The notes beneath the pieces are model-generated. The model did no database searches, had not been told where the DNA came from, and saw only the letters and a list, made by a program, of their open reading frames with translations. A DNA stretch of 64,000 nucleotides, from the NCBI RefSeq assembly GCF_019679435.2, contig NZ_CP139781.1, forward strand, positions 1,612,001 to 1,676,000, written 5' to 3'. Source of the stretch: Actomonas aquatica (GTDB taxonomy: Bacteria; Verrucomicrobiota; Verrucomicrobiia; Opitutales; Opitutaceae). Position numbers and translations under genes: made by a program. This document shows, piece after piece, positions 1 through 64,000 of this stretch. Position 1 is the stretch's first letter, and every line of letters starts with the position of its first letter.

Positions 1-83
1 TTGGCCTTGGCGTCGACAGCAAGCGTCGGCGACGGCGAGACATTCAGGGCCCAGGTGGATAATGGGGAGGGGGCTTGGCTCAT
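1..83 (-). CDS. Aspartate aminotransferase-type PLP enzyme, N-terminal fragment
   Basis: Only the first 27 codons are in the window; the gene runs off the left edge. Reading leftwards from ATG at 83, the peptide contains LNVSPSPTLAVDAKA. This matches the conserved N-terminus of class I pyridoxal-phosphate aminotransferases of the aspartate aminotransferase Ib group, where it precedes a GAGEPDFDTP-type motif. The family transfers the amino group between aspartate (or prephenate) and a keto acid in the cytoplasm. Third codon positions are GC-rich, as in the neighbouring genes. No clear Shine-Dalgarno sequence is visible. A terminator at 181-211 separates the gene from the upstream DNA-binding protein gene, so it probably has its own promoter between 84 and 180. 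The exact substrate cannot be decided from this fragment. Confidence 0.7.
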   Translation of the reverse strand, partial: MSQAPSPLSTWALNVSPSPTLAVDAKA

Positions 84-180
84 GGTCAAAACGGGACGGA
101 ACGCTTGGTCGCGTTCGTCAAATAATCAAGTTCATCGGGAATGCGCGCCGCCAGTCTGAGCGACCGGATCGGTCGCGCGC

Positions 181-211
181 AAAAAAGAAGCCCCCACCAG
201 CGGTGAGGGCT
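181..211 (-). terminator. Intrinsic terminator after the ribbon-helix-helix gene
   Basis: On the minus strand a 10-bp stem (189-198 with 202-211, one G-U pair, 3-nt loop) is followed by TCTTTTTT. It lies about 30 bp past the stop codon at 242 and separates that gene from the aminotransferase gene. Confidence 0.85.
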
Positions 212-241
212 CGCAAATCTGTGCGGAAGCTAACCCGCGAC

Positions 242-730
242 TTAGCGGGACTTCTTGCCCTTCTTGGCGGCTTTCTTGGCCGGAGCAGCTTTTTTGGCCG
301 GAGCCTTTTTCACCGCGGCTTTCTTGGCCGGCGCTTTTTTAGCGGGAGCCTTTTTCGCCGGAGCGGGCTTGGCAGCGGCCTTCTTGGCGGTCGCCTTCTT
401 CTTGCCCTTGGCCACGGTGGGCTTGGCCGGTTTGGTCACCGCGAGGTCGTCGAGTGCCGCGCGCAGGAGCTCACCCACGCTGACCTTCTTTTTCTTCGAG
501 GTGCGGGTCAGCACCGTCTTCATGTCGCCCGGCAGGCGGACCGAAATCTGACGATGCTCTTCACGAGTGCTCTCGTAACGATCAAAGTTGTAGGAAGCGA
601 GAGCGAGGCGAACCACTTCACTGGTGGACGCGAGACCCATCTTGGACTGGGCGGACGTGATCTTGCTGATCAACGAAACCGGCAGGTCAAAGGTGAGCGG
701 GGAAGCGGGGCTGGGAGCTTTTTTTGCCAT
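242..730 (-). CDS. Ribbon-helix-helix domain protein with histone H1-like Lys/Ala/Pro tail
   Basis: The 162-residue protein has two parts. Residues about 14-95 look like a ribbon-helix-helix/CopG-type DNA-binding region: a beta strand (TFDLPVSLISKI), helices with TSEVVRLALASY, and a second similar unit with ISVRLPGDMKTVL and VSVGELLRAALDDL. The last 60 or so residues are almost purely Lys, Ala and Pro in repeated AKKAPAKKA units, the composition of eukaryotic H1 tails and of bacterial H1-like nucleoid proteins. I infer a nucleoid-associated or regulatory DNA-binding protein whose tail binds DNA through charge. ATG at 730 is preferred over an upstream TTG at 775, although no strong ribosome site is seen. 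The gene ends in a good intrinsic terminator. The target sequence is unknown. Confidence 0.75.
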   Translation of the reverse strand: MAKKAPSPASPLTFDLPVSLISKITSAQSKMGLASTSEVVRLALASYNFDRYESTREEHRQISVRLPGDMKTVLTRTSKKKKVSVGELLRAALDDLAVTKPAKPTVAKGKKKATAKKAAAKPAPAKKAPAKKAPAKKAAVKKAPAKKAAPAKKAAKKGKKSR

Positions 731-915
731 GGCAGAGTGACGTTCAACCGGAGAACAGGAGAAGAGAGTGCTCAAGGCAATCCACGGGACCGCCCACCAA
801 GCAATGCTAAACTGCCGTCATTGCCCGGTTTGAGCCATTCTCCGACCACAATTACGCTGTATTGACGCTTTCCCTACCCTGCCCGACCGCGTCGAGTCGC
901 GCGATCGCGCCCGCA

Positions 916-1728
916 TTAGGAGAGCGCAGCCACCAATTCACACCGCGTCGATTCACTTCCGCCCACATAAAACGTGCGCGGCATTTCGAGGTCGAAACGT
1001 CGTAACGGCAGCGGCGAATTCGCGATGAACGTCACGTCTCCTCCCGCACCGCGCACCATCGCGATGCCTGCCGCGATATCCCACAACTTCACGTTGTGAT
1101 CGACCACGCCGTCGAACAGGCCGGCGGCCACGTAAGCCAAGTGCAACGCACTGCTGCCGAGCGCCCGAATCTTGTAACGGCTGACCAGCGCTTCGCCGTG
1201 GCCGGGAAATTCTCCCTGCGCATGCGGGCTGTGGAAACCGATCACCGACTTCGATCCCAACGGTCCCGGACGCACCCGCACAGCCTCTGCGCCATCCCAC
1301 ATGCCGATCCCTGGCCCGCCATGCATCAGCACGCGCCGGGCGGCGTCATAGATTACCCCATACACCGGCTCGCCATGTTCCAGCAGGGCCAACGAGATCG
1401 CACACTGCGCCAGGCCGGTGGCAAAGTTGTTGGTGCCGTCGATCGGATCCAGCACCCAAGTGAAACGACTGTCAGCCTCCAACACCCGATCGGTGAGCAA
1501 CTCCTCGCTGAACCCACGGTCCTCCGGATGGGCCTCCGCCACCGCCGCCAGAATCGCGCGCGAAATCGCATGGTCGATCGCCGTCACCCGACTGCCGTCC
1601 GCCTTCCATTGGCTGCTGACCTGCCCCAGATTTTCGTGCAGGCAGTCAACCTGACCGAGCACCACCGTCTTGGCGGTGGCGATACGTCGTTGCAGATCAG
1701 AATCGGTGGCAGTCGTGGCTTCGGACAT
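916..1728 (-). CDS. Inositol monophosphatase family protein
   Basis: This 270-residue protein is of normal length for the Mg2+-dependent inositol monophosphatase/FBPase-like phosphatases. The metal-binding signature DPIDGTNNF, the upstream Glu pair in FSEELL and the C-terminal LWDIAAG motif carrying the third metal-binding Asp are all present. The reaction is hydrolysis of a sugar-type phosphate monoester; inositol phosphate, histidinol phosphate or PAP are all possible substrates. ATG at 1728 is preferred because homologues begin close to it; ATG at 1743 and GTG at 1761 are also in frame. A terminator at 1770-1808 sits just upstream, so the gene is probably transcribed alone. Confidence 0.9.
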   Translation of the reverse strand: MSEATTATDSDLQRRIATAKTVVLGQVDCLHENLGQVSSQWKADGSRVTAIDHAISRAILAAVAEAHPEDRGFSEELLTDRVLEADSRFTWVLDPIDGTNNFATGLAQCAISLALLEHGEPVYGVIYDAARRVLMHGGPGIGMWDGAEAVRVRPGPLGSKSVIGFHSPHAQGEFPGHGEALVSRYKIRALGSSALHLAYVAAGLFDGVVDHNVKLWDIAAGIAMVRGAGGDVTFIANSPLPLRRFDLEMPRTFYVGGSESTRCELVAALS

Positions 1729-1769
1729 GTTTGTGTTCAACATGCGACAAGCCCCGGACACATGGCATC

Positions 1770-1808
1770 AAAAAAGTCCCCGCGACGACGAAGCGTAACG
1801 CGGGGACT
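1770..1808 (-). terminator. Intrinsic terminator after the FmdB-like gene
   Basis: A perfect 10-bp GC-rich stem (1775-1784 with 1799-1808, 14-nt loop) is followed on the minus strand by six T residues. It begins 7 bp past the stop codon at 1815. Confidence 0.92.
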
Positions 1809-1814
1809 AGAAAA

Positions 1815-2390
1815 TCACTCGTAATCGTAGAGCTGCGGATCGCGGCGCGGCGGCCGCAGGCGACTGCGGAAGCGGTGCCGCTTTTCCTTGGGCTCGGGGG
1901 CGCCTCCTTCCGGCCCGCCTCCCATGCCGCCCATGCCCATGGGATCGCCGTAGGGATCCATGCCGTCGCCGCCGGACTCATCGCCCATCATGTCTTCGAG
2001 CGAATCGGGATCGGCCCCCTCCTCCAACTTGCGCACGACTTCTTCCATTTCACCATCGAGCTTTTCGCCGGTGAGTTCGGACATGCGGCGCATCATGCGC
2101 CCCATCGCCTTGGGGTCGTTTTCGTCGACGTTGGCAAACTCACTTTCCATCGCCGCCATCGCGGCCTCCATGCGCGGATCGTCCGGATCGCCGCCTGCTC
2201 CTCCCCCGACGTCCGGCGGCGGCTCGTCGCTGCTGCCGCCCTTGGTGATGGCGAAACCCGAGACCATCTTGCTCATCTTAAACTTCGGGTTGTCGGGGCA
2301 TTTGGGCACCGTCTGACCTTGGGCCAGCGACTTGGCGTAGAACTGGTAGACGGTGTTATTGTCGGGACAGTAATACTCGTAAATAGGCAT
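1815..2390 (-). CDS. FmdB-type small protein with degenerate zinc ribbon and Gly/Met-rich tail
   Basis: The 191-residue protein opens with MPIYEYYCPDN, the hallmark start of FmdB/CxxC_CXXC_SSSS zinc-ribbon proteins, followed by KCPDNPKFKMSKMVSGF. In the canonical family two CxxC pairs hold zinc. Here each pair has only one Cys (YYCPDN and KCPDN), so zinc binding may be lost or altered. The rest is low-complexity: acidic segments, many Met and Gly residues (GMGGMGGG) and a basic end (KEKRHRFRSRLRPPRRD). The product's role is not known; family members are loosely called putative regulatory proteins. The gene sits between two intrinsic terminators (1770-1808 and 2402-2429), so it is monocistronic. 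Confidence 0.7.
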   Translation of the reverse strand: MPIYEYYCPDNNTVYQFYAKSLAQGQTVPKCPDNPKFKMSKMVSGFAITKGGSSDEPPPDVGGGAGGDPDDPRMEAAMAAMESEFANVDENDPKAMGRMMRRMSELTGEKLDGEMEEVVRKLEEGADPDSLEDMMGDESGGDGMDPYGDPMGMGGMGGGPEGGAPEPKEKRHRFRSRLRPPRRDPQLYDYE

Positions 2391-2401
2391 GACGAAGGGA
2401 C

Positions 2402-2429
2402 AAAAAAGAGGAGCACCACTGCACTCCTC
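2402..2429 (-). terminator. Intrinsic terminator after the DUF3179 gene
   Basis: On the minus strand a GAGGAG/CTCCTC stem (2408-2413 with 2424-2429) is followed by six T residues. It starts 36 bp past the stop codon at 2465. Confidence 0.85.
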
Positions 2430-2464
2430 TCCTTCGGCTTGGCAAGCTCGCAGCGAAGCTCCGA

Positions 2465-3454
2465 TCAGCGCAGCGGAATCCAGACGGAGGTGTCGGCGTG
2501 AAACGCCTGCCAGGCGAACCAGAAGCAGGAAATGACCGGCAAGTTCTCGCGCGTCGTCATATCCTGCACCAGCACGTCCCCCGTATCGGCGTTGTAGGTT
2601 ACTTTGATCGTCTGAGCGCCGATCGCATCGTAGAGTTGTCCCTTCTCCTGCAGCTTCGCCAGCGGCCAGCAACGTTGCGCGTCCTCGCCCACGTATCCCA
2701 CCACTCGCTCCTTGGTGCTAAACTCGTTACGGTTTACATCGAAGGGAAAGATCGTCGCGCGATCGAACGCGTAGTCGCCGTAGGGCCAGTCACCAAGGTA
2801 ATCCACCGCAAAGCCTGTCTCGCGGGTCAGCACTTTGCCGGCCGGAAAAGCCTGCTTCCAAGCAGCCCAGGACATGCGTCGCACCGGAAGGAGTTCCAAC
2901 GCCGTTTCGTTGGCCTCGCCCGCGATCGACGCCATCCCCATCTGCGACCACAGGCTCTCCGTCGCATGGTCATACATCAGCAGGCAACTGTTATAGAGCA
3001 CGCCCGACACCCCGAAAGTCCGCGTCGAACCGTCGGGATTGTTGCCCGGCGCGAACGCGATGCCCGAACCGCTCAACGCACTGTAGGTGATCGCCACCGG
3101 GATGTCGCCGAACTGGTCATTCACCACCTCGTGCCATACCAGAATGCGCAGCGGATAGGCTCGGGTCTCCTCCCCCATCGTGATGCTCAAAACCTCATCG
3201 GTATCCGCCAGCCAATCACCCGCCGTGAGGTCACCCCACTGCGGTTCCATGATCGCCTGAATACTGTCTTTGGCGGGAGCCGCACGCACCAGGTGCGTCG
3301 CCGGCACCGAACGTTCATCAATGTTAAAACCGTTGATGGTGGCCGCGACCAACGGGTTCAGGAGGGCCGAGGCGCCGAGAAACACCACGAGTGCAAGTGG
3401 GCGTCTCCAAGCGCTTACGGCTGCGAAGAGAGCTGGGTAATTCGCAGTAAGCAT
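2465..3454 (-). CDS. Exported DUF3179 domain protein
   Basis: The 329-residue protein starts with a hydrophobic segment (LALVVFLGASALL, about residues 20-36) typical of a signal peptide or membrane anchor. The remainder matches the DUF3179 pattern: an AYP motif, VWHEVVND, VAITYSALSGSG, FGVSGVLYNSCLLMYD, SLWSQMGM and the final CFWFAWQAFHADT. The family is widespread and has no established function. ATG at 3454 is chosen over a TTG at 3475. The gene ends in a terminator and lies downstream of the DNA polymerase IV gene after an 88-bp gap. Confidence 0.85.
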   Translation of the reverse strand: MLTANYPALFAAVSAWRRPLALVVFLGASALLNPLVAATINGFNIDERSVPATHLVRAAPAKDSIQAIMEPQWGDLTAGDWLADTDEVLSITMGEETRAYPLRILVWHEVVNDQFGDIPVAITYSALSGSGIAFAPGNNPDGSTRTFGVSGVLYNSCLLMYDHATESLWSQMGMASIAGEANETALELLPVRRMSWAAWKQAFPAGKVLTRETGFAVDYLGDWPYGDYAFDRATIFPFDVNRNEFSTKERVVGYVGEDAQRCWPLAKLQEKGQLYDAIGAQTIKVTYNADTGDVLVQDMTTRENLPVISCFWFAWQAFHADTSVWIPLR

Positions 3455-3542
3455 CGGGTAGGGTCGTGCGTGCAATGTCCGACGACGGTGCCACGTTGGC
3501 GACAGAAATTTTACTTATTCCCAGTATTCGAATTACGAACAC

Positions 3543-4742
3543 CTACGGACGCCGCGGCGAGCCGATCCCCCGCCGCCGTCCCGCCCCCGGCGCTTCCAAC
3601 TGATGCCCGTGCAGCACATTGGCTCCGCCGGCAGCATTCAGTCGGTCAAGATAGCCCGCCAATCGGCGCCGCCGTTCGTCAGTCTCGCCGAAGATGTCGA
3701 GCTGTCGGGCACCGTCCTCCACCCCCGACACTTTGATGCTGATTAACCGAAGCGGTCGCCGCTGCGTCCAGGCCTGTTTCACCAACTTGGGAATCAGCGC
3801 ATAAAACGCCGTCTCAAGATCCGACGCCTCCGGCAGGCTCCGCCCGACTGACTCCTGGGTAAAATCCGGGTATCGCACCAGCAGCGTGAGCGTGCGCACG
3901 CGCTTCCCGTCTGCCCGCACCTTGGGGAGCAACGAGTCCACCATCCCTTTGGCGATAGCCTCGATCGCCGCGACGTCGCGGATGTCCTCCCCAAAGGTCT
4001 CCTGCTGCGAATAGCTCTTGGCCTCGCCTCGCTCCGGGTTCACTGGCCGATCATCCTCGCCCCGACACCGCGCCAGCCATTCCCGCCAGTCCCGCCCAAA
4101 CAACGACGCCAGTTCGGCCTCCCCGCGATCCACCACGTCACCGATCCGATGCACGCCGCGGTTCGCCAAACGTTCCTGCGTCTTCTGGCCGATCCCGGGC
4201 AACACCCCAATATCAAGCGGCGCCATAAACGCCGCTTCCCCACCCCGTGGCACCACCACGAACCCACGCGGCTTGCGCAGCTTGCTCGCCACCTGAGCCA
4301 CGAGCCGATTGGCCGCGATGCCCATCGAAACCGGAATCTGCAACACGTCCCAAATCCGCCGCTGCAACTGCCGCGTGCGCGCCTCCACCGCCGCATCATC
4401 GGCCAAACCACAGGGCCCCAGATCCAGATACCCCTCGTCGATCGAGTTGCGCTGCACCAGCGGCGTCACCTCCTCACACAGGTCAAACATGCGCCGCGAC
4501 ACCCCGGCGTAGTCGCCTTCATGCGGTAACAAAATCAAATCCGGACACGCCCGCAGCGCCCGCTGTGTCGGCATCGGCGTGTAAACCCCGGCCGCCCGCG
4601 CCTCATAACTGGCCGAAGAAATGATGCCCCGACTCCGCCCGCCCACCGCGACCTTTTTACCCCGCAACTCCGGCCGCAGCGCCAGCTCGACCGAAACAAA
4701 AAACGCATCGGCATCGAGGTGGACAATGGCAGCGGGTTTCAC
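3543..4742 (-). CDS. dinB: DNA polymerase IV (Y-family translesion polymerase)
   Basis: The 399-residue protein shows the complete Y-family core. IVHLDADAFFVSVE holds the first catalytic Asp, RNSIDEGYLDL holds the second Asp/Glu pair, and SMGIAANRLVAQVASKLRKP is the fingers/palm block. A helix-hairpin-helix region (LPGIGQKTQERL) and a little-finger domain follow. The enzyme extends primers across damaged template without proofreading. GTG at 4742 puts the polymerase motif immediately after the start, as in homologues; longer in-frame starts would run into the upstream gene. The C-terminal 40 residues are basic and Gly-rich. I see no obvious LexA-type palindrome in front of it. A 76-bp gap separates it from the DUF4252-like gene upstream, so the two may be co-transcribed. 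Confidence 0.92.
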   Translation of the reverse strand: MKPAAIVHLDADAFFVSVELALRPELRGKKVAVGGRSRGIISSASYEARAAGVYTPMPTQRALRACPDLILLPHEGDYAGVSRRMFDLCEEVTPLVQRNSIDEGYLDLGPCGLADDAAVEARTRQLQRRIWDVLQIPVSMGIAANRLVAQVASKLRKPRGFVVVPRGGEAAFMAPLDIGVLPGIGQKTQERLANRGVHRIGDVVDRGEAELASLFGRDWREWLARCRGEDDRPVNPERGEAKSYSQQETFGEDIRDVAAIEAIAKGMVDSLLPKVRADGKRVRTLTLLVRYPDFTQESVGRSLPEASDLETAFYALIPKLVKQAWTQRRPLRLISIKVSGVEDGARQLDIFGETDERRRRLAGYLDRLNAAGGANVLHGHQLEAPGAGRRRGIGSPRRP

Positions 4743-4818
4743 CGCTCCACGCAACGAGCGGTGCCCGCCGCTGGCAAGCACCGCCCCGCAAATCCTCCCG
4801 CCGCATCGTGTCGTGCGC

Positions 4819-5442
4819 TCAGAACCGCTCTGCCGCGGCCGCTTCGCGCCACTCGCGGGAATGCTCCCGGGCGATCGCCTGCAACGGCTCGGTGCGGCCA
4901 TTGGCCGAGACCACCACCAGCTCATCGTCACTGCAGACCACCAGACAGAGCTCCAACGCGTCCGGATCCGCCGCCGCTTCGGGCGAGAAAACCATCACCA
5001 CGTCGTCACCATCGCGCACCGCGACCACCCGATGCCAGCCGTCTTCCCGCATGTTGGCCGCAGTGACTTCCATCATCGCGATGCGTTCGTTCAGCGAGGG
5101 GGCCGAGTCCAGTTGATAGACGCCCACACTCGCACTGTGCACCGCTTCCATGGCCCGCAGGGCTTCCGGCGGCACGTCGTCCACAAAACCGGCCACAAAC
5201 CGCACCAACCCGATCGCCCCCGGACCGACCGAGAACTGCACCGTGGTGGTCGCATCGCCCTTCACCACGCGGTGAATGGCCGAGCGCAGTTCACCGGCTT
5301 CCCGACTCAGGCGGAACATGCTCGCGGCCTCCACCACCGCCACGACGGTCATCGCCGCCAGCATCACGAACAACCAATGCAACCAACGGAAACCGCGGCG
5401 CGCCGGGCGGGAGGAGGTGGAGGGAGAAGCGGACGTAGTCAT
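4819..5442 (-). CDS. Membrane-anchored DUF4252-like protein
   Basis: The 207-residue protein has a basic start, one hydrophobic segment (about residues 22-42, LHWLFVMLAAMTVVAVVEAA) and an extracytoplasmic domain of about 160 residues. Its domain resembles that of the next gene upstream (5494-6057). Both have a Val/Ala-rich N-terminal part, a WHRVVAVRDGDDVVMVF / WEQVVTVRENSGDNVAVF block, and a closing LVVVSANG / LVNVVGD segment. I therefore place it tentatively in the DUF4252 group; function is unknown. It lies 51 bp downstream of the paralogue and 76 bp upstream of dinB on the same strand. Confidence 0.55.
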   Translation of the reverse strand: MTTSASPSTSSRPARRGFRWLHWLFVMLAAMTVVAVVEAASMFRLSREAGELRSAIHRVVKGDATTTVQFSVGPGAIGLVRFVAGFVDDVPPEALRAMEAVHSASVGVYQLDSAPSLNERIAMMEVTAANMREDGWHRVVAVRDGDDVVMVFSPEAAADPDALELCLVVCSDDELVVVSANGRTEPLQAIAREHSREWREAAAAERF

Positions 5443-5493
5443 CGTATGGATACGTTAAAGGTTGGGACAGGCGGGAGCAGCGATCAGCCGATT

Positions 5494-6057
5494 TCAGGCC
5501 GACTTGCCGTGCGCTTCCTTGAGCTTGAGCTCGCGCAGCGGCTTGATGTCGAGGGAGTCGCCGAGCTTCGCGATCTGCTCGATCGCGACGTCACCGACCA
5601 CGTTGACGAGCACGGCTTCACCGTCGCCGCTCATGACCGTGACGACCACACCGTGGATGGTTTCACCCTCGGCCTGCTTGATGAAGACCGCGACGTTGTC
5701 GCCGCTGTTCTCGCGCACCGTTACGACCTGCTCCCAGCCTTCGTTGGCCAGCTTGCCGCGCAGGCTTTCCATACGCTCGAGCGTCGCCGCGCGATTGTCG
5801 TCGTTCACGCCGAAAACGTTTACCCGCACGCGCTCCAAGTTGTTGAGCAAGGCCGCGACTTCGGGTTCGTCATTCTGCGTGAACGCCGCGGCGAGGCGCA
5901 GGAGGGATCCGTTGATGTCGACCTCGACATACTTGTCGCCGGAGCCGTCCGACATCTGATCGAAATCAACATAACCCGGCGAAGCGGCGAAGGCGGAAAC
6001 AGCGAGGACAGAAGCAACCGTAACGGCAGCGGTGATTTTTTTGAGAGAAGCGATCAT
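5494..6057 (-). CDS. Exported DUF4252 domain protein
   Basis: The 187-residue protein starts with a clear signal peptide (MIASLKKITAAVTVASVLA, cleavage expected near AFAAS). The mature part has the usual DUF4252 pattern: VNVFGVNDDN, WEQVVTVRENSGDNVAVF and a C-terminal VVTVMSGDGEAVLVNVVGD. In other bacteria DUF4252 proteins are often next to ECF sigma/anti-sigma genes; none is seen here. ATG at 6057 is preferred to an in-frame start at 6102 because it begins the signal peptide. No function is assigned. Confidence 0.75.
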   Translation of the reverse strand: MIASLKKITAAVTVASVLAVSAFAASPGYVDFDQMSDGSGDKYVEVDINGSLLRLAAAFTQNDEPEVAALLNNLERVRVNVFGVNDDNRAATLERMESLRGKLANEGWEQVVTVRENSGDNVAVFIKQAEGETIHGVVVTVMSGDGEAVLVNVVGDVAIEQIAKLGDSLDIKPLRELKLKEAHGKSA

Positions 6058-6176
6058 GGCAAAAAGGAGGGTTGAGGATTTAAGCGGCCGACCATCGGTC
6101 ACTCATGCCTACATCACCCCCTCATTTGCCCCGGGGTTGCAGAATTCTGCCAAAAAAGTTTCCGGCCCGAATCGTC

Positions 6177-8705
6177 CTAGCTGCCGATTGGCGCCACGCC
6201 ATCCCATCGCATCACCACGTCGCCGGTCTCCCGTGAGGCCGCGAGATCCACGTCCAGTCGCAGCTCCCAATCCCCGAGTCCCTCACCGTCGATCAAAACC
6301 TGGGCCACGTGCCAAATGGAGCCGTCTTCCTCGATGTGCGTGTGTTTGGCCGCGCGTCCTTCCGGGTCGAGCCGCAGGCGCTCGCTCGCTTCGAAATAGG
6401 GTCGCCACGCATCCTCGACCGCCAACGCCTCACTGCCGGTGCGTTGGGCGATGGTCTCAAAATCGCCCGCGTTCGCATCCTGCAGAACACCGTGCACCGC
6501 AAAGCGCACCAGCCGCAGAAACGCCTTGGCGTCGCGCGTGATGTCGACCGGCGTTTTGCGCTGCGGCTTATCCGGAGTCTCCGCCGCCTCGAAGTCCGGG
6601 TTCTGCATGCGTTCCCACTCCTCCAACAAACTCGAGTCGATGCCGCGAATGAGCTCACGGAAATACACTTCCAGTTCTTCGACCTCCTCCGTCTTCGCCG
6701 CCGCCGGCACCGTCTGGCTCAGCACCTTCCACGTCTGCGACAAGTGGCGCAGTAACAGGCCTTCACTGCGCTGCAGTCCGTAGCGCTTCACGTAGTCGGC
6801 AAACGAGTCGTAGCGCTCGAACATTTCCCGCGCGATCGACTTGGGTCGCACGTTCTCCTGCTCCACCCACGGGTGCTTCGCCGCAAACTCGTTAAAACGG
6901 TCGTAGAGAAAATCGCGCAACGGCTTGGGATGCTCGATCGCGTCCAGCTTATCCATCCGCTCTTCGTAGCCGAGTCCCTGCTCCTTCATCTCGGCCAAGG
7001 CTTCGGTCTTCGCCCGGTCGATCTGCTTCCGCAGGATCGCATCCGGATCCTCCACGATGGATTCGCACAACGTCAGCACATCCAGCGCGTGATCCGGCGA
7101 CGTCACATCGAGCAGCGGCAGCGTATCGATGAGGAAAAGCGACAACGCGTGATGCAGTGAAAAGTCCTCCTGCAGTTCCACGTTCACCCGCAGTTTTCGG
7201 CCGCCGGCCATCGGCCCACTGGCGCCATCGAGCCGACGTTGCGGCTCCACGATACCACGCTCAATCAGGCCGCGAAACAGCTGCCAGGCGCGTCGCCGCA
7301 ACTGCTCTTTTTTGTGCGGGGTTTCATGACAATCACGAATGAGCCGCTGCATCGCCCGGCAGCCGTCGCCCGGGCGCGAGAGCACCAGCAGCAACATGCC
7401 GTGCGACACGCCAAACTGGGAGCTCAGCTCCTCGCACGGCGCGTCCTGAAGTTTCTGATACGTGCGCTCGTCCCACACCACTGCGCCCGGCGGCGCGGTG
7501 CGGCGCACGAGCTTCTTTTTCTTTTTCGGGTCGCTCGCCGCCTTGGCCTCGGCGCGCTTGTTTTCGATGATGTGCTCGGGCGCCTGCGCGACCACCAGTC
7601 CTTCGTTGTCGTAACCACGCCGCCCGGCGCGGCCGGCCACCTGCCGGAAGTCGCGCACACTCAGAACCGCCGCCTTTCGGCCGTCGTATTTCCACAACTG
7701 GGTGAAGACGACCGTGCGAATCGGCACGTTGATACCAACGCCCAGCGTGTCGGTGCCGCAGATGATTTTGAGCAGGCCCTGCTGCGCCAGCCGCTCCACC
7801 AGGATGCGATACTTCGGCAACAGCCCGGCGTGGTGCACGCCGATCCCGTGCCGCAGCCATCGCTTCATATCCTTGCCGTAGGGACTGTTAAAACGTTCGC
7901 CCTCCAAGGCCTCGGCCAAGCGCGCCTTTTCCTCCTTGGAGGTCAGGTTGAGACTCATCCAGCCCTGCGCCGACTCCGACGCCGAGCGTTGCGTAAAATA
8001 CACAAGGTAAACCGGGGCTTTGTCGCCCTCCACCAACTCCGCCACCCGCTCCGTCAGCGGCGTTTCCGAATATTCAAAGGTCAACGGCACCGGCCGGCGA
8101 TCACTGCGCACGGTCACACTCGGTGCCGCCGTGACGCGCGTGAGTTCACGCTCGAAGAACGAGGTATCGCCCAGCGTCGCCGACATCAGCAGGAAACGGC
8201 ACTGCGGCATCGTGAGCAGCGGCACCTGCCACGCGTAACCGCGCTCGGAGTCACTGTAGTAGTGAAACTCGTCCATCACCACCACCCGCACGTCCGAATC
8301 CGGTCCACGCGCGAGCGCGATATTGGCCAGGATCTCCGCCGTGCAGCACAGGATGGGCGCGTCCGGATTCACCGCCGCATCCCCCGTCATCATGCCCACG
8401 TTTTCCGGCCCGAAATCCCGGCACATGGAGAGGAATTTTTCATTCACCAGCGCCTTGATCGGGCACGTATAGACCGAGCGCTGGCCCGCGCACAGCGCCC
8501 GGTAATGAGCAGCCGACGCAACGAGAGATTTGCCGGAACCGGTCGGCGTATTGAGGATGACGTTGCTGCCCGCAAACAGCTCCAGAATCGCCTCCTCCTG
8601 CTCGTCATACAGTTCCAGACCCCGCTCGCTCATGACCGTCAAAAACCGGTCGAGCACAGCGTCGGAATCAAAGGGAGGCGGAAGTGGTGGAAGCAGCGCG
8701 GACAC
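6177..8705 (-). CDS. Ski2-like DEAD/DEAH-box helicase with DUF3516 C-terminal domain
   Basis: This is a superfamily 2 helicase of about 842 residues. It has TPTGSGKS (Walker A, about 53-60), [11 protein letters not shown] (Walker B, DEFH variant), LLMSATLGD (motif III) and [12 protein letters not shown] (motif VI). The pattern is that of Ski2/Mtr4-type helicases, and the C-terminal half matches DUF3516 proteins of Actinobacteria and Verrucomicrobia. It presumably unwinds or remodels RNA in an ATP-dependent way; no direct function is established for the family. GTG at 8705 is the likely start since it begins just before the conserved region; ATG codons inside are possible. It is divergent from the histidine kinase gene at 8816. 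Confidence 0.85.
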
Positions 8706-8815
8706 AGGAAAAGCCCCCAACACGACGGCACTCCCGGCGGAGTGCAAGCGTCGGCTAGCCCGCCGCAACTCGTCGCTTGTCCCCGGCGCTGACGCCCCAT
8801 AAGACTGGCTGCCCC

Positions 8816-11251
8816 ATGAGTCGCTGGATGCGGTTACCCCTCCTCATTGTCAGTGCCACCGCTTTCGCGGGGATTTTGCGTGCCCAAACCCCGACCACCG
8901 CACGCCCCCACTACACCGTCGGCGTGCTGTCCGACAATTTCCCCTACGCCTACTTTCCCGCCAACGAGGTGCATCCGGTCGGATTTGCGGTCGAGTTACT
9001 GCAGGCGATCGTCGATACGAGCCAGTTGGATATCGAATGGGTGGTCGGCGGGACCCTCGATATACAACAACGTTTCCAAGCCGGCGAGATCGATGCACTG
9101 ATCGCCTACGCCTATTCGGCAGAACGCGCCGAGCGCTTCGCGTTCACGCGCCCCTATCTGGAAATGTCCGGCAAGGTGTTTGTGCGTCCCGAAAACGCCG
9201 GCTGGGACAACCTGAGCGATTTGCGCGGGCGCCGCGTGCTGGTGCACCGCAACAGCCTGGGCGAACAGGTGCTGCGCGAACAGGGCTTGGCCGAGAGCAT
9301 CGTCTACGCCGACTCCGTCAACGCCGCCATGCATCGGGTCTCGGAGGGCGATGGCGACGCCACCCTCGTCACCATCCTCTCCGGCGCCTCCATCGCGGAG
9401 CGCGACCGGCTGAATCTTGTGCCGACCGCCATCACGGTGCCCGACTACGACGTCGACTACTGCATCGCGGTGCAAAAATCGCAGCCCGACCTGCTCGCCA
9501 CCTTGGACGAGAGTCTCGCCATCCTCTATCGCAACGGCAGCTACGAGACCATCTACCGCAAGTGGTTCGGCCGACTCGAGCCCCGCCGCTTCACCCCCGT
9601 GCAGGTGCTGCTGGCGGTCTGCGCCGGTCTCGTCGTCGCCCTCGTGGTCGCCATGGTCGCCGCGGCCCACCAGCGACGCCTGCGCCGGCAACTCACCACC
9701 ACCCTCGACGCCCTCACCGAGTCCGAGCAACACTTCCGCGAAGTCTTCGACGCGACTCCGATTGGCTTGTTGGTGGTCAGCAGCACCTCGTCGCCCTCGC
9801 CCACCGGCTTGAACCTCGATGACGCCAATCCCGCGGCGCATCGGCTCTTCGGTTGGCGGGAGCCTCCGTTCAACGCCGAGCTCTCCGCCAGCACGCCCGT
9901 CTTCGCGCCCCTCTGGGAAGGCATTGCCGCCGTGCGCGCTCACACCTCCCCGCGCCCGGCGGATCTGCGCATCGACCTGCCGGACGCGCCCCCCCTGCAC
10001 CTGCGTTGGTCGGCCGTGCGTGATGATCAACGGATCCTCGTCGTCATCGAAAACACCACAGCCCAGGTGCGGGCGACCGAAGAGCTACGGGCCAGCGAAC
10101 GCCATCTCCAGCAGACCCAAAAACTCGACGCCCTCGGCAACCTTTCCAGCGGCATCGCCCACGATTTCAACAACGTGCTCACCAGCATCCTCGGCAACAT
10201 CGAGCTGCTGCGCCTCGAAACCGCCCCGGATTCTTCCGCCCAGGAACTGACCGAAAACATTCTGCGCGGCAGTCGTCGCGCCCGTGACCTGGTGCGGCAG
10301 ATTCTCACGTTCAGTCGCCAGTCCCCGCCCGAGCGCAAACCGGTCGATCTGCGCGAAATCATCGGCGAGACCCTGCAGCTCGTTCGCGCGGCGGTGCCCC
10401 GTTCCATCTCGCTGCCGAGCAAGCTCCCGGCCTCCCCGTGCGTCGTCTCGGCGGACGGCACGCAGATCCACCAAGTCATCCTCAATCTCATCACCAACGC
10501 CGCCCAAGCCATCGGCGACGCCCCCGGCGAGATCACGGTCACCCTCGAGGAACGCACCGTGCGGGCCCGCGCCGACACCCGCTCGCCCTTCGGGCTACCC
10601 GCCGACCGCTACCATTGTATTACTGTTTCGGATACTGGCCCCGGCATGCCCGCGGAGGTGCTGCAGCGGGCGATGGAACCGTTTTACACCACCAAGCAAC
10701 AAGCGCGCGGCACCGGACTGGGACTATCCGTCGCCCACGGGGTGGTCACCCAACATGGCGGTATGCTCCGCCTCGAAAGCACTCCCGGTGAAGGGACCCG
10801 CGCCGAGGTTTGGTTGCCGATTTCCGCCGAACGATTGCCCGAAGGCGCCTTGGATCTGCTCGACATCGAACCGGTGGCCGACGACGAACCGTTGATCCTG
10901 GTGATCGACGACGAACACATCGCCGCCCACACGGTCGCTCGCATGTTGAAACGCCTCGGCGCCGTGCCCGATGTGCACGAGAACCCGCTCGAAGCCCTCG
11001 CGAAATTCCACGCCGCGCCTCAGCGCTATCGCGCCGTCCTGTGTGATCTCTCCATGCCTGAGCGCAGCGGGCTTGAGGTATTGCGCGAGATCCGCGCAAC
11101 CCGCCCGGATTTACCCACGCTCTTGATGACGGGATTTTGGTCGAATGGCTCCCGCGACAAAGCGCGGGACCTCGGGGTGAACGTGCTTTGTGAAAAGCCG
11201 CTCTCGATCACCGAATTGCACGCCTACCTCACGCTGCTCCTTGAACGATAG
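8816..11251 (+). CDS. Hybrid sensor histidine kinase with periplasmic solute-binding sensor and receiver domain
   Basis: The 811-residue protein reads in order: signal peptide (1-24); a periplasmic SBP_bac_3-type domain (about 30-255, [15 protein letters not shown] to [10 protein letters not shown]); a transmembrane helix ([20 protein letters not shown]); a PAS-like domain (about 305-425); a dimerization/phosphoacceptor domain with SGIAHDFNN (His449); a HATPase domain with [18 protein letters not shown] and GTGLGLS; and a C-terminal receiver domain with ILVIDDE and LCDLSMPE (Asp744), plus the conserved Thr in LMTG and Lys in CEKP. This is the BvgS/EvgS-like plan in which a ligand such as an amino acid could set kinase activity. 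No DNA-binding partner is encoded nearby, so the output is unknown. ATG at 8816 begins the signal peptide. Confidence 0.9.
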
Positions 11252-11274
11252 CAGCGCAGGAGGCGCGAAATCGT

Positions 11275-11730
11275 TCAGCTGCCGATTTCTTTGTCGGCGA
11301 CTTCGCGACGACGCAGGTTGGCCTTTTCGCGATCCGTGAGGAGCTGGCCCATCGGCACCTCGGGACGAGCGTCCGCGCGGGCCTGCAGGATTTCCATCTC
11401 TTCATCGGTCATGAGCTGCATGTAGTCCTGCAGGGTATAGCCGTATTGGTCCTGCACCGGTTGCGCGCGCACGGTGCCCCGCTCGTAGCGGCGGTCTTCC
11501 TCGCGGTCCTTGGCCGCGCCCATGGCAGCACCCGCGGTGCCTCCCACGGCGGCGCCAATGGCCGCGCCGGCGGCGGTTTCGCCTGATTGGTGACCGATGA
11601 TGCCGCCGATGATCGCACCGGCGACGGCACCGGCTTCGGTTCCACGGCGTTCATGGGTGTTCGGCGCGGAACACCCCACCATCAACAACAGGCCGAGGCC
11701 AACAACGGAGGAAGTGAGAGTCTTTTTCAT
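11275..11730 (-). CDS. Glycine-zipper lipoprotein
   Basis: This is a 151-residue envelope protein. The signal sequence ends in a lipobox (LLMVGC, Cys20), so it should be lipidated. A glycine-zipper segment follows (about 33-72, with repeated GAxxGxxxG spacing as in AGAIIGGIIGHQSGETAAG), the type found in YMGG/Rick_17kDa-like outer-membrane lipoproteins. The rest is charged and probably helical (about 75-151). The likely location is the inner face of the outer membrane. It is convergent with the sensor kinase gene, whose stop lies 23 bp away. No specific role can be given. Confidence 0.85.
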   Translation of the reverse strand: MKKTLTSSVVGLGLLLMVGCSAPNTHERRGTEAGAVAGAIIGGIIGHQSGETAAGAAIGAAVGGTAGAAMGAAKDREEDRRYERGTVRAQPVQDQYGYTLQDYMQLMTDEEMEILQARADARPEVPMGQLLTDREKANLRRREVADKEIGS

Positions 11731-11866
11731 AACAGGTATCTTGGTTTCGACCCCTTGTGACGTTCCAAGTTCGGCAAAGATTCACTCCCGCGGCAAAATT
11801 CCCGCGTCGTCCCTCCTGAAATCTCTGCGCTTGCCGCCCCCAAAGCCCCTCGGCTAGTTGCTCCTC

Positions 11867-12598
11867 ATGGGTCGCCAATGGCTGCACGCGAAACGTGCCA
11901 TCGTTAACAACAAAAAGGGTCAATTTGTCGGGAAACTCGTCAAAGAGCTTTCGGTCGCCGCCAAACTCGGCGGACCCGATCCCGACGCCAACCCGCGCCT
12001 CTTCGCGGCCATGGAAAAGGCCCGCAAGGCCAGCGTCACCCGCGAGGTCATCGAGCGCGCCGTGCGCAAGGGCGCCGGCATCGGCGACGAGAAGATGGTC
12101 ATGGAGCACGTCGTGTTTGAGGGCTACGCCCCGCACAAGGTTGCCGTGATCGTCGAGGCCTACACCGACAACGTGCAGCGCACCACGCCCGAGATCCGCG
12201 TGCTCTTCCGCAAGGGCACCCTGGGGCTCGCCGGCAGCAACAAGTTCCTCTTCGAACACGTCGGCATCGTCGAAGCGTCGCACGCCGACACCGGTTTGGA
12301 CCCCGAGGAAGCCGCCATCGAAGCCGGCGCCAACGAGGTGGAGTCCCTCACCAACGAGCAAAACGACGACATTCCGGAGGACCACCTCGGCGCGCGATTT
12401 CTGGCCGAGCGCACCGACACCCACGCCGTGTCGACCTGGCTGGCGAAAAACGGCTGGTCGGTCGTGACCGCTGAAATCGGCTACGTCGCCAAGATGTTCC
12501 CCGACCTCGACGACGACCAACGGGCCGAGGTCGGAGAATTCCTGCAAGCGCTCGAGGACCACGACGACGTGCAGCGCGTCTGGGCCGCGGTCCGTTGA
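11867..12598 (+). CDS. YebC/PmpR/TACO1 family protein
   Basis: The 243-residue protein has the family's signature start (MGRQWLHAKRAIVNNKKGQ) and conserved blocks: LGGPDPDANPRLFAAMEKARKA near residue 45, EGYAPHKVAVIVEAYTDN and the acidic C-terminal domain. Members are described as DNA-binding regulators in some bacteria, while mitochondrial TACO1 acts in translation, so the role could be transcriptional or translational. ATG at 11867 is the family start; a TTG three codons earlier is less likely. It ends 10 bp before the convergent phosphatase gene. Confidence 0.92.
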   Translation: MGRQWLHAKRAIVNNKKGQFVGKLVKELSVAAKLGGPDPDANPRLFAAMEKARKASVTREVIERAVRKGAGIGDEKMVMEHVVFEGYAPHKVAVIVEAYTDNVQRTTPEIRVLFRKGTLGLAGSNKFLFEHVGIVEASHADTGLDPEEAAIEAGANEVESLTNEQNDDIPEDHLGARFLAERTDTHAVSTWLAKNGWSVVTAEIGYVAKMFPDLDDDQRAEVGEFLQALEDHDDVQRVWAAVR

Positions 12599-12608
12599 GG
12601 CTGGGTGA

Positions 12609-14246
12609 TTAACGCTCGTCCGGACGGCGGTTGAGCGGCGGCAACGCCTCGCGCAATTCGTTGGGCTGACCGTCCCGCTTGATCAGCTCAAAGCGATCGT
12701 AGAGCCGCCCCGTCGCGGTGCGGGCTTCGAACGACAGGGTCTGCCCGTCGACGCTGATGATCTGATACAGCTGCGTGTCTTCCGCCGAACGCACGAAGGC
12801 CTCCTGCGTGATCTCATACATCTTGGGACCGCTCACCGATACGACATACACCGTGCCGATGGCCGGATCGTAAGCCTGGTTGTAGCCGGCGGGCAGGTTG
12901 TGAATGCCAACCGTCGCCGACACATCGCCCGTGCGGGCATAGGTGTGGTCGTGACCGGTCAACACGAGGTCAACTTTGTGCGCGTCAAACACGGGTTTCC
13001 ACAGCTCGCGCAGCTTGGGATTATCGCGGTTCTTGGCCGGCGAAAAGATGGGATGGTGGAAGGTGACAATCGTCCAACGCTGCGGGTTGTTCGAAAGCAC
13101 CTGCTCGAGCCACGCCACCTGCTCCTCCTGCTTTTCGTTGGAGTTGAGCGCGATGATGCGCGCCCCCTGGTAGTCGATGTAGTAGCAGGTCTCCTCGAGA
13201 CCGGCGGGCACCGCTTGCTCCGGGAAGGAGAACTGCGGCCGCCAGTGCTCGGAGATGCGGCGCTCACCCTGCACTGCCACGCGATCGCGTAGCGGCAGCT
13301 TGTCGGGTTGCACACCGCGCAAGGTCGCGAGGTTGTAACCCGTGAGCGCGGTGAAGCCCGCATCCATACCGGTGATGAGTCCCTGCGCATCAAGCAACAC
13401 GGCCGCACGACGTCCATCGGTGGCAGTCGCCTCGACCCGCGTGCCGACCTTGGCACCGGCGGGGTCGCGCAATACTTCGAGTTGCACCGACACCGCGACC
13501 GTTTCGCCGTTGGCGGTATCCCACAGGCGGTCGGTTTCCGGTCCGGCGCCGTAGCGATAATACTCGTGGTTACCGGGCGCGGCGATTACCGGCACCGTCG
13601 CATTCACCCACCCCGGCGCGCCGAACCACTCGCCCCACTGGGCATCGTTGTTGGCGTTGTTGATGAGGTCACCAGCGTGCAGCGTGAACGCCGCGCGCGG
13701 CGCATCACGAAATGACTCACGAAACACGCGTGACCAATGCGTCTTCACGTCGTTCTGCGCGTCGCCGAAGTAAACGAACTTAAACGGCTGAGCGTCGCGC
13801 GAGGCGGTGCGGAAGTGGAACCACTCGCTCCAGTTGAGGCCGTCCCCCACGCGGTAAGCGTAGAGCGTGTCCGGCGTGAGCCCCACAAACTCGGCGTGGT
13901 GCTGGTGCGCCTCACCGAGGTTGCTGACAAACTCCTCGGTCTCGGCCGCGATGCGCACCGGCTGCAGGGCGCGACCGTTGTCGTTGGCGATCGCGAGTTC
14001 CGCGACCGCGCGTTCGATGCTGGTGTCGGTGCGCCAGGTGACGGTCTGGCTCGTGCTGGGATCACCGGTCCACGTGAGCACGATGCGATCGGGCAAGGGC
14101 CGCGGGGCGTGCGCGGCGGACTCGGCGTAAGCCGTCGGCTGCCAACTCACGGCATCGAGATGGGTGCCGGGCTCGTCATGCGCCAAGGCGGCTGAGGTCG
14201 TCACTGCCAGCAGGAGCGCGGGTCGGAAAAAAGAATAAGTGTTCAT
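12609..14246 (-). CDS. Secreted purple acid phosphatase-like metallophosphoesterase
   Basis: The 545-residue protein has a signal peptide (about 1-22, ALLLAVTTSAALA) and an N-terminal fibronectin-like domain (DRIVLTWTGDPSTSQTVTWRT), as in purple acid phosphatases. The catalytic metallophosphoesterase domain follows, with metal-binding motifs FGDAQ, LHAGDLIN, PGNHEYY, VTFHHPIF and LTGHDHTYAR in order. An insertion of about 70 residues after GNHEYY (near ANGETVAVSVQLEVL) is not part of the usual core. It would hydrolyse phosphate esters outside the cytoplasm. The gene follows the TonB receptor gene on the same strand, suggesting joint use of a phosphorylated substrate. A stable hairpin with a T run lies 4 bp upstream of its ATG (see 14250-14292). 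Confidence 0.9.
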   Translation of the reverse strand: MNTYSFFRPALLLAVTTSAALAHDEPGTHLDAVSWQPTAYAESAAHAPRPLPDRIVLTWTGDPSTSQTVTWRTDTSIERAVAELAIANDNGRALQPVRIAAETEEFVSNLGEAHQHHAEFVGLTPDTLYAYRVGDGLNWSEWFHFRTASRDAQPFKFVYFGDAQNDVKTHWSRVFRESFRDAPRAAFTLHAGDLINNANNDAQWGEWFGAPGWVNATVPVIAAPGNHEYYRYGAGPETDRLWDTANGETVAVSVQLEVLRDPAGAKVGTRVEATATDGRRAAVLLDAQGLITGMDAGFTALTGYNLATLRGVQPDKLPLRDRVAVQGERRISEHWRPQFSFPEQAVPAGLEETCYYIDYQGARIIALNSNEKQEEQVAWLEQVLSNNPQRWTIVTFHHPIFSPAKNRDNPKLRELWKPVFDAHKVDLVLTGHDHTYARTGDVSATVGIHNLPAGYNQAYDPAIGTVYVVSVSGPKMYEITQEAFVRSAEDTQLYQIISVDGQTLSFEARTATGRLYDRFELIKRDGQPNELREALPPLNRRPDER

Positions 14247-14249
14247 ATC

Positions 14250-14292
14250 AAAAATAGCGCCGCCGCCTGCAGATTGGCAGCAGACGGCGGCG
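14250..14292 (-). terminator. Terminator or attenuator between TonB receptor and phosphatase genes
   Basis: On the minus strand a 13-bp stem (14280-14292 with 14258-14270, one G-U pair, 9-nt loop) is followed by TATTTTT. The T run ends 3 nt before the phosphatase ATG at 14246. It can end the receptor transcript, or work as an attenuator or translation block for the phosphatase gene. Confidence 0.75.
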
Positions 14293-14316
14293 AAGAAGGT
14301 TCAGAGTCGAAGCGGT

Positions 14317-17175
14317 TTAGAACGTGTAGGTTGCGCCGATCGTCGCGCGCCACGAATAGGTGGTGAAGTCCTCGGGATTGTCGGTGCGCAGGTAGCCCTG
14401 ATAGGACATCTGCGGCTCGTCGGTGAGGTTGCTCACGTTGAGGAACACGTTGAGCTTGTCGCTGAAGCGATAGCTGCTCTCCCAATCGAGCGACTCGTTG
14501 GCGCCGAACCAGTCGTCGAGCGTTTCGTTGCCGTCGAGACCTTCGAGGTAGTCGGAACGGTAGCGGTAGCTGAGCTGCCCGCGGAACTTGCCGCGCACGT
14601 ATTCCAACGCCGCGTAGTAGATGCGGTCGCTGAAGCCGTAGGTCGGCAGCTCTTCGTCCAAGCGACCTGGATACTTGCCATCACTCTCGGTGAAGGTCGC
14701 GGAGAGCGAGAGGTAGAAACCGTCGAGCACCGAAGGCAGGAAGTAGAGCTGCTGCCGTGCGATGAGTTCGATGCCGTAGTTCGTCGCGCCGAGGGCGTTG
14801 TCGACGGTGGAGAACTCGTAGGGACCCAGCGGATCGATGATCGGGTAACCGCTGGCATCAAACTCGGAGAAGTTGGTGGTCCGCTCGTAGTAGAAACCCT
14901 TCATGTCCTTGTAGAACAGGCCCACGGAGTAGAGACCGGCGCGCTCGGTGTAATACTCGAGCTGCACGTCGAAGTTGTCCGAAGTGGTTTCGGTGAGGTC
15001 GGGGTTGCCGCCCTCGGCGTTGCCGTCCTCGTCGATCTCGATGCCCTGCACCAGCGCGTCCATATCGGGTCGGCTGTAGCTGCGGTTGTAGCTCTCGCGC
15101 AGGATGAGGTTCTTACGAAGCTCGTGCCGGAAGTGGATGCCCGGCAGCCACACATCGAAGTCCTTCTTGCCGTGCACGACGGTCGGGTTGAGCGCGTCGG
15201 TTTCGTTGAAGGCGTAGGTGTCGGACTCGAACGTATTATGTTCGTAGCGCAGGCCCGCGATCATCTGATGACGGCCCTTGGTCAGCGTGCCCATTGCGTA
15301 AGCCGCCGTGATGGTTTCCTTGGCGGTGAAGTCGTCCACCACGCTGTCGAGCACCGCGCCTTCTTCATCCAGGCTGAAGAGATTTGGCTGGCTGGCGAAA
15401 AGCGCTTCGAGGGCATCGATGTCCGGCTCAAGATACATCGTCACGCCCATCGGCGCGTAGTTGCTGGCACGCATGACACTGGCATAGGGAAACCCATCCG
15501 CCGCGGAATCGGTGCGGAAATTGCGCTCCTGTTTGTCGCGCGTCTTTTCGTTGGAACGATACTTCGCGCCAAACTTGAGCGAGCCGCTCAGGTCCTCGCC
15601 CACGAAGGACTTTTCCCAGTCGGCTTTGAAGCTGTAGACTTCCTCTTCCACGTCGTTGGTTTCCAGCCCCATATCGCCGCGGGAAATGTTGTTTACGTCC
15701 ATCGGATCGACGCCGTTGCGAATGGTGTAGATCGGCGCGGTGCGGTCGGTCTGGTCGTAATCGAGCTGATAGCCCGAGCTGCGCACGGTGAAGCTGGTGT
15801 CGCGATCGCGGCTATCCTCGTTGGTCGAATAGAACGCATCGAAGTTCATCGTGATCGTATCCATCTCGTAGATACCGCCAAAGGAGAAACCGTAGAGGTC
15901 ACCGTCGTCGTGGTTTTTTTCGTTTTGGAAGCGGATGTCGGTCAGGCGGTCGGGTTCACCGCGACCGGTGTTGTAGTCCATCTCCGCGATGTAGCGGGTG
16001 TTGGAAACCGTATAGAAACGATTGCGGGCCTTCTCGGCGGTCGTTTCACGATCGCTCCAGAAGGGTTTGAAATAGAGCGTGGCCGACTCGGAGAGACGCA
16101 GGTCAAACGCCAGATTCACGCCCAACGACTCGGTGTCGCGGAAGTTGGTCTGCGGGGTGCCGTTGGTGTGAAAGTAAAGCGGCTCGGCTAGGTTCAGATC
16201 CGGGCGGGAAGCGGGGTCGATGAAAGCGTAGTCCTTGTCGAGGTTGTCGTAATCGCGCGAGGTCTTGTAGGAGCTGAGGTTGAGGCTCAGGCCAAAGTTA
16301 TCCTCGCCGCCGAACGCGTTGTAGAGGTCGCTGAACGACAGGCCCACGTTGTGGCCCCAGGAGTCGTTTTTGTCGTAGTAGACGCCACTGGCCGTGACGC
16401 TGGCGACGCGGCCCTCACGCTGAAACGCGGAGCGCGTCTTCACATTGATGATACCACCAATAGCGTCGCCGTCGCGGTCCGGCGTGGCGGCCTTGATAAC
16501 CTCGATGTTGCTGATGCCATCGGCCGTCATCTGGCTGGTCGAGAAGTTGCGGCCCGTGCCGCTGGTGGGCATGCGGTTACCGTCGATCTGGAACGAATTG
16601 TATTTCGACTCGAGACCGCGGATGTTCACGCCGTTGGGTGTGCCGTCTTCGGACTCGTTTACGGTGAGGCCCGGCAGACGCTGCAGGGCGTAGCCGATGT
16701 TGCCGCCGATCATGTTGCCGAAGGTTTCCTCGGACACGACGTTCACGATGCCCGCGGCGGTCTTCTGCTGGTTGACCGCGAGAGCCTGGCCACGCGCCTT
16801 TTCGCTGACCGTGAAGGCCTCCATGCTGAGCACCTCGCTGGCGAGGCGCACGTTGACTTCAACGGTCTCGGCGCGGCGCACCGTGACGGAGCCGCGCCAT
16901 TCGTCGAGGCCGACGTATTCGACCTGCAGCGTCTGGCTGCCGGCGGCGACCTCCGGCAGATAAAATCTACCGTTCGCGTCGGTCGCATCGGACGCCGTGC
17001 TGCCGATGACCGTGACGATCGCACCTTCGAGCGAGCGCCCCGAGGAATCGTCGGAAACGCGGCCGCTGATGCCGCCGTTGTCCGAGGTTTGAGCCGAAGC
17101 GCGGAATCCAAATCCCAACGCCACGAACGTAGTCAGCACGGCGATACAACGCCGGCCGAATTTGTGGTTTTGCAT
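14317..17175 (-). CDS. TonB-dependent receptor (Xanthomonas-type)
   Basis: This 952-residue outer-membrane transporter has a signal peptide (1-28), then a carboxypeptidase-regulatory-like domain (about 34-115, GGISGRVSDDSSGRSLEGA). A plug follows (about 130-260, with INIRGLESKYNSFQIDGNRMP-like and SNIEVIKAATPDRDGDAIGG motifs) and then a 22-strand-type barrel closing on Phe (ATIGATYTF). The motif set is that of the TIGR01782 group, which imports large substrates such as oligosaccharides using TonB energy. The downstream purple acid phosphatase suggests a phosphorylated substrate, but that is inference. The upstream region (17176-17329) should hold the promoter; I see no recognised operator in it. 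Confidence 0.93.
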   Translation of the reverse strand: MQNHKFGRRCIAVLTTFVALGFGFRASAQTSDNGGISGRVSDDSSGRSLEGAIVTVIGSTASDATDANGRFYLPEVAAGSQTLQVEYVGLDEWRGSVTVRRAETVEVNVRLASEVLSMEAFTVSEKARGQALAVNQQKTAAGIVNVVSEETFGNMIGGNIGYALQRLPGLTVNESEDGTPNGVNIRGLESKYNSFQIDGNRMPTSGTGRNFSTSQMTADGISNIEVIKAATPDRDGDAIGGIINVKTRSAFQREGRVASVTASGVYYDKNDSWGHNVGLSFSDLYNAFGGEDNFGLSLNLSSYKTSRDYDNLDKDYAFIDPASRPDLNLAEPLYFHTNGTPQTNFRDTESLGVNLAFDLRLSESATLYFKPFWSDRETTAEKARNRFYTVSNTRYIAEMDYNTGRGEPDRLTDIRFQNEKNHDDGDLYGFSFGGIYEMDTITMNFDAFYSTNEDSRDRDTSFTVRSSGYQLDYDQTDRTAPIYTIRNGVDPMDVNNISRGDMGLETNDVEEEVYSFKADWEKSFVGEDLSGSLKFGAKYRSNEKTRDKQERNFRTDSAADGFPYASVMRASNYAPMGVTMYLEPDIDALEALFASQPNLFSLDEEGAVLDSVVDDFTAKETITAAYAMGTLTKGRHQMIAGLRYEHNTFESDTYAFNETDALNPTVVHGKKDFDVWLPGIHFRHELRKNLILRESYNRSYSRPDMDALVQGIEIDEDGNAEGGNPDLTETTSDNFDVQLEYYTERAGLYSVGLFYKDMKGFYYERTTNFSEFDASGYPIIDPLGPYEFSTVDNALGATNYGIELIARQQLYFLPSVLDGFYLSLSATFTESDGKYPGRLDEELPTYGFSDRIYYAALEYVRGKFRGQLSYRYRSDYLEGLDGNETLDDWFGANESLDWESSYRFSDKLNVFLNVSNLTDEPQMSYQGYLRTDNPEDFTTYSWRATIGATYTF

Positions 17176-17329
17176 GAGTGTTGTGTTACGAGTCGAGACA
17201 GTGCGGCCGTCACAGGACCAACCATCGCGATCAACCCTCCGCCCGCACGCTCAGCAACCTACCCGGCAATTGTGACCAAACGGCGTCCTTTGGCTTACAA
17301 CGCGGTTAACGGTAAGTGACAAAATGGAA

Positions 17330-17367
17330 GCGACCCGCGCCCCACTCATGCAGGGGCTGCGGGTCGC
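17330..17367 (-). terminator. Terminator-like hairpin after the small membrane protein gene
   Basis: A 9-bp outer stem (17330-17338 with 17359-17367) continues into a GCCCC/GGGGC inner stem with one bulged base. It lies 20 bp past the stop codon at 17388. The T run on the minus strand is short (CATTTTG), so termination may be partial. Confidence 0.65.
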
Positions 17368-17387
17368 GCAAGGAATGGAGGGGTAAG

Positions 17388-17567
17388 CTATTCTTTATGG
17401 GTAACCCAAAGAACGCTGGCGACCGCGGCGAACATCAGGGTCGGCAGGATGATCCAGTTGGCGTTGAGCGGCACGTTCCAGTGCTGGAACGCCCAATTCA
17501 CAAACACGCACTTGGCCAGAATCACCAACCAGGCAATGGCGAGAAACCACTGTTCGCCCCGGGTCAT
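17388..17567 (-). CDS. Small two-helix membrane protein
   Basis: This 59-residue protein has two hydrophobic segments, about residues 7-23 (FLAIAWLVILAKCVFV) and 36-54 (IILPTLMFAAVASVLWV), joined by a short loop with NWAFQHWNVP. ATG at 17567 is chosen because GGAGG lies five bases upstream, one of the clearest ribosome sites in the window; ATG at 17600 lacks one. I do not recognise the family. It is separated from the TrpF-like gene by 148 bp. Confidence 0.65.
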   Translation of the reverse strand: MTRGEQWFLAIAWLVILAKCVFVNWAFQHWNVPLNANWIILPTLMFAAVASVLWVTHKE

Positions 17568-17715
17568 GGGCACCTCCGGGAGATGTAATTTCAGGTGCAT
17601 GGCGATAAGCTATACCGGCGCCGCGTTTCGCGCCCCGCTCCCCTTGCCTTAGCCTGCGCGCCTCTTGGCGTGACGCCAACCGCTTGCGGCGGCCCGCCAG
17701 TTGCTCGCAAAGGCC

Positions 17716-18372
17716 TCAGGCCGCCAACAGCTCCGCGGCGTTGAGCAACGCCTGCAATTTGGCGATGTCGATTTCCCCGGGCGCCGCTTCGATCGCTGCG
17801 CCCTGCAACAACAGGCTGCGCGCCTGCGCCGTGCTGACCGCTTCCGCGATGTTTTCCGGCGTCAGTCCACCGGCCAACACCCACTCGCATTTCGCGTGCA
17901 TGGCTTGAAGTCGCGCGAACTCGTTCCAATCCCCGATCTTCGCCTCCAGCGCCATCGAGTTGGGCCGGTAACGATCCAGAATCATGCGGTCGGCCAGCGG
18001 CAGAAATGCCAGGTCGAGGATGCCGCCCGGCAACACCTGCGGCGCAAACCACAGTTTTTCCGGCGCCACGGTGTCGGTCCAAAGGGCGACTTCGAAGAAC
18101 GGAGTTTCGTTGGGGAAATAGATGATGACCTGATCGAACTCATCGCCGGCCACGGCCTCCAGGTCGCCAAAACCCGGATTGCGCACGAGGGCGACTTTGG
18201 TGACGTCGCCCGGCAACTGCCCCCACCACGCCGCGCGATCCTCCGCCGCCACACAGCGCGGCGACGTCGGCGAGACCTCCACCGCCACGGCATCCGCACC
18301 CGCTGCCGCGACGGCTTTTGCCACTTCGAGAGAGCGCACGCCCGCGACACAGAATTTGAGTTGGCCAACCAT
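17716..18372 (-). CDS. Divergent phosphoribosylanthranilate isomerase (TrpF-like) protein
   Basis: The 218-residue protein has a TIM-barrel pattern close to TrpF. It starts with QLKFCVAGVRSLEVA, where the Cys matches the catalytic Cys of the KICG motif. It continues with AGADAVAVEVSPTSPRCV, MILDRYRPN (position of the catalytic Asp), VLAGGLTPENIAEAV and ends with a GAAIEAAPGEID block that echoes GVESxPGxKD. TrpF isomerizes phosphoribosylanthranilate in tryptophan synthesis. The usual GGTG phosphate loop after the catalytic Asp is not recognisable, and no other trp gene is near, so the activity is uncertain. ATG at 18372 is the best start. The uvrA terminator lies immediately upstream. Confidence 0.65.
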   Translation of the reverse strand: MVGQLKFCVAGVRSLEVAKAVAAAGADAVAVEVSPTSPRCVAAEDRAAWWGQLPGDVTKVALVRNPGFGDLEAVAGDEFDQVIIYFPNETPFFEVALWTDTVAPEKLWFAPQVLPGGILDLAFLPLADRMILDRYRPNSMALEAKIGDWNEFARLQAMHAKCEWVLAGGLTPENIAEAVSTAQARSLLLQGAAIEAAPGEIDIAKLQALLNAAELLAA

Positions 18373-18387
18373 GGAGGGAAACAGGAA

Positions 18388-18427
18388 CAAAAAAACGCGT
18401 CCCCGGCAGGGGGCTAGGGTCACGCGT
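18388..18427 (-). terminator. Intrinsic terminator after uvrA
   Basis: On the minus strand ACGCGT (18422-18427) pairs with ACGCGT (18395-18400), with an additional C/G-rich inner pairing, followed by seven T residues. It lies 53 bp past the uvrA stop. Confidence 0.8.
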
Positions 18428-18479
18428 CCGTCTTCTCTTCGACACTTCCCCGGATCGATTTAGGAAATACTCCAACTCC

Positions 18480-21356
18480 CTACCCCACAGGCGCTTGCGC
18501 CCAACGCCGCAGCGCCGCTCCCGTCAGACTGCGCGGTTCATCCACGATGCCGCGGCGGTCGCCGGCGTAGACGATGTCGCCGCCGTTGCGCCCGCCCCCC
18601 GGCCCCAGATCGATGACCCAGTCGGCCAGATTGATCACATCCAGATTGTGCTCGATCACGATGACGGTGTTGCCGGCGTCGCGCAGTTTGAAGAGCAGGT
18701 CCATGAGGTGCTGGATGTCGACCCAGTGCAGGCCGGTGGTTGGCTCGTCGAGGATGTAGAGGGTGTCGCCTTGCTGGCGCTTCGAGAGCTCCAGCGAGAG
18801 TTTCAGGCGCTGCGCCTCGCCGCCCGACAACGTCGTGGCCGACTGGCCGAGCTGCAGGTAACCGAGTCCCACCGCGGCCAGCGTCTCCAGTTTGTCCATG
18901 ATCCGCGGGATGTTGCGGAACAGGTCCATCGCGTCGCGCACCGTCATCGCCAACACATCGGCGATCGAGTAGCCGTGGAAGAGCACCTCGAGCGTCTCGC
19001 GGTTGAAGCGTTGCCCGCCGCAACTCGGACACGGCGCGTAGGCGTTGGCCATGAACTGCATGTCCAGCTTGATGGCGCCGTCGCCCTGGCAGCGTTCGCA
19101 GCGCCCGCCGCGGATGTTGAAGGAAAACCGGCTCGCCTTGTAGCCGCGCACCTTTGCCAGCGGCACCTGCGCGAAGAGATCGCGCAGGAGGTCGAGTAAC
19201 TTGGTGTAGGTCGCCGGATTCGACCGCGGACTGCGCCCGATCGGCGACTGGTCCACCTGCACGAGTTTGTTGAAGAAATCGAGATGCTCGATGTGGCGGT
19301 GCAGGCCCGGCACGGACTTCGCGCCGTTGAGCTTTTTGGCCGCGCCGGCCGCGAGGATGTCGTTCACCAGCGTGCTTTTGCCCGAGCCGGAAACGCCCGT
19401 CACGCAGGTCAACAAGCCCACCGGGAAACGCGCGTCGACGCCGCGCAGGTTGTGCTCGCGGGCTTCGCGCACGGTGAGGAAGGCGCCGTCGGGCACCTTG
19501 TTGACGGCCGACTTCTCGACCTTTTGGCGTTTGGCCAGATAGGGGCCGCTCACACTTTGTTTGGCGCTTGTCGCCATGAGTTCCTGCGGTGTGCCCTGAA
19601 AGAGGATACGTCCACCCTCGCTGCCCGCGCCGGGGCCGAGTTCAAGGATCTCATCGGCGAGTCGCATGGTGTCTTCGTCGTGCTCGACGACCAACACCGT
19701 GTTGCCGCGATCGCGCAGCTCGCGCAGCAGCTCGAGCAGCCGATCGTTGTCCGCCGGGTGCAGGCCGATGCTGGGTTCGTCCAACACGTAGATCACGCCC
19801 ATCAGGCCCATGCCCAACTGCGTCGCCAGCCGCACGCGCTGCGATTCACCGCCGGAGAGACTGCCGTAGTCGCGATCGAGCGTGAGATAACCCAGCCCCA
19901 CTTGACCGAGAAAACGCAGGCGTTGCTCGATGCCCGTGACCACGTCCCGCAACGCTTCCTCCTTGGCGAAACGCGCCTGCAGATCCTGCGCGACTTCGTG
20001 CGCCGCCGTCACATCGAGGGCGAAAAACTCCGGCAGATTCAGCGTTCGCTCGCCTGCTCGCACGATCACCGCGCCGCTGCGGGCGTTGAGCCGCGTGCCT
20101 TTGCACTCCGGACAAGGACCGCTGATCATGTAAGTCGTGAGCCGCGCGCGAAACCCTTCGCTGTCGGTCGTGCGCCAGGTCTCTTCCAACGACGGGATGA
20201 TGCCCGCCCATGGCATCGCTCGCGGCTGGCGCATGCGTTTGAGTTTGAAGGCAAACAACCGATCGCCCGCCCCGTGCAGCAGCGTCTGGCGCGTGTCCTC
20301 CGGCAGCTCCTGCCACGGTGTCTTCGCGTCGAACGGCAACTGCTCCGCCAGCTGCTTGAGCATGGCGTTGTGCTGAATGATCAGGTTCTTGCCGCCGAGT
20401 CGCCACGGTTTCAGCGCGCCACCGTGCACGCTCTTGGTCGGATCGGGCACCACCAGTTCCGGCACGAAGCGCAGTTTGCGGCCGAGTCCGCCGCAGGTCG
20501 TGCACGCGCCCTGACTGTGGTTGAAGGAAAAATGCCGCGGGGTGAGCTTTTCGAATACGTCGCCGCAAATCTCACAGGCCAGCGATTGGCTCAATTGGAT
20601 CTCCCGCCACGGCGCACTGCGATCGGCCTGAGCCAGAATCACCGCCCGGTCCTGCCCTTCGCGAAAAGCCAGCTCCAGCGAGTCGGCCAGACGACTGCGT
20701 TGATCCACGGTCGCGACGAGGCGATCGACCACGATGTCGACGGCGAGTTCTTCCGGCGGCAATCCACTCGGCAACAGGTCGGGTTCGTCGAGCTGCTTCA
20801 CCTCCCCCTGCAAGCGCACGCGCTGGAAGCCCCGTTGTCGCAGCCGCGGCAACTCATCGCGCAACACGCTCGGCTTCGCGTGCAACGCCGGCGCCAGCAC
20901 CATGATGCGTTGCCCCGCCGCCTCGGCCAACACTCGCGCGACATTGTCATCGAGCGAGCGCCGCACCACCCGACCGCCGTCCTTCGGGCAATGCGCTTCA
21001 CCGTGCAGCGCCCACAGCAGCCGCGCGTAGTCCGCCACCTCGGTCACCGTCGCGATCGTATTTCGCGGCGACTCGCCGGCCGTGCGTTGCTCGATGGCCA
21101 ACACCGGCGAGAGCCCGTGCACAAAATCCACATCCGGCCGTGGCAGTTGTTCGAGCACCTGACGCGCCGAAGTCGACAGCGACTCCATGTATTTGCGATA
21201 GCCCTCCGCATACACCGTATCGAAGGCCAACGACGATTTGCCCGAGCCCGACGGCCCCGTCACCACGATCAGTTTACCGCGCGGCAGCCGCACCTCCAGA
21301 TTCTGCAGATTGTGCTCCCGCGCACCTTTGATGTGGATGTGAGTGTCGGCCTGCAT
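18480..21356 (-). CDS. uvrA: Excinuclease ABC subunit UvrA
   Basis: The 958-residue ATPase is of standard length. It has two ABC modules. The first has GPSGSGKSS at residues 34-42 and signature [12 protein letters not shown]. The second has [11 protein letters not shown] and [12 protein letters not shown], followed by [10 protein letters not shown]. Zinc modules are visible as CEICG with CTTCG in the first half and CERCQ with CPSCGG in the second. With UvrB it finds bulky DNA lesions for nucleotide excision repair. It ends in an intrinsic terminator (18388-18427) and has its own upstream region. I see no LexA-type palindrome in the 200 bp before the start. Confidence 0.97.
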
Positions 21357-21589
21357 GATGACGAACGCACACCTTAGCCAAAACGTGCCTACCGCAAGGG
21401 TGTAATCTCAGGTTTGTTACCCCGTATTATCCCCTATCCGAACGGGCGTTTACCGCTTGTCTAGTCCCTTTCACCTCGTAACGTCCGCGTCACAAGATCA
21501 GCCGGGGAAAAACCCTCTTTCCCACTCCGGCCGCTCTGCGCGAACCCTCTTAGCGACCGCTCGGTCCTACTTCGAACCAAACCACGTCC

Positions 21590-23551
21590 ATGCAATCACA
21601 CTCCCCTGCCCGCAGCTGGTGGCTCGCGGGAAGTCTGCTTACGGCAACCTCGCTCTCCGCCATCACCTTCACCCACGGTGATCTGAGCGGCAGCTTCGAC
21701 ACGACCGTATCCGTCGGTGGCATCTACCGTCTCGACGACCCCAACCCGGCCTTCATCGGCACCTCCAACGGTGGCCTGGCCAACTCCGTCAACTCCGACG
21801 ACGGCAACCTCAATTTTGACGACGGCTGGGTCTCAAAGGCCTTCAAAGTCACTTCCGAACTCGAACTGCTCTTCGGCGAAAACCTCGGCTTCTTCACCCG
21901 TGGTTCCTGGCTCTACGACGATGCCGTCGAAGGCGCCAAAAACCTGCGCAAGCCCCTTTCCGAGGAAGCCCTCGACCGCGCCGGCAATCGCCTCGACTAC
22001 TTCGATCTCTACGGCGTCGTGCGCTTCGACGTTGGCGAGATTCCGGTCGACGTGCGCATCGGCCGTCAGGTGCTCAGCCTCGGCGAATCCACCTTCCTGC
22101 CCAACGGCAACAACATCATCAACCCGATCGAAGTTGCCAACCTGCGCGTCCCCGGCGCCGAGCTCCGCGAGGCCTTCCTCCCGGTTAACATGCTCAAGGT
22201 CTCCGCCGACCTCACCTACAACCTGTCGATGGAGGCCTTCTGGCTGCTCGAGTTCCGCCACACCGAGATCGAGCCCGCCGGCACCTTCTTCTCGACCAAC
22301 GACTTTGCCTCCCGCGGCGGCGACACCGTTTACCTCGGCTTCGGCGCCCTGCCCGACACCGCTCCGCTCGGCGGCATCCCGCGCGGCCGGGATGACGAGG
22401 GCAACAACTACAACCAATGGGGTCTCGCCCTGCGCTACCTCGCCCCGGGCCTCAACGACACCGAGTTCGGCCTCTACTACGCCAAGTTCCACAGTCGTCT
22501 CCCGCTCATCAACGCCCTCACCCCGACCCGCGGCATCAGTGTCGCCGAGGTGCAAGGCACCGCTTCGGCCCTCGCCCAACAGCAGCTCGTGCCCGCCATG
22601 GTCGCCAACGGCGTGCCCGCCCAGGCCATCCCGACGATCCTGCCGCAGCTGCTCGGCGCCGCCCTCACCGACGTGCCGGCCGCCGCCATCGCGCAGCACC
22701 CGACGCTCGCCGGCTTCGCGCCCTTCTACCCGGCCGCCCAACAGATCGCCGCCGGCGCCCGCCAGCTCGGCCTGCTCTCCGCCGCCGCCACGGCCAACTA
22801 CTTCATCGAGTATCCGGAAGACATCACCATGCTCGGCGCCTCCTTCAATGCCGACCTCGCCAGCATCGGCGTCGCCTGGCAGGGTGAAGTGTCCTACAAG
22901 CAGGACGTGCCGCTGCAGGTCGACGACGTGGAGCTGCTCTTCGCCGCCCTTTCCACCCTCGCCCCCCAGTTCGGCGCCAACAACCAGCTCGGCAACTATC
23001 TCGGCCAATACGGCCAGATCATCCGCGGCCATCGTCGCCACGACGTCTGGACCGCCCAGACCACCTTCACCAAGGTCTTCGGTCCCACCCTCGGCGCCAA
23101 CGCCCTCACCATGGTCGGTGAAGTGGGCGGTCTCTGGGCCGACATCCCGTCCAAGGACGTGCTCCGCTACGAGGTCCAGGGCACCTACACCTCCGGCGAT
23201 CAGGCCGCCATGATCGGCACCGGCAGCGCCCTGCCCGCCACGCCGATGAGTTACTTCGCCGATGACTTTGCCTGGGGCTACCAGCTCCTCGCCCGTCTCG
23301 AATACAACAACGTCTTCGCCGGCGTGAACGTGTTGCCCACCGTCGCCTTCTCGCACGACGTGAGCGGCAACAGCCCCGCACCGCTCTCCAACTACCTCGA
23401 AGGCCGCAAATCGCTCAGCCTCTCCGCCGAGTTCGTGTGGCAAAACGCCTGGTCCGCCGACGTCCGCTACGTCTCCTACTTCGGCGGCGGCGTGCAAAAC
23501 CTCCTCGGCGATCGCGATTACTTCGCCACCACCTTCAAGTATTCCTTCTAA
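21590..23551 (+). CDS. DUF1302 outer-membrane beta-barrel protein
   Basis: The 653-residue protein starts with a signal peptide (about 1-24) and continues with the DUF1302 pattern: GDLSGSFDTTVSVGGIYRL, a VRIGRQVLSLGESTFLPNG motif, LRVPGAELREAFLPVNM and a C-terminal Phe (FATTFKYSF) typical of barrels. Members occur with DUF1329 and MMPL genes in proteobacterial loci for hydrophobic compounds such as steroids or terpenes. A role in moving or holding such compounds at the outer membrane is an inference from that context. It is the first gene of a four-gene set (DUF1302, DUF1329, YCF48, MMPL). A segment rich in Ala/Pro (about 310-410) is an insertion relative to the barrel repeats. Confidence 0.87.
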   Translation: MQSHSPARSWWLAGSLLTATSLSAITFTHGDLSGSFDTTVSVGGIYRLDDPNPAFIGTSNGGLANSVNSDDGNLNFDDGWVSKAFKVTSELELLFGENLGFFTRGSWLYDDAVEGAKNLRKPLSEEALDRAGNRLDYFDLYGVVRFDVGEIPVDVRIGRQVLSLGESTFLPNGNNIINPIEVANLRVPGAELREAFLPVNMLKVSADLTYNLSMEAFWLLEFRHTEIEPAGTFFSTNDFASRGGDTVYLGFGALPDTAPLGGIPRGRDDEGNNYNQWGLALRYLAPGLNDTEFGLYYAKFHSRLPLINALTPTRGISVAEVQGTASALAQQQLVPAMVANGVPAQAIPTILPQLLGAALTDVPAAAIAQHPTLAGFAPFYPAAQQIAAGARQLGLLSAAATANYFIEYPEDITMLGASFNADLASIGVAWQGEVSYKQDVPLQVDDVELLFAALSTLAPQFGANNQLGNYLGQYGQIIRGHRRHDVWTAQTTFTKVFGPTLGANALTMVGEVGGLWADIPSKDVLRYEVQGTYTSGDQAAMIGTGSALPATPMSYFADDFAWGYQLLARLEYNNVFAGVNVLPTVAFSHDVSGNSPAPLSNYLEGRKSLSLSAEFVWQNAWSADVRYVSYFGGGVQNLLGDRDYFATTFKYSF

Positions 23552-23578
23552 CCCGGGTTCACTCCCCCACGTGCCACG

Positions 23579-24928
23579 ATGAAATCTCTTCTTCACCTCA
23601 CGGGTAGCCTCCTCCTCACCGCCACCTTTGCCTGCGCCGAGATCAGCGACACCGATCTCGCCCGCCTCGGCAACGACCTCACCCCGCTCGGCGGTGAAAA
23701 GGCTGGCAACGCCGATGGCTCCATCCCGGCCTGGACCGGCGGCATCACGACGCCTCCCGCCGGCTTCCAAGTCGGTGACCACCATCCCGATCCCTTCGCC
23801 GATGACCAACCGCTGGTCACGATCACCCGCGCCAACCTCGCCCAGTATCGCGACCAGCTCACCGCCGGTCACGTCGCCCTGATCGAGGCCTACGACGACT
23901 ACAAACTCGTCGTCTATCCCACCCACCGCAGCGCCTCGGTGCCCCAGCGCATCTACGACGCCACCAAGGAATTCGCCCCCACCGCCCGCCTCGTCAACGA
24001 CGGCGCCGGCATCGAGGGCGCCATCCGCGGCATCCCCTTCCCCGTTCCGCAAAACGGCCACGAGGTCCTCTGGAACCACCTCACCCGCTACCGCGGTGAC
24101 GCCGCCATCCGCTACATCGGCCAGGCCGCCCCGCAGCGCAACGGCAGCTACACCATGGTCGAGTTTGAGGACGAGTTCTGGTTCAACTACGCCCGCACCG
24201 ACATCGGTCCGGACGAGCTGAACAACACCCTCGTTTACTTCAAACAAGCCGTGCTCGCTCCCGCCCGTCTCGCCGGCACCATCCTGCTCGCCCACGAGAC
24301 CCTCGACCAAGTCATCGAGCCGCGTCGCGCCTGGGTTTACAACGCCGGCCAGCGCCGCGTCCGCCGCGCCCCGCAGGTTGCCTACGACAACCCCGGCACC
24401 GCCGCCGACGGCATGCGCACCTCCGACCAGTTCGACATGTTCAACGGCGCGCCCGACCGCTACGACTGGAAGCTCGTCGGCAAGCGCGAGATGATCGTGC
24501 CCTACAACAGCTACAAGCTGCACAGCGATCAGGTTTCGCCCGACGAGATCCTGCAACCCCTGCACATCAACCAGGACCTCGCCCGCTACGAAAAGCACCG
24601 CGTCTGGGTCGTGGATGCCACCCTCAAGGACGGCACCTCCCACCTCTACTCGCGCCGCACCTTCTACATCGACGAAGACTCCTGGCAGATCCTCGCCGCC
24701 GACCAATACGACTCCCGCGGCGAACTCTGGCGCGTCTCCGAAGCCCACTGCATCAACTACTACGACGTGCCCGTTTTCTGGAGCACCCTCGAAGTCCACA
24801 CCGACCTCGTGGCCGGTCGTTACCTCGCCATCGGCTTGGACAACGACCAGCAGATGTATGACTTCAGCATCCAACGCGGTGAGCGAGACTACTCGCCCAA
24901 CGCCCTGCGCCGCGACGGTATCAAGTGA
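23579..24928 (+). CDS. DUF1329 periplasmic (LolB-like) protein
   Basis: The 449-residue protein has a signal peptide ending near CAEIS and the family's signature blocks: LGGEKAGNADGSIPAWTGG (about 37-55), YPTHRSASVP, GIPFPVPQNGHEVLWNH, RRAWVYNAGQRRVRRAP and IYS-type SRRTFYIDEDSWQI. The fold is related to the lipoprotein carriers LolA/LolB, which suggests it carries a hydrophobic ligand across the periplasm. It starts 27 bp after the DUF1302 gene and its stop overlaps a possible GTG start of the next gene. It is part of the export-type module that ends with the MMPL transporter. Confidence 0.9.
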   Translation: MKSLLHLTGSLLLTATFACAEISDTDLARLGNDLTPLGGEKAGNADGSIPAWTGGITTPPAGFQVGDHHPDPFADDQPLVTITRANLAQYRDQLTAGHVALIEAYDDYKLVVYPTHRSASVPQRIYDATKEFAPTARLVNDGAGIEGAIRGIPFPVPQNGHEVLWNHLTRYRGDAAIRYIGQAAPQRNGSYTMVEFEDEFWFNYARTDIGPDELNNTLVYFKQAVLAPARLAGTILLAHETLDQVIEPRRAWVYNAGQRRVRRAPQVAYDNPGTAADGMRTSDQFDMFNGAPDRYDWKLVGKREMIVPYNSYKLHSDQVSPDEILQPLHINQDLARYEKHRVWVVDATLKDGTSHLYSRRTFYIDEDSWQILAADQYDSRGELWRVSEAHCINYYDVPVFWSTLEVHTDLVAGRYLAIGLDNDQQMYDFSIQRGERDYSPNALRRDGIK

Positions 24929-24955
24929 CCTCCTCCGCCCGACCACGCATTCCCT

Positions 24956-24978
24956 GTGGGTCGGGCTTTATGCCCGAC
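24956..24978. repeat. REP-like hairpin at the start of the YCF48 gene
   Basis: GTGG (24956-24959) is followed by a perfect 7-bp stem (24960-24966 with 24972-24978) around a 5-nt loop. The preferred ATG of the next gene (24970) begins in the loop. It matches the GTAG/GTGG-plus-hairpin form of the other REP-like units in this window. Confidence 0.6.
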
Positions 24979-25881
24979 ATCCGCGGCGGCCTGCGCCTGC
25001 TCCTGGCGCTGGTCGCCCTCTGCGCCGCAACCGTCGGGTTCGCGGCCCCCACCGGCCCCCTCCTGCTCGACGCCACCTTCGCCGGCGAGTCCATCGTGAC
25101 CGTCGGTGAACGCGGGCTCATCCGCCGCTCCACCGATGGCGGCAAAACCTGGATCACCTCCGATCCCGTCGTGCCCTACACGCTCTGCGCCGTGAGTTTT
25201 GCCGACGCCCGCAACGGCTGGGCGGCCGGCCACGGCGCGGTCGTGCTGCGCACCACCGATGGTGGGCTGTCATGGCAACACCAATACACCGGGCCCGACC
25301 CCGAGTCGCCCTTCCTCGACCTGCTCGCCCTCGACGGCGGCCACCTCATCGCCATCGGCGCCTTCGGCTCCTACTTTGTCAGTCATGACGCAGGAGCCAC
25401 CTGGGAGCAGGAATGGATCCTGGATGAGGACATGCACCTCAACCGCATCACCCGCATGGCCGACGGCACCCTCTTCATCGCCGGTGAAATGGGCGCGCTC
25501 CTCCGTTCCAGCGACAACGGCGTCACCTGGGACACACTCGACACCGGCGAAGACGGTTCGCTCTACGGCGTGATGGAGCTCTCCGACCACACCCTGCTCG
25601 CCTACGGTCTGCGCGGCCGCGTCTATCGCAGCACCGACCGCGGCGACAGCTGGACCGCGGTGAAAACGCCCGGCACCGGCCTGCTCATGACCGGCATCGA
25701 ACTCGGCGCCGCCCGCACCATCATCCTCGCCGGCCAAGCCCGCACCTGGTGGATGAGCCGCGACGGCGGCCGCACCTTCACGGCCCCCACCGATCGCACG
25801 CCCAGCATCGCCGAGGTCCTCCTCACCCCCGCCGGCCAACTCCTCACCTTCGGCGAGAACGGCGTCAACCCAGCTCCGTAA
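24970..25881 (+). CDS. YCF48-type beta-propeller protein (photosystem II assembly factor-like)
   Basis: The 303-residue protein has a signal peptide (MPDIRGGLRLLLALVALCAA) and repeated propeller blades with BNR/Asp-box-like motifs: RRSTDGGKTW, LRTTDGGLSW, FVSHDAGATW, LRSSDNGVTW, YRSTDRGDSW and WMSRDGGRTF. This is the YCF48/HCF136-like family, which outside photosynthetic organisms accompanies DUF1329 and MMPL genes; a scaffold role in the periplasm is likely. ATG at 24970 is preferred because it begins the signal peptide. A GTG at 24925 overlapping the previous stop is the alternative. The ATG lies inside a REP-like hairpin. Confidence 0.82.
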   Translation: MPDIRGGLRLLLALVALCAATVGFAAPTGPLLLDATFAGESIVTVGERGLIRRSTDGGKTWITSDPVVPYTLCAVSFADARNGWAAGHGAVVLRTTDGGLSWQHQYTGPDPESPFLDLLALDGGHLIAIGAFGSYFVSHDAGATWEQEWILDEDMHLNRITRMADGTLFIAGEMGALLRSSDNGVTWDTLDTGEDGSLYGVMELSDHTLLAYGLRGRVYRSTDRGDSWTAVKTPGTGLLMTGIELGAARTIILAGQARTWWMSRDGGRTFTAPTDRTPSIAEVLLTPAGQLLTFGENGVNPAP

Positions 25882-25889
25882 GCTGAATT

Positions 25890-26080
25890 CTTAGACCCAG
25901 AGGACACTGCGGTGAACACAGAGCGCACAGCGTCACTTGCCGACTATGGTCTCCACCAAGGTCCCTATGACCGCCTCCTGCGCCAGGCTCTTCGCTGCCT
26001 TTGCTACCTTGGTGTAAACCCCACCGTGCCTCTCCGCCTCCGAGCCCTCTGTGCCCCCTCTGTGCTCTCCGTGACTCAAA
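25890..26080. repeat. ACAGA-rich palindromic repeat between YCF48 and MMPL genes
   Basis: The left end carries AGAGGACACTGCGG and GAACACAGAGCGCAC. The right end carries CCCTCTGTGCCCCCTCTG and GCTCTCCGTGACTC, which is roughly the complement. An inner pair (CACCAAGGT and ACCTTGGTG) is also inverted. The whole 190-bp spacer therefore reads as an imperfect inverted repeat. It ends directly at the MMPL start codon. Confidence 0.6.
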
Positions 26081-26084
26081 GCCC

Positions 26085-28427
26085 ATGAAGGATCGCATCA
26101 CCGCCGCCTTGGAAAATTTCGTGTTTGGTAACCGCGCCAAACTCGTCGTGGTGTTCGCCCTCCTCACGGCGTTGATGGCGTGGTTCACCTCGCGCACGCA
26201 CGTCGACGCGAGCTTCAAGAAGTCGCTGCCGCTCGACCACCCCTACATCGATACCTTCACCCAATACGAATCGGACTTCGGTGGCGCCAACCAGATCGTC
26301 ATCGCGCTTATGGCGCGCAACGGCGACATGTTCACCCCCGAGTTCTTCGCCGCCCTGCGCGAAGCCACCGACGCCGTCTTCTTCCTGCCCGGCGTCGACC
26401 GCGCGCAGGTGCAGTCCCTCTTCACGCCCAACGTGCGTTACGTCGAGGTCGTCGACGGCGGTTTCGCCGGCGGCAACGTCATCCCCGCCGACTTCACCCC
26501 CACCCCGGCCAACTTCGCCAAGGTGAAGGAGAACATCATCAAGTCCGGCAAACTCGGCCAACTCGTCGCCAACGACTTTTCCGGCGCCATCATCAGCGCC
26601 CAACTCCTCGAGGTCGATCCCACCACCGGCGAGCGCATCGACTACATCGAGGTGGCCGACGCGTTAGAGAAAAACATCCGCGGCCAATTCTCCGGCTGGG
26701 CCGTCGATGTGCGCCTCGGCGTGCACATCATCGGCTTCGCCAAGGTCATCGGCGACATCTCCGACGGCGCCCAGAACGTGCTCTTTTTCTTCGCCGTCGC
26801 CTTCGTCATCACCGGCCTGCTCATCCTCTTCTATTCGCAGTCGCTCAAACTCACCGCCTTCACCCTCGGCTGCGCCTTCATCGCGGTCCTCTGGCAACTC
26901 GGCACGCTCAACGCGCTCGGCTTCGGCCTCGATCCCTACTCGATCCTCGTGCCCTTCCTCATCTTCGCCATCGGGGTGAGTCACGGCGTGCAGATGATGC
27001 GCGCCTACCGCGCCGAGGCCTTTGCCGGTCGCAACAGTGTCGAGGCCGCGCGCGCCGCCTTCCGCCAATTGCTCGTGCCCGGCGGTGTTGCCCTGCTCAC
27101 CGACACGCTCGGCTTCGTCACGATGCTCATCATCAAGATCGAGGTCATCCGCGAACTCGCCATCACCGCTTCGCTCGGCGTCGCCGTCATTCTCATCACC
27201 AACCTCTTCCTGCTCCCGATTCTGCTCTCCTACGTGAAGCTGCCGAATCACTACCGTGAGAAGATCGCCGGTCGCCGCACCCGCACCGACGCCGCTTGGA
27301 AGAAGGTCTGCATCGTCATGCGCCCCGGCGTTTCCGCCACCATCCTGCTCGTGTGCGTCGGCCTCGGTTGGTGGGCCTTCGGCCAATCCCAAAAGGTGCG
27401 CATCGGCGACACCCAGGCGGGCGTGCCGGAGCTGCGCCAGACCTCCCGCTACAACGAGGACAGCCGCACCATCACCGACAAGTTTTCCATCGGCGTGGAC
27501 ATCCTCAAAGTCATCGCCGAGGGCGGCCCCAATGCCTGTGTCGACTACGACGTCGTCACCCTCATGGACCAATTCCAAGGCCACATGAGCACCGTGCCCG
27601 GCGTGCAGTCCATCATCAGCCTCACCTCCGTCGCCAAGACCGTGAACGCCGGCTGGAACGAGGGCTCCCTCAAGTGGCGCATCCTGCCTTCCCACCCCGC
27701 CGCTCTCGCGCAAGTCGTGTCGCCCATCGAGACCTCCACCGGCTTGCTCAACGCCGACGGCAGCGTGATGCCCATCCTCATTTTCCTCACCGACCACCGC
27801 GCCGAAACGCTCACCCGCGTGACCGATGAAGTGAAGGCGTTCGCCGCCGCCAATCCGTCCGAGAAAGTGAAGTTCCGCCTCGCCAGCGGCAACGCCGGCG
27901 TGATGGCCGCGACCAACGAAGTCGTCGCCGCCGCCCAATACCCGATCGTCTTCTGGGTCTTTGGCGCCGTCATCACCCTGTGCCTGATCACCTTCCGCTC
28001 CGTGCGCGCCATGCTCTGCATCGTGCTGCCGCTGCTGCTGGTCAGTTACCTCGGCTACGCGCTCATGGTTGCGCTGCAGATCGGCCTCAAAACCTCCACC
28101 CTGCCTGTCGTCGCGCTCGGCGTCGGCATCGGCGTCGACTACGGCATCTACATTTTCTCCCGCTTCATGATCTGCCGCCGCGAAGGCATGGCGTTCGAAG
28201 ACGCCATGTTTGAAGCCTTCACCCGCACCGGCAGTGCGGTGGTGTTCACCGGCCTCACCCTCGCCATCGGCGTGAGCACCTGGATCTTCTCCGAACTCAA
28301 ATTCCAGGCCGACATGGGCGTGCTGCTTACCTTCATGTTCCTCGTCAACATGATCGCGGCCATCGTCATCCTGCCCGCGCTCGCTCGCTGGCTCTTCGGC
28401 AGCCGACGCGTAAAGACCCTCGACTAG
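26085..28427 (+). CDS. MMPL/RND-superfamily transporter
   Basis: The 780-residue protein has the RND plan of two half-units. Each has a transmembrane helix (KLVVVFALLTALMAWF at about 20-35), a periplasmic domain, and a bundle of five or more helices (for example VLFFFAVAFVITGLLILF and VVALGVGIGVDYGIYIFSR). The GVGIGVDYGIY segment is typical of MMPL and hopanoid-transporter (HpnN)-like members. These export lipids or other hydrophobic compounds using proton motive force. As last gene of the DUF1302-DUF1329-YCF48-MMPL set it is likely the inner-membrane engine of that system. ATG at 26085 is chosen because the sequence upstream is a repeat. Confidence 0.9.
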   Translation: MKDRITAALENFVFGNRAKLVVVFALLTALMAWFTSRTHVDASFKKSLPLDHPYIDTFTQYESDFGGANQIVIALMARNGDMFTPEFFAALREATDAVFFLPGVDRAQVQSLFTPNVRYVEVVDGGFAGGNVIPADFTPTPANFAKVKENIIKSGKLGQLVANDFSGAIISAQLLEVDPTTGERIDYIEVADALEKNIRGQFSGWAVDVRLGVHIIGFAKVIGDISDGAQNVLFFFAVAFVITGLLILFYSQSLKLTAFTLGCAFIAVLWQLGTLNALGFGLDPYSILVPFLIFAIGVSHGVQMMRAYRAEAFAGRNSVEAARAAFRQLLVPGGVALLTDTLGFVTMLIIKIEVIRELAITASLGVAVILITNLFLLPILLSYVKLPNHYREKIAGRRTRTDAAWKKVCIVMRPGVSATILLVCVGLGWWAFGQSQKVRIGDTQAGVPELRQTSRYNEDSRTITDKFSIGVDILKVIAEGGPNACVDYDVVTLMDQFQGHMSTVPGVQSIISLTSVAKTVNAGWNEGSLKWRILPSHPAALAQVVSPIETSTGLLNADGSVMPILIFLTDHRAETLTRVTDEVKAFAAANPSEKVKFRLASGNAGVMAATNEVVAAAQYPIVFWVFGAVITLCLITFRSVRAMLCIVLPLLLVSYLGYALMVALQIGLKTSTLPVVALGVGIGVDYGIYIFSRFMICRREGMAFEDAMFEAFTRTGSAVVFTGLTLAIGVSTWIFSELKFQADMGVLLTFMFLVNMIAAIVILPALARWLFGSRRVKTLD

Positions 28428-28455
28428 GGTTTCGGCGCCTGCCGGAGTTCCGTTG

Positions 28456-30126
28456 ATGGCTCTGCTCTGCCTGCTTGTTCTGCTCCTCGGGGCCGGTCTG
28501 CCCTTGGCTCCGCGCCTCGCCGATACGCCTTGGCGGCGCGCGGCCCTCACGCCGTTTGCCGGGTTGTTGGTGCTGTTTCTGATCGGCGCGCTGCTGCACG
28601 GTCTGCGTCTGCCTGCGACCTGGTGGCCGCTGGTCGGTCTGCTCGCCACCGGCGGACTCTGGGCGGGCCGCCGTGAAGTGAAATCGTGGATACAGGATCC
28701 TGCCACGCGCACCTTGCTCGCCCACTGGGCGTTGTGGGCCCTGTGGTTGCTCGGCTGCCTCGCGCTCATTCGCCACTACTCCGGCGGCGATTGGACCAAT
28801 GACTGGATCGGCCACTACCACCGCGCCCAACACATCCTGCACCAGAGCCCGACCGATGCCGCGTTCTTCGCCGCCGATCCCTTTCCCTCGCGTCCGCCCC
28901 TGCTCAACACGATCACCGCCCTCGTGCTCGGCACCGTCGGCGACACCTTTGCCCACTATCAAGTGGTGATGACGCTGCTGGGTTCACTCGCCTTCTTTCC
29001 TGCCCGCCTGCTCGTGCGCGAGCTCTGCACCGGCACCACCGAAGACCGTGCCGCCCGTTGGTTGCTGGTGCTGCTCATGGCGTCGCCCGCGCTCATGCAG
29101 AACGCGACCTTCCCGTGGACCAAGCTAGGCACCGCCGCGTGGGTGCTGCTCGCCGCCGTGTTGACCTGGCGAGGTCTGCGCCACCAACACGCCCGCGACC
29201 TGCAGCTCGCCGGGGCCGCCGCCGCCGGGGCCGTCGTGAGTCACTATTCCGCCGCGATCTACTTGGTGGTCGCGTTGGCGACGCTCGCGTGGATCGCGCG
29301 GCGGCCCGAGCCCCGTCGCCTGCTCCTGCGCGCGCTGCCGTGGAGCGCCGCCTTGTTTGCGGTCGTGATGGGCACCTGGCTGCTCTGGTCGGTCGGTCGC
29401 TATGGCTGGACCACCACTTTTGCCTCCAACTCCACCGTAAGTTTCGCCGCCGAAGGTGACGCCCTGCGCGCCTTTGCGATCAACCTGCTGCGCACCGTGG
29501 TGCCTGCGCCCTTCTTGCCGCCGTTTGATCCGAGCTACGTGCCGCCCGCCAACGTGATGGCCGATTGGCGCGACCATCGCTTCCATTTTTATCAGGAAAC
29601 GCTGCCGGGCATGCTCGGCCTCACCGGCCTCGTGGTGCTGGTGCTCTCGCGCGCGGTTTGGTGGCCTCGACTCGGGGCCGTCGTCCGCCAACTCGGTCTG
29701 CCCATCCTCGCCGTCGTGCTACTCGGCATCGCGGCCCACACCGCGCCCGCGGCCTGGGGCGTCGCCCACATCTGCCTGCTCACGCTGCCCCTCGCCTTCG
29801 TCGCGGGCGCCGCGGTGCTCCTGGCCAAACTGCCGTCACCGCGCCGCGTGGTGCTCGCCGCGGCCCTCTTTTTCGATCTGGCCGCAGGTATCGGTCTGCA
29901 GCTCTTCATCGAGAACGCACGCATCACGCCGGGCATCCTCGCCTACGGCAACGGAGAACCCCTCCTCCACGCCTACGGCCAGACGCTCTGGCTCAACGCC
30001 GCCATGCAGATCCGCGCCGGCTACACCTTGTTGGGCGAACAACTGCCCGGCTTCGCTTGGGCCCCGCTGACGCTCGGCCTAGTCGCCTTGTTCATCACCA
30101 CCTTCCGCCGCGCCCTCCGTGCCTAA
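28456..30126 (+). CDS. Polytopic membrane protein, GT-C glycosyltransferase-like
   Basis: The 556-residue protein has about 12 hydrophobic helices and a first periplasmic loop with GGDWTNDWIGHYHRAQHIL, where acidic residues could form a GT-C type catalytic site. The layout resembles the glycosyltransferase 39/ArnT-like (PMT_2) group, which use lipid-linked sugars; the match is by pattern only. The start at 28456 has GGAG eight bases upstream. It follows the MMPL gene after 28 bp and is convergent with the LysR gene (8 bp apart). The substrate is unknown and a different polytopic family cannot be ruled out. Confidence 0.55.
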   Translation: MALLCLLVLLLGAGLPLAPRLADTPWRRAALTPFAGLLVLFLIGALLHGLRLPATWWPLVGLLATGGLWAGRREVKSWIQDPATRTLLAHWALWALWLLGCLALIRHYSGGDWTNDWIGHYHRAQHILHQSPTDAAFFAADPFPSRPPLLNTITALVLGTVGDTFAHYQVVMTLLGSLAFFPARLLVRELCTGTTEDRAARWLLVLLMASPALMQNATFPWTKLGTAAWVLLAAVLTWRGLRHQHARDLQLAGAAAAGAVVSHYSAAIYLVVALATLAWIARRPEPRRLLLRALPWSAALFAVVMGTWLLWSVGRYGWTTTFASNSTVSFAAEGDALRAFAINLLRTVVPAPFLPPFDPSYVPPANVMADWRDHRFHFYQETLPGMLGLTGLVVLVLSRAVWWPRLGAVVRQLGLPILAVVLLGIAAHTAPAAWGVAHICLLTLPLAFVAGAAVLLAKLPSPRRVVLAAALFFDLAAGIGLQLFIENARITPGILAYGNGEPLLHAYGQTLWLNAAMQIRAGYTLLGEQLPGFAWAPLTLGLVALFITTFRRALRA

Positions 30127-30134
30127 AACCGCGC

Positions 30135-31064
30135 CTAGCGCCGCGCCATCGCCAGCTGCAGCATTTCCGCCGCCGCCTCAAACAGGCCCAGAAACGTTTC
30201 CTCCGCGAGACCAAGCCGACGGCCCTTCAAGTGACCCACGCCCCACTCCCGGCGCAGCGGTTGGACGCCAATGGGCACCGGCACGAGCGAACCTTCCTCC
30301 ACCTCCTTCTGCGCCACCCAACGCGCGAACACTCCCACCCCCAGGCCGATTTTCACCAGCTCCTTCGCTGCTTCCATACTGCCCATTTCGATGGGGTTCT
30401 GCAGGGTGACGCCTTCGCCCCGCAGGTAGTCGGTGACCATGCCGTAAGTGTAGGTGCTTTTATCATACAGCACGTAAGTCTCACTGCTGCGCTCCTCCGC
30501 CGAGGGCACCGCCTTCGGTTTCGTAGCCCACCGATGATTAGCCGCCACGTAGAGTTCCAACTCGTCGGTAAAGATCGCCCTAAATTCCACGTCTTCCCGG
30601 CTCGGTGGCCGCAGCATGAGCGCCAGGTCGATATTGTTGGCCCGCAGCGCTTCGCCCATCAGCGGACTGTCGCCCGGCTCGATCCGGATCACACACTCCG
30701 GGAAACTCTGCTTAAACTCCCGCAGCACGCCCGGCAGCAGATACTGACACGCCGTCGTGCTCGCGCCCACCCGCAGACGCGATTGCCCCCAGTTGCACAG
30801 TTCTTCGATGCCACTGCGCGCATCCTGCATCTCCCGCAGAATCCGATCCGCATGCGTGAGCAAACGCTCCCCCGCCAGCGTGAGATGCGCCTTCTTGCCC
30901 ACCCGATCGAAAACCTTCACTCCGAGATCCGTCTCCAGCGCCTTGATGGCGTGGCTCACCGCCGACTGAGTCAGAAACAGCTCCTTGGCCGCACTGGTGA
31001 AACTGCCGTGGCGGGCCAGGGTGGAAAACGCGAGGAGTTGGCGACTGTCGATCAGAGCAGGCAT
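30135..31064 (-). CDS. LysR family transcriptional regulator of the nitrate cluster
   Basis: The 309-residue protein has the N-terminal winged helix-turn-helix (LLAFSTLARHGSFTSAAKELFLTQSAVSHAIKALE, residues about 10-44) and a LysR substrate-binding domain (about 92-300, LRVGASTTACQYLLPGVL). LysR proteins usually activate a divergently transcribed target. Here the divergent genes are the NasS-like sensor and the nitrate uptake/reduction set, so control of nitrate assimilation is the natural inference, as with NtcB or Nac-type regulators. The intergenic region 31065-31165 carries an inverted repeat (31081-31088 with 31110-31117) that may be its operator. Confidence 0.9.
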   Translation of the reverse strand: MPALIDSRQLLAFSTLARHGSFTSAAKELFLTQSAVSHAIKALETDLGVKVFDRVGKKAHLTLAGERLLTHADRILREMQDARSGIEELCNWGQSRLRVGASTTACQYLLPGVLREFKQSFPECVIRIEPGDSPLMGEALRANNIDLALMLRPPSREDVEFRAIFTDELELYVAANHRWATKPKAVPSAEERSSETYVLYDKSTYTYGMVTDYLRGEGVTLQNPIEMGSMEAAKELVKIGLGVGVFARWVAQKEVEEGSLVPVPIGVQPLRREWGVGHLKGRRLGLAEETFLGLFEAAAEMLQLAMARR

Positions 31065-31080
31065 CGATTGTGACGTGTTA

Positions 31081-31117
31081 GCATGAGCAGACTTGGCCGT
31101 TTCCTAGCAGTTCATGC
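31081..31117. promoter_or_regulatory. Candidate operator between lysR and the NasS-like gene
   Basis: GCATGAGC (31081-31088) and GTTCATGC (31110-31117) form an inverted repeat with 7 of 8 positions matching and a 21-bp spacer. It sits in the 101-bp divergent region, where LysR regulators normally bind. Confidence 0.4.
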
Positions 31118-31165
31118 GCCAGCCTCATTGTATTTGGCATTCCCCTAGCTCTCCGCGCGCTGAAC

Positions 31166-32269
31166 ATGCCGCGCAAAGCCTCCGCCAAATCGACCGCCTC
31201 GTCCTCGCCTTCCCCAGCCGCTCCCACGACGCCCACTGGCTCGCGCGTGCGCCTGGGCTTTGTTTCGCTCATCGATGCCGCCCCCCTCGTGGTCGCTCAC
31301 GAATACGGCCTCTTTCGTCAGCAGGGCCTCGACGTGCAACTCCGCCGCGAACTCGGTTGGGCGACGATTCGCGACAAGATTGCCTTTGGCGAACTCGAGG
31401 CGGCCCAGGCCATCAGTAGCCTGCTCATCAGCACCCGCCTCGGCTTGGGCGGCGCGGCCCCCACCGACTGCCTCACCGCGTTCGTGCTCAGCACCGGCGG
31501 CAACGCCATCACCCTCGCCAACCGCTGGTGGGAGCGCGGGGTGCGGGACGCCGCTTCGTTCCGCGAGCAGATCGTCGCCTCACGCCACGAACACCAGGTC
31601 GTGCTCGGCGCCCCCGGCCTGCACTCCACCCACTACTTGCACCTCTGTGACTGGCTGGCCTCTGGCGACATCAACCCGCGCCGCGATGTGCGCATCGTTA
31701 CCGTGCCGCCGCCCCAAGTGTTTCGTAATCTCTCCGCCGGCACCATCGACGGCTACTGCGTCGGCGAACCTTGGAATACCCTCGCCGTCCAAGCCGGCAT
31801 CGGTTGGTGCCCCACCACCAGCGCCGAGCTCCACCCCGGCGAACCGGAAAAGGTGCTCATGGTGCGCAGCGAGTTCGCCCAGTCCCGCCACGACGAACAC
31901 ATGCGCCTGCTCGCCGCCCTCGCCGCCGCCTGCACCCAATGCGAAGACCCCGCCTTCCGCCCCGAGCTCATCAAACTGCTCGCCCGCCGCGAATACCTCA
32001 ACCAACCGGCCCGCGCCGTCGCCGCCTCCCTCGCTGGCCCCATGGACCTCGGCCAGGGCCGCAGCGCCTCCCTCGAGACCTTCCTGAGCTTCGGCGTCGG
32101 TGAACGCTCCGCCCCGGACCCGCGCTGGGCCGACTCCCTCCTCGAGCGCATCAAACGCCACGGCCTGCTCCCTCCCGGCACGACCATCCCGCCCCACTTT
32201 GCCCGCTCCCTCTTCCGCCGCGACCTGCACCAACAGGCCATGCGCCGGGCCGCTGCATCCGCGGCATAG
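31166..32269 (+). CDS. Cytoplasmic NrtA-like nitrate sensor (NasS-like)
   Basis: The 367-residue protein belongs to the NrtA/CmpA solute-binding family: RLGFVSLIDAAPLVVAHEYGLF, the TIRDKIAFGELEAAQAISSLL block, and [14 protein letters not shown]. There is no signal peptide; the N-terminus is a basic, Ser/Pro/Ala-rich stretch of 25 residues. Soluble NrtA paralogues without export signal are the NasS type, which sense nitrate and in Proteobacteria hold the RNA-binding antiterminator NasT. No nasT (ANTAR protein) is seen in this window. A bound nitrate could instead be reported to the LysR regulator next door. The gene starts the nitrate cluster and lies 303 bp before nrtA. Confidence 0.75.
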   Translation: MPRKASAKSTASSSPSPAAPTTPTGSRVRLGFVSLIDAAPLVVAHEYGLFRQQGLDVQLRRELGWATIRDKIAFGELEAAQAISSLLISTRLGLGGAAPTDCLTAFVLSTGGNAITLANRWWERGVRDAASFREQIVASRHEHQVVLGAPGLHSTHYLHLCDWLASGDINPRRDVRIVTVPPPQVFRNLSAGTIDGYCVGEPWNTLAVQAGIGWCPTTSAELHPGEPEKVLMVRSEFAQSRHDEHMRLLAALAAACTQCEDPAFRPELIKLLARREYLNQPARAVAASLAGPMDLGQGRSASLETFLSFGVGERSAPDPRWADSLLERIKRHGLLPPGTTIPPHFARSLFRRDLHQQAMRRAAASAA

Positions 32270-32280
32270 CCCGCCAAATC

Positions 32281-32572
32281 TGCCCATTGGACGTTTCTGC
32301 ACAACGATATGGGCAAATCGCACCACCCGGTCCGCCCCCCCAAGCCAGCACCAACGCTAATGCGGCATAGAAACATCTCATATCACCGCCCGTGCCGTCC
32401 CGGGATGAACGCCCAATTCACTCATGTATGAATGATCCGGCGGATTTTCATCGATTTGATCCATCTCACTATTCGTCCACTTTGGCACGGTTGGCACCGC
32501 GGGAGCTAAAACAGGGGCCGATGGCGCAAGCTGCGCCGCTATCTGCGAACCGACCAACCTGACTTCACTACC
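32281..32572 (+). promoter_or_regulatory. Leader region of the nitrate transport genes
   Basis: This 303-bp gap has no gene. It holds several dyads: TGCCCAT/ATGGGCA (32281-32287 with 32309-32315), an imperfect palindrome at 32418-32435 (7 of 8 pairs, 2-nt centre), a tandem TTGGCAC repeat (32482-32488 and 32491-32497, 9-bp period) and a GC hairpin (GGCGCA, AGC, TGCGCC) about 35 bp before nrtA. These could be operators for the LysR protein or an RNA leader for control by nitrate. No hexaloop pair of the NasT/ANTAR type was found. Confidence 0.4.
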
Positions 32573-33985
32573 ATGCTTCGTTCCCTCCGATCCTCCCGCC
32601 TGACCCGCCTCACCCGCGGTCTCGCCGCGCCGGTCATCGGCCTGCTCGCCCTCGGCTCCGCCGTCACCGGCTCGGCCCAACTCACGCCGGAAAAGACCGA
32701 ACTCAAGTTCGGCTTCATCAAGCTCACCGACTGCGCCCCGATCGTCATCGCCAAGGAAAAGGGCTTCTTCACCGACGAGGGCCTCGCCGTCGAGGTCATC
32801 GCCCAGCCCAACTGGAAGACCCTCCTCGACAACGTGATCTCCGGCAACCTCGACGGTGCCCACATGCTCTCCGGCCAACCCATCGCCGCCACCATCGGCA
32901 TCGGCACCCAGGCCCACATCGTCACCGCCTACACCCTCGATCTCAACGGCAACGGCATCACCGTCTCCAACTCCGTCTGGGAGCAGATGCAGCTCGAGGA
33001 CATCGACCTCGACACCCCCGAGCCCCAGCACCCGATCTCCGCCCGCGGTCTCCGCCCGGTCGTCGACGACTACCTCGCCAAGGGCGCCAAGCTCCAGATG
33101 GGCATGGTCTTCCCCGTCTCCACCCACAACTACGAGCTGCGCTACTGGCTCGCCGCCGCCGGCATCCACCCGGGCATGTATACCGCCACCGACATCGGCG
33201 GACGCACCGACGCCGAGGTCGAACTCTCCGTCACCCCGCCCCCGATGATGCCCACCGTGCTCGAAGCCGGTAACATCCAGGGCTACTGCGTCGGTGAGCC
33301 GTGGAACCAGCAGGCCGTCGCCAAAGGCATCGGCGTGCCCGTCACCACCAATTACGACATCTGGAAGAACAATCCGGAAAAAGTCTTCGGTGTCTCCAAG
33401 GCCTGGGCTGACGCCAACCCGCAGACCCACGTCGCAGTCGTCAAAGCCCTCATCCGCGCCGGCAAGTGGCTCGATGAAACCGACGCCTCCGGCAAGCTCG
33501 TCAACCGCGAGGAAGCCGTCCGCATCCTCGCCCAGCCCAACTACGTCGGCGCCGACTACGACGTCATCAAAAACAGCATGACCGGCACCTTCATCTTCCA
33601 GAAGTCCGACGTGCGCGAGATGCCCGACTTCAACGTCTTCTTCAAATACCACTCCACCTTCCCGTGGTATTCCGACGGCGTCTGGTTCCTCACCCAGATG
33701 CGCCGCTGGGGCCAGATCACCGAGACCAAGTCCGCCGAGTGGTATGCCCAGACCGTCAAGGACATCTACCTGCCCGACGTCTACCTCGCCGCCGCCAAGC
33801 TCCTCCTCGAAGAGGGTCACATCGCCGAAGCCGACATCCCCTGGGACACCGACGGCTACAAGCCGGCCACCGACGAGTTCATCGACGGCAACCCCTTCGA
33901 TGCCCGCGACCCGATCGGTTACATCAACTCCTTCGCCATCGGCAACAAGGACACCGTGTCCGACGCCGTCGCCGCCAATCCCTAG
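32573..33985 (+). CDS. nrtA: Nitrate ABC transporter substrate-binding protein
   Basis: The 470-residue exported protein has a signal peptide (about 1-36, [21 protein letters not shown]) and the NrtA core: [78 protein letters not shown] and [15 protein letters not shown]-like [15 protein letters not shown]. It captures nitrate (or nitrite) in the periplasm. There is no lipobox, so it is probably soluble rather than tethered. It is followed after 106 bp by the permease gene. Confidence 0.93.
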
Positions 33986-34091
33986 TCCGTAGCACTCGTT
34001 GCGGGGCGTGGCCGCCCGCCGCGCTCCGCAACTCCTCTCCCTCCTCCGTCTCCTCTCTTTCGCGTTTCGCCCGTCCTCGGAGTATCCACTC

Positions 34092-35696
<1,605 letters not shown>

Positions 35697-35699
35697 GCT

Positions 35700-35783
35700 G
35701 AATCTTTAACCACAGATTACACAGATGAACACAGATACTCTGACGCCTCTCTCTGCGGCCTCTGCGTCCTCTGCGGTTAAGTC
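35700..35783. repeat. ACAGA-rich palindromic repeat supplying the nrtD start
   Basis: The left arm has TTAACCACAGATTACACAG and the right arm ends in CCTCTGCGTCCTCTGCGGTTA, so TTAACC(A/G)CAGA is inverted at the ends. The ATG at 35725 and about the first 19 codons of the following ATPase gene lie inside it. Confidence 0.7.
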
Positions 35784-36717
35784 CGCACCCTACTTGGAAC
35801 TGAAAGGGGTTAACGTCGGCTACGGTCCGTCCAACAACCGCACCGAGGTCCTCGCCAACGTGAACCTGCAGGTGCAGGAAAACGAGTTTGTCGCCATCAT
35901 CGGGTTCTCCGGCTCCGGCAAGTCCACCCTGGTCAACCTGCTCGCAGGTCTCCAACAACCGGATACAGGCGAGGTGCGCATGGCCGGCCAGCTTGTCACC
36001 GAACCCGGTCCCGAGCGCGGCATCGTTTTCCAAAACTACTCGCTCCTCCCCTGGCTCACCGTCGCGGGCAACATCGATCTCGCGGTCAAATCCGTCTTCC
36101 CGCAGTTCACCGCCGCCCAGCGCCGCGCCCATGTCGCCCGCTACATCGACATGGTGAGCCTCACCCCCGCCGCCGACAAAAAGCCCCGCGAGCTTTCCGG
36201 CGGCATGCGCCAGCGCGTCTCCCTCGCCCGCACCCTCGCCATGCAACCCGGTGTGCTGCTCCTCGACGAGCCGCTCTCCGCCCTCGACGCCCTCACCCGC
36301 GCCAACCTGCAGGACGAGATCACCCGCATCTGGGAACAGGACCGCCGCACCGTGGTGCTCATCACCAACGACGTCGACGAAGCCCTCCTGCTCGCCGACC
36401 GCGTCATCCCCCTCACCATGGGCCCACGCGCCACCCTCGCCACCTCGTTCACCAACACTCTCGAACGCCCCCGCGATCGCACGGCCATGAACCACGATCC
36501 GGCCTTCAAACACCTCAAGGCCGAGATCACCCACTACCTGCTCGAGCTCAACCGCGAAGCCAAGGCCCTGCGCGTCAACCAGACCCTCGAGATGCCCAAC
36601 GTCCTGCCCGCCGACTTTTCCTCCGGCCGCCGCGAACCGCCGCGCGCCGTCACCCGCGAGGGTATCCGCCAGGCCAATACTCGCTTCAACGACGACTCCA
36701 ACTCCTCCGCCGCATGA
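35725..36717 (+). CDS. nrtD: Nitrate ABC transporter ATP-binding protein (first copy)
   Basis: The 330-residue ATPase has Walker [10 protein letters not shown], the Q-loop [10 protein letters not shown], the signature [15 protein letters not shown], Walker [12 protein letters not shown] and a degenerate H-loop, ITNDVDEA, in which Asn replaces the usual His. With the second ATPase it would drive nitrate uptake through NrtB as a heterodimer; the missing His suggests one impaired catalytic site. The first 19 residues (Thr/Ser/Ala-rich) come from a dispersed repeat, and a TTG at 35794 may be the older start. The C-terminal 60 residues are not part of the ATPase core. The stop overlaps the next ATG by four bases (ATGA). 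Confidence 0.9.
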
Positions 36718-37601
36718 ACGCCGATCGCTTCCTCGAAATCTCCAACCTCGTCAAAGCCTACCCCAATCCCTTCGGGGCCGAGGTCAAAGTCGTCGACGGC
36801 TTCAACCTCACCGTGCGCCAGGGCGAGTTCATCTCCGTCATCGGCCACTCCGGCTGCGGTAAGTCCACCGTGCTCACCATGATCGCCGGCCTCAACCCAA
36901 TCTCCGACGGCGGCATCATCGTTGACGGTCGCGAGATCTCCGGCCCGGCCCCCGACCGCTCCGTCGTGTTCCAAGCCCCCTGCCTCCTGCCGTGGCTCAC
37001 CGCTTGGGGCAACGTGATGCTCGGCGTGAAGGAGGTCTATCCGCACGCCACCAAGCAGCAGAAGAAGGACATCGTCGCCTACGCCCTCTCCGCCGTCGGC
37101 CTCGCCGAGTCCATGCACAAATACCCGCGCGAGATGTCGGGCGGCATGCAGCAACGTGTCGGCATCGCCCGCGCCATCGCCCTCAAGCCCAAGATCCTCC
37201 TGCTCGACGAGCCCTTCGGCCGCCTCGACTCTCTCACCCGCATGGAGCTCCAGGATGTCATCCTCGGCATCCTCGATCGCGACCAGATCACCACCATGCT
37301 CATCACCCACGACGTCGACGAGGCCGTCTACATGTCCGACCGCGTCTGCATGATGACCAACGGTCCCGGCGCTCACGTTGGCGAGCTCATGGAGATCGAC
37401 TTCCCCCGCCCCCGCGATCGCGACGCCATGATGACCGACGATCGTTTCTTCGCATACCGCGAACGCCTGCTCCGCTTCCTCGACGAGTGTGAGCACGCCA
37501 AAAAAGCCAAGGTCAAACCTGGCTCCGGCAGCGGCCACCCGCCCGCCGCCAAACCCACTTTCCGTCAGCGCATGACGGGCGCCATTGCCGCCCTGTTCTG
37601 A
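36714..37601 (+). CDS. nrtC: Nitrate ABC transporter ATP-binding protein (second copy)
   Basis: The 295-residue ATPase has GHSGCGKST (Walker A), [15 protein letters not shown] (Q-loop), [15 protein letters not shown] (signature), [15 protein letters not shown] (Walker B) and ITHDVDEA with the normal H-loop His. It lacks the NrtA-like C-terminal regulatory domain found in cyanobacterial NrtC; instead it ends in a short basic, Pro/Ala-rich tail. It overlaps the first ATPase by ATGA, so they are translated together. The symbol follows position and pairing rather than domain content. Confidence 0.88.
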
Positions 37602-37643
37602 CCGAAAACCGAACCGACCCTGCACCGTCAAAATCTGCCTATC

Positions 37644-38840
37644 ATGACCAAGTTGTGCCCAAAAATATCGATGTGCGGCCTCGCCGCCTTCGTTCTCGCC
37701 GCCGCCACGGCCCCCGCCGCCTCGACCTTGGACGAGGTGTTTTCCGAAGGTAAGGTCTCCCTCGCCTCCCGTCTCCGTTACGAATACGGCGACCAGCCCG
37801 GCGTAAACGACTCCACCGCCTTCACCTTTCGCAATCGCCTCGGCTTCACCTCCGGCAAGTTCAACGGCTGGAGCTTCATGATCGAGGGCGAGAACGTCCA
37901 CGCTTTCGATCCCGATGCCTACAACCAGGCCGGCCTCAACCCCGGCGGCGCCGGTCAGGTCGTCATCGCCGATGTCGAGGGCACCGAGGTCAACCAGGCC
38001 TTCCTCGCCTACGCCGGCGAGAGCGTATCCGGAAAACTGGGACGCCAGCGCATCGTGGTCGACAACGTCCGCTTCATCGGCGACGTCGGCTGGCGCCAGG
38101 ACCAGCAGACCTACGACGCCTTCACCGTCAGCGGTTCGCCCACCCCCGAGCTCAAGCTCACCTATGGCTACCTCTGGCAGATCAACCGCATCTTCGGCGA
38201 TGCGCGCGACTGGGAGTCCGACAGCCACTTCCTCAGCGCCGGCTACAAGGTCGGCTCCGGCACCCTCGCCGGTTACGCCTACCTGCTCGACTTCGACAAC
38301 GCCGCCGCCAACTCCTCCGCCACCTACGGCGCGAGCTACAACGGCACCGTCAAGATTGATGACACCACCTCGATTCTCTACCGCCTCGAGGCCGCCACCC
38401 AGTCCGACTACGGCAACAGCCCCTTCGACTACACCGCCACTTACTACGTCGGTGAACTCGGCGCCAAGTTCGGCAAGGTCACCGCCAAGATCGGTTACGA
38501 AGTGCTCGGCGCCGGCAATGGTCAGGGCTTCAAGACCCCGCTCGCCACCTTGCACGCCTTCAACGGCTTCGCTGACCTCTTCCTCGGCACGCCCGGCACC
38601 GGTCTCGAGGACTTCTACGTCAGCGTCGGCGGCCCGATCGTCGGCGTCAACGTGACGGCCTTCTACCACGACTTCTCCGCCGAGAGCGGCGGCGCCGACT
38701 ACGGCTCCGAAATCGACCTCGTGGTGGCCAAGAAGTTCGCCCAGCGCTTCACCGCCATCGCCAAGTTCGCCTCCTTCGAGAGCGACGGTTTCGCCCGGGA
38801 CACCGACCGCTTCAGCGTCGAACTCAACTTCGCCTACTGA
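37644..38840 (+). CDS. Outer-membrane porin of the nitrate cluster
   Basis: The 398-residue protein has a signal peptide (about 1-26, CGLAAFVLAAATAPAAS) followed by barrel-like strands: SLASRLRYEYGD, AFTFRNRLGFTSGKFNGWSF, GKLGRQRIVVDN, TKIGYEVLG-like AKIGYEVLG and a C-terminal aromatic end (RFSVELNFAY). The pattern is that of alginate-export/DUF1302-like 16-18 strand porins. Its position between nrtC and nirA suggests it lets nitrate cross the outer membrane. The gene is followed by a GC-rich hairpin at 38870-38895. Confidence 0.8.
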   Translation: MTKLCPKISMCGLAAFVLAAATAPAASTLDEVFSEGKVSLASRLRYEYGDQPGVNDSTAFTFRNRLGFTSGKFNGWSFMIEGENVHAFDPDAYNQAGLNPGGAGQVVIADVEGTEVNQAFLAYAGESVSGKLGRQRIVVDNVRFIGDVGWRQDQQTYDAFTVSGSPTPELKLTYGYLWQINRIFGDARDWESDSHFLSAGYKVGSGTLAGYAYLLDFDNAAANSSATYGASYNGTVKIDDTTSILYRLEAATQSDYGNSPFDYTATYYVGELGAKFGKVTAKIGYEVLGAGNGQGFKTPLATLHAFNGFADLFLGTPGTGLEDFYVSVGGPIVGVNVTAFYHDFSAESGGADYGSEIDLVVAKKFAQRFTAIAKFASFESDGFARDTDRFSVELNFAY

Positions 38841-38869
38841 CCGTAGGTGCTGTCCAGCTGCAACCAACG

Positions 38870-38895
38870 GGAGGGCCGGCTTCAACCGGCCCTCC
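38870..38895 (+). terminator. Hairpin terminator after the porin gene (REP-like core)
   Basis: A perfect 10-bp stem (38870-38879 with 38886-38895) around a 6-nt CTTCAA loop is followed by TCTCC rather than a full T run. It should slow or partly end transcription between the transport and reduction genes. Confidence 0.6.
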
Positions 38896-38916
38896 TCTCC
38901 ATCCGACAATCGATAA

Positions 38917-38963
38917 ACGCGCCTCATTATTTCGAGCAATTCCACGCGCCGCATTAATTGCTC
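38917..38963. promoter_or_regulatory. Candidate nirA operator: overlapping direct and inverted repeats
   Basis: A 16-bp direct repeat (38917-38932 and 38944-38959, two mismatches, 27-bp period) overlaps a perfect 8-bp inverted repeat GAGCAATT/AATTGCTC (38934-38941 with 38956-38963). It lies 41-87 bp before the nirA start, between the porin hairpin and the gene, and is the most AT-rich stretch nearby. Confidence 0.5.
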
Positions 38964-39003
38964 ATTTCGCCCCCACGGCACCGCCGCTGCTATTTCTCTC
39001 CCC

Positions 39004-40794
39004 GTGAACACGTCGCTTCCTCCCTCCTTTCCCGCCTCCGGCAGCTTCTCCGCCGAACAAAAGGAATACCTCCAAGGCTTCCTCGCGGGCGCCATGGCGA
39101 CGGGACACCTACCCTTCGTCGGCGAGAACGACGCGGGCCAGCTCACAGACGATCCCGCCACCGGTGGCCCCAACCTCGCCGCCGCCGCTCCCGAGACGGT
39201 TTACGGCACCCCTCTCGAGGACCTCTGCAAACCCGAGCTCATCAAACACGAGCTCAATGGCCTCGACATCTGGGACCGCCTCGTCGCCCACGCCGACGCC
39301 GGCACCTTCCCTGACGAGAGCGACGCCTTCCGCTTCAAATACTACGGCCTCTTCCACGTCGCTCCGGCCCAGGACAGCTTCATGTGCCGCCTGCGCATTC
39401 CCGCCGGCATCCTCACGTCCACCCAGCTTCGCGGCCTGGCCGCGCTCGCCGACGACCTCGGCAACGGTCGCCTCGACATCACCACGCGCAACAACCTCCA
39501 GCTGCGCGAATTTGCCCCCAAGGACATCGTCAACGTCCTCACTCGCATCCAGGACCTCGGCCTCACGTCCAAAGGTTCCGGCGCGGATAACATCCGCAAC
39601 ATCACCGCCACGCCCACCGCCGGCTTCGACCGCGACGAACTCCTCGATGTGCGCCCCTTCGCCAAGGCGATGCATCACTACATCCTCAACCACCGCGACC
39701 TCTACGGCCTGCCCCGCAAGTTCAACATCGCCTTCGATGGGGGCGGCACCATCTCCGCCGCCGCCGACACCAACGACATCGGCTTCTTTGCGGTCCGTGT
39801 CGGTGAAGGCCACGAGGGTATTGAACCCGGCGTCTACTTCCGGGTGCAGCTCGGCGGCATCACCGGCCACAAGGATTTTGCCCGCGACACCGGCCTGCTC
39901 ATCAAGCCTTCCGAAGCCGTCGCCCTCGCCGCCGCCATGGTTCGCGTCTTCGTCGAGAACGGCGACCGCACCAACCGCAAAAAAGCCCGCCTCAAATACC
40001 TCCTCGCGCAGTGGGGTGATGCCAAGTTTGTCGAAGAGGCCGAGAAGCGACTCGCCTTCCCCCTCACCCGCCTGCCCCTCACCGCCTGCGAGCCGCGCAA
40101 GCCCGTGCTCAAACACGGCCACCTTGGCACCTACCGCCAAGCCCAGCGCGGCCTCAACTACATCGGTCCCGTCGTGCCCGTCGGCCGCCTCGAGTCCTGG
40201 CAGGCCCGTCGCGTCGCCGACCTCGCCGATCACTTCGGCCAGGGCGAGATCCGCCTCACCGTCTGGCAAAACTTCCTTATCCCGCACGTGCCCGACGCCT
40301 TCACCGGCACCGTCGAAACCAGCCTCGAACGGATGGGCCTCACCACCAAGGCCTCCACCTGCGCCGGCTGCGTTGTCGCCTGCACCGGCAACACCGGCTG
40401 CAAATACGCCGGCGCCGACACCAAGGGACACGCCATCTGTCTCATGAAACACCTGCGCGGCCGTCTCGGTGAACTCGACTTCCCGGTCAATATCCACCTC
40501 ACCGGCTGCCCCCATTCCTGCGCCCAGCACTACTGCGGCGACATCGGCGGCGTCGCCACCAAACTCAAGGACGGCCGCGAGGGTTACCACATCGTGCTCG
40601 GCGGCGGCATGGACCAGGAGCAGGGCATCGCCCGCGAGATCTTCAAGGGCGTCGGCCACGACGAACTCCCCGCCCTCTTCGACCGCATCCTCGATACGTA
40701 TCAGGAATCTCACGACACCGGCGAAACCTTCGTCCAGTGGACCCGCCGCCACAGCGTCGGCGAACTCCAAGAGCTCTTCGCCAACCAAGTCTGA
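39004..40794 (+). CDS. nirA: Assimilatory nitrite reductase, siroheme/4Fe-4S hemoprotein
   Basis: The 596-residue protein has the duplicated NirA/CysI plan. Half-domains carry [21 protein letters not shown] and [11 protein letters not shown], then [11 protein letters not shown]. The siroheme/4Fe-4S Cys quartet is visible as Cys460 and Cys466 (ACTGNTGC) and Cys502 and Cys506 (GCPHSC). It reduces nitrite to ammonium with six electrons. Length and Cys spacing favour NirA over sulfite reductase, and the setting beside nasA supports this. The N-terminus ([16 protein letters not shown], about 15-30) recurs in the flavoprotein encoded next. GTG at 39004 is used as start. The following gene begins 53 bp after the stop, across a 7-bp repeat array. 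Confidence 0.93.
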
Positions 40795-40796
40795 GC

Positions 40797-40850
40797 ACAT
40801 CCGACCTCAAACATCTTACATCAAACATCAGACATCTTACATCAGACATG
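40797..40850. repeat. Degenerate heptamer array between nirA and the diflavin reductase gene
   Basis: Eight successive 7-bp units follow the form ACATCNN: ACATCCG, ACCTCAA, ACATCTT, ACATCAA, ACATCAG, ACATCTT, ACATCAG and a partial ACATG. The last unit contains the ATG (40848) of the next gene. Composition is far more AT-rich than the genes around it. Confidence 0.9.
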
Positions 40851-42605
40851 TCTCCCACCGTCCCTTTCGTCCCCGACAGCGCCCCCTTCTCCCCCGAGCA
40901 ACGCGCCTGGCTCAACGGCTTCTTCGCGGGTGCGTTCTGCCGCACGCCCTTGGACCAATCCAAAATCGAAAATCCAGAATCAAAAATCCCAGCGGCGGCG
41001 ACGCCGCTGACGATCCTCTGGGGTTCCCAAACCGGCACCGCTGAGTCGCTCGCCAAGCAGGCCGCCAAGACCGCCACGAGCAAGGGCTTCACCCCCACCA
41101 TCCTCGACATGGCCGCGGCATCGCCCGCCGATCTCGCCGCCCACGAGAACGTGCTCGTCATTACCAGCACCTACGGTGAAGGCGAACCACCCGACAATGC
41201 CAAGGCCCTCTACGATGCCGTGTTGGCCGACGGTGCCCCCGCCCTCCCCGGCTCCCTGCGCTACAGCGTGTGTGCCCTCGGCGACACCAACTACGAAGCC
41301 TTCTGCCAATGCGGCAAAGCCTTCGACGAGGCCTTCGCCAAACTCGGCGCCACCCGCATCGCCGAACGCGTCGACTGCGACGTCGACTACGACGAACCCT
41401 TTGCAACGTGGCTCGAGCAAGCCCTCACCACGCTGCAAAAGTCAGAAGTAGGAAGTAAGAAGAACGAAGTAACTTCAGCAGCCACCTCTACTTCTGACTT
41501 CAAACTTCAAACTTCAGACTTGGACGCGGCCTACGGCCGCGCTCGCCCCTTCCCCGCGCCCGTCCTCACCGTGCGCAACCTCAACGGCGCCGGCTCGGCC
41601 AAGGAAGTGAACCACGTCGAGTTCTCTCTCACTGGCAGCGGTCTCACCTACGAGGCCGGCGACGCCCTCTCCGTCATCCCGCACAATTGCCCCGAGCTCG
41701 TCGCCGGCGTCCTGCAGGCTCTCGGCTGCGACGGTGAGGAAGCCGTCACGACCGCCAACGGTGAGCTCCCCCTGCGCACCGCCCTCACCACCTGCTTCGA
41801 CCTCGGCAAACCCACCAAGACCCTGCTCGAGCTCCTGCAGCTCCCGGCCAGCGATACCACCCTCGATGTGCTCGACGCACTCCATGCCGCCTGCCCCGCG
41901 GCAATCGAAAATCTAAAATCCCAAATCCAAAATCCCGACTTCCTGCGGAAGCTCGCCCCCCGGCTCTACTCCATCTCCTCCAGCCCCAAAGCCCATGCCG
42001 ACCAAGTCCACCTCACCGTTGGCGCCGTGCGCTACGACCACGGTGGCCGTCCGCGCAAAGGTGTTTGTTCCACCTTCCTTGCCGAGCGCGCCCTGGCCGC
42101 TGGCACCGCGCACGTCTTCGTTCACAGCAACAAAGCCTTCCGTCCGCCCGCGGATCCGACCGCGCCCATGATCATGGTGGGGCCCGGCACCGGCATCGCG
42201 CCATTCCGCGCCTTCCTCCAGGAGCGCGAAGCCACCGCCGCTGCCGGCCGCAACTGGCTCTTCTTCGGCGACCAACACGCCGCCAGCGACTACCTCTACC
42301 AGGACCAGATCGCGGCCTGGCAAAAGACCGGCCTGCTCCATCGCGTCGACACCGCCTTCTCCCGAGATCAGGCGGAGAAAATCTACGTGCAGGACCGCAT
42401 GCGCGAAGCCGGCGCCGAGCTCTGGCAATGGCTCGAAGACGGCGCGCATTTCTACGTGTGCGGCGACGCCAAACGCATGGCCAAGGATGTCGATCTCGCC
42501 CTGCACGACATCATCGCCACCCACGGCCAAAAAACCGCCGAGCAAGCCGCCGCCTACGTCAACGCCCTCAAAGCCGCCAAACGCTACGGCCGCGACGTCT
42601 ACTGA
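40848..42605 (+). CDS. CysJ-like diflavin (FMN/FAD) NADPH reductase
   Basis: The 585-residue protein has an N-terminal FSPEQRAWLNGFFAGA module (about 13-28), a flavodoxin domain (about 53-195, WGSQTGTAESLA, STYGEGEPPDNA, ALGDTNYEAFC), an FAD-binding domain with RLYSISSSP, and an NADPH domain with GPGTGIAPFRAFL and the C-terminal GRDVY. It resembles the alpha subunit of sulfite reductase. Next to nirA it most likely passes NADPH electrons to the nitrite reductase. Three stretches at the domain borders are encoded by 7-bp repeat arrays (40954-40988, 41441-41518, 41900-41934) and read as low-complexity linkers. The ATG at 40848 lies in the upstream array; no other start fits better. Confidence 0.88.
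   Translation: MSPTVPFVPDSAPFSPEQRAWLNGFFAGAFCRTPLDQSKIENPESKIPAAATPLTILWGSQTGTAESLAKQAAKTATSKGFTPTILDMAAASPADLAAHENVLVITSTYGEGEPPDNAKALYDAVLADGAPALPGSLRYSVCALGDTNYEAFCQCGKAFDEAFAKLGATRIAERVDCDVDYDEPFATWLEQALTTLQKSEVGSKKNEVTSAATSTSDFKLQTSDLDAAYGRARPFPAPVLTVRNLNGAGSAKEVNHVEFSLTGSGLTYEAGDALSVIPHNCPELVAGVLQALGCDGEEAVTTANGELPLRTALTTCFDLGKPTKTLLELLQLPASDTTLDVLDALHAACPAAIENLKSQIQNPDFLRKLAPRLYSISSSPKAHADQVHLTVGAVRYDHGGRPRKGVCSTFLAERALAAGTAHVFVHSNKAFRPPADPTAPMIMVGPGTGIAPFRAFLQEREATAAAGRNWLFFGDQHAASDYLYQDQIAAWQKTGLLHRVDTAFSRDQAEKIYVQDRMREAGAELWQWLEDGAHFYVCGDAKRMAKDVDLALHDIIATHGQKTAEQAAAYVNALKAAKRYGRDVY
40954..40988. repeat. Heptamer array inside the diflavin reductase gene (linker 1)
   Basis: Five 7-bp units all end in ATC: ACCAATC, CAAAATC, GAAAATC, CAGAATC, AAAAATC. 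They are translated in frame as part of the linker between the N-terminal module and the flavodoxin domain (residues around QSKIENPESKIP). Confidence 0.88.
41441..41518. repeat. Inverted pair of heptamer arrays inside the diflavin reductase gene (linker 2)
   Basis: Five units (GTCAGAA, GTAGGAA, GTAAGAA, GAACGAA, GTAACTT; 41441-41475) and, 15 bp on, four units of the complementary strand type (CTTCTGA, CTTCAAA, CTTCAAA, CTTCAGA; 41491-41518). GTCAGAAGTA (41441-41450) is the exact complement of TACTTCTGAC (41489-41498). The stretch encodes the linker between the flavodoxin and FAD domains. Confidence 0.88.
41900..41934. repeat. Heptamer array inside the diflavin reductase gene (linker 3)
   Basis: Five units ending in ATC: GGCAATC, GAAAATC, TAAAATC, CCAAATC, CAAAATC. 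They encode residues around AIENLKSQIQNPD, just before the conserved LAPRLYSISSSP FAD motif. Confidence 0.85.
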
Positions 42606-42608
42606 AGT

Positions 42609-42643
42609 AGCATCGCGCATCCCGAATCCCGCATCGCGCCATG
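42609..42643. repeat. Heptamer array before the DmsBC-like gene
   Basis: Five 7-bp units: AGCATCG, CGCATCC, CGAATCC, CGCATCG, CGCCATG. The array fills the whole gap between the diflavin reductase stop and the next gene, and its last unit contains the start ATG (42641). Confidence 0.85.
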
Positions 42644-44128
42644 ATCGCCCCCGGCAAACCACCGCTGCTTTCCCTCGTCGACGAATTGCTCGCCGAGCAG
42701 CAGACCTTGCAGACGCCGGTCGGTCGTTTCTCGCGCCTGCACGACGCCGGGACCACGCCGGACCTCGAGCCGGTTTACCGCGATCTCATCCCCCTCACCG
42801 CGCCCGGTCCGGGCGAGCAATACGCCTTCGAGGTCGATCTCGATGCCTGCTCCGGCTGCAAGTCCTGCGTCTCCGGTTGCCACTCCCTCAACGGCCTCGA
42901 CGAGACCGAAACCTGGCGCGACGTCGGTCACATTGTTGGTGGCTGCTCCGACCATCCGTTCCAGCAAACCATCACCTCGGCCTGCCACCACTGCGCCGAC
43001 CCCGGCTGCCTCAACGGCTGCCCCGTGCTCGCCTACGAAAAGGATCCCCTCACCGGCATCGTCCGTCACCTCGACGATCAGTGCATCGGCTGCAGCTACT
43101 GCATCCTGAAGTGCCCGTATGATGTGCCCAAATACAACGAGCGCCTCGGCATCGTGCGCAAATGCGACATGTGCCACGGCCGACTCGCCGAGGGTGAAGC
43201 TCCCGCCTGTGTCCAGGCCTGCCCGACCCAGGCCATCAAGATCGTCAAAGTTGCCATCGACCTCAACGGCTCCCGCCCGCGTGTCGACACCGACCACTTC
43301 CTCGCCGCCGCGCCTTCGCCGGAAGATACCCAACCCACCACCCGCTACGTCAGCCGTCGCGAGCTGCCCACCAACCTCCGCCCGGCCGACGCCGACCACC
43401 CGCGCCCGCAGCACGCGCACTGGCCGCTGGTGATCCTCCTGAGCGCCACCCAAGCCGCCCTCGGCTTCAGCGTCGCGGCCTCGTTCTCGGCGTCACCATG
43501 GATTGGATACCTCGCCGTCGCCCTCGCCACGCTCGGCCTCGGCGCCAGCGGCGCTCACCTCGGCCGCCCGCTCCGTGCCTGGCGTATTTTCCTCGGCCTG
43601 CGCCGTTCCTGGCTCAGCCGCGAGGCGGTCCTGCTCGGCCTCTGGTTCCCGCTCCTCCTCGGCGCCGTCTTCGCCCCGACCTGGGTGCCGCCGCTGCTTG
43701 CCGCCGGGATCGGCACCGTGGGCATCTTCTGCTCGGCCATGATCTACATCGATACGCCCCGACGCTTCTGGCGTGCCCCCGCCACCGCCATCCGCATGGG
43801 CGGCACTGTCACCATCGCGGCCACCCTCCCGTCCCTCCCCCTCGTCGCCGCCGCTCTCCTCCTTGGCAAACTCGCCTACGAGCGCCACCAAAGCAGCGCC
43901 ACCACGCCCTCCGCTACCCTCCTCCGCACCGTCCTTCGCCCCCAATTCCGCCTCCGCATCACCCTCGCCCTCATCGCCTTACCCACACTTGTCACGTATT
44001 ACGTGACAAATTCACCAGTGGCCTTGCTGGGGTCCATTGCGCTCGTTTTGGGCGGGGAGCTGGCGGAGCGTTACCTCTACTTCCGTGCGGTCGATACCGC
44101 CAAAATGCCCGGAGTCGCCGCGCCATGA
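42641..44128 (+). CDS. Fused DmsB-DmsC-type iron-sulfur and membrane-anchor subunit
   Basis: The 495-residue protein joins two subunits. Residues about 62-200 are a DmsB/NrfC-type ferredoxin domain with four cysteine clusters: Cys70/73/76/80, 115/118/123/127, 148/151/154/158 and 175/178/190/194. Residues about 255-485 form a DmsC-type anchor with about eight hydrophobic helices ([48 protein letters not shown]). DmsC proteins oxidise menaquinol. The stop overlaps the start of nasA by four bases (ATGA), so it should work with NasA as its quinol-linked electron donor. No Tat signal is seen, which would place the iron-sulfur domain in the cytoplasm. Confidence 0.9.
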
Positions 44129-46389
44129 CCGAGATGCTCACGCAACTGCTGCGCCCGCGTCAGGGCCCCACCACGGCGGAACTCGTGCAGGAGCCCGGCC
44201 GCTTCGGTCTCGGCCGCGTGCCCTCCCGTGTGGCCCCGGTCGCCACCGCGCGTTCCGTCTGTGGCTTTTGCGCCACCGGCTGTGGTCTGAAGGTCCACCT
44301 CGGTCCCGTCGGCAACGCCCTCAACCTCTCCCCGGACTCCGCCTACCCGGTCAACCTCGGCATGGCCTGCCCCAAAGGCTGGGAAGCCCTCGCGCCGCTC
44401 GCCGCCACCGACCGCGCCACCACCCCGTTGCTGCGCGATCCGGCTTCCGGCGAACTGCGCCCCACCGACTGGAGCACCGCCCTCAACACCTTCGCCGCCC
44501 GCATGAAGGCCGTGCAGGAAAAGCACGGCAAACACAGCATCTCCTTCCTCTCCACCGGCCAGATCCCGACCGAGGAAATGGCTCTGCTGGGCGCCCTCTT
44601 TAAATTCGGCATGGGCGGTCTGCACGCCGACAGCAACACCCGCCAATGCATGGCCACCGCGGCCACCGCCTACAAACAGGCCTTTGGTTTCGACGCCCCT
44701 CCCTACACCTACGCCGACTTTGAAGAGAGCGATGTGCTGGTGTTCATGGGCGCCAATCCCGCCATCGCTCACCCCATCATGTGGCAGCGCGTCATGCGCA
44801 ATCCCCACGATCCGCGCATCGTGGTGATCGATCCGCGCCGCACCGAGACCGCCATGGCCGCCACCGATCATTACGCCGTCGCGCCCAAAGGCGACCTCTG
44901 GCTGCTCTACGGCGTCACCCACGAACTGATCACCCGCGGCTGGATCGACCGCGACTTCGTCGATGCTCACACCACCGGCTTCGCGGAACTGAGCACCTTT
45001 ATCGCCGACTACAGCCCGGAACGCTGCGCCACCGAATCCGGCATCTCCGCCAAACGTATCCGCGAACTCGCTACGATGATCCATCGCGGCAAGGCCGTCT
45101 CCTTCTGGTGGACCATGGGCGTCAATCAGGGACACCAATCCACCCGCCTCACCCACGCCCTCATCAACCTTGCCCTGCTCACCGGCAACATCGGCCGCCC
45201 GGGCACCGGCGCCAACTCCATCACCGGCCAGTGCAACGCCATGGGCTCGCGCCTCTTTGGCAATACCACCTCGCTGCTCGGCGGCCGCGACTTCGCCAAC
45301 CCACAACACCGCGCCGATGTCGCGCACCTGCTCGCCATCCCGGAGGAGGTCATTCCGTCCGAACCCTCGCTCGCCTACGACCAGATCATCGACGGCATCG
45401 AGTCCGGCACCATTCGCGGCCTCTGGGTGATCGCCACCAACCCCGCTCACTCCTGGATCCACCAAGGCCGCTTCGCCGCCCTGCGCGAGAAACTCGATTT
45501 CCTTGTCGTGCAGGACATGTATGCGACGACCGAGACCGCCCGCATCGCCGACCTTGTCCTGCCCGCCGCCGGCTGGGGCGAAAAAGACGGCACCTTCGTC
45601 AACTCCGAGCGCCGCATCGGCGTCACCCGCAAGGTCACCCGCGCGCCCGGCCAAGCCCTCGCCGATTTCTCCATCTTCAAACTCATCGCCGAAGCCTGGG
45701 GCTGCGGCGCGATGTTCGAAGCGTGGTCGTCCCCCGAAGCCACCTTCAAACTGCTCGCCCGTCTCTCCGCCGATCAGCCCTGCGACTTCAGCGGGATCAC
45801 GGACTATCCCTTCCTGCAGGACGCCGGCGGCATCCAATGGCCTTATCCCGCCAGCTCCGATCGGGTCGCTCCGCCGGCCAACACCGCACTAAACCGCCTC
45901 GCGCCGGCCCGCCCCACCGCCACCGCCGACGTCTATCAGGAGCGCCGCCTCTTCAACGACGGTCGGTTCTTCACCCCCGATCAGCGCGCCCGCCTGCTGT
46001 TTGAAGCCCCGGCCCCCGCTCCGGAATCACCCGACGAGAGCTTCCCCTTCTGGCTCAACACCGGCCGCGGTTCCTCCGCCCAATGGCACACCGGCACCCG
46101 CACCGACAAAAGTCCCGTGCTGCGTAAACTCGCGCCCAAGCGCGTCTACGTGGAGATCAACCCCGACGATGCCGCCCAGCTCGGCATCCACAACGCCGAG
46201 CCTGTCACCATCCGTTCGCGCCGCGCCAGCATCACTGCCACGGCCGCCGTCACCCCGACGGTCGCACCAGGTCAGGTCTTCATGCCGATGCACTTTGCAG
46301 GTGTGAACCAGCTCACCTACGCCGCCTTTGATCCTCACTCGCGTCAGCCCAGCTACAAGGCCTGCGCCGTCTCCGTGGGCCGCACCTGA
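44125..46389 (+). CDS. nasA: Assimilatory nitrate reductase, molybdopterin catalytic subunit
   Basis: The 754-residue enzyme has an N-terminal 4Fe-4S motif (Cys46, Cys49, Cys53, Cys82 in CGFCATGCG and CPKG), the molybdopterin oxidoreductase domain ([63 protein letters not shown]) and the C-terminal dinucleotide-binding domain ([26 protein letters not shown]). Cys175 in [10 protein letters not shown] is the probable Mo ligand of NarB/NapA-type enzymes. It reduces nitrate to nitrite in the cytoplasm; there is no twin-arginine signal. It lacks the extra C-terminal BFD-like iron-sulfur domain of some NasA proteins. It is translationally coupled to the DmsBC-like gene. Confidence 0.93.
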
Positions 46390-46515
46390 GCCTCCCGAAG
46401 GTGAAAAATCATCTCCCGAGCCGTTCCCGGTCTTAAGTTTTCCCCGGGGTGGGACGATGCGAAGTGAAAATTGTCCCTTGGTGCCGACTCCACCGGCGCA
46501 CGCATTGTCCCCTTC

Positions 46516-48384
46516 ATGAGCTCGGCCCATACCAACCGCCTCCGCTTTACGCTGATCATCGTGGCCTGCGCCACGCTGCCGGTCGCGGCTATCATCGCAT
46601 ACCTCACGCACTCCCGATACCAAGAGGAGCTGGCTCGCTCAGAACGCGAACTCACCGTCATCGCCCAATCGCGCCTCGGTGCCCTCGACCTCTTCCTTCA
46701 GGAACGCCTGCTCACGGTCGCCAGTCTGGCCAAGTCGTCCGCCGTCCGCGCCGCCCTCAGCGATCCTGCTTCGGCCGATGCTCCCGCTCCCCAGGCGGCC
46801 CTCTCCGAACTCACCTTGTTGCAGGAAACCAATTGGGGACCGTCTCATCACATTTTTGTGACCGACGTCGACGGCCGCGTGGTGCTCAGCCCCGAACACG
46901 ACTCAGATAGCAGCTCCCACTTCGACGAAAGCCTGGCCAACCGTTCCTTCTTCGCTACGGAACCCGAGTCCCCGTTCGTGACCAGCTTCAACGCCTTCGC
47001 CGAACGCGGCCACAACCACCAACTCGCCCTCGCCCCCGTGCGCGACGAGGCCGGCGCTTTCCTCGGTATGGTCGCGATGGAAATCTCCGTCGACTACGTC
47101 CAACAGATCCTCAACCAAAACCTCTATTTCGGGGAGTCGGCTCAGCTCTATCTCTGCACCCCCAAGGGACTCCAGATCACCCACGACAGCGCCGCCTCGC
47201 GCCAGCGCATCGATCCCGCCGTCGTCGCCCAAGCCACCGAACCGGTTGCGCTGACCAATAAGTCGTCGAGCGACGCCGGATCTCCCGGCACCCTCGCCAT
47301 CGTGCTCCGCGATCCCCAATACGATTGGGCGCTCGTCGCCGAACTCGACTACGCTGAGGCCATTGCTCCGGCCCTCGCCTCCCTCTGGTCCAATCTGCGC
47401 GCCGCCGTCATCGTGCTGGTCCTCGCCGGCCTCTTCATTTTCGCCACGGTCAACCGCATCATCGGCTTCTTTGTCATCCGCCCCCTGAGCAAGATGTTTG
47501 GCGCCGTCAGCCAGAGCGTGAGCGTCCTGAAAGACCACGTGCGCACCATGTCGTCCAACGGCGTGCAACTCGCCAGCAGTTCGTCCACCCAGGCCTCCAT
47601 CCTACTCGATACCGTCGCCGCCGTGACCGACCTCGCCAGCAAGACGCAGGAAAACGCCGGCAGCGCCGCCGAACTCACCACCATCGCCTCCACCGCCCGC
47701 CAATCGAGCGAAGCCGGCATGCAGGAAACGACCGACATGCTCGACCGCATCAAGAGCTTGGCCGAATCCAACGTCCAGGTCTCCCACATCATCCAGACCA
47801 TCGACGAGATCGCCTTCCAAACCAACCTGCTCGCCCTCAACGCCGCCGTCGAGGCCGCCCGCGCCGGTGAGGCCGGTGCCGGCTTCGCCGTCGTCGCCGA
47901 AGAGGTGCGCGCCCTCGCTCACCGCAGCGCGCAGGCCGCCCGCGAGACCGCCGTCAAAATCGACGCCTCCAAGGCCAACATGCATGAGGGCGAAACCGCC
48001 TCCCGCCACGTGAGCGAGCGCCTGGCCCAGATCCTCAACAACGTCACCCGCGTCGACGAATTCTCCGGGCGCATCGCCCACGCCACCAACGAGCAGGACA
48101 CCAGCATCCGTCGCGTGAACGACACCATGGGGCGCCTCGAAACCATCGCCGGCCAAAACGCCGCCGCCGCCGAAGAGACCGCCGCCGCCTCGACCGAAAT
48201 CCTCAGCGAGGCGGGCGAATTGGAACAACGCGTCGGCGCCCTGCTCTCCCAATTTGGCTACGAAGTGTCGCGCCCCAAGGAGCCCGAGGTCTTCATCGGT
48301 CGCAGCGCCATCTCCGCCCAGATTTCCGCCAATAAGCAGCAGGCCGCCAAGGAATTCTACGAGACCAACGTCGAGTTGTTTTAA
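46516..48384 (+). CDS. Methyl-accepting chemotaxis protein with Cache sensor
   Basis: The 622-residue receptor has TM1 (about 10-30, [20 protein letters not shown]), a large periplasmic dCache-like domain (about 35-285, [33 protein letters not shown]), TM2 (about 295-318, [21 protein letters not shown]) and the signalling hairpin with [21 protein letters not shown]. There is no clear HAMP domain between TM2 and the signalling helices. It should pass an attractant signal to CheA/CheW. Its place directly after nasA raises the option that it senses nitrate or a nitrogen source, which is speculative. ATG at 46516 begins the first helix. Confidence 0.9.
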
Positions 48385-48431
48385 CAATCGGCAGGTTGCC
48401 TCGTCGCCCCGCATCGACTGCGCTGGCGGAC

Positions 48432-49640
48432 ATGTTGCTGCGCCGCCTTTTCGCCGCCCTAAGTCTCCTCCTGCTCGCGCTCGGACTGCGCGCCGAGCCT
48501 CTCGTGATCTTCGTCTCCATCGATGGGGGACGTTGGGACTACCCGGAGCTGCACGAGGCGTCGTTCCTACAGGAAATGAGCGACGCCGGCACCCGCCTCG
48601 AGCGCCTGCGCCCGTCCTATCCCTCCAAAACCTTTCCCAACCACTACACCCTCGTCACCGGCCTGCGCCCCGAGTCGCACGGCATCATTCAAAACCGCTT
48701 CTACGACGAGGAATTCAACGCGTGGTTTGGCATCGGTCCCCATCCGGCCAAACGTGAAGGCCGCTGGTGGGGCGGCGATCCCATCTGGCTCACCGCCCAG
48801 CATCAGGGTCTGCGCACCGCCTCCCTCTTCTGGCCCGGCGCCTCCGCCGACATCCACGGCGAGCACCCCACCTACTGGCGCGTCTACGACGGTCGACTTA
48901 CGCCCGCCGATCGGGTGCAGCAGGTGATCGACTGGGTGGACCTGCCCGCCGGCGAGCGCCCGCAATTCATCGCCCTCTACTTCAACCGCGTCGACAATAC
49001 CGGCCATGGGTTCGGTCCCACCGCCCCCGAAACCCGCGCCGCGCTGCAGGAAATCGACGAAGCCCTGCGCACCCTGCGCGACGCCTTGGTGGAGCGTAAC
49101 CAGTGGGCGGATACGCATCTGGTCGTCACCGCCGACCACGGCATGACCGCCACCGACCCGGACCACATCATCGCGCTTGATGACCTCATCGATCTGGCGG
49201 AGGTCGACATCATCTTCAGCGGCGCTTCCGGCGGCCTCGAAGTGAAGGATCCAACGCGTATCAACGCACTGGTGACACAGCTCGACGACCGCCTCCACTT
49301 GTCCGCCTACGCCCGGGCCAACGTGCCCGAGCGGCTCCATTTTTCGCACAACGCCCGCATCCCCTCCATCGTGCTCGTGCCCGATCTCGGCTGGCACGTC
49401 ACTACTCGCGCGCAACTGGAAGCCGGCCGCGGTCCCAGCCCCGGCGACCATGGCTTCGATCCCGCCGAACCCGACATGGGCGCGATGTTCATTGGCGTGG
49501 GCCCGCGGTTTCGCGCCGGCGTTAAACTGCCGCCCGCCGACAACATCGACGTCTACAACCTGCTCTGCGCCTTGCTCGAAATCACGCCCTCCTCCAACGA
49601 AGGCAGCACGGTCCTGGTCGACGCCCTGCAAACCAAGTAG
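48432..49640 (+). CDS. Secreted nucleotide pyrophosphatase/phosphodiesterase (ENPP-like)
   Basis: The 402-residue protein has a signal peptide (MLLRRLFAALSLLLLALGLRA) and the alkaline phosphatase superfamily core: VIFVSIDGGRWDY (first metal Asp), YPSKTFPNHYTLVTGL with the Thr nucleophile, NRVDNTGHGFGP, VTADHGM and GDHGFDP as metal-binding sites. This is the ENPP pattern, which hydrolyses phosphodiester or pyrophosphate bonds outside the cytoplasm. ATG at 48432 starts the signal peptide. The TAG stop is part of the GTAG tetranucleotide of the REP-like hairpin that follows. Confidence 0.9.
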   Translation: MLLRRLFAALSLLLLALGLRAEPLVIFVSIDGGRWDYPELHEASFLQEMSDAGTRLERLRPSYPSKTFPNHYTLVTGLRPESHGIIQNRFYDEEFNAWFGIGPHPAKREGRWWGGDPIWLTAQHQGLRTASLFWPGASADIHGEHPTYWRVYDGRLTPADRVQQVIDWVDLPAGERPQFIALYFNRVDNTGHGFGPTAPETRAALQEIDEALRTLRDALVERNQWADTHLVVTADHGMTATDPDHIIALDDLIDLAEVDIIFSGASGGLEVKDPTRINALVTQLDDRLHLSAYARANVPERLHFSHNARIPSIVLVPDLGWHVTTRAQLEAGRGPSPGDHGFDPAEPDMGAMFIGVGPRFRAGVKLPPADNIDVYNLLCALLEITPSSNEGSTVLVDALQTK

Positions 49641-49658
49641 TGCCGGCTTCAGCCGGCA
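49637..49658. repeat. REP-like hairpin overlapping the ENPP stop codon
   Basis: GTAG (49637-49640) followed by a 7-bp stem TGCCGGC/GCCGGCA (49641-49647 with 49652-49658) and a TTCA loop. Confidence 0.7.
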
Positions 49659-49679
49659 TTCCGCGGTCTCACGACCTAC

Positions 49680-49777
49680 CGAGAGGCAACGCAGCGCGAG
49701 CAAGCTCGCAGCCTACATTGAACGTGCGAATCCTCACTGTAGGCCGCGAGCTTGCTCGCGCTCCAACCTGCCTCTCG
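49680..49777. repeat. Long inverted repeat made of two REP-like units
   Basis: Arms 49680-49717 and 49738-49777 are imperfect complements of each other over about 38 bp (CGAGAGGCA...GCGCGAGCAAGCTCGC...GCCTACA against TGTAGGC...GCGAGCTTGCTCGCGC...TGCCTCTCG) with a 20-bp spacer. Each arm also holds its own GCGAGC-type hairpin and a GTAG (or CTAC) tetranucleotide. This is the layout of a BIME/MITE. The rest of the 298-bp gap (49641-49938) holds a further 9-bp hairpin at 49810-49830 and no gene. Confidence 0.75.
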
Positions 49778-49809
49778 CCCCCCCCTTGTGACCGCCCACG
49801 TCACCCCAC

Positions 49810-49830
49810 GCCGCGGCAAGATGCCGCGGC
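49810..49830. repeat. REP-like hairpin in the ENPP-recJ spacer
   Basis: A perfect 9-bp stem GCCGCGGCA/TGCCGCGGC (49810-49818 with 49822-49830) around an AGA loop. No T run follows on either strand, so it is not a classic terminator. Confidence 0.5.
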
Positions 49831-49938
49831 CACACCCGCCATGACGCAAACGCCGGCGACACGCCCGTGGCTACATTTCCGCGGAGTGTAGCAGAGGCGA
49901 TCGCGGCCGCTTCACCCTGCCTCTCGGCCACACCGCGC

Positions 49939-51687
49939 TCAGGCCGTCTTCACCTCGGCCGCTTCAACCACCGGCTGCGCCAAACGCCAATCCACCAGCT
50001 CGAGCTGCAGCAGCTTGCGGCCGTTGAAGTGGTTCCAGCGCAGGTGCACCGCGACATCCAGCGGCTCGCGCACCGGCGGGATGCGGTCGGCCATCTTCCA
50101 GGCGACGCCAAAGAGGCGCCGGCCGCGGGAATCCTCGAAGTTGAAACGGAAGTGCGCCGCTTTGAAGACGTCCGGCCGCTGCCGCAGCTTCACGCCGCGC
50201 AGTCCAAAAACCGGCTCCGGGTTGCCCTGACCGAACGGATGCAGGGCATCGAGTTCGTCCATGAGCTTCACCCCGATCTGCTCGGGCTGAATCCACGCTG
50301 CGATGGGCAGTTCCTGATCCTCGATTTCGCCCCCGACATGCGCGGTGACGGCAGTCGCAAACGTGCGGCGGAAGTCGTCCAACTTGTCCTTGGTCACGGC
50401 TACGCCGACCGCCATCGGATGGCCGCCCCAGCTGCCGAGGTGCTCGTCACAATCGGCCAGCACTTCCACGAGGTTGATGCCAGCCACACTGCGACCGGAG
50501 CCTTTGGCGAGTTCACCTTCGTTGCCGAGCACGACGCAGGGACGGTTGTATTTGCGCGAGACGCGACCGGCCACGATGCCCACCACTCCGGGGTGCCAAC
50601 CGTCGGCATACAACACGATGCCGGCGTCGTTGGCGTAGAGGGTTTCGATCATGTTTTCGGCTTCGGTCGTGATCTGCCGTTCGATCTCCTGACGCTCCCG
50701 ATTGAAGGCGTCCAACTGCTCCGCGGTCTGCACGCAGAAGCGCGAGTCCTCGCTGAGCATGAGTTCGACCGACAGCGCGGCGTCGGCCAGACGGCCACTC
50801 GCGTTGATGCGCGGCCCGAGGCGGAAGGAAATGTCGACGGGCGCGATGCCCTGCTCGGGTCGCACCCCGGCCACCTGCATGAGCGCGCGCAGCCCGGGCC
50901 GGTTGGCGCCTTGGAGGATGCGCAGACCGTAGCGGGCCATGAGACGATTCTCGCCGGTGAGCGGCACGAGGTCGGCCACCGTGCCCATGGCCACGAGGTC
51001 GAGGTAGTCGCGCAACTTCACGCGGAAGGCCACCGGATGGTTCTCGTTGCGCAGGCGTTTAAGCAACCCGTGCGCGAGTTTGAAGACGAGCCCGACGGTG
51101 CAGAGGTGGCGCCACGCTTCGTCATCGTCGCCTGGATACACGTGCGGGTTGATGAGCGTGGCCGTGCTGACCGCGCCCTCCTTTTCCCGGTGGTGATCGA
51201 TGATGATGACGTCGATCTGACGCTCCTGCAGGAACGCGACCTCGGCCTGGGAATTGGTCCCGCAATCGAGGGCGACAAAAAGCTGCGGCCGGCCTTCCTC
51301 CAACGCGCGTTCGATCGCACTGAGGGACAGGCCGTAGCCATCCTCCATGCGACGCGGCACGATGAAGCGCGGGTTGAGGCCGAAGCGGCGCAGCAGGCTC
51401 ACCAACAAGGTGGTGCTGCTCACACCATCGACATCGTAGTCGCCGAGCACGACGACATCCTCGCGGTTGGCAATGGCCGCGGCGAGCCGCTCCGTGGCGG
51501 CGTCTAAATTGGCGAGTAGGAAAGGATCACCGAGCTCGGCCAGGGCCGGGCGCAGAAATCGCTGCGCCGCGGCTTCGTCGGCAATCTCGCGGCGCCATAG
51601 CAGCTCCGCGAGCACCGGGCTCACGCCGGCGCTCCTACTCAGCGCCCCGACCTCATCGGCCGGGGGCGGCGTGTAGGTCCAGCGCAT
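49939..51687 (-). CDS. recJ: Single-stranded-DNA-specific exonuclease RecJ
   Basis: The 582-residue exonuclease has the DHH phosphoesterase core: GDYDVDGVS (Asp83 and Asp85), LDCGT, IIIDHHR (165-167), then the DHHA1 domain with a glycine-rich GSWGGHPMAVG motif and the C-terminal OB-fold. It degrades single-stranded DNA 5' to 3' in recombination and repair. It starts 22 bp after the secDF stop on the same strand, so yajC-secDF-recJ form one likely operon. Confidence 0.95.
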   Translation of the reverse strand: MRWTYTPPPADEVGALSRSAGVSPVLAELLWRREIADEAAAQRFLRPALAELGDPFLLANLDAATERLAAAIANREDVVVLGDYDVDGVSSTTLLVSLLRRFGLNPRFIVPRRMEDGYGLSLSAIERALEEGRPQLFVALDCGTNSQAEVAFLQERQIDVIIIDHHREKEGAVSTATLINPHVYPGDDDEAWRHLCTVGLVFKLAHGLLKRLRNENHPVAFRVKLRDYLDLVAMGTVADLVPLTGENRLMARYGLRILQGANRPGLRALMQVAGVRPEQGIAPVDISFRLGPRINASGRLADAALSVELMLSEDSRFCVQTAEQLDAFNRERQEIERQITTEAENMIETLYANDAGIVLYADGWHPGVVGIVAGRVSRKYNRPCVVLGNEGELAKGSGRSVAGINLVEVLADCDEHLGSWGGHPMAVGVAVTKDKLDDFRRTFATAVTAHVGGEIEDQELPIAAWIQPEQIGVKLMDELDALHPFGQGNPEPVFGLRGVKLRQRPDVFKAAHFRFNFEDSRGRRLFGVAWKMADRIPPVREPLDVAVHLRWNHFNGRKLLQLELVDWRLAQPVVEAAEVKTA

Positions 51688-51709
51688 GGAAGGCTTGTGC
51701 TGTATCAGC

Positions 51710-54265
51710 TTATTCCGATGCGCGGCTTGAACCCGTCCACTCGTAGGTGGGCTTCACGTCCTGATGACGTTCCACATGCTTACGGTCTCCCTTGTGCCAC
51801 CAGAAGAAGATCGGACTGGCGATGAAGATGGAGGAGAACGTGCCGGTGATGACGCCGACGAGGAAGGTGAAGGCCAGGTCGTTGATGACACCACCGCCCC
51901 AGATGAAGAGGGCGAGGGACGCCAGGAAGGTCGTGGCGCTGGTGAGCAAGGAACGGGTGAAGACGCGGTTGATGGCGGTGTTGATGACGTCGCGCAGCTT
52001 CATGTCCGGGTTGGACTTGAGCTCCTCGCGGATGCGGTCGAACACGACGATGGTGTCGTTGATCGAGTAACCCGCGATCAGGAGGATGGCCGCGACCATC
52101 GGAGCGGTGAACTGGCGGTCAAACAGCACGAAGATGCCCACCGTCATAAGAATGTCGTGCACGGTCGAAGTGACCGCACCCACGCCGAAGCCGACCTCGA
52201 AGCGGAAGGCGACGTAGAGCAGGATGCCCACGATCGCGAGGCCGAGGGACATGAGGGCGTTCCACTGAATCTCAGCGCCGATGGACGGACCGATGGATGA
52301 CTGACCGATCGACTCAAAGCCGGCGCCCGGGAAGGCCGCCTGCAGGGTCGGAAGCACGTCATCACCGTGGCCAACCGGAACCTGCACCTGCAGGGTCTCG
52401 TTCTCGCCATCGAAGTCGTTCTGGAAGATCGGGTTCACTTCGCCGATGCCGGTGCCTTCGAGGGTGTCGCGCACGTCGCCCGATTCAAACGCGTCGCGAT
52501 CGGTGAAGGTGAGGGTCACTTGGTCACCACCCACAAAGTCGATACCGTAGATGCGGTGGCCCTTGTAGACGACCATGCCGATACCGATGATCACGATGAG
52601 CCAGGAAATGGCGAAGGCCGGACGGGCGAACTTCAGGTAATCGAAGTTCGGCACCTTGGACGGCAGGGTCATCGGGAACTTCTTGATGATGTCACCCTCG
52701 ATGAAGAACTCGAGGAGCAGCTTGGTCACGATGAGCGCGCAGAAGACGGTGGAGAACACACCGATGGTGAGCGTCACACCGAAGCCCTGCACGGGGCCCG
52801 TGCCGAATGCGATCATCAGCGAGGAGGTGATGAGCGTGGTGATGTTGGCGTCCAAGATGGTCGACAGCACCTTGTCGTGACCGGACAGGAAGGCCGCCTT
52901 GAGCGACTTGCCGGCGATGAGCTCTTCACGGATACGCTCGAAGATGAGGATGTTGGAGTCCACCGCCATACCGACGGTGAGCACGATACCGGCCACACCC
53001 GGCAGCGTAATGGTCGCGCCGATACTGGCGAGGGCGCCCAGCACGATGAGGATGTTGACCGCCAAGCTGATGACCGCGAAGGCACCACCGATGGTGTAAA
53101 CGGCGATCATGAACACCGCCACGAGGATGACGGCGATCTCGGAGGCATCGACGCCGGACTGAATCGCGTCGGCAGCGAGGGACGGGCCCACCTCGTTTTG
53201 CTCACGCACGATGAGTTCCACGTCGAGCGGGTTGTTGAGCACATTGGCGAGGTCAATGGCCTCACGCTGGGTGAAGGTGCCGGTGATCTCGGCGGAACCG
53301 CCGTTGATGCGGGTGGAAACGCGCGGAGCGGAGTAGAGTTTGCCGTCGAGCACGATGGCGAGTTGGCCACCCTCGCGGGATTCCTGAGCGATCTCGCCGG
53401 TGACGTCGGCGAAACGCTCGGCGCCTTCGTCGGTGAAGCGCAGGTTGATCTTAAAGCGGCCAAATTCGTCGGTGGTGGCGAAGGCCACATCGATCGATTC
53501 ACCGGTCATTTCCGGCAGGCGCTTCACGAAATACGGGACGTCCTGGATGGAGCCATCGCGGCCTTCGCGCTCCTCGATCATCAGCTCGTAACCGGGAGGC
53601 GTCTGGTTCGCCGGAGTGTTCAGCGGCGAGAGGCGCGGGTGCACGCGGCGGAAGTCGAGGCGGGCCGGCTTCTTGACATTATCGACGACCTCGGGGTTGT
53701 CCTTGGTGCTGATGCCGGGGAGCTGCACCTCGATGCGGTTGGTGCCGACCGGGCGGATCACGGGCTCGGCGACGCCGAACTGGTTCACGCGCTCACCGAT
53801 GATTTCGATGGCCTTGGCGAGATTTTCCTCGCGCTCGTATTCGGCCACGTCGCCGGAGACGCCCTCATCGGCGACTTCGAGCATGAAGGACACGCCGCCC
53901 TTAAGGTCGAGACCGAGCTGAAGTTTGCCCTTCGACTCCTTGAGCAGGTAGTCGAGCAGGATGGCGTTGCGCTTCTCGACGTTGCGGAGCGAGGACTCGA
54001 GCCGGACCTGCGGGAAGTATTGGGTGAGATCGATGCGTTGCTCGGCACCGATTTGTTTGAGTCCGACAAACACGCTGGCCGCCGTGCCGGCGTCGACGCG
54101 GGCCTGGGCCTGGGCCATCAGCGCCTCAAATTCGGCGTTGTTGGCGCCGACTTCGGCGACGATGTAGTCGTTGAACTCAGTATCTTTGAGCGGAAGGATC
54201 GACGAGACGGCCCATACGACGATGAACGCGGTCAGCGCGATCTTCCAGAGGTTGCGTTTGAACAT
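51710..54265 (-). CDS. secDF: Fused protein translocase subunit SecDF
   Basis: The 851-residue fusion carries SecD (about 1-535) and SecF (about 560-835). SecD has TM1 (WKIALTAFIVVWAVSSILPL), LQLGLDLKGGVSFML, the P1 head domain and a block of five helices. SecF has GIDFVGGDQVTL and a second block with GYSINDTIVVFDRIRE. It uses proton flow to pull exported proteins through SecYEG. Fusion of the two subunits occurs in Bacteroidota and some Verrucomicrobiota as well as Firmicutes. It lies 143 bp downstream of yajC; two hairpins occupy that gap. Confidence 0.95.
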   Translation of the reverse strand: MFKRNLWKIALTAFIVVWAVSSILPLKDTEFNDYIVAEVGANNAEFEALMAQAQARVDAGTAASVFVGLKQIGAEQRIDLTQYFPQVRLESSLRNVEKRNAILLDYLLKESKGKLQLGLDLKGGVSFMLEVADEGVSGDVAEYEREENLAKAIEIIGERVNQFGVAEPVIRPVGTNRIEVQLPGISTKDNPEVVDNVKKPARLDFRRVHPRLSPLNTPANQTPPGYELMIEEREGRDGSIQDVPYFVKRLPEMTGESIDVAFATTDEFGRFKINLRFTDEGAERFADVTGEIAQESREGGQLAIVLDGKLYSAPRVSTRINGGSAEITGTFTQREAIDLANVLNNPLDVELIVREQNEVGPSLAADAIQSGVDASEIAVILVAVFMIAVYTIGGAFAVISLAVNILIVLGALASIGATITLPGVAGIVLTVGMAVDSNILIFERIREELIAGKSLKAAFLSGHDKVLSTILDANITTLITSSLMIAFGTGPVQGFGVTLTIGVFSTVFCALIVTKLLLEFFIEGDIIKKFPMTLPSKVPNFDYLKFARPAFAISWLIVIIGIGMVVYKGHRIYGIDFVGGDQVTLTFTDRDAFESGDVRDTLEGTGIGEVNPIFQNDFDGENETLQVQVPVGHGDDVLPTLQAAFPGAGFESIGQSSIGPSIGAEIQWNALMSLGLAIVGILLYVAFRFEVGFGVGAVTSTVHDILMTVGIFVLFDRQFTAPMVAAILLIAGYSINDTIVVFDRIREELKSNPDMKLRDVINTAINRVFTRSLLTSATTFLASLALFIWGGGVINDLAFTFLVGVITGTFSSIFIASPIFFWWHKGDRKHVERHQDVKPTYEWTGSSRASE

Positions 54266-54306
54266 TGGTGTTTTGGGTTTTGTTGAAAAGGGGGAGCGCT
54301 GAAGGC

Positions 54307-54369
54307 GACAGCAGCGGGTCGGGAGGAGTGCTGTCAGCTCTCGCAGCGGCCACGCAACCGAGGCGTGGC
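54307..54369 (-). promoter_or_regulatory. Two hairpins in the yajC-secDF leader
   Basis: GACAGCA/TGCTGTC (54307-54313 with 54329-54335) and GCCACGC/GCGTGGC (54349-54355 with 54363-54369, 7-nt loop) are both perfect 7-bp stems. Neither is followed by a T run. They lie in the 143-bp gap between the genes and could stabilise the mRNA or tune SecDF expression. Confidence 0.4.
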
Positions 54370-54408
54370 GAAATGCAGATCCGGGGCAACGAGTCGGCTA
54401 AAGCGAAA

Positions 54409-54720
54409 TCAGGCGCCGGCCTTCTTCAGCACCTGCGTGACGAAGGTCTTGCCGAGCTCCATCTTGGTGTCTTCCGCCGTGCGGATCACCAGGCGATCTT
54501 CCTTCACCGCCACGATGGTGGCGATCACACCGCCGTTGGTGATAATCTCATCACCTTTGCCCAGTTCCTTCACCAGCTTCTCGTGCTCCTTCTGCTTCTT
54601 ACGCTGGGGAGCGATCATCAAAAACCACATCGCCGCGAAGAGCAGCACGTAGAAGATGATCATAAAGCTGCCACCGCCGCTGGGAGCGGCTTGGGCCAAG
54701 AGAGGGAAAAACGAAGTCAT
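54409..54720 (-). CDS. yajC: Sec translocon accessory protein YajC
   Basis: The 103-residue protein has one transmembrane helix (about 19-36, FMIIFYVLLFAAMWFLMI), the conserved PQRKKQKEHEKLVKELGKGDEIITNGGVI-type cytoplasmic segment and a small beta-rich domain. YajC binds SecDF and is normally encoded beside it, as here. ATG at 54720 fits; the gene is divergent from speA (100-bp gap). Confidence 0.95.
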   Translation of the reverse strand: MTSFFPLLAQAAPSGGGSFMIIFYVLLFAAMWFLMIAPQRKKQKEHEKLVKELGKGDEIITNGGVIATIVAVKEDRLVIRTAEDTKMELGKTFVTQVLKKAGA

Positions 54721-54820
54721 TTTCGGCGTTGCGTGTTGCTAGATTGAAAAGAAGAAACGGGCATCTAACCGTTCTCAAAGTTCAAAAAGCAAGCCAGTAA
54801 ACCCGTCACCACCTTCCCCT

Positions 54821-56776
54821 TTGAACACTGATCCTGACTCCTCCTGGTCCACGGCCCAATCCGAAGATTTCTACGGCTTCAAACGGTGGGGTGCCGGCCA
54901 CTTCAACGTCGACGAAACCGGCCTCGTAACCGTCCACCCGCTCGCCGATGCCCGCAGCGTTGCCATCAAGGACGTCATCGACGAAGCCGCCGACATGGGC
55001 CTCAAGGCCCCCTTCGTCATCCGTTTTCAGGATTTGTTGCGCCATCGCGTCGAGCAGCTCAACAAGCTCTTTCGCAAGGCAATTGCCGAAGAGGATTACG
55101 AGGGTCGTTACCGCGGGGTGTTTCCCATCAAGGTCAACCAACTCCGTGAAGTCGTCGAAGAGATCGTCGATGCCGGCGAGCAGTTTGACTACGGTCTGGA
55201 AGCCGGCTCGAAACCCGAACTGATGATCGCCCTGGCGATGCACGAGGGCGCCGACCGCCTCATCATCTGCAACGGCTACAAAGATCAGGATTACATCCGC
55301 ATCGCCCTCCTCGGCCGCAAACTCGGCAAACAGATCGTCCTGGTCGTCGAGCAGCTCAGCGAGCTCGACCACATCATCGAGCTATCTCAGGAAACCGGCG
55401 TGGAACCCCTCATCGGCTTCCGCGCCAAGCTCCTCACCCGCGGCGAGGGCAAATGGGCCACCTCCACTGGCGACAACGCCAAGTTCGGCCTCAACACCGC
55501 CGAAATCCTCTTTGCCGCCGAGAAGCTGGAGAAAGCCAAGCTCACCCATTGCCTGCGTCTCCTCCATTTCCACATCGGCTCGCAGGTCCCGAACATCCTC
55601 ACCATCAAGAACGCCGTCGTCGAAGCCACGCGCTTCTACTGCCAGCTGGTGAAGATGGGCTTCCCCATGGGTCTGCTCGACGTCGGCGGCGGTCTGGGCA
55701 TCGATTACGATGGCTCCCGCACCAACTTCGAGAGCTCCATGAACTACTCCATGGCGGAGTATGCCCGCGACGTGGTCGCCAACGTGCGCGACATCTGCAC
55801 CGACATGGGCATCGATGTGCCCGACATCGTCTCGGAATCCGGCCGCGCCGTCGTCGCGCCTCACTCCCTGCTCGTGCTCGAGGTCTTCGAACGCATCAAC
55901 AAACGCGAAACCCTCGGCCGCAAACAGCGCCCGAAGCGCAAACACAAGGTCGTGCGCGCTCTCGAAACCCTGGCCAAAAACAAGTCCGATCTGGGTCGCC
56001 TCGAACGTTTCCACGACGCTGTGCAGCGCAAGGAAGAGGCCTTCTCCCTCTTCAACCTCGGCTACCTCGATCTCGAAAACCGCGCCGCCGCCGAATCCCT
56101 TTATTGGCAGATCTGCGAAGACATCGCCTCCGAAAACTCCGAAACCGGCTACACCCCCGAGGAGTTGCATGAGCTCTCCGCCGTGCTGGCCGACCAATAC
56201 GTCTGCAATTTCTCCGTCTTCCAGTCGCTGCTGGACCATTGGGCCCTCGGTCAGCTCTTCCCCGTCGCCCCGCTGCACCGCCTCGACGAAAAGCCCTCGG
56301 TCAACGCCATCTTGGTGGACATCACCTGCGACTCCGACGGCAAGATCAGCACCTTCATCGACCTCGAGGATACCAAGGACCACCTCAAGCTCCACCCGCT
56401 CAACGGCCAGCCCTACTTCCTCGGCGTCTTCCTCACCGGTGCCTACCAGGACATCATGGGCGACCTGCACAACCTCTTCGGCCGCGTCAACGAGCTCCAC
56501 GTCTTCCTCGAAGAGGACGAAGAGAACGGCTTCTACATCGAAGAAACCCTCCCCGGCTCCCGCATCCGCGACGTCGTCGCCGGCGTGCAATACCAGCACA
56601 CCGACCTCTGCCGCCGCGTAAAACAGCAGATCGACGCCGCCACCAAGCGCGACGAGATCAAACCGCGCGAAGGCGTGCGCTGGCTGGAGTTCTACGAGGA
56701 GATGCTCGAGACCAAAACCTACCTGCGCGTGCATCCCGAGCCGAAGGGCAAAAAGAAGCGCGCTCGCCGGAAATAA
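54821..56776 (+). CDS. speA: Biosynthetic arginine decarboxylase
   Basis: The 651-residue enzyme is of normal SpeA length. It begins with EDFYGFKRWGAGHFNV, has the PLP lysine in GVFPIKVNQ (Lys104), HFHIGSQ, DVGGGLGIDYDG and the decarboxylase C-terminal motifs LVDITCDSDGKI and FLTGAYQDIMGDLHNLFGR. It converts arginine to agmatine for polyamine synthesis in the cytoplasm. A TTG at 54821 is the only start that keeps the conserved N-terminus. The C-terminus is basic (KGKKKRARRK). Confidence 0.95.
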   Translation: MNTDPDSSWSTAQSEDFYGFKRWGAGHFNVDETGLVTVHPLADARSVAIKDVIDEAADMGLKAPFVIRFQDLLRHRVEQLNKLFRKAIAEEDYEGRYRGVFPIKVNQLREVVEEIVDAGEQFDYGLEAGSKPELMIALAMHEGADRLIICNGYKDQDYIRIALLGRKLGKQIVLVVEQLSELDHIIELSQETGVEPLIGFRAKLLTRGEGKWATSTGDNAKFGLNTAEILFAAEKLEKAKLTHCLRLLHFHIGSQVPNILTIKNAVVEATRFYCQLVKMGFPMGLLDVGGGLGIDYDGSRTNFESSMNYSMAEYARDVVANVRDICTDMGIDVPDIVSESGRAVVAPHSLLVLEVFERINKRETLGRKQRPKRKHKVVRALETLAKNKSDLGRLERFHDAVQRKEEAFSLFNLGYLDLENRAAAESLYWQICEDIASENSETGYTPEELHELSAVLADQYVCNFSVFQSLLDHWALGQLFPVAPLHRLDEKPSVNAILVDITCDSDGKISTFIDLEDTKDHLKLHPLNGQPYFLGVFLTGAYQDIMGDLHNLFGRVNELHVFLEEDEENGFYIEETLPGSRIRDVVAGVQYQHTDLCRRVKQQIDAATKRDEIKPREGVRWLEFYEEMLETKTYLRVHPEPKGKKKRARRK

Positions 56777-56965
56777 TCGGGCGTATTAGGCACTTCGCAG
56801 ACCGTATTAGGTTCTATGCCCCAGACCCTATTGGGTGCATATGAACCCAATATCAGCGCCCCTTGGCGATCGTGTAAAAACCGATAAGCCCGACCTATAC
56901 TTTCGCAGCTCATTAGCAGTTGGTTTGAATCTCCTGCGGGGGCGCTACAGGTTTCCCGTCCCGCC
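56777..56965. other. AT-richer spacer between speA and the glutaredoxin-like gene
   Basis: The 189-bp gap carries ACCGTATTAGG and GACCCTATTGGG near-repeats (56790-56840), less GC than the genes around it. I find no gene, terminator or tRNA cloverleaf in it. A T-arm-like GGTTTGAATC near 56920 lacks the rest of a tRNA. Confidence 0.4.
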
Positions 56966-57223
56966 ATGCCCCGGAAATCACGACCTACCCTCTTCGTCGG
57001 CCCCGGCAGCTCCAGCTGTTTGGAGTCGATCCGCCTTCTGAGCCAAGAGCATGTGGACTACGAGCAGGTCGATGTTTCGCGCGACGAATCCGGTCGCGAC
57101 AAACTCATCCGCCAGACGGGCCGCTGCCAAGTGCCGACCCTCGTCTGGGGTCGCGACATCATCGCCAATTTCCGCGACTGGGAACTGCGGCGCTTCGTCG
57201 CAGACCACCGCGTCGCCGGCTAA
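56966..57223 (+). CDS. Glutaredoxin-like small protein
   Basis: The 85-residue protein shows the thioredoxin fold order: a beta strand (TLFVGPGSSSC), helix (LESIRLLSQEHVDYEQVDVSRD), the cis-Pro motif (CQVPTLVWG) and a final helix (NFRDWELRRFV). Only one Cys remains at the expected active site (SSSC), so if it is active it is of the monothiol kind; a second Cys lies before the cis-Pro (GRCQVP). Substrate unknown. It is followed by an intrinsic terminator at 57248-57281. Confidence 0.7.
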   Translation: MPRKSRPTLFVGPGSSSCLESIRLLSQEHVDYEQVDVSRDESGRDKLIRQTGRCQVPTLVWGRDIIANFRDWELRRFVADHRVAG

Positions 57224-57247
57224 CCCCCGCCCGTTCAACACGGGAAG

Positions 57248-57281
57248 AAACCGCGAAGCCGAAAGGCACCGCGGTTTTTTT
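57248..57281 (+). terminator. Intrinsic terminator after the glutaredoxin-like gene
   Basis: An 8-bp stem AAACCGCG/CGCGGTTT (57248-57255 with 57270-57277) encloses a GCC-GAAA-GGC hairpin and leads into a run of seven T. Confidence 0.88.
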
Positions 57282-57282
57282 A

Positions 57283-57747
57283 GCCACAGAAGACACCGCG
57301 GATCACAGAAGCATCCGCTGTAGCCTGGGTCGTTGACCCCGTTTCGCCGGGTGATTCACCACAGAAGGTAACGAAGCAAAGCCCCCCTCCGGTAGCTACG
57401 AGCGTGAGCGAGTGGATGCCACAAAGGTCCAAACCACAGATACCGAGAGGCACCGCTGTTTTAACGCATCCTCCGTCGCTCTACGAGCTATGGCGGACTG
57501 GGAAGAACGCCGAGTCCACGAGACGCAAAGTTCCTGGTTTCAGTCTGCCCTGACGCGCCTCTCCGACTTTCGTGTTTTTCGTGTGTTTCGTGGTCACCCT
57601 CCTTCCGTGTCCGTCCGTGTGTTCCGTGGGCCACGCCCCTCCCTGCCCCTCAGCAATCCCGCATCGCATCCCGCATCGCGCATCCCGTATCCCCTATCCC
57701 GCATCCCCTTTCACCATTCACTCTTCACCATTCACCATTCCCTATCC
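57283..57747. repeat. Composite repeat element, copy A
   Basis: This gene-free stretch reads, left to right: a CCACAGAA...CACCGCGG...TCACAG segment; a GTAG REP-like hairpin (57320-57339, GGGTC-GTT-GACCC); ACGAAGCAAAGC; a 32-bp block (57437-57468) identical to 63173-63204; a TTTCGTG-rich stretch (57568-57595); and 7-bp arrays of the GCATCCC and CCATTCA types (57655-57747). The order equals that of copy B at 63021-63450. The arrays end directly at the hrpB stop codon. Short open frames here are repeat read-through, not genes. Confidence 0.75.
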
Positions 57748-57749
57748 GA

Positions 57750-60326
57750 CTACGCTCCGCGTCCCGGCCCCTCCGGCCACGGGTGTTTCGGATAACGCCG
57801 CGAGAGCTCCGGGCGGATCTTGTTGGGATACAGGTCCTCCCAAAACGCCTTCAAATCGTCCGTCACTTGGATCGGCCGCTGATTCGGCGCCAGCACCTCG
57901 AAGCGCACCGGCACCCGTCCATGCCCGAGCTTAAACGTCGATTTGATCTCCACCAACTCCTGCACCCGCGCACTTAGGATCGGCGGCCCCTCCTCCGCGT
58001 AACGAATCCGCGCCCGGCGCCCATTCGCCATCTCGATCCGCTCCGGCAAATAGTCATCGAGCACCGCAAGCTGCTCCTTGCGTAGCCACTGCTGCAGCAC
58101 CGGCATGACCGCCTGATCCTTCAGATCGCGTGCGCCAAAACAGCCCAGACACATTTGCTCCACCAGGATCGAACGGTCCTCCGCCGTGATCGGACTCACC
58201 TCCAACTCCGGGAACCACTCCGCCAGACGATTCACGCGCACAATCCAGCGATCCACCACCTCCGTCCACTCACCGAGCTTCAGGTTGCCGGCCATCACCT
58301 CACGCGCCAGCAGCTCCGCCGCCCGCCCTTCATCCGGCATTTCCGCGGTTTGTTTACTCTCCAACACGAGGTCGCGGAAACGCCGCTCACGTTTCACCAC
58401 CACCCGTCGCGTGGTCCCATCGTAAACCGTCGCCAGCTCCTCCACGAAGTCATCGGGAAACAATTCACCCAACCACGCCTCCTCCACCGCTGTCACCAGC
58501 GAGAGCAGCACATTCACCTCCCCGCCCCGGCCTTCGATCTCACTGATCTCCGCCGCGACCAAAAGCGTCGCGGTGTCCACCGCCGACTCTCGCGCCAAGG
58601 TGCCACGTCGCCCATGCACCATTTCACAGCGCAACGTGCCGCGATCGAGTCGCTTGGCCAGTTGGTCACTGAACCCGGCCAACACACACTTGCAGACGTC
58701 TTCGGCCGAACCGCGATCGTCGCCCACCAACAGCCCTTCCCGCTCGGCGATCTTCAGGAACTGTTGAAACAAAGGCCCCACCTGCCGCGCGCCCTGCGCG
58801 TGAATGCCCAAACGACGGCACGAGTCCAAATCGTAGCGCTGTTCATGCGCGTAACTCCACGCCCGCATCAGTCGGAAAAAGTCGCTGCCCTCCTCATCGC
58901 CCAACACGTCTTCGCGCGCCTTGTCGACATCGCGCGCCACCCCGCGCAGCAGGAAACTGCGCCCCTGTGTCAGCGCCGACATCAGCGCCACACTGCGCAC
59001 GCAACCACGCCGCTCCGCTTCGATCATCATGCGCGCATAACGTGGGTGCACCGGGAAACGCAGCATCTTGCGACCTACCTCGGTGATCGCACCCGCCGCC
59101 CCCGCTCGGATCGCTCCCAGATCCGCCAGCAATACCTCCGCTCGCGCCAGCGCCTTTTCGTTCGGCGTCTCCAGCCAGGGGAAACCGGCCACATCATCGA
59201 TGCCGCTCGCCTTCAACGTCAGCACGACCTCCGCCAGATCGAGCCGATGCACTTCAGGCAACTCCTGCGCCGCGCGATCCGCATGATCCCGCTCCGTCCA
59301 CAACCGCAGACACACGCCCGGTGCCGTGCGACCCGCGCGACCCGCGCGCTGATCGGCACTCGCCCGCGAGATCTTTTCGATTAAGAGCGTGTTGATCCCG
59401 CGATTCGCATCGTAGCGGGCTACCCGCGCCAACCCCGCGTCCACCACCGCCGTCACGCCTTCGATGGTGAGCGAGGTCTCGGCCACATTGGTCGACACAA
59501 TGACCTTGCGCCGCGCGCCCCGCGCCACCGCCGCATCCTGCCGTTCCGGCGGCAACTCGCCGTGCAGCGGAAACACCTCAAACTCCCGCAACGCCCGATT
59601 CGCCTCCACTGCCTGCACCGTCCGGTTGATCTCGTAGGCCCCGGGCATGAACACCAACACGTCGCCATCGTTGCGCGCCACCACCTCGGCCACCGCCCGC
59701 GCGGCCACCTCCCACACCGGCTCGCGATCAAAATTCGGCGTGCGCGGCAGGTAGCTGATGTCGACCGGATGCGTGCGTCCGGCCGATTCCAACAACTCGC
59801 ACGGCGACAGGTATTCGCCCAACCGGCCCGTCTCCAGCGTGGCCGACATCACGATGATCTTCAGGTCCGGTCGCGTCTCGCGCTGGATCTGCAGCGCCCG
59901 CGCCAGCGTGATGTCACCGTAAAGGTGCCGCTCGTGAAATTCGTCGAAGACCAGCACGCTCACGCCCTTCAGTTTCGCATCAAAGGACATCTGCCGCAGC
60001 AGCACGCCCTCGGTCACAAACTTGATCTTGGTGCGCGCCGAACTGCGCCCCTCCATGCGTATTTGGTAACCCACTACGCCACCCAGCTCATCACCCTCCT
60101 CGCTCGCCACCCGTCGCGCCAGCATGCGTGCCGCCAGCCGGCGTGGCTGCAGCACCACCGCCTCGCCCGTATCCAGGAACCCATGACGCAACAGCATGCG
60201 CGGCACCTGGGTCGACTTGCCCGACCCCGTCGGCGCCCGCAGCAACACCCGCCCGGTATCGCGCACCGCGCGCACCAGGTCGGCTTCCAGTTCGTAGATC
60301 GGGAGCGAAGCAGGCGAAGAGTCCAA
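57750..60326 (-). CDS. hrpB: ATP-dependent helicase HrpB
   Basis: The 858-residue DEAH-box helicase has APTGSGKSTQ (Walker A, about 31-40), VFDEFHERH (Walker B), VMSATLE (motif III), STNVAETSLTI and RASADQRAGRAGR (motif VI), then the HA2 domain and the HrpB C-terminal domain, ending LYPNKIRPELSRRYPKHPW. HrpB is a nucleic-acid helicase of uncertain substrate. TTG at 60326 places the start just before SLPIYELEADL, as in homologues; a longer GTG start (60398) would overlap the DnaA-box-like cluster. Two overlapping signals at the 3' end: the stop sits at the edge of a heptamer array. Confidence 0.9.
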   Translation of the reverse strand: MDSSPASLPIYELEADLVRAVRDTGRVLLRAPTGSGKSTQVPRMLLRHGFLDTGEAVVLQPRRLAARMLARRVASEEGDELGGVVGYQIRMEGRSSARTKIKFVTEGVLLRQMSFDAKLKGVSVLVFDEFHERHLYGDITLARALQIQRETRPDLKIIVMSATLETGRLGEYLSPCELLESAGRTHPVDISYLPRTPNFDREPVWEVAARAVAEVVARNDGDVLVFMPGAYEINRTVQAVEANRALREFEVFPLHGELPPERQDAAVARGARRKVIVSTNVAETSLTIEGVTAVVDAGLARVARYDANRGINTLLIEKISRASADQRAGRAGRTAPGVCLRLWTERDHADRAAQELPEVHRLDLAEVVLTLKASGIDDVAGFPWLETPNEKALARAEVLLADLGAIRAGAAGAITEVGRKMLRFPVHPRYARMMIEAERRGCVRSVALMSALTQGRSFLLRGVARDVDKAREDVLGDEEGSDFFRLMRAWSYAHEQRYDLDSCRRLGIHAQGARQVGPLFQQFLKIAEREGLLVGDDRGSAEDVCKCVLAGFSDQLAKRLDRGTLRCEMVHGRRGTLARESAVDTATLLVAAEISEIEGRGGEVNVLLSLVTAVEEAWLGELFPDDFVEELATVYDGTTRRVVVKRERRFRDLVLESKQTAEMPDEGRAAELLAREVMAGNLKLGEWTEVVDRWIVRVNRLAEWFPELEVSPITAEDRSILVEQMCLGCFGARDLKDQAVMPVLQQWLRKEQLAVLDDYLPERIEMANGRRARIRYAEEGPPILSARVQELVEIKSTFKLGHGRVPVRFEVLAPNQRPIQVTDDLKAFWEDLYPNKIRPELSRRYPKHPWPEGPGRGA

Positions 60327-60384
60327 GCCCGCCACGCTCGTGCTCCCGCCCGCGTTTTCAAGCCTAAGGCGTGCCAAACCACGG

Positions 60385-60451
60385 TGTGAATAACGCACAG
60401 CTTATTCACCGGTTATTCACCATACTCCTGATGGTGAATAACTTGTGCACA
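60385..60451. promoter_or_regulatory. Cluster of DnaA-box-like nonamers
   Basis: TTATTCACA on the minus strand (60385-60393) fits the DnaA consensus TTWTNCACA. TTATTCACC occurs at 60402-60410 and 60413-60421 (plus) and 60433-60441 (minus), each one base off. TTGTGCACA at 60443-60451 is also one base off. Five such nonamers in 67 bp, two spaced exactly 11 bp apart, lie between hrpB and the structured RNA region. Confidence 0.55.
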
Positions 60452-60499
60452 TCATTTACGTGACTTTTTCGCAAAGATCCGGCACGTTCTGACCTGTTC

Positions 60500-61365
60500 C
60501 TTGATAGAACAGTCAAGCGCACGCCGAAATGAAAAAACCGGTGGAAGCGGAGACTGGGATACGCCCGGGTAACCGGGGAAAGGGAAATCGGAGCTGGTCC
60601 GGTTTACCCCCTCACGCTGAGCGCCCTTCGCGCCCCGCGAGGCATATATCACCAGTTCCTCTGGCCGGGGTCGTGCCCGGTCTAGAATCACGAATCAGGA
60701 ACTGAGCGACGAGCCGCGAAGTAAGAAACCGCAGGCGAGTCGAGTCAGGTGTGGCGGAAGTTTCGAACGCCGCACTGATACGGTGACCCAGAGGGTTCCG
60801 GCTGCTACCGTAAGCCAGCCTGTGGAACGATTTCGGACGGACCGCAACCCGTCGAAAGGCCCTTCCCGAGAGGGAGGCGGCGCGAAAACGAAAACGGCAC
60901 ACAGGAGACCGCAGGAGTCTGGCAAAGCTCGTAACGGTCTCGACAACGGGGCGGGGCGAAAAACGCGTCACCCCATTGCAAGGTAGAAGGCAGCCTGAGA
61001 GGTAAGAGGTCAGACCCGTCCCACGGGGCCAACGCCCGGCCAAAAGCCGGGGCCGACCCCGCGAGAACGGTGCCGATGTGAGGGTAACGTCCTTGCAAGC
61101 ACATCAGCACCTCGTTTGGCGCACCGCTCCCGGCAGGGAGAGGTCGAACCAGGCGCAGAGGCCTCACTCAATAAACTCCGGCCGGTAACGGCCAGAGCGA
61201 TCCCGCCATGAGATCGAAAGCCGCGCATGCCGTGCGGAGTGGCGTCGGGGAGTCTGCAGCCCGCGAAAGCGAGAGCGCCTAATGCAGACCATCGGGAAAG
61301 AGCGCGTGGCGAACGCCCACTCCCCAAATTTGGCCCAGAGAGCTTCGGCTCCCTGGGCCTTTTTT
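60500..61365 (+). ncRNA. Candidate large structured non-coding RNA, family not recognised
   Basis: About 0.85 kb with no credible protein on either strand, full of stems and ending in a strong terminator. Pairings seen: 60535-60541 with 60599-60605; 60564-60568 with 60573-60577 (GTAA loop); 60653-60660 with 60697-60704 (8 bp perfect); 60749-60756 with 60768-60775; 60905-60911 with 60935-60941; nested 61024-61028/61057-61061 and 61035-61040/61046-61051; 61069-61080 with 61100-61111 (12 bp, one mismatch); 61127-61131 with 61136-61140; 61247-61251 with 61321-61325, enclosing 61252-61258 with 61283-61289. Purine-rich joints (GAGGTAAGAGG, GGGAAAG) link them. It does not match tmRNA, RNase P RNA, SRP RNA or group I/II intron signatures as I know them. 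The 5' end is a guess; the 3' end is set by the terminator. Confidence 0.65.
61332..61365 (+). terminator. Intrinsic terminator of the candidate structured RNA
   Basis: A 12-bp stem with one mismatch (61332-61343 with 61348-61359) is closed by a C(TTCG)G tetraloop and followed by six T residues. It is 138 bp before the next start codon. Confidence 0.93.
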
Positions 61366-61503
61366 GTGCCCCCGTCCATCGCACGCCCCACTTCCGTTTT
61401 CTTTCCGCCCGCCATCGCCGGAGGTTTGCAAATTGCCAGCAGATCGCGATTAGCTGCTTCAGAACCCAGCCTCCCGTCCGATCAACGAAACAGAGGATGC
61501 CCC

Positions 61504-62997
61504 ATGCCCCCTGAAGAATCGCCCGCCAAAGCCACCGTCCTCATCGTCGACGACACGGAACGTTCCCGGGTCCTCCTGAATTCATTGCTCGCCCCCGAGG
61601 GCTACAAACTCATCGAAGCCGCCGACGGCTTGGAGGCCATCGAACAAGCCCAGGCCCACGCCCCCGACGTCATCCTCCTCGACGTCATGATGCCGGGCAT
61701 CGACGGCTTCGAAACCTGCCGTCTCATTCGCGAAATGGAAGGCCTCAAGGAGGTCCCCATCCTCATTCTCACCGCCCTCGACGACCGCAAATCCCGCCTC
61801 GAGGGCCTCAAAGCCGGTGCCGACGACTTCATCACCAAGCCCATCGACACCACCGAGCTGCGCATCCGCCTGCGCACCATCACCCGCATCAACCGCTTCC
61901 GAAACCTCTACGAAGAACGCGCCCGCTTCGAACAGGCCATCAACCACTCCCCCGACGGCGTCATCATCGCCAACGGCGAGGGCAACATCACCCTCATCAA
62001 CCCCGCTGCCCGCGACCTGCTCTCCCCCGAGGCGCCCGTAAACGGTAAGTTCTGCGAATTGCTCGCCCCCGACGCCGCCGAACAACTGCGCACCCAGATG
62101 CAGCAGCAAAAAAGCACCGGCCGCAGCTCCATCCTCACCGAATTCGTCTACGGTCGCCGCATCCCCAACCAGGTCGAAATCACCGCCGCCCACCTCGACG
62201 GCGACTCCATCATATTCAACATCCGCGACATCACCGAACGCCAATCCCTCGAAGCGCAGCTCATCAGCATGCAGCGCCTCGAGGTGCTTGGCCAACTCGC
62301 CGGCGGCATCGCCCACGACCTCAACAACATCCTCGCCGCCGTCATGGGCACCGCCTCGCTCATGGAACTCACCTCGCCCGAGGCCGATAAAAAGCACCTC
62401 AAAACCATTCTCACCAGCAGCCGCCGCGGTGCCGAGATGCTGCGCCAGCTCCTCGCCTTCTCCCGCGGCTCCGACACCGACATCGGCGCGGTGGATGTCA
62501 CCGAGGTCGCCCGCGAAGTCGCCGATGTCGCTTCCGAGACCTTCCCTGCCGTGATCGACGTGCGCTTCGAGACGCCCGCCGAAGCGTCCCTGCCCGACAT
62601 CACCGCCAACGCCTCGCAGCTCCACCAGATTTTCATGAACCTCTGTGTGAACGCCCGCGATGCCCTGCTCCCGGGCGGTGGCACACTCACCGTCACCCTC
62701 GGCCGCCGCACCATCGAATCCGTGGAAGGCCTCACCGATTCCTCCGGCGGCAAACCCGGCGATTACCTCACGGTGGCCGTGTCCGACACCGGCACCGGCA
62801 TCCCGCCCGAAGTGCGCCCTCGCCTCTTCGAACCTTTCTTTTCCACCAAACCCCAGGGCCGCGGCACCGGCCTGGGTCTGCCCACCGTCGCCCGCCTCGT
62901 GCACCTGCACCACGGCTTCATCTCCCTCGACAGCACCGTCGGCCAAGGCACCACCTTCACCTGCCACTTTCCCCTCACGCCCCCGGCCTCCGACTGA
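61504..62997 (+). CDS. Response regulator-PAS-histidine kinase hybrid protein
   Basis: The 497-residue cytoplasmic protein begins with a receiver domain (about 10-128: VLIVDDTE, Asp60 in LLDVMMPG, Thr90, Lys112), then a PAS domain (about 138-250, FEQAINHSPDGVIIANGEG), a phosphoacceptor domain with GGIAHDLNN (His271) and a HATPase domain with NLCVNARDAL, VSDTGTGIPP and GTGLGLPTVARL. There is no membrane segment. The N-terminal receiver suggests it is itself controlled by another kinase in a relay. ATG at 61504 begins the receiver domain; the upstream in-frame sequence belongs to the structured RNA. A 7-bp hairpin (63001-63021) follows the stop. Confidence 0.92.
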   Translation: MPPEESPAKATVLIVDDTERSRVLLNSLLAPEGYKLIEAADGLEAIEQAQAHAPDVILLDVMMPGIDGFETCRLIREMEGLKEVPILILTALDDRKSRLEGLKAGADDFITKPIDTTELRIRLRTITRINRFRNLYEERARFEQAINHSPDGVIIANGEGNITLINPAARDLLSPEAPVNGKFCELLAPDAAEQLRTQMQQQKSTGRSSILTEFVYGRRIPNQVEITAAHLDGDSIIFNIRDITERQSLEAQLISMQRLEVLGQLAGGIAHDLNNILAAVMGTASLMELTSPEADKKHLKTILTSSRRGAEMLRQLLAFSRGSDTDIGAVDVTEVAREVADVASETFPAVIDVRFETPAEASLPDITANASQLHQIFMNLCVNARDALLPGGGTLTVTLGRRTIESVEGLTDSSGGKPGDYLTVAVSDTGTGIPPEVRPRLFEPFFSTKPQGRGTGLGLPTVARLVHLHHGFISLDSTVGQGTTFTCHFPLTPPASD

Positions 62998-63000
62998 GCG

Positions 63001-63021
63001 GAGAAACACCGCTGGTTTCTC
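63001..63021 (+). terminator. Hairpin directly after the hybrid kinase gene
   Basis: GAGAAAC/GTTTCTC (63001-63007 with 63015-63021) with a 7-nt loop starts 3 bp after the TGA. There is no T run, so termination may be weak. Confidence 0.5.
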
Positions 63022-63450
63022 AACCGCAGAAATCACCGCGGTTCACAGCAACACCCACTGTAGCCGGGGTCGGTGACCCCGGTTCGCCCTGTGAGTCCAC
63101 AGAGGATAACGAAGCAAAGCAGTCCAAGGTGGATACCGCTACGGATCAAACCGCAGATCACGCCGATAACCGCAGATACCGAGAGGCACCGCTGTTTTAA
63201 CGCAAAGACGCGAAGACAGTAAAGGTCGCAAAGCCGGGTGGACGTAGCGTTGTTTCCCCTGCCTCAACGCACGAGCCCCCGCCTTCGCGCCCTTCGCGCC
63301 CCCCTGCCCCTCGGCATCCCGTATCCTGAATCCCGCATCCCGCCCGCATCCTGCATCCCGCCTCCCCTCGCCTTTCACCATTCTCGATTCACTATTCACC
63401 ATTCCTCCCCCCTTTCAGCTTTCCCGATTTCAGCTTTTCAGCTTTTCGCG
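63021..63450. repeat. Composite repeat element, copy B
   Basis: The modules and order are those of copy A (57283-57747): CCGCAGAA...CACCGCGG...TCACAG; a GTAG hairpin (63060-63082, 8-bp stem CCGGGGTC/GACCCCGG); ACGAAGCAAAGC at 63109-63120; the 32-bp block 63173-63204 identical to 57437-57468; then 7-bp arrays GCATCCC (about 63313-63360) and ATTCACC (about 63378-63410) and an AGCTTTTC-type tail. The 541-bp gap has no gene. Confidence 0.75.
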
Positions 63451-63538
63451 GTTCCTCCCACCCCGCCTTCCGTCTTGCTTTGGCGATAAGCGCCACGCAA
63501 CGTGGCCCTTTTCGCGCTCAACAACCGCGTCTCCGGAC

Positions 63539-64000
63539 ATGAACCAGAACATCCGCAACATCGCCATCATCGCCCACGTCGACCACGGGAAGACCACCCT
63601 CGTCGACAATCTGCTCAAACAGGGCGGAGCCTTCCGTGCCAACCAGCAGGTGGACGAACGCGCCATGGACTCTATGGACCTCGAGCGCGAAAAGGGCATC
63701 ACCATCAAGGCCAAGAACACCTCCGTGCATTGGGGCGACAAGATCATCAACATCGTCGACACCCCCGGGCACGCCGACTTCGGTGGTGAAGTGGAGCGCG
63801 CCCTGCGCATGGTCGACGGCGTGCTCCTGCTCGTCGACGCCTACGACGGCCCGCAGGCCCAGACCCGCTTCGTGCTCCGCAAGGCCCTCTCCCACGGCCT
63901 CAAGGTCATCATCGTCATCAACAAGATCGACCGCGAGAACGCCGACCCCAAGGGCATGTATGAGAAGGTCCTCGAACTCCTCCTCGAGCTCGACGCCAAC
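63539..64000 (+). CDS. typA: Translational GTPase TypA/BipA, N-terminal part
   Basis: The first 154 codons are in the window and the gene runs off the right edge. The GTPase motifs are G1 [11 protein letters not shown]2 region [13 protein letters not shown]3 [11 protein letters not shown] and G4 NKIDRENAD. The start [23 protein letters not shown]-type sequence and the [13 protein letters not shown] segment identify TypA/BipA rather than LepA or EF-G. It binds the ribosome and aids 50S assembly and stress growth. A small hairpin (CCACG, CAA, CGTGG) followed by CCCTTTT lies about 30 bp before the ATG. Confidence 0.95.

Follow-up and report, generated by a model that had tools for sequence, protein, structure and literature searches.

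A full-length MISL RNA of Actomonas aquatica is preceded by a cluster of DnaA-box-like sites

The plus-strand stretch ∼60495–61365 of the window, the whole 64-kb piece of Actomonas aquatica DNA that was analysed, is a full-length member of MISL, a known family of large bacterial RNAs. In the sampled Verrucomicrobiota lineages MISL lies beside different genes and is preceded by DnaA-box-like 9-mers. These observations are best explained, with a probability of roughly 0.7, by a stand-alone, trans-acting RNA of ∼870 nt that has its own promoter and terminator and whose transcription would be under DnaA control via the upstream boxes. The family is an established one, the evidence on its gene unit is new, and the upstream motifs offer a strong clue to how it is controlled.

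The RNA between hrpB and the kinase gene is MISL

A cmscan search of 59500–62500 against all Rfam models matched MISL (RF03079) at 60557–61317 on the plus strand with 480.7 bits (cut-off 274.6, E 5.4e-146), and the model was covered end to end (positions 1–751 of 751). Just two other matches appeared in this search to E 5, both far below their cut-offs. MISL is the sole above-cut-off Rfam match in the 64-kb window, and the 6.1-Mb genome has one MISL match only. Both sides of 172 of the 177 model pairs are present in the window, 157 of them as standard pairs, and the window keeps both of the cores, AGACCCGT and GCGTCGGG, whose conservation in 117 rows is 98% or more.

The first-pass annotation had described a large, stand-alone structured RNA at 60500–61365 with its own terminator and no protein. 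This description is accurate; its coordinates agree with the putative unit of ∼60495–61365, and the fold, the covariation and the terminator bear it out. The further claim of an undescribed RNA class is refuted by the significant match to RF03079, returned by the very Rfam check that had been proposed. The size, the fold and the gene unit would suit a new class, but a known model matched in full length and far above its cut-off leaves that reading virtually no chance, and since the MISL class is already known the headline claim of novelty falls. The class reportedly goes back to one earlier paper. In the searchable literature, which most subscription papers lie outside, no function is given for MISL; two figure legends of one paper use MISL RNA as a chemical-mapping example. 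OLE, GOLLD and ROOL resemble MISL in being large bacterial RNAs with many helices (PMC12286853). Their models, like those of tmRNA, RNase P RNA, SRP RNA and introns, had no match in 59500–62500 to E 5, and the first pass was right to set the RNA apart from all of these.

The RNA is flanked by hrpB (57750–60398, minus strand; Pfam HrpB_C) on one side and by a receiver/PAS/histidine-kinase gene on the other. The ORF listed for the kinase begins at 61282, within the RNA, only because the frame is open there; its Pfam domains start at residue 86, and an in-frame ATG lies at 61504. The stretch was also considered as protein-coding, which the first pass had named as grounds for abandoning the RNA. 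This was rejected: the three reverse-strand ORFs had no Pfam match at E 0.001, and 120 of the 172 model pairs carry double changes.

The MISL gene extends past the Rfam model

The gene unit in the window is arranged as follows.

60496–60510, plus strand: conserved 15-mer GTTCCTTGATAGAAC with a 4-bp hairpin, the putative transcript 5′ end, from the conservation of GTTC-N5..9-GAAC
60510–60556, plus strand: 5′ stem P0, outside the Rfam model, with pairing 60510–60514/60552–60556 and inner pairing 60522–60525/60540–60543
60557–61317, plus strand: MISL RNA, RF03079 model positions 1–751
60823–60835/60889–60901, plus strand: extra helix, absent from the Rfam consensus, from covariation over 93 rows
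61332–61365, plus strand: intrinsic terminator, with a 12-pair stem 61332–61343/61348–61359, a UUCG loop and T6

Covariation supports the MISL fold. In a MAFFT alignment of 93 rows including the window, each at least 60% identical to it and read with the Rfam structure, 87% of the cells of the 172 Rfam pairs were standard and 120 pairs had changed on both sides, versus 36–43% and 52–57 pairs in controls slid by 1–3 columns. Rfam pairs made up 31 of the 50 top covarying column pairs. The covariation test suggested in the first pass upholds the structure. The folding energy of the plus strand, −378 kcal/mol against −341 ± 8 kcal/mol in 20 dinucleotide shuffles (z −4.9), beats all 20. Isolated long-range pairs in the top covarying list were considered as pseudoknots and judged not convincing.

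To what the model contains, the gene adds a conserved 15-mer at its 5′ end as well as a 5′ stem, a further helix and a terminator, all three of which covary. The model itself starts ∼60 nt downstream of the putative 5′ end and lacks the stem, the extra helix and the terminator. Over the same 93 rows, the outer P0 stem is 99% standard with double changes in three of five pairs (slid controls 13–54%), and the inner stem is 93% standard with double changes in all four (slid controls 24–60%). The letters between 15-mer and model start also pair in 46 genome_contigs loci among the matches listed, some of them from Opitutaceae, with a mean of 5.3 bp versus 2.9 bp when shuffled and at least 5 bp in 33 of the 46. 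The extra helix is 83% standard with double changes in all 13 pairs (slid 29–55%), counts that are not independent of its choice because it was selected among the strongest covarying pairs outside Rfam in the very alignment that scored it; nine of the 13 pairs are standard in the window itself, and an outward extension of the helix is unsupported (31% standard over the 93 rows). The terminator stem is 99% standard with double changes in 12 of 12 pairs (slid 18–63%). A terminator-like element lies no more than 120 nt away in 65 of 117 loci versus 3 of 585 shuffles; the terminator pattern scan by itself was not above chance (1 found versus 2.0 in shuffles).

The 15-mer places the likely transcription start near 60495. 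GTTC-N5..9-GAAC occurs upstream in 103 of 117 MISL loci, 44–46 nt before the model start in 87 of them; covariation is uninformative for its stem, none of whose pairs had a double change in the 93 rows. At least 18 of the 26 loci with GTTCATTGAAAG have a −10-like hexamer 7–9 nt before it, with TTG further up. No clear −10 stands out over 90 Opitutaceae loci, and a sigma-70 scan found no promoter at the window locus. The corrected 5′ end gives structural work a more complete transcript. Literature searches found none of the gene-unit extension, the upstream boxes or the phage joints described below.

MISL keeps its parts beside different genes

At E 0.001, MISL was found in 103 of 200 family genomes and 33 of 49 genera. 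About half of the family genomes gave no match, so MISL is not needed by all of them. The order sample had it in 36 of 177 genomes and the phylum sample in 23 of 288, samples that overlap in that the family genomes also sit in both; searches of more than 40 genomes ran under stricter filters and lost weak matches. None of 14 control genomes had a match. A pattern scan of genome_contigs returned at least 118 stretches; 17 of the 80 among the matches listed went to cmscan and 10 were MISL, eight with Verrucomicrobiota group titles and two titled 'bacterium'. The other seven were not above the cut-off, including all those of the 17 that bear titles from outside Verrucomicrobiota, namely L177 with an actinobacterial title and L180, L185 and L197 with proteobacterial ones; L185, L173 and L203 are cut by the stretch end, so that their scores reflect partial sequence. 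L186 is titled Akkermansia muciniphila, yet it shares a neighbour gene with Limisphaerales-titled loci. A mobile gene on plasmids or DNA phages was considered and rejected, as 72,556 plasmid and 50,697 phage records gave no match at blastn sensitivity.

With ∼9 kb read per locus, 24 of 34 Opitutaceae loci have hrpB (minus) upstream and typA (plus) downstream of MISL, in most of them with the hrpB start 0.2–0.4 kb away, and six of the 34 are second copies elsewhere. Twenty of 20 MISL-negative relatives have typA, six with an hrpB match within 1.5 kb; in four of these the gap between the hrpB and typA matches is 147–188 bp without a box, and the two other gaps, of ∼1.1 kb, have no box either. 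Neither hrpB nor typA was found in seven outgroup MISL loci. Elsewhere the neighbours differ, the downstream gene reading as cysteine synthase in 19 of 95 loci and as Rho in 15, names given from reading the sequence without a family search. The MISL unit keeps its parts in these different settings. No neighbour gene is common to all lineages examined, which suggests that MISL acts in trans. A cis-regulator of the neighbouring gene is thought unlikely because the neighbours vary by lineage and a terminator follows the RNA.

Five genomes have a second MISL copy that does not lie with the hrpB/typA pair (L054, L056, L057, L060 and L062). Two full-span weak matches in one genome (L063 and L064 in G199; 103 and 40 bits) are perhaps decaying or divergent copies.

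DnaA-box-like sites cluster upstream of MISL

Four DnaA-box-like 9-mers lie within 57 bp (60385–60441) directly upstream of the RNA, and a weaker site lies beside them.

60385–60393, minus strand: DnaA-box-like 9-mer
60402–60410, plus strand: DnaA-box-like 9-mer
60413–60421, plus strand: DnaA-box-like 9-mer
60433–60441, minus strand: DnaA-box-like 9-mer
60443–60451: weaker DnaA-box-like site

The window has four exact TTATTCACM sites versus 0.15 expected, all within 60385–60441. Sites with at most one mismatch to TTATNCACA are not in excess in the window (11 versus 10.2 expected), and five of the 11 are at the upstream cluster. Across the genome TTATNCACM is not over-represented, with 62 sites versus 82 for the backward reading, so the genome-wide signal is one of clustering and not of number: the MISL upstream is the only place with more than two TTATNCACM sites close together and holds the densest such cluster. 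Two of the genomic sites are at dnaA.

The association recurs in other lineages. In Opitutaceae a box is present in 44 of the 53 upstreams of at least 250 nt (40 of 93 loci, with too little upstream sequence, were left out), against none in 52 downstream stretches or in the opening 300 nt of 93 MISL RNAs. Loci outside the family, plus L049, have a box upstream in 20 of 24 cases, and genome_contigs loci among the matches listed in 48 of 58, against 19 of 1160 shuffles (22 of 80 were dropped, having no 5′ end found or less than 200 nt). When 8-mers were counted without bias in 66 dereplicated upstreams, TTATTCAC came out on top (48 versus 0.5 expected); Opitutaceae- and Opitutales-titled loci had been removed by hand from this set, except that L049, the second copy of an Opitutaceae genome, was retained. 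Exact TTATNCACA occurs in 39 of the 66 versus 0.8 expected; the backward pattern, with 4 of 66 versus 0.2, likewise exceeds expectation somewhat. The boxes are specific to MISL among the RNAs compared: in 30 genomes picked by hand among MISL carriers, a box is present upstream of MISL in 26 (44 boxes), of tmRNA in 0 of 30 and of RNase P RNA in 0 of 29. The four genomes without an exact box upstream of MISL include G006 and G040 from the Opitutaceae, the family of A. aquatica. The dnaA loci of the same genomes have a box in 24 of 30, over stretches of ∼3.2 kb compared with at most 300 nt for the others.

At the ninth position the boxes often have C, which departs from the textbook DnaA box, and most sites are TTATTCAC with little constraint on the base that follows. 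DnaA domain IV reads GGRDHGTV in this genome and in 26 of the 29 others (the expression matched 27 of the 30); E. coli DnaA has GGRDHTTV, with T where DnaA here has G. This variant may relate to the loose ninth base.

DnaA control is the favoured explanation of the boxes

As in a DnaA-regulated gene, DnaA-box-like sites are found at the MISL promoter, a likeness to DnaA-controlled promoters such as that of dnaA; the differences are that the target here is a large noncoding RNA and that DnaA binding is deduced from motifs alone. DnaA would most likely bind the cluster directly upstream and thereby control MISL transcription. A level of MISL RNA that tracks the replication or growth state would follow from such control. 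The RNA itself probably folds into a compact particle of many helices, with or without protein.

Alternatively, the MISL RNA could be an ordinary one and the boxes those of a different regulator that recognises a similar site, DnaA being uninvolved. The preponderance of TTATTCAC with its loose ninth base would fit such a protein. It is an unlikely reading, though one to be taken seriously: the same 9-mer stands at the dnaA loci (24 of 30), as expected under DnaA autoregulation, and exact TTATNCACA far exceeds expectation in the dereplicated upstreams. It is very improbable that the cluster, the densest in the genome, serves as a replication origin or titrates DnaA, with the adjacent RNA incidental. 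GC skew (20 samples of 20 kb, of which one, at 2.44 Mb, is opposite in sign to its neighbours) flips sign near 0.3–0.6 and 4.0–4.3 Mb, whereas MISL lies at 1.67 Mb, and an origin is thought unlikely for this reason. Moreover, the boxes stay with the MISL promoter in other gene contexts, and many relatives have no MISL unit. Some titration of DnaA may occur as a side effect of the cluster.

DnaA control of MISL could be given a wider meaning. Within the DnaA regulon of Verrucomicrobiota MISL might form an arm made of a large RNA, its synthesis tied to the replication initiator phylum-wide, and hence act in controlling replication, in the cell cycle or in adapting the growth rate; this proposal is tentative, at close to even odds, and a role in replication or the cell cycle is a guess. 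Given a DnaA-box promoter across the lineages sampled, one can now ask by experiment whether DnaA binds at this orphan giant RNA, whether the RNA tracks the replication cycle and what its loss does.

MISL pieces are joined to ssRNA-phage sequences

A search of viral_contigs with five MISL patterns identified three levivirus-like IMG/VR contigs of ssRNA phages that begin with sense MISL pieces: L284 (1–860), L364 (1–560) and L365 (1–340). L284 has MISL from 62 to about 806 with 543 bits; L364 matches the model from 144 to about 612 (254.5 bits) and L365 its 5′ third (210.5 bits), both below the cut-off. One pattern also picked out contigs L366 and L367, which contain no MISL. The phage parts are recognisable from a levivirus replicase in L284 (E 3e-42; its maturation match is under the cut-off), a maturation protein in L364 (E 7e-28) and tblastn matches of L365 to L284 and L364 (E 1e-19 and 4e-36). 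Each joint breaks MISL at a different place, with MISL always 5′ and in the same sense; two of the pieces begin 61 and 46 nt upstream of the model start, and the phage part of L284 starts at a hairpin like those with which other levivirus contigs begin. The MISL parts resemble cellular MISL (81, 89 and 85% to the best match).

Leviviruses have no DNA stage, so the joined contigs derive from RNA. They are probably chimeras formed by template switching during cDNA synthesis onto a plentiful RNA. Real recombinants, in which a host RNA was taken up at the phage 5′ end, are doubtful. Among control contigs, 42 carrying an RNase P motif and 7 an SRP motif, none had a levivirus protein, and L365 was positive in the same test, a comparison between differing motifs that fits both the chimera and the recombinant reading. 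Under either, the joints would show that MISL exists as RNA in relatives. The start (1–60) of a further levivirus contig, L330, looks unlike that of its relatives and had no match in Rfam at E 0.01, and there may be additional 5′ joints.
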